Positions 1-12,976 of a stretch of DNA of 12,976 nt are shown piece by piece. Both the position numbers and the translations under genes were made by a program. Source of the stretch: Streptomyces sp. NRRL S-1022 (GTDB taxonomy: Bacteria > Actinomycetota > Actinomycetes > Streptomycetales > Streptomycetaceae); the NCBI RefSeq assembly GCF_000720135.1, contig NZ_JOIU01000054.1:1-12976 (forward strand), in the 5' to 3' direction. Within the stretch, counting starts at the first letter, position 1, and the number at the start of each line of letters is the position of its first letter. Under the pieces are notes generated by a model. That model saw only the letters and a program-made list of their open reading frames with translations, was not told the DNA's origin and ran no database searches.

Positions 1-61
1 CCTGCTCGATGAAGCCGAAGCCCTTTTCCGCGTTGAACCACTTCACGGTACCAGCAGCCAT
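1..61 (-). CDS. cspA: Cold-shock protein (CspA family), 5' part only
   Basis: The minus strand from 61 encodes MAAGTVKWFNAEKGFGFIEQ and then runs off the window, so only the first 20 residues are visible. VKWFN followed by KGFGFI is the beta-1/beta-2 and RNP-1 signature of the cold-shock domain. These are proteins of about 67 residues that bind single-stranded RNA and DNA and act as RNA chaperones. The ATG at 61-59 is set by a strong Shine-Dalgarno, AAAGGAGAT, about 6 bases upstream on the minus strand. A perfect 9-bp hairpin lies in the leader (89-111), and long structured leaders are known for csp mRNAs. Which csp paralogue this is cannot be told from 20 residues. Confidence 0.93.
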   Translation of the reverse strand, partial: MAAGTVKWFNAEKGFGFIEQ

Positions 62-88
62 GTCATATCTCCTTTGGGGCAGTGCATC

Positions 89-111
89 GGCGTCCGCACC
101 ACGCGGACGCC
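89..111 (-). promoter_or_regulatory. Hairpin in the csp 5' leader
   Basis: GGCGTCCGC (89-97) and GCGGACGCC (103-111) form a perfect 9-bp stem with a 5-base loop, 28 bases upstream of the csp start codon and just above its ribosome binding site. Position and strength suggest an mRNA leader element, affecting stability or cold response. That role is inference; only the inverted repeat is seen. Confidence 0.5.
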
Positions 112-157
112 GTGTCGCCGCGATGATCACCCCGCCCGGAAATGACCGGAAGTACAA

Positions 158-195
158 AAGTGCCCCCGACCGGCAGAAGCCCGGTGGGCGCACTT
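158..195 (-). terminator. Terminator-like hairpin upstream of csp
   Basis: AAGTGC (158-163) pairs with GCACTT (190-195). Inside, CCC pairs with GGG and CCGG with CCGG around a short loop, giving a long interrupted stem. On the minus strand the stem runs into TTTT, the form of an intrinsic terminator. It lies about 100 bases upstream of the csp start codon. It could end an upstream minus-strand transcript, attenuate csp, or act bidirectionally. The relevant csp promoter was not identified. Confidence 0.45.
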
Positions 196-276
196 GAAGT
201 TTTGGGAACCACAACTGCAACTGAGATCGACAGTAGCACGCCGGAGCGGCGAGTGCCCGTTGGATAATTCCACTCC

Positions 277-294
277 GTTCTTCGTGAGAAGAAC
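277..294. repeat. Perfect inverted repeat GTTCTTC-N4-GAAGAAC
   Basis: GTTCTTC (277-283) and GAAGAAC (288-294) are exact reverse complements separated by 4 bases. The repeat lies in a locally AT-richer stretch (about 200-345) upstream of csp, which looks like promoter DNA compared with its GC-rich surroundings. It could be a regulator's operator or a small hairpin. No specific binding protein can be named. Confidence 0.4.
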
Positions 295-295
295 T

Positions 296-628
296 CCCAC
301 TGCGCGATCCGCCAAAATCTGATCCCCCGGGCGCAGATATTGATTCACTCGGAGTGTGATGTCTCAGGAGGAGGTGCCAACGGCACCGGACTTCCCAGGA
401 GCGCGACGACGTACGCGGCTTCCCGTAGGACGCCGCTCGGAAGGGGGCCGGCATCGTATCGACATGGTGAGGGGCCGAACCGACTGCGGCAACGATCCGC
501 CTGCGGCGAAAGCAGCGGCCACTTCGAAGGACGCGGAACCCCGATCGCTTGGGCGATCAAGAGGCGAGGCTGGGCTTCACGGAAGCAGGACGCCGGGAGG
601 CTGCCCGGCAGGCGCTCTGCCCGGGGAC
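296..628. other. No recognisable gene
   Basis: This stretch has open frames on both strands, but their translations are arginine/proline-rich reading-through of GC-rich DNA with no motif or ribosome binding site I trust. It may hold the far upstream region of csp and further decayed parts of the P-type ATPase relic that follows. Confidence 0.5.
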
Positions 629-949
629 GGGTGTCCCGTTCGACACGCAGCCGGCCCAGCCACCCCGTGCTGGTCAGCGCCATCGGTGTCCGTCGCCGTC
701 GGTGTCGCGCTGCCGATGTCCCCGCTCGCGGGACCACTCGGCTTCCGGTCCCTGCCGCTCGGATCCGTCCTCGCCCTGGCCCTGATGGTCGTGCTCTACC
801 TGGTACTGATCGAGGGCGCCAGGCAAGTCTTCTACACCCGGGCCGACGCACAGGCCGCGCTTCCACCGGTACGCCACCGCACCCTCCGGCATCGCATCCA
901 ACGGCGTGCCGGCCGCTTCAGCCAGCCCGGACCGCTGCGGCCCCGGTGA
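629..949 (+). pseudogene. mgtA: C-terminal relic of a MgtA-type Mg2+-transporting P-type ATPase
   Basis: Two frames together give the end of a type IIIB Mg2+ P-type ATPase. RSRPSHPVLVS is in one frame (about 648-690), and VAVGVALPMSPLAGPLGF is in the next frame. The latter frame continues through the hydrophobic VLALALMVVLYLVLIEGA and a basic tail to a TGA at 947-949. LP-SPLAGPLGF-LPL followed by the last membrane helix is the conserved end of this family, whose members are around 850-900 residues. Only about 100 residues remain and a frameshift near 688-695 separates the two pieces. The phosphorylation (DKTGT) and ATP-binding domains are absent. It is adjacent to, but not cotranscribed with, the minus-strand SPFH gene. 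The assignment rests on remembered family sequence and is moderately secure. Confidence 0.6.
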
Positions 950-967
950 CACGCTGTCACCAGGGCC
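939..967. terminator. Bidirectional terminator hairpin between mgtA relic and SPFH gene
   Basis: GGCCC-C-GGTGACA (939-951) pairs with TGTCACC-A-GGGCC (955-967): 12 bp with one mismatch and a 3-base loop. It sits between convergent genes, and the stop codon of the ATPase relic (947-949) is inside its left arm. There is no U-tract, which is common for actinobacterial terminators. Confidence 0.6.
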
Positions 968-1023
968 GTCAGGGGCACCACCCGCACCGAGACGATCACG
1001 TCACCCCGGGCAGCCCGGAACGG

Positions 1024-2004
1024 TCAACCGCTCAGTGATTCCTCGGCGTCCCGCCGCGTCGGCCAGTTGTCCCGCCGCTCCCGGGCCACCTCCGCACGGC
1101 TGCCGACCCGCTCCCCGGGCAGGGAGACCGACGGTACGAGGGCCGGTACGGGCATGGCGGGCTCCGGGATCACGGCCCCCGCAGAGAGCGCGGCGTGCCG
1201 CTCGCTGCGGCGCACCAGCCGTCCGTCGGACTCGCCGTCGCTGTCCCTGCTCTGGTGCTCGAAGAAGCGGAGCATCTCCACGGGGAACGGCATCACGAGG
1301 GTGCTGTTCTTCTCGGCGGAGACGTCCACCACGGTCTGCAGCAGCCGCAGTTGGAGTGCTCCGGGAGTGTCGGCCATCGTCGCGGCGGCGTCGGTCAGCC
1401 GCTGGGACGCCTGGAACTCTCCGTCGGCCGCGATGACCCGCGCGCGGCGTTCCCGCTCGGCTTCGGCCTGCTTGGACATGGAGCGCATCATGGACTCCGG
1501 AAGGGCGATGTCCTTGATCTCGACGCGCTCGATGCGCAGCCCCCAGGGCTCCTCGGTGGGGGCGTCCATCACCTTCTTGAGTTCCGCGTTGATGTGGTCA
1601 CGGTCGGAGAGCAGCGTGTCCAGGTCAGCCCTCCCGATGACCGAGCGCAGCGACGTCTGGGCGATCTGGGAGACGGCGGCAGGGTAGTTGCGCACGTTCA
1701 CCAGGGCCTTGACGGGGTCAATGACCTTGAAGTAGACGACCGCGTCGACGGTGAGCGTCACGTTGTCGGCGGTGATGGACCCCTGTGGCGGGATGCCGAG
1801 GACCTCGGTCTGCACGGACACCTTCCGCATCCGGTCCCCGATCGGCCGGATGACACGCAGGCCCGGCCCGCGGATGTCCGGCAGCAGCCGCCCGAAACGG
1901 AACACCACGCCCTTCTCGTACTGCTGGACGTTGCGCACGCTCAGGGCGAGCAGGACGAACCCGGCCACGGCGCACACCACCAGCACGGCGATCAGAACAC
2001 CCAT
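1024..2004 (-). CDS. SPFH/band-7 (slipin/stomatin-like) membrane protein
   Basis: A 326-residue protein beginning MGVLIAVLVVCAVAGFV, one N-terminal membrane helix (about residues 2-22). The SPFH domain follows: QQYEKGVVFRFGRL, GPGLRVIRPI, VTLTVDAVVYFKVIDPVKA and RSVIGRADLDTLLSDRD, to about residue 170. LRIERVEIKDIALPESM and a charged coiled-coil QAEAERERRARVIAADGE come next. This is the slipin/stomatin order. Such proteins oligomerise on the inner membrane and organise functional microdomains, often affecting membrane-protein quality control. The tail after about residue 255 is low-complexity. I chose the ATG at 2004 over longer forms because AAGGAAAG lies about 10 bases upstream and the membrane helix then starts at residue 2. 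No NfeD partner is next to it. The family is certain; the cellular role is inferred. Confidence 0.93.
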   Translation of the reverse strand: MGVLIAVLVVCAVAGFVLLALSVRNVQQYEKGVVFRFGRLLPDIRGPGLRVIRPIGDRMRKVSVQTEVLGIPPQGSITADNVTLTVDAVVYFKVIDPVKALVNVRNYPAAVSQIAQTSLRSVIGRADLDTLLSDRDHINAELKKVMDAPTEEPWGLRIERVEIKDIALPESMMRSMSKQAEAERERRARVIAADGEFQASQRLTDAAATMADTPGALQLRLLQTVVDVSAEKNSTLVMPFPVEMLRFFEHQSRDSDGESDGRLVRRSERHAALSAGAVIPEPAMPVPALVPSVSLPGERVGSRAEVARERRDNWPTRRDAEESLSG

Positions 2005-2072
2005 GGTTCTCACTTTCCTTACGTCGATGACGGTCCCGGACCCGAGCGGTCCGGGAAGCACATGGCGCGGGA

Positions 2073-2109
2073 GGACCCCGGCCTGTCGTCTGAGGTGCGG
2101 CCGGGGTCC
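2073..2109. terminator. Strong terminator hairpin
   Basis: GGACCCCGGCC (2073-2083) and GGCCGGGGTCC (2099-2109) form a perfect 11-bp stem with a 15-base loop. A second small stem, CCCGGC-TCA-GCCGGG, is at 2140-2154. Both lie downstream of the minus-strand DUF5994 relic and upstream of the SPFH gene, so they should stop minus-strand read-through. Confidence 0.6.
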
Positions 2110-2225
2110 CGGGCTGCTGCTGAGGCTCTGGTGTGTCGGCCCGGCTCAGCCGGGAGCACTCTGCGGTACGCCGGTCCGGGCTCCGTCGGCTGTGGCCCTG
2201 GTGGCCGCTGGAGTGCGCACGACCC

Positions 2226-2645
2226 TCACCTCGCCGTCGGCGGAGCGGAAACGGCCGGGATCTGCGGGCGCGCCGCGGGATCGCGGACTTCGTGGTCTTC
2301 CTCGGAGTCCCAGGCCGCCTGAACGGCCGATTCGGTCTCCGACATCGTGCGCAGGAACGCCGCCTCCGCCATCAACCGGTTCACGTGCGAGGTGCGCAGG
2401 CAGTCTCTGCCGGCGGCCATCAGCCAGAGGGCCGAGACCGGGGTCGGCTGCACCTGCCCACCGAAGGGCCTCGCAGTCGGGACGGCGGGCCGGTGCTCGC
2501 GGTTCAGCAGGCCCCCGGTGATCAGCCCCGACAGCGGATCGGGCACGGCCGTCGGCGAGGAACCCAGGGGAGCGCAAGAGATCCGGAGTGACGTAGAGCA
2601 GGGCGTACTTCCGAGGATAGGCGTGGGGGAAACGGTCGCAGTCAT
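2226..2645 (-). pseudogene. DUF5994 family protein, internally deleted (copy A)
   Basis: The reading frame from the ATG at 2645 begins MTATVSPTPI, like the intact copies at 5241 and 11588 (MTATIEPTII, MTATILHTSA). LRISCAPLGSSP matches RLSLAPTGSAP of copy B. The family signature GAWWPRSRD and most of the central domain are missing. The end is again homologous: SALWLMAAGRDCLRTSHVNR and AAWDSEEDHEVR match SWLMTAATGPLRIHTASDLL and AVWDSEGGHGAR of copy C. The 139-residue product is about 45 residues shorter than its intact paralogues, so the core is deleted and possibly frame-scrambled. The leader (2646-2757) is closely related to that of copy C. It remains an open frame and may be annotated as a gene, but I expect it to be non-functional. 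Confidence 0.65.
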
Positions 2646-2846
2646 GACGCGAACCCTGCTCCGGGCCGACCGGAACCGGCCCGGCGTGATCAAATCGCCG
2701 AAAGTGACAGCGACTGGAAGCCGGTGCACGAAATACCCTCGGTAACACCAGCGTACTCCTCGACGGTCCGAGCGGACCCCCGTCCGGGTAGCGCGGCCGG
2801 TCCAGGGCCGGGCACGTGGAGCCTCCCCAGCCGGGTCCTGTGACAA

Positions 2847-2885
2847 CACCCCCAGGCCCGTACCCAGAGTGCGGACCCGGGGGTG
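2847..2885. terminator. Terminator hairpin downstream of DUF5994 fragment
   Basis: CACCCCC (2847-2853) pairs with GGGGGTG (2879-2885). An inner GGCCCG/CGGACC stem with one mismatch extends it. It begins 16 bases past the stop of the minus-strand DUF5994 fragment (2901) and so is its likely terminator. Confidence 0.55.
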
Positions 2886-2900
2886 GTCCGAAGGCCACCG

Positions 2901-3038
2901 TCAACGGACTGCGACTTCCAAGCCCACTCTGTCCTGCACGACGGCGGCCATACTCTCCATAAGCCGCCCGGCCTCCGCGTCCGTGGCGGCGGGCGGCGCC
3001 ACCAGCAGGTCCCACCGGCCGCGGCCGGGCGCCAGCAG
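2901..3038 (-). pseudogene. C-terminal DUF5994 fragment (copy E)
   Basis: Minus-strand frame ending at a TGA (2903-2901) reads LLAPGRGRWDLLVAPPAATD, then AEAGRLMESMAAVVQDRVG. This aligns with the last third of the intact DUF5994 copies (VGRWDLLVIPPQTDP then ASWLMTAATG in copy C). An in-frame stop at 3041-3039 ends the frame upstream, and I find no N-terminal half in any frame further upstream. About 46 residues remain of an expected 180. It is more like the copy at 4527 (LLVVPPHATVEAARAAMA) than like copies A-C. A hairpin terminator follows directly. Confidence 0.6.
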
Positions 3039-3347
3039 TCAGACGGTGGACGGGGAGCGTACGAGGCTTGGGAGTACGAGGGCGGTACCTGCGTGACGCC
3101 CGCAGCGGTACCGGCAAAGGCCGGTGACGTCAGCCGCCTGATCATCGGCATGTGAGACAGCCGTCATGAACGCCTTCTTCACGACGGTCGGCCGCTGCAC
3201 GTGAACGACGAAGAGAGCGACGGGGCCGTAGCCGCTACCCGTTGGGCGCTCCGAGGAGCTGGGCCGGCATGGTGGCGCCTTGTTCGTCGACGCCCGTGGC
3301 GGGGTGTCCTGCGTCACTGGCACACAGCCCGAAGTCCTGGGAGCTGT
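3039..3347. other. No recognisable gene
   Basis: Open frames exist on both strands but none has a recognisable domain or a convincing ribosome binding site. The stretch lies between the DUF5994 fragment and the corA terminators and may include decayed N-terminal DUF5994 sequence. Confidence 0.45.
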
Positions 3348-3397
3348 TTGGGAGCCGACTTCCGGAACCGGCTCCCAAGGCCCGTCTGCCGACGGGC
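3348..3397. terminator. Tandem terminator hairpins after corA
   Basis: TTGGGAGCCG (3348-3357) and CGGCTCCCAA (3369-3378) form a perfect 10-bp stem with an 11-base loop. GCCCGTC-TGCC-GACGGGC (3380-3397) adds a 7-bp stem with a 4-base loop. Both lie within 70 bases downstream of the minus-strand corA stop codon. Confidence 0.65.
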
Positions 3398-3413
3398 GCG
3401 CAGGAGCGTGTGG

Positions 3414-4388
3414 TCAGAGCCAGTCCCAGTGCTTGAAAACGAAGTACAGCGTCAGAGAGACGACGACGATGACGGCGCTGGAAACGATGAAACCCGACTG
3501 GTGTGCGAAGCCGGGGTAGGGAAGGTTCTGTCCGTAGAAGCCGGTGATCGCCGTGGGCACGGCGATGATCGCGGCCCAGCTCGTCACCTTCTTCATGATC
3601 AGGTTCATCCGGTTCGCCTGCACGGACAAGTTGGTCTCCATGACCGAGGCCACCAGGTCGCGCAGCGACTCCGTCCACTCGCCGGCACGCAGCACGTGGT
3701 CGTACACATCTCGGTAGTACGGCAGCAAGGAATCATCGACGATGTCGAGGTCGGGGCGCATGAGGGCGTTGACGACCTCCCGCATGGGCAGGACCACGCG
3801 GCGAAGCCGGACCAGTGATTTCCGCAGGGCGTAGGACTGGCGCTGTACGGTCTGGATCTGCCGGCCGCCTTCGGCGAAGAGCAGAGCGTCCAGTTCCTCG
3901 ATACGTTCGTCGAGTTGCCGTACCGCGGCGAAGTGCCCGTCGACGACATGGTCGAGCAGACCGTGGAGCAGAAAGGCCACCCCGTGCGCTGTCAGAGCCG
4001 GGGTGCGGTCCCAGCGGGCGACCAGCTCGTCGAGGGCGAACGCGGCGTCCTTGCGGACCGTGATCAGTGCTTGCGGCGTGAGGATGACCGCGAGCTCGCT
4101 CATCGTCAGTCTCGCACTGTCCGGGTCGACGGCGACCGCGTAGACGCTGAGGAAGTGATGGGTGCGGTAGGTGTCGAGTTTCGCCCGTTGCCCCTCGTGC
4201 AGCGCGTCCTCGAGGGCCAGCTCGTGGAGACCGAGTTCCTCGCCTACCGCCGTGAACTCGGCGCGGTCCGGGCGGTACAGGTCCAACCACACGGTCGCAG
4301 AAGGGTCCGCCAGATGCCGGGAGATGTCCCGGACCGGGAAGTCCTCCTCGACCAGGGAGCCGTCGCGGTACAGCCGGGTACGGGCCAT
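3414..4388 (-). CDS. corA: CorA-family Mg2+/divalent cation channel
   Basis: A 324-residue protein with the CorA layout. An N-terminal cytoplasmic alpha/beta domain includes VWLDLYRPD, LGLHELALEDALHEGQRAKL and AVILTPQALITVRKD. A long helix follows (RQLDERIEELDALLF to MEVNALMRPDLDIVDD-like sequence). Near the end are SVQANRMNLIMKKVTSWAAI, the first membrane helix, the pore-loop signature and a second helix (SSAVIVVVSLTLYFVF). Family members form pentameric Mg2+ channels gated by cytoplasmic Mg2+. The usual GMN selectivity motif is YGQN here (residue about 283-288, GFYGQN). This is a variant I believe occurs in actinobacterial CorA-like proteins, so ion selectivity is less certain. The ATG at 4388 is chosen because the family domain starts right there; AGGG is the only upstream ribosome-binding element. 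Strong hairpins follow the stop. Confidence 0.93.
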   Translation of the reverse strand: MARTRLYRDGSLVEEDFPVRDISRHLADPSATVWLDLYRPDRAEFTAVGEELGLHELALEDALHEGQRAKLDTYRTHHFLSVYAVAVDPDSARLTMSELAVILTPQALITVRKDAAFALDELVARWDRTPALTAHGVAFLLHGLLDHVVDGHFAAVRQLDERIEELDALLFAEGGRQIQTVQRQSYALRKSLVRLRRVVLPMREVVNALMRPDLDIVDDSLLPYYRDVYDHVLRAGEWTESLRDLVASVMETNLSVQANRMNLIMKKVTSWAAIIAVPTAITGFYGQNLPYPGFAHQSGFIVSSAVIVVVSLTLYFVFKHWDWL

Positions 4389-4526
4389 GTCGCGCACCCT
4401 AACGGCACCGGCGGAGCTTCGGCGGACGCCACTACCGGGCATCCACTCCCACGGGCGGCACCGCCTCGATCCTTGAAGGGCACCGCCCGGCGCATACAGC
4501 CCTACGGGCGCCCGAAGCTCCAGAAG

Positions 4527-5056
4527 TCATTCTTCGGGCTCGTGGCGTTCCTCGCCGCTCCGAGGGCCCTCCACGGGGACCGTGTATGCCTGGTGGGTGC
4601 CGGTGTCGATGAGGATCTGTGCGGCCTCGGTGACGTTTGCGGCCCGGACAGCCCTGGCCATCGCGGCACGGGCGGCCTCGACTGTCGCGTGCGGCGGGAC
4701 CACGAGAAGGGAGAAGTGGTCCTGGTCGCCCCGTGGGATCAGGACGGTGTCGTCCCCCACCGGAAAGGAGTCGATACGGACGACCTGGTCGCCGATCACC
4801 AGGCGCGTGGAAAGTTCATCCCAAGCGGTGGCGTCCAGACCGACGCGCGTGATGGGGCCGAGGTGCACGGTCAGCGCGTGGACGAGGCCGGGCAGCTCAG
4901 CACCGATGTCGCGGGAACGCGGCCACCACGCACCGTCGAGGTTGCCTTCCCGGGATCGTGTCGTCTCCAGCCGCAGGAGGACCGTCCCGGGTTCGCGGCC
5001 CGATGGATCGCGTCCGGCAGAAGACCGGGAGCGCGAGGGGTATCGGATTCGTTCAT
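4527..5056 (-). pseudogene. DUF5994 family protein with a frameshift (copy D)
   Basis: The minus-strand ATG at 5056 opens MNESDTPRAPGLLPDAIHRA. After AANPG, near 4985-4991, the family sequence continues in another frame as TVLLRLETTRSREGN, LDGAWWPRSRDIGAELPGLV and SLLVVPPHATVEAARAAMA, to a TGA at 4529-4527. LDGAWWPRSRD is the hallmark of this actinobacterial family of unknown function. Restoring one base in the CCCGGG run joins both parts into about 177 residues, so this is a one-base deletion (or a sequence error). The gene is divergent from copy B, with 184 bases between start codons, and shares no leader similarity with A-C. It lies 138 bases upstream of corA on the same strand. It belongs to a different subgroup from A-C. 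Confidence 0.75.
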
Positions 5057-5142
5057 GGCGTGTCCGCCTGTCTGCGGGAAACGGTGTGAAATGCCTGCTC
5101 ACGCGCACGTCCCGGGACCTCCGCAGCGGCGTAGAGTGAAAG

Positions 5143-5240
5143 CACCGGGAGTACTTCGCACACCGGCCGCCGTGTCGGTGTCGTTTTCGGCGAGCAACAA
5201 CACCGGCCTTCGCGAGGAGGCTCGGGGACAGGTCCGCGTC
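5143..5240 (+). promoter_or_regulatory. Shared DUF5994 leader, copy B version
   Basis: Contains CGGGAGTAC (5146-5154), the block GTCGTTTTCGGCGA (5180-5193), an imperfect hairpin CCGGCCT...AGGCTCGG (5203-5226) and the start-proximal GGTCCGCGTCATGACCGCGA. The same elements, in the same order, precede copies A (minus, 2646-2757) and C (11473-11587). It is therefore a conserved regulatory leader. Compared with A and C about 21 bases are missing between the first two blocks. Confidence 0.6.
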
Positions 5241-5801
5241 ATGACCGCGACCATCGAACCCACGATCATTCAAGAGCGCCTGCTGTCGGTGCCGGCCCGG
5301 CTGTCTCTGGCCCCGACCGGCTCCGCTCCAGGTCTCCTGGACGGTGCCTGGTGGCCCCGCTCCCGTGATCTTCTGCGCGAGATCCCCACTCTGACAGACG
5401 CGCTGGACTCGTGCTGGGGCCGGATCACCCACGTCACCGTGAACCCGACCCACTGGCCCGTCATCCCGCGCAAGGTCCCCGTCACGGGGCACACGGTGCG
5501 TGTCGGCTGGTTCGCCGCCGAGCAGGACCCGAACAAGGTGATCCTCCTTTCGTACACGGTGGGCCGCCTGGACCTGCTGGTGATCCCTCCGGAGACAGGC
5601 CCGGCCGCCGCCGCCCGGCTGATGGCAGCGGCAACCGTCCCGAGAGGTGTCCGCACCGCCAGCGGTCTGATGGCCGAGGAGGCCATCAGCCGTGACGCGA
5701 CAGATGCTCAGAGCCGGGAAGAGGAATGGGAGACCGACGGCGGAGCCGCTTGGACGGCAGGAGCCGCGATCGGGATCTTCACCTCCGCCCTGAGGAGGTG
5801 A
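5241..5801 (+). CDS. DUF5994 family protein, intact (copy B)
   Basis: A 186-residue soluble protein of the DUF5994 family, function unknown. Landmarks in order: MTATIEPTII, RLSLAPTGSAP (20-30), the signature LLDGAWWPRSRDL (32-44), CWGRITHVTVNPTHWPVIPR (58-77), VGWFAAEQDPNKV (88-100), LLSYTVGRLDLLVIPPETG (102-120), and a helical tail with EEAISRDATDAQSREEEWE. A much longer open frame runs upstream in the same phase, but the ATG at 5241 is the start. All three related copies begin there with MTAT after the same leader GGTCCGCGTC. No good Shine-Dalgarno is visible (GGGGACAGG is the best), which with the leader hairpin suggests translational control. The stop codon overlaps the ribosome binding site of the next gene, so the two are one operon. 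Confidence 0.85.
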   Translation: MTATIEPTIIQERLLSVPARLSLAPTGSAPGLLDGAWWPRSRDLLREIPTLTDALDSCWGRITHVTVNPTHWPVIPRKVPVTGHTVRVGWFAAEQDPNKVILLSYTVGRLDLLVIPPETGPAAAARLMAAATVPRGVRTASGLMAEEAISRDATDAQSREEEWETDGGAAWTAGAAIGIFTSALRR

Positions 5802-5805
5802 AGAC

Positions 5806-6030
5806 GTGGAGACGGCCGTCACCGTCGCCGTGATCCTCTTCGTGATCATCGCGGGCATGTTCCTGATCCACCGGCTCAACGCGCAGCACGCCGAAAGGAT
5901 CGGGGCGTTCCGCTACAGCGATGCCCTACCGGGAATCCGTCGGCGGACCCGTAGGAGCCCACGTGCCACCGTGCCGAACGGCCCTCCGGCCGACACCACA
6001 CGCCGTGAGCACCGACAGGAGAGCCGCTGA
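5806..6030 (+). CDS. Small single-pass membrane protein
   Basis: A 74-residue product with a GTG start, preceded by GAGGAGGTG (5793-5800) that overlaps the stop codon of the DUF5994 gene; the gap is only 4 bases, so translation is probably coupled. Residues 2-20 (ETAVTVAVILFVIIAGMFL) form one membrane helix, followed by IHRLNAQHAERIGAFRYSDA and a basic, proline-rich cytoplasmic tail. I do not recognise a named family. The pattern (helix, HRLNAQH, FRYSDALPGI) looks like a conserved actinobacterial small protein. The operon link suggests it may anchor or partner the DUF5994 protein; that is inference. Confidence 0.7.
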   Translation: METAVTVAVILFVIIAGMFLIHRLNAQHAERIGAFRYSDALPGIRRRTRRSPRATVPNGPPADTTRREHRQESR

Positions 6031-6402
6031 TGCCGCAGACCTGCTTCCAGCCACGGGGTGGTGTGGGGCGGCGGCCGTCACACCCACCGGCTCAGGGCTG
6101 CGGCTGGCCGCATGACGGCCATGTCCTGCCATATGACCGAAATGGGATCCTGGGCATACCCTGGTGAGTGGGCCGGTGCACTCTCACGTGCAACGACCCG
6201 GAAGGGCGGCCCCAGTGTGTATACGCCGGGGCCGTTGCGTCACCGCCACATGCCACGGAGAGAAGGTGGTGATCCACTCGGCCGATCTTCGCGAGTGACG
6301 AAGCTGAGACGAACGCCGACCGCAGTGCCGAGAGATGAGTCCGCCGTGCACGTTGACGGCGGACAACGTGTTGCCCGCAGCCGACGCCCGGAGGCTGACG
6401 GA
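6031..6402. other. Intergenic stretch with hairpins, no clear gene
   Basis: It holds the GC-rich terminator at 6207-6234, the GCACTCTCACGTG element at 6178-6190, and a perfect 8-bp hairpin TCCGCCGT/ACGGCGGA (6340-6363). The open frames crossing it show no recognisable domains. Confidence 0.5.
6207..6234. terminator. Terminator hairpin after the DUF5994/small membrane protein operon
   Basis: CGGCCCC (6207-6213) pairs with GGGGCCG (6228-6234), with the palindrome GTATAC in the loop region. It is related, in inverted orientation, to the terminator after copy C at 12146-12173. Both are followed, on the matching strand, by a CACGTGAGAGTGC element (6190-6178 and 12188-12200). Confidence 0.55.
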
Positions 6403-6606
6403 GTGCGGTTTCTTCTGCTGCTCATCGTGGCGGTTGCGCTCAGCGTCATGGGGACGCTCGCCAGGGGTCGAGAACGGCGCGCCGGAGCACACCAAGACCG
6501 CGTCGAACACCACACACCAGGGCCGTCCCCGAACACGGAAACCCCCGCCGGAGCCGGCCGACGGGGGTCCCTCACCTCTCCCACTGCCCCTACGACGGGG
6601 GCATGA
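6403..6606 (+). CDS. Possible small membrane or secreted protein
   Basis: GTG start with a good Shine-Dalgarno, GGAGG (6390-6394), 8 bases upstream. The product begins MRFLLLLIVAVALSVMGTL, a hydrophobic helix or signal segment, followed by a basic and proline-rich tail to 67 residues. A hairpin ACCCCCG...CGGGGGT (about 6541-6569) lies inside the last third of the frame and may be a terminator, so the real gene may be truncated or frameshifted there. No family is recognised. The ribosome binding site and hydrophobic start are the only support. Confidence 0.35.
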   Translation: MRFLLLLIVAVALSVMGTLARGRERRAGAHQDRVEHHTPGPSPNTETPAGAGRRGSLTSPTAPTTGA

Positions 6607-6737
6607 CTCCGTGGCTCTCACCAGGTGGAAGACCTCCCGGGCAGCGTAGCGTTTGAGGCATCGGACGATTTCGCGTCGTGTCTCGCCCACCTTGATGCGG
6701 CGTTCGTAGTAGTCCCGAGTGTGCGGGTCTAACAACG
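6590..6737 (-). pseudogene. C-terminal relic of an IS110-family transposase
   Basis: The minus strand reads DPHTRDYYERRIKVGETRRE and IVRCLKRYAAREVFHLVR. This is clearly homologous to EPRTQAYYERRTQEGKTRRE and IIRCLKRYAAREVFNLVR at the end of the complete transposase 245 bases further along the plus strand. Both end in a similar hairpin-forming GCCCC...GGGGC motif at the stop codon (6590 here after a small frameshift, 6982 there). The rest of the gene is absent beyond about 6737. It is diverged enough to be a different, older IS110-family element, not a duplicate of the neighbouring one. Confidence 0.8.
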
Positions 6738-6862
6738 CGCGCCCGGAATACATGAAATCCTCCCGGCGAGTGCAATCGCAAAGTAGGCGCACCTCGAAAG
6801 CGTCACAGGGACAGGCCGCATGAGACGCCGACCGCATCGTGCCCGACAGCGCAACCGATCTC

Positions 6863-6903
6863 ACGACGAAGCCGCGCCGGAGCGCTTCGGTGCGGCTCGT
6901 CGT
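6863..6903. repeat. Long hairpin downstream of the IS110 transposase
   Basis: ACGACG-A-AGCCGC (6863-6875) pairs with GCGGCT-CGTCGT (6892-6903). The 12-bp stem has one bulged A and an inner CCG/CGG continuation. It lies about 80 bases past the transposase stop codon, near the undefined right end of the element. It may be a terminator that insulates the insertion, or part of the end. Confidence 0.45.
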
Positions 6904-6981
6904 CTCACGGCTCCGCTCAGAGTCCCGTCAGGACGGACCCCGGCGGGGCCTCGCCGTATCACTCGCCTGTCACAGACGCCC

Positions 6982-8079
6982 CTATAACGTGGGGGCGCGA
7001 GAAACCGGTCTGACCAGGTTGAAGACCTCGCGGGCGGCATATCGTTTGAGGCATCGGATGATCTCACGCCTGGTCTTGCCTTCCTGAGTGCGGCGTTCGT
7101 AGTACGCCTGGGTGCGCGGTTCGTGGCGCAGCCGGGTGAACACGATGCGGTGCAGGGCGGCGTTGGCCTGGCGGTCGCCGCCGTGGTTGAGTCGGCGTGT
7201 GCTCCGACGGCCAGAGGAGTACTCGATGGGGCTCACTCCGCAAAGGGCAGCAAAGGACGCCTCGGTGTTCAGCCGCTCGGGGTTGTCTCCCATGGTGATC
7301 AGCAAGGTGACGGCACTGTCCGGGCCGATGCCCACCGGTACGAGTAGTTGTGGGGCGTGGTGTTCGAGGAGCTGGGTCAGGCGTTGGTTCAGCTGATCGA
7401 TCTGCCCGGTGAGCTGTTCGATGCGCTCGGCGAGCATTCTCAGGGTCATGTGGGTGGCCTGGGCCACCGCGCTCTCGCCGTCCTCGCCGTCGCCTGGGCC
7501 GAGGCGTGCGCAGGTGCGGAACAGCTCGCGGTTGCCGAGGCTGGACAGTCGTTCCCGCAGGGCGGGCTCGGCGATGACCAGCACGGCCTTGAGCTGGTTG
7601 ATCGCCTGGGTGCGGGCCTTGACCGCGGAGTCCTTGGCGAGTTTGAACATCCGGGCGCTGTGCACCGGGCCGTCGCCGGACTTGGCCCGGGCCCGGGCGC
7701 GGCCACTGACCACGGCCCGCGCGGCGGCCTGCGCATCGAGCGGGTCCGACTTCCCCAGCAGCCGGCGGGCCGAGCGGTCGGGCCGGCTCACCTCGTATAC
7801 CTCGACCTGCTGAGCCAGCAGGTAGCGGGACAGGCCCGCTCCGAAGGTGCCGGTGCCCTCCACACCGGCGCGGCGCACCGTCCCCTGCTTGCGGGCCCAG
7901 ACGAGCAGCCGACGGTAGCCGGCCGCCGTCGCCGGAAAGGACTCGGTGCCCAGTACCTTGCCCAGCGGGGAGACCACGGCGGCGACGTGAACCTCGCCGT
8001 GCGTGTCCACGCCCAGAACAACCTCGCCCCGATTGGGCGGATCGGTGCTGGAGGAGGTGCTGTGCTGTCTGGTTGTCAT
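6982..8079 (-). CDS. IS110-family transposase (DEDD RuvC-like, serine recombinase-type C-terminus)
   Basis: A 365-residue protein that looks complete. The N-terminal RuvC-like DEDD domain shows LGVDTHGEVHVAAV (D25), AGVEGTGTFG (E74) and KSDPLDAQAAARAV (D112, D115). The middle has a coiled stretch QLTGQIDQLNQRLTQLLEHH. The Transposase_20 domain follows: PVGIGPDSAVTLLITMGDN, then FAALCGVSPIEYSSGRRS with the candidate nucleophilic serine near 288-289, and RLNHGGDRQANAALHRIVF. The end is REIIRCLKRYAAREVFNLVR. IS110 enzymes recombine DNA through a bridge RNA, cutting without short target duplications. The ATG at 8079 is chosen because the protein family begins shortly before the DEDD domain and the sequence beyond it is the non-coding end. 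No frameshift or missing catalytic residue is visible, so it may be active. Confidence 0.93.
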   Translation of the reverse strand: MTTRQHSTSSSTDPPNRGEVVLGVDTHGEVHVAAVVSPLGKVLGTESFPATAAGYRRLLVWARKQGTVRRAGVEGTGTFGAGLSRYLLAQQVEVYEVSRPDRSARRLLGKSDPLDAQAAARAVVSGRARARAKSGDGPVHSARMFKLAKDSAVKARTQAINQLKAVLVIAEPALRERLSSLGNRELFRTCARLGPGDGEDGESAVAQATHMTLRMLAERIEQLTGQIDQLNQRLTQLLEHHAPQLLVPVGIGPDSAVTLLITMGDNPERLNTEASFAALCGVSPIEYSSGRRSTRRLNHGGDRQANAALHRIVFTRLRHEPRTQAYYERRTQEGKTRREIIRCLKRYAAREVFNLVRPVSRAPTL

Positions 8080-8084
8080 GGTGG

Positions 8085-8262
8085 TTGCCTGCCGCGTGGT
8101 GAAGTGCTGGGTGGATGGCACCGGCCCGCTCGGGCGGTCTGAACCGTGATGGCGCCTGAAAGACGGCAAGGCCCCTATTGGGACACGCCCTGTGGCTCGG
8201 TGACAGCAGGCACCATCCCGCAACGACAGTCGACAAGCCTGTGACTGGACACTGCGGTCATA
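8085..8262 (-). ncRNA. Candidate IS110 bridge RNA
   Basis: The minus strand between the left end and the transposase start folds into consecutive hairpins. SL1: CCGCA (8257-8253) pairs with TGCGG (8222-8218) and encloses CAGTC/GACTG. SL2 follows directly: GATGGTGCCTG (8217-8207) pairs with CAGGCGCCATC (8158-8148), 11 bp with one G-U, enclosing a 48-base region. SL3: CGGT-TCAG-ACCG and GCCCG-AG-CGGGC. IS621-type IS110 elements encode a guide of about 180 nt in exactly this place, with a 5' stem-loop followed by target- and donor-binding loops. Assignment is by position and structure only; the guide bases were not matched to flanks. Confidence 0.5.
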
Positions 8263-8288
8263 GATCTCATGAGTCAGACCCCCGTCCG

Positions 8289-8657
8289 GGACGGCACGGC
8301 GCAACCGTCCCATCGATCCCGCCACAGCGGCGCGACTCGATCACCGCCGGATGGCTTCGAACGAACCGACGCTCAACCTGGCCTGGGCGGGCTGACAATG
8401 CGTTGACTATTCGTCCACTCGTGACCGGCATTGACGGGCAGGCGTGTGCCCCGTCTTACCGACTGTCCTTGGTCGATCACGGCACGAACGGCCTCGGAAG
8501 TCTGAGGCGGCCGAGGAGGAAGGGCCGACTGTGTCCGGGCCCGTGCTCGTGGCACCGGCCAGGGAGGCCGTCATGCACTACGGCCCCCGGCTCATGCCTT
8601 GATCATCAATGCTTCGGCCAGGCTGAGCCAGTCATCGCGGGCACGGCCCTCTGGCAG
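8289..8657. other. No recognisable gene
   Basis: Flank of the IS110 left end. Plus-strand and minus-strand open frames here lack any motif, and their start regions lack convincing ribosome binding sites. It could contain decayed sequence. Confidence 0.45.
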
Positions 8658-8680
8658 GAGGGCCGGCTGGACCGGCCCTC
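8658..8680. terminator. Terminator of the SpoIIE phosphatase gene
   Basis: GAGGGCCGG (8658-8666) and CCGGCCCTC (8672-8680) form a perfect 9-bp stem with a 5-base loop, about 52 bases downstream of the minus-strand stop codon at 8732. Confidence 0.7.
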
Positions 8681-8731
8681 ACGTCAGTCGGGTCCGCAGC
8701 CACCAGGCAGCCTTCCCGAGAGCGCCCGCGG

Positions 8732-9967
8732 TCACGGATGACTCGTACGGGCGGCTGAGGCTTGCCGGGTGTCCGCGCCGGAGCTGACGTGGCGCTGCGT
8801 GTGCTGGGGGCCGTGCCAGTCCAGGCACATCACGGTGGCATCGTCCTCCAGCCGGCCGCCTGCCGCGTCGAGAACTGCGGAGGTCAACATCAGCGCGGTC
8901 TCCCGCGGGTGCAGACCCCGGGTCCCCTCCAGCATGTCGGCAAGGTCGACCTTGTCTCCGTGATGTTCGAGCATGCCGTCGGTCAGCATGAGCAGACGGT
9001 CACCGGGGCGCAGATCGATGTCCTGGACGCGGTAGGGGTGGGGGACGCGCACGGACAGCCCGAAGGGATGGTCCACCTCGCAGGTGATCGTCTCGGTGAT
9101 CCCGTCGCGCATGCGCAGGGGCCAGGGGTGGCCGGCGTTGACGAGCTGGGCCCGCCCGGTGTGGAGGTTGATGCGCAGCAGCTGCCCGGTGGCGTGGCCG
9201 CGGTTGTGGTCGGCCAGTGCCTGGTCGGCCAGGTGGGCCTGCTCCGCGAGACCGGCTCCTGCACGGCGGGCGCCGCGCAGGGCGCCCACCAGGACAGTGG
9301 CGGCCAGGGCGGCGTCGATGTCGTGGCCCATGGGATCGGTCACCGATATGTGCAGGGTGTCGCGGTCCAGGGCGTAGTCGAAGGTGTCGCCGCTGAGGGC
9401 CGCGGAGGGCTCCAGACTCCCGCACAAAGTGAACTGGGCGGCCTCGCACGAGAGCGACGCGGGCAGCAGCTGGTACTGGATCTCCGCTGCCAGGGTGGGA
9501 GGCCGGGAGCGTTTGCCCCAGGTGTACAGATCGGTGAAGCGCCCGTTGGCGATCACGACGTAGGCCAGCACGTGGGCGGCTTCCCCGACCGCTTCCAGGA
9601 CGCCCTTGTCGGGGGCGGTCGGCAGGAGCAGTTCCAGCAGCCCGATGGCATCTCCGCGGTTGGTGACCGGCACGATCACCTGCTGCCCCTGGTCTGCCGC
9701 CTCCTGATACGGCCGCTGGGTCCGGATCACGGCCTCGTAGACGCTGCCGAAGAGAGGGATCCGCTCCGCTTCCCGCCCCTCCTCCACCGCCCCGGCTGTG
9801 GACAGCCGCGCCACTGCCTTCCCTGTCAGATCGACGATGAGGAACGACACCTTCGTGGCGCCGAAACGCCGCCGCAGCTCCTCTGCGAACACGTCGACGG
9901 CCTCCACCGGCGACGCCATCTCCGCAGCCGTCAGCAGCTCGGGATACCCACTGCGCCCACCACTCAC
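8732..9967 (-). CDS. GAF-domain SpoIIE/PP2C protein phosphatase (RsbU-like)
   Basis: A 411-413-residue protein. Residues about 10-140 form a GAF-like sensor domain (VEAVDVFAEELRRRFGATKV to RGDAIGLLELLLP). The SpoIIE/PP2C domain follows: AAEIQYQLLPASL, LSGDTFDYAL (first metal aspartates), ISVTDPMGHDIDAALAATVL, QLVNAGHPWPLRMRDG, RLLMLTDGMLEHHG (aspartate) and LEDDATVMCLDWHG (aspartates). All metal-binding acidic positions of the family are present. Such enzymes dephosphorylate anti-anti-sigma factors and so release stress sigma factors; the partner is not in the window. The frame allows GTG at 9973 or 9967. I prefer 9967 because AAGGA lies 8 bases upstream of it, too close to the first GTG. No membrane segment. 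It stands alone, with its own terminator at 8658-8680. Confidence 0.9.
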   Translation of the reverse strand: MSGGRSGYPELLTAAEMASPVEAVDVFAEELRRRFGATKVSFLIVDLTGKAVARLSTAGAVEEGREAERIPLFGSVYEAVIRTQRPYQEAADQGQQVIVPVTNRGDAIGLLELLLPTAPDKGVLEAVGEAAHVLAYVVIANGRFTDLYTWGKRSRPPTLAAEIQYQLLPASLSCEAAQFTLCGSLEPSAALSGDTFDYALDRDTLHISVTDPMGHDIDAALAATVLVGALRGARRAGAGLAEQAHLADQALADHNRGHATGQLLRINLHTGRAQLVNAGHPWPLRMRDGITETITCEVDHPFGLSVRVPHPYRVQDIDLRPGDRLLMLTDGMLEHHGDKVDLADMLEGTRGLHPRETALMLTSAVLDAAGGRLEDDATVMCLDWHGPQHTQRHVSSGADTRQASAARTSHP

Positions 9968-10060
9968 GACCACGGTCCTTCCACCCCCTCCTACAGCGTG
10001 GAAGCCGCCGCGGTGAGCGTCAACCGCGGCCCATCACAGGCAGTGCTTGTTTCGGCAGCA

Positions 10061-10080
10061 CCGCCGCGATCAGGCGGCGG
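10061..10080. repeat. Hairpin in the phosphatase/uppS divergent region
   Basis: CCGCCGC (10061-10067) and GCGGCGG (10074-10080) form a 7-bp stem with a 6-base loop, about midway between the divergent starts at 9967 and 10185. It may be an operator or leader structure; nothing more can be said. Confidence 0.35.
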
Positions 10081-10184
10081 GCTTGTGCCGGTATCGGCAC
10101 CGAGGGAGACGGTGGGTGAGTAGGCACGCCGGGCTTTCGTCGCACGGCGGGAAGACGTCACCCGTTTGTGCTGAGGGGGCGGAA

Positions 10185-10943
10185 ATGACACGCCGGCAGG
10201 CCACCGGCACTTCCGGCCCTCCTGGTCCTAGCGGCCAGCGGCTTCGAACGGTGCCTCGTCATGTCGCGCTGTGTCATGGACGGCAACGGACGGTGGACCG
10301 CTCAGCGGTCGTTGCCGCGGACCTCGGGGCAACGCGCCGCGGAGACGGCGGTGATCAACGTCCTCGAGACAGCCCGGTCTGCGGGATCGGATGGCTCAGC
10401 CTGTACGCGTTCTCCACCGAGAACTGGCGCCGCCCGAGCGCGGAGGTCTCCTTCCGCATGCAGCTGGTACGCCGCGTGGTACGCAAACACGCCCCACTAC
10501 TGCACGCACGCAGCATCCGCTGCCGCTTCCTCGGCGTGACCGATCCCCGGGCGCCCACGGCACTGGCCCAGGATTTCGCCGATCTGACGACCTTGACCAG
10601 TGACAACCGGGGCATGACGCTGACCGTCGCGTTCGATCACGGCGGGAGGGACATCGTGGAGGCCGCCCGCTCGCTGATCCGCAGTGGCGCGCCGGCTGAT
10701 GCTGTGGACGAGGAGAGCTTCGCCGCGCATCTGCCCTTTCCCGACACCCCCGACGTCGACCTGGTCATCAGGACCTCCGGGGAACAACGGATCTCCAACT
10801 TCATGCTCTGGCAGGTCGCCTACGCCGAGTGGGTGTTCCCCCCTGTGCTGTGGCCGGACTTCCGCGCACCGCAGTGGCTCGGTGGCAGCAGGCACATCCC
10901 GCAACGGCAGTCGACAAGCCGTGACTGGACACGTCGGTCATAG
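10185..10943 (+). pseudogene. uppS: Undecaprenyl (polyprenyl) diphosphate synthase, frameshifted and truncated
   Basis: Start ATG at 10185 after GAGGGGGCGGAA. VPRHVA is in frame 1; then CVMDGNGRWTAQRSLPRT and AAETAVINVLETARSAG are read one frame over (10270-10386); then the first frame resumes with GWLSLYAFSTENWRRPSAEV, RRVVRKHAPLLHAR, RCRFLG, DNRGMTLTVAFDHGGRDIVE, AAHLPFPDTPDVDLVIRTSG and SNFMLWQVAYAEWVFP. These are cis-prenyltransferase motifs; the enzyme makes the polyprenyl carrier for wall synthesis. An extra base near 10266-10269 and a lost base near 10384-10392 cancel out. The 252-codon frame is thus open but loses the catalytic DGNGRW segment. From about 10874 the C-terminus is IS110 end sequence, so roughly the last 20 residues of the family are missing. 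It is likely a dead accessory copy; sequence error could explain the indels but not the IS fusion. Confidence 0.85.
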
Positions 10944-10968
10944 ATCTCATGAGTCAGACCCCCGCCCG
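10874..10968 (-). mobile_element. Left-end fragment of the same IS110 element
   Basis: About 95 bases match 8192-8288 with only about seven differences, including two one-base gaps. It runs from GTGGCTCGGTG to CAGACCCCCG in the same orientation as the full element. It has no transposase. It begins inside the uppS coding frame and supplies the altered C-terminus of that gene. It includes SL1 and one arm of SL2 of the candidate bridge RNA, with changes that break the SL1 outer stem and delete a base in the SL2 arm. Confidence 0.85.
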
Positions 10969-11165
10969 TCACAGCGAAGTCCGCAGCCGCGGCAGCCATC
11001 AACCCGGGTCATACAGCGGGAACCCGTGTTTCTCGGTGTAGTCCGCCAGGACCGGCGAGAGGTCGAGCACTCATCGCCCTCAGCGACGAACCGGGCCAGG
11101 TGGCCCTCGGGAGCGTCGGCGGCAGCAGCAGGACCTGATGTGGGTCGAACGCCCCGAACCGCTGA
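10969..11165 (-). pseudogene. N-terminal relic of an IS1182/IS5-like DDE transposase
   Basis: On the minus strand three short frames join into one recognisable start: FDPHQVLLLPPTLP, then EGHLARFVAE, then LDLSPVLADYTEKHGFPLYDP. This resembles the opening of DDE transposases with the pattern F-QDQ-LLPPSL-DWLPEGHLA-FV, LDLS-Y and YDPRMM. One-base shifts are needed after TLP, after VAE and after YDP. The rest of the gene is cut off where the IS110 end fragment begins. Naming the exact IS family from about 50 residues is uncertain. Confidence 0.55.
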
Positions 11166-11181
11166 CGGCTGGTGGATCACC

Positions 11182-11400
11182 TTACCGCGCCAGGTTCCGG
11201 GTCGCCGCGGCGTCGGGGTCGGTCAGGCTCTGATGCCTGGCCCAGCAGCGGGTTTGACGGGCCACCAGGTCCTCGCCGCAGGTCACGCGGATCTCCTCTG
11301 TGTCGGCGTGGACCGTCACGATGTGGCCGATCGCACGGGGATGGACGGAGTAGTCGTTGGTCCAGGACGTGGCGCCCATCTCCAGCACCGCGACGCTGCA
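11182..11400 (-). pseudogene. istA: C-terminal-region fragment of an IS21-family transposase (IstA)
   Basis: Minus-strand frame reads WTNDYSVHPRAIGHIVTVHA, DTEEIRVTCGEDLVARQTRC and WARHQSLTDPDAAATRNLAR, to a TAA at 11184-11182. NDYSVHPRAIG with a following beta-strand region and WARHQ--TDP is typical of the Mu-transposase C-terminal beta-barrel of IstA. The catalytic DDE core, the N-terminal helix-turn-helix and the partner IstB are all absent, and the start codons inside are fortuitous. It abuts the IS1182-like relic, so two elements met here before deletion. Confidence 0.7.
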
Positions 11401-11472
11401 CCGCTCAAGTTCGAAGACCCGTAAAACGCCCTGATATCCGTAACCCCGAAACCGCCCGGCGGGCTGTATCCG

Positions 11473-11587
11473 GGAGTACCCTGAAAATTACCGAGGACCT
11501 TTCGCATAAGAGTTTCTAAGCTCCTGTCGTTCTCGGCGATTCACAACACCGGGCCGGTATACACCGGCCCGGAGACGGGTCCGCGTC
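11473..11587 (+). promoter_or_regulatory. Shared DUF5994 leader with hairpin, copy C version
   Basis: GGGAGTAC (11472-11479), TTACCGAGG, TGTCGTTCTCGGCGATT (11525-11541) and a perfect 10-bp hairpin CCGGGCCGGT-ATAC-ACCGGCCCGG (11549-11572), which ends 15 bases before the start codon. All have counterparts, at nearly identical distances (108-109 bases from GTAC to ATG), upstream of copy A on the minus strand. The hairpin directly before the start suggests control of translation or of transcription elongation. Confidence 0.65.
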
Positions 11588-12136
11588 ATGACCGCGACCA
11601 TTCTCCATACGTCGGCGGTCGAGAAGCGGACCTTCTCGCTGCCGCTGCGTCTCGCGCTCGCTTCAGGGGACACCCCTGGTGCTCTTCTGGACGGTGCCTG
11701 GTGGCCCCGCTCCCGCGACCTGGCGGCGGAACTTCCTGCGTTGACAGCAGTGCTGGATCCCCTTTGGGGACGCATCACGCGTGTCACGGTGAACCCGACC
11801 CTGTGGCCGGTCATCCCACGGAAGGTGCCCGTTGGTCGGCACGTGATGAGCGTCGGCTGGTTCAAGGCCGAGCAAGACCCTCACAAACTGTTGCTGCTCT
11901 CCTACACCGTCGGCCGCTGGGACCTGCTGGTGATTCCGCCGCAGACGGATCCTGCCATCGCATCCTGGCTAATGACCGCGGCTACCGGTCCGCTGCGCAT
12001 CCACACAGCGAGTGATCTGCTGGAGAGGGCCGAACTCCAACGGATCGTGACAGAAGCCGACCAGGCACGAGAAGCGGTCTGGGACTCCGAGGGCGGCCAC
12101 GGCGCCCGGGTGACCGCTCCAGCACGCTCAGCGTGA
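11588..12136 (+). CDS. DUF5994 family protein, intact (copy C)
   Basis: 182 residues, the same architecture as copy B and unbroken: MTATILHTSA, RLALASGDTPGALLDGAWWP, RSRDLAAELPAL, WGRITRVTVNPTLWPVIPRK, VGWFKAEQDPHKLLLLSYTV, GRWDLLVIPPQTDPAIASWL. It ends with a charged helix QRIVTEADQAREAVWDSEGG. The family is actinobacterial and of unknown function; there is no signal peptide or membrane helix. The start follows the shared leader GACGGGTCCGCGTC, as in copies A and B. Unlike copy B it has no small membrane-protein gene after it; a strong terminator begins 10 bases past its stop. It lies directly after the IS remnant block, so it may have been moved or isolated by it. Confidence 0.87.
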   Translation: MTATILHTSAVEKRTFSLPLRLALASGDTPGALLDGAWWPRSRDLAAELPALTAVLDPLWGRITRVTVNPTLWPVIPRKVPVGRHVMSVGWFKAEQDPHKLLLLSYTVGRWDLLVIPPQTDPAIASWLMTAATGPLRIHTASDLLERAELQRIVTEADQAREAVWDSEGGHGARVTAPARSA

Positions 12137-12145
12137 CCCCCCGAA

Positions 12146-12173
12146 ACGGCCCCGGTGAAACCGCCGGGGCCGT
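12146..12173 (+). terminator. Intrinsic terminator of DUF5994 copy C
   Basis: ACGGCCCCGG (12146-12155) and CCGGGGCCGT (12164-12173) form a perfect 10-bp stem with an 8-base loop, followed by CCTTTC, starting 10 bases after the stop codon. The element CACGTGAGAGTGC follows at 12188-12200, as it does beside the related hairpin at 6207-6234. Confidence 0.8.
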
Positions 12174-12307
12174 CCTTTCAGGCGCAACACGTGAGAGTGC
12201 GCAACCCACAATCCACGGTACACCGGCAGGTGGTTTCCGACGTGATTCCGTAGGCTGACGCGAAGCATGAGCGCATGTTGCTCGGACCGCAGGCACCGAT
12301 GACCGGG

Positions 12308-12332
12308 GCCCGGCAGCCGGCAGAGCCCGGGC
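12308..12332 (-). terminator. Weak terminator-like hairpin
   Basis: GCCCGG (12308-12313) pairs with CCGGGC (12327-12332) about 17 bases downstream of the small minus-strand gene that ends at 12349. Confidence 0.35.
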
Positions 12333-12348
12333 GCCGGCAGAGTGTTTG

Positions 12349-12597
12349 CTATTCGGCATTACCGCGCCACTGCCCCTGGACTCGGAACCAGAGTCCGGGA
12401 GCGTAGATCGATTCGACGACAGCGGCTTCGCCTTTGTTCACCCTGAGGATCCGCAATGCGCCGCTCGGAAGAAGGTCGTACTCGTACGTAGCGAGCGACT
12501 CACCTTCGGTGACGTCGTCGTAGGAGATATCTGCAGCCGCCAGCTCCGCGTATTCCTTGGGGGGCCGGTTCTCCACAAGCTTGATGAACACGCTCAT
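12349..12597 (-). CDS. Small acidic protein of unknown function
   Basis: 82 residues, beginning MSVFIKLVENRPPKEYAEL and continuing AAADISYDDVTEGESLATYE, YDLLPSGALRILRVNKG, EAAVVESIYAPGLWF. The composition (acidic, aromatic, few runs of R/P) is that of a real soluble protein, unlike the frames around it. I do not recognise the family. The ATG at 12597 has AAGG only one base upstream. The GTG at 12591 would have ideal spacing and gives a product two residues shorter. It follows the broken phosphatase gene on the same strand by about 90 bases. Confidence 0.65.
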   Translation of the reverse strand: MSVFIKLVENRPPKEYAELAAADISYDDVTEGESLATYEYDLLPSGALRILRVNKGEAAVVESIYAPGLWFRVQGQWRGNAE

Positions 12598-12685
12598 ACC
12601 TTGACGATAGATCCCTCGCGGTCTTCTCGCGTGACATGCCAGATCTCACCGCCAACGGCCGCGCTACCAGTCGCGCGGCATCGGC

Positions 12686-12976
12686 TCATTCCAGGGTGGC
12701 GAGGTGGTCGGCGGCGCTCCCGCGCCACTCGATCAGGAAGAGGGTCGCGTCGTCGCTGGTGATCCCTTCCCGCTCCCGGATCAGGGTGTGGGAGACAGAA
12801 TGGGAGACAGAACGCACCACCGTCCGAACCCCTTCCTCGACGTGCTCGATGCGGTTGACCCAAGCGATGAGTTGCTCCTAGGCCGCGTTTTGAAAGTCGG
12901 TTCTGCTCCTCGTCCGGCATCGCGATGATCGCGGTGTGGGGCGAGGGGATCTTTCTGACGGGCAGTGGGCTGTGCT
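12686..12976 (-). pseudogene. C-terminus of a SpoIIE/PP2C phosphatase, broken and cut by window edge
   Basis: Minus strand from 12877 reads EQLIAWVNRIEHVEEGVRTV, then VRSVSHSVSHTLIREREG, then ITSDDATLFLIEWRG, to a TGA at 12688-12686. SDDATLFLIEW is the final metal-binding strand of SpoIIE-type phosphatases, as in the gene at 8732. An in-frame TAG at 12880-12878 interrupts it. Further upstream a plausible sequence, PHTAIIAMPDEEQNRL, is in another frame, so a frameshift near 12885-12895 plus the stop break the gene. VSHSVSHT contains a short repeat from a 12-base duplication (near 12788-12811). The N-terminal part lies outside the window, so how much remains is unknown. Confidence 0.5.

Follow-up and report, generated by a model that had tools for sequence, protein, structure and literature searches.

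Elements of the IS110 group encode a bridge RNA in their left end, predicted in 85.7% of them (Durrant et al., PMC11208160), and RNA of this kind is also the subject of the seekRNA paper, which covers IS1111 as well as IS110 types and includes one IS110 target lying inside other insertion sequences (PMC11187229). According to the parts of the two IS621 reports on which we draw (PMC11208160, PMC11208158), this E. coli element pairs a recombinase bearing DEDD and serine catalytic residues with an RNA from its left end. The RNA is built of two domains, in each of which a stem-loop separates two guides, and it also has a separate 5' stem-loop; a left and a right target guide (LTG and RTG) lie around the core dinucleotide CT, and a left donor guide (LDG) matches the right end (PMC11208160, PMC11208158). 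In the IS110-family element ISEc21, according to the seekRNA paper, a long non-coding region precedes the transposase gene and the target lies in other IS transposase genes, whereas in the IS1111 group, which has the same enzyme class, the seekRNA comes from the 3' non-coding region (PMC11187229). Bridge RNAs are already known as a kind, the IS110-type biochemistry on which we draw being that of IS621 and ISEc21, and the Streptomyces set described here adds another member; among the titles listed from the open-access literature, we found none on Streptomyces bridge RNAs.

The window analysed here is a stretch of 12,976 nucleotides from Streptomyces sp. NRRL S-1022. We conclude with high confidence that its minus strand carries an IS110-group insertion sequence whose left end encodes a bridge RNA of about 190 nt (about 8298-8112) ahead of the recombinase gene. 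A sequence-only reading had assigned a bridge RNA to an IS110-group element from a high-GC actinomycete, and this proposal is strongly supported by a covariance-model match, by the guides of sister elements and by the identity of the LDG with the right end. The gene has the following layout.

6982 to 8079, minus strand: IS110-group DEDD recombinase of 365 aa, ATG at 8079, stop codon TAG at 6984-6982, assigned from Pfam, NCBIfam and catalytic residues

The encoded protein has both IS110 domains (Pfam PF01548 and PF02371), with the RuvC-like DEDD domain and the Tnp domain with conserved SG by which IS110-family recombinases are recognised, and it scores 170.5 bits against a cut-off of 140 in NCBIfam NF033542 ('IS110 family RNA-guided transposase'). 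The sequence-only reading was also right that all catalytic residues are present: D25, E74, D112, D115 and S289 are kept, and correspond to the DEDD and serine residues named in the IS621 structure paper (PMC11208158). They were mapped through the printed alignment with ISCro4, which begins past the first D, and D25 was taken from the motif. The ISCro4 transposase (PDB 9t56) is the best solved-structure relative by protein sequence, although its similarity is weak (E 3.7e-06), and the window recombinase is likewise only weakly similar to the IS621 chain (phmmer E 3.9e-06). We assign the element to the IS110 rather than the IS1111 group, with the RNA at 8306-8098 upstream of the gene and 6 bases from stop codon to core; as in ISEc21, the long non-coding region precedes the gene, with no more than a few bases after it.

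The genome holds a second copy that is 90% identical. Among 80 loci from named genomes, the best of 160, 79 are from Streptomyces and one is from Microbispora, and 126 of the 392 genomes from the genus of the window have a relative at E 1e-60 or better. The same element is found in genome G111 (L088) and in Streptomyces sp. Ru62 (L007). The window's minus strand also carries two related fragments. At 6729-6571, immediately past the element, lies what is left of the C-terminus of a related IS110 transposase, right end included. At 10968-10874, a bridge-RNA relic consists of a target-binding half by itself, 92.8% identical to 8288-8192; blastn gave no donor half, and there is no adjoining transposase match.

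In the RNA, the target-binding domain precedes the donor-binding domain, and each runs as stem, guide, stem-loop, guide, stem. We arrived at this two-domain fold by consensus folding within the families compared here, together with visual inspection.

8098 to 8306, minus strand: bridge RNA, span of the covariance-model match (115.8 bits); structured core about 8298-8112
8210 to 8297, minus strand: target-binding domain, from pair counts in 32 relatives and a like arrangement in 14 sisters
8297-8287 with 8220-8210, minus strand: target-domain outer stem
8279-8273 with 8234-8229, minus strand: target-domain inner stem
8259-8257 with 8250-8248, minus strand: target-domain apical stem-loop
8117 to 8204, minus strand: donor-binding domain, from pair counts in 32 relatives
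8204-8194 with 8126-8117, minus strand: donor-domain outer stem
8190-8186 with 8136-8132, minus strand: donor-domain inner stem
8172-8169 with 8157-8154, minus strand: donor-domain apical stem

A covariance model (R1) built only from the RNAs of 14 sister elements, whose recombinases are 54-62% identical to that of the window, matched the window at 8306-8098 with 115.8 bits (E 1.6e-26); because it was built from sisters alone, it is an independent test of the fold. Applied to 15 further loci, the model matched nine at E 2.6e-19 or better, two at E 0.65 and 0.76, and four not at all, and a search of Rfam returned no family at its gathering score. The fold energy of 8300-8112 is also low compared with shuffles (z -3.04; 1 of 200 as good). 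The guides and the sequences they would meet are as follows.

8261 to 8269, minus strand: LTG TGAGATCTA, at the position of the flank-matching LTG in 18 sisters
8239 to 8247, minus strand: RTG CAGTCACAG, at the position of the flank-matching RTG in 18 sisters
8171 to 8178, minus strand: LDG ATAGGGGC, identical to the right end at 6985-6978 (8/8)
8144 to 8152, minus strand: right donor guide (RDG) CCATCACGG, whose last two bases track the right-end core
6976 to 6985, minus strand: right end ATAGGGGC-GT, kept in copies with differing right flanks and overlapping the recombinase stop codon
6974 to 6975, minus strand: CT core dinucleotide at the right junction, its register set by the RDG-core relation
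6966 to 6973, minus strand: right target flank GTGACAGG, read from the sequence

By analogy with IS621, the RNA would be transcribed and bound by the recombinase as two dimers, the LTG and RTG of the first domain would pair with the two target strands around the core dinucleotide, the LDG and RDG of the second would pair with the joined ends of the element itself, and an active complex would exchange strands at the core.

Guide function predicts that each element's target guides follow its own insertion flanks, and this agreement was seen across the 18 sister elements (recombinases 54-62% identical) that could be parsed among 21 below 65% identity, L153, L136 and L137 having been dropped when their motifs were not found. 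The LTG, 11 bases before the target stem-loop, corresponds to the element's own left flank up to the core at 172 of 198 positions, counting Watson-Crick matches (permutation mean 115, highest 146 in 20,000; p 5e-5), and the RTG, 9 bases after the stem-loop, pairs with the right flank at 137 of 162 positions including wobble (mean 97, highest 123; p 5e-5). These p-values are rough, because the registers were picked after inspection and some sisters have a common target; the permutation also takes the 18 sisters as unrelated, with kinship among them uncorrected. The excess persists when the core is omitted (LTG 136/162 vs 79; RTG 101/126 vs 71). Some of the sisters, among L138-L155, appear from flanks translated by eye to be inserted at conserved codons of other IS transposase genes, seemingly like ISEc21.

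The donor side gave a similar correspondence. The LDG equals the right end in all 17 parsed sisters (of 21) and in 71 of 76 other parsed copies (of 103), or 88 of the 93 copies overall for which both could be parsed out of 124, with 31 left without a parse; the comparison of right ends across copies dropped 21 of 119. In L144 and L150, ATAGAGGC occurs in both LDG and right end, pointing to a joint change. The last two RDG bases complement the core exactly in 38 of 60 types, where about 25 would be expected under independence by a hand calculation, the 60 being those with a parsed donor domain among 73 distinct window-family and intermediate types; individual combinations were AG-CT in 5/6, GA-TC in 3/4, AA-TT in 2/2 and GG-CC in 28/48. 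We attach no p-value to this relation because the elements are related. In the window, the RDG end GG stands against the core CT as a wobble. Of the 49 window-family and intermediate types in which the RTG core could be parsed, only 24 have two RTG bases that pair with the core they face. In contrast to the CT core of IS621 (as given in PMC11208160 and PMC11208158), right-end cores vary in the Streptomyces family, being mostly CC and CT, with CA, CG, TC, TG and TT also present. A further difference from IS621 is that the right end of the window element, at 6985-6978 by its match to the donor guide, overlaps the stop codon TAG at 6984-6982.

We compared the window's own guides with its flanks. 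The RTG pairs at 8 of 9 positions with the right flank CTGTGACAG (6975-6967), read by eye, whereas the LTG showed no match by eye to the left flank at the candidate ends 8435 and 8459. A comparison of loops with element ends and target flanks, which the sequence-only reading had named as a check, favours a bridge RNA overall but fails for the window's left guide. The LTG instead matches an uninterrupted promoter site upstream of a gene beginning VSETPPNTLQYRFDGPEDAP, which we take to be a pcaDC gene of the 3-oxoadipate enol-lactonase type. With site orientation taken into account, it matched 20 uninterrupted sites of this type at 7 of 9 positions in 11 sites, 5-6 in 5 and 1-4 in 4, these being the uninterrupted ones among the 30 best loci from 81 genomes searched, 66 of which gave a match; 284 control 9-mers preceding GTGA averaged 1.7 matches with a maximum of 5. 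Among 103 distinct copies of the window family and intermediate types that had enough right flank, 52 have the start of a pcaDC-type gene directly at the right end, and LTG type tracks right-flank type across copies (Fisher p 0.0016, with rows that are not independent). We infer from these comparisons that the pcaDC-type promoter is, or was, the guided and preferred target of the window family. Element-free sites related to the window's right target flank occur in part of L187-L207.

The left boundary of the element was sought as the point where similarity ends among 102 loci, all matching over at least 1000 bases and some coming from genomes represented twice.

8435 to 8461, minus strand: most likely left-end zone, candidates 8435 and 8459, where similarity ends among 102 loci

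In 35 of these loci the similarity stops at 8427-8447, another 8 stop at 8458-8461, and 26 remain similar as far as 8490 or more, placing the left end probably near 8435-8461. The best candidates are 8459 and 8435; 8346 and 8498 were weighed beside them, and none is proved. A left end at 8281-8300, as given by the sequence-only reading, is unlikely because similarity continues past 8300 in 81 of 102 loci and to 8427 or further in 73.

Several searches asked for a left flank that would fit the guide. L118 (74% identical), chosen by eye, may be an exception to the mismatch on the left: its own LTG matches 8 of 9 bases just before a left-end candidate. A narrow text pattern for a pcaDC-type left flank 200-900 bases ahead of recombinase residue 22 was found in 0 of 140 copies, and a pattern search for such a flank joined to the left end gave, among the matches listed, sites with one or two mismatches that appear chance-like or uninterrupted. 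The left half of the uninterrupted site used as a query returned one strong match (G110), the others being weak. In the window-family copies examined, left and right flanks do not come from one site. Near-identical left flanks with differing right flanks are shared over more than 1 kb in 7 of 314 such pairs, a length limited by the flank fetched. Within the 20 kb compared, L028 and L059 have two common blocks of 12.8 and 5.7 kb, and L054 departs from these about 480 bases past its locus. L011 has its right end within a regulator gene; the left half missing there was matched best by a second gene that is itself intact, and more weakly by L271.

These flanks raise the question of whether the window copy is a decayed element, with RNA and gene still readable but mobility lost, a possibility that falls somewhat short of probable. 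The left flank that does not fit the window LTG would agree with it, as would the relics of the same family at 6729-6571 and 10968-10874, and long left flanks held in common beside differing right flanks point to rearrangement rather than fresh insertion; the gene, however, is intact with its catalytic residues, as are the RNA fold, the LDG and the right end. Recombination between copies, or deletion beside the right end, would explain the flank mismatch. A larger mobile unit would likewise explain it, but no distant left end with cargo was seen in L028, L054, L059 and L011, where we looked for one. We consider it improbable that this RNA-recombinase pair mobilises or rearranges chromosomal segments larger than the 1.5-kb element alone. 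That reading would draw on the long left flanks shared by some copies whose right ends are joined to different sites; if it held, RNA-guided recombination at one end might build or trim the islands beside the pcaDC-type gene.

A different structure for the RNA had been drawn in the sequence-only reading, with hairpins SL1 (8257-8218) and SL2 (8217-8148; 11 pairs, one G-U) and SL3 after them, and we regard it as very unlikely. SL1 and SL2 do form the minimum-energy fold of the single sequence 8300-8112, 90.1% of cells retain the SL2 pairing, and the joint share of paired cells for the two hairpins is reached by just 6 of 500 shuffles. The compensatory changes that had been suggested as a check did not appear: the SL1 and SL2 covariation score lies within the shuffle range (reached by 76/500), none of the 11 SL2 pairs shows two-sided change, and we rejected the fold. 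In 32 aligned relatives, SL1 and SL2 pair in 83.4% of cells vs 94.2% for the two-domain fold, whose covariation score of 0.164 and 14 two-sided cells were each reached by 0 of 500 shuffles, in a scoring tilted in its favour since the structure was drawn from the same sequences. SL1 also crosses the target-binding loop and SL2 joins the 3' strand of the target-domain stem to the donor-guide region, whereas the two-domain fold leaves the flank-matching guides in loops. The span 8288-8080 proposed for the RNA is not unusually stable (z -0.62; 56 of 200 shuffles fold as well).

The two-domain fold was scored on alignments A1 (32 sequences) and A2 (14 sequences), which together hold 46 of 50 picked sequences; L020, L116 and L117 were omitted for wrong length and L147 for a deletion. 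Within the window family, two measures are not clearly beyond shuffling: 29 further pair types (reached by 102/500 shuffles) and, to a lesser degree, 7 pairs with two-sided change (20/500). Among the 14 sister RNAs, 24 of 49 pairs show two-sided change vs a shuffled mean of 11.1 (0 of 500 shuffles), and all covariation measures lie above every shuffle. Since shuffles break up sequence relatedness, controls in which the sister fold was slid out of register also count, and these paired in 25 to 45% of cells vs 92.2% in register. In the donor stem, pair 8202:8119 shows two-sided change in 6 of 32 sequences, and 8203:8118 is a non-standard pair in the window.

That the conserved structure, sitting directly ahead of the recombinase gene, is a mere mRNA leader for attenuation or translation control and guides nothing is hardly credible, because a leader would have no reason to follow either the insertion flanks, as the sister guides do, or the right end, as the LDG does.

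With the bridge-RNA reading preferred, the set offers a high-GC actinomycete group in which the natural flanks of 18 sister elements served to check the guides, and in which the core dinucleotide varies and the right end falls within the stop codon. It is also a source of recombinase-RNA pairs that are candidates for programmable integration in Streptomyces.

Integrative elements of one family seem to terminate within the pcaDC-type gene, sharing the motif GGTACCACATGGCAC at about codon 40 (L206 from 1368 onward; related loci among L187-L239). In several genomes the opposite end has a 128-base copy of the start of the pcaDC-type gene, and window-family IS copies often adjoin the ends of these integrative elements.
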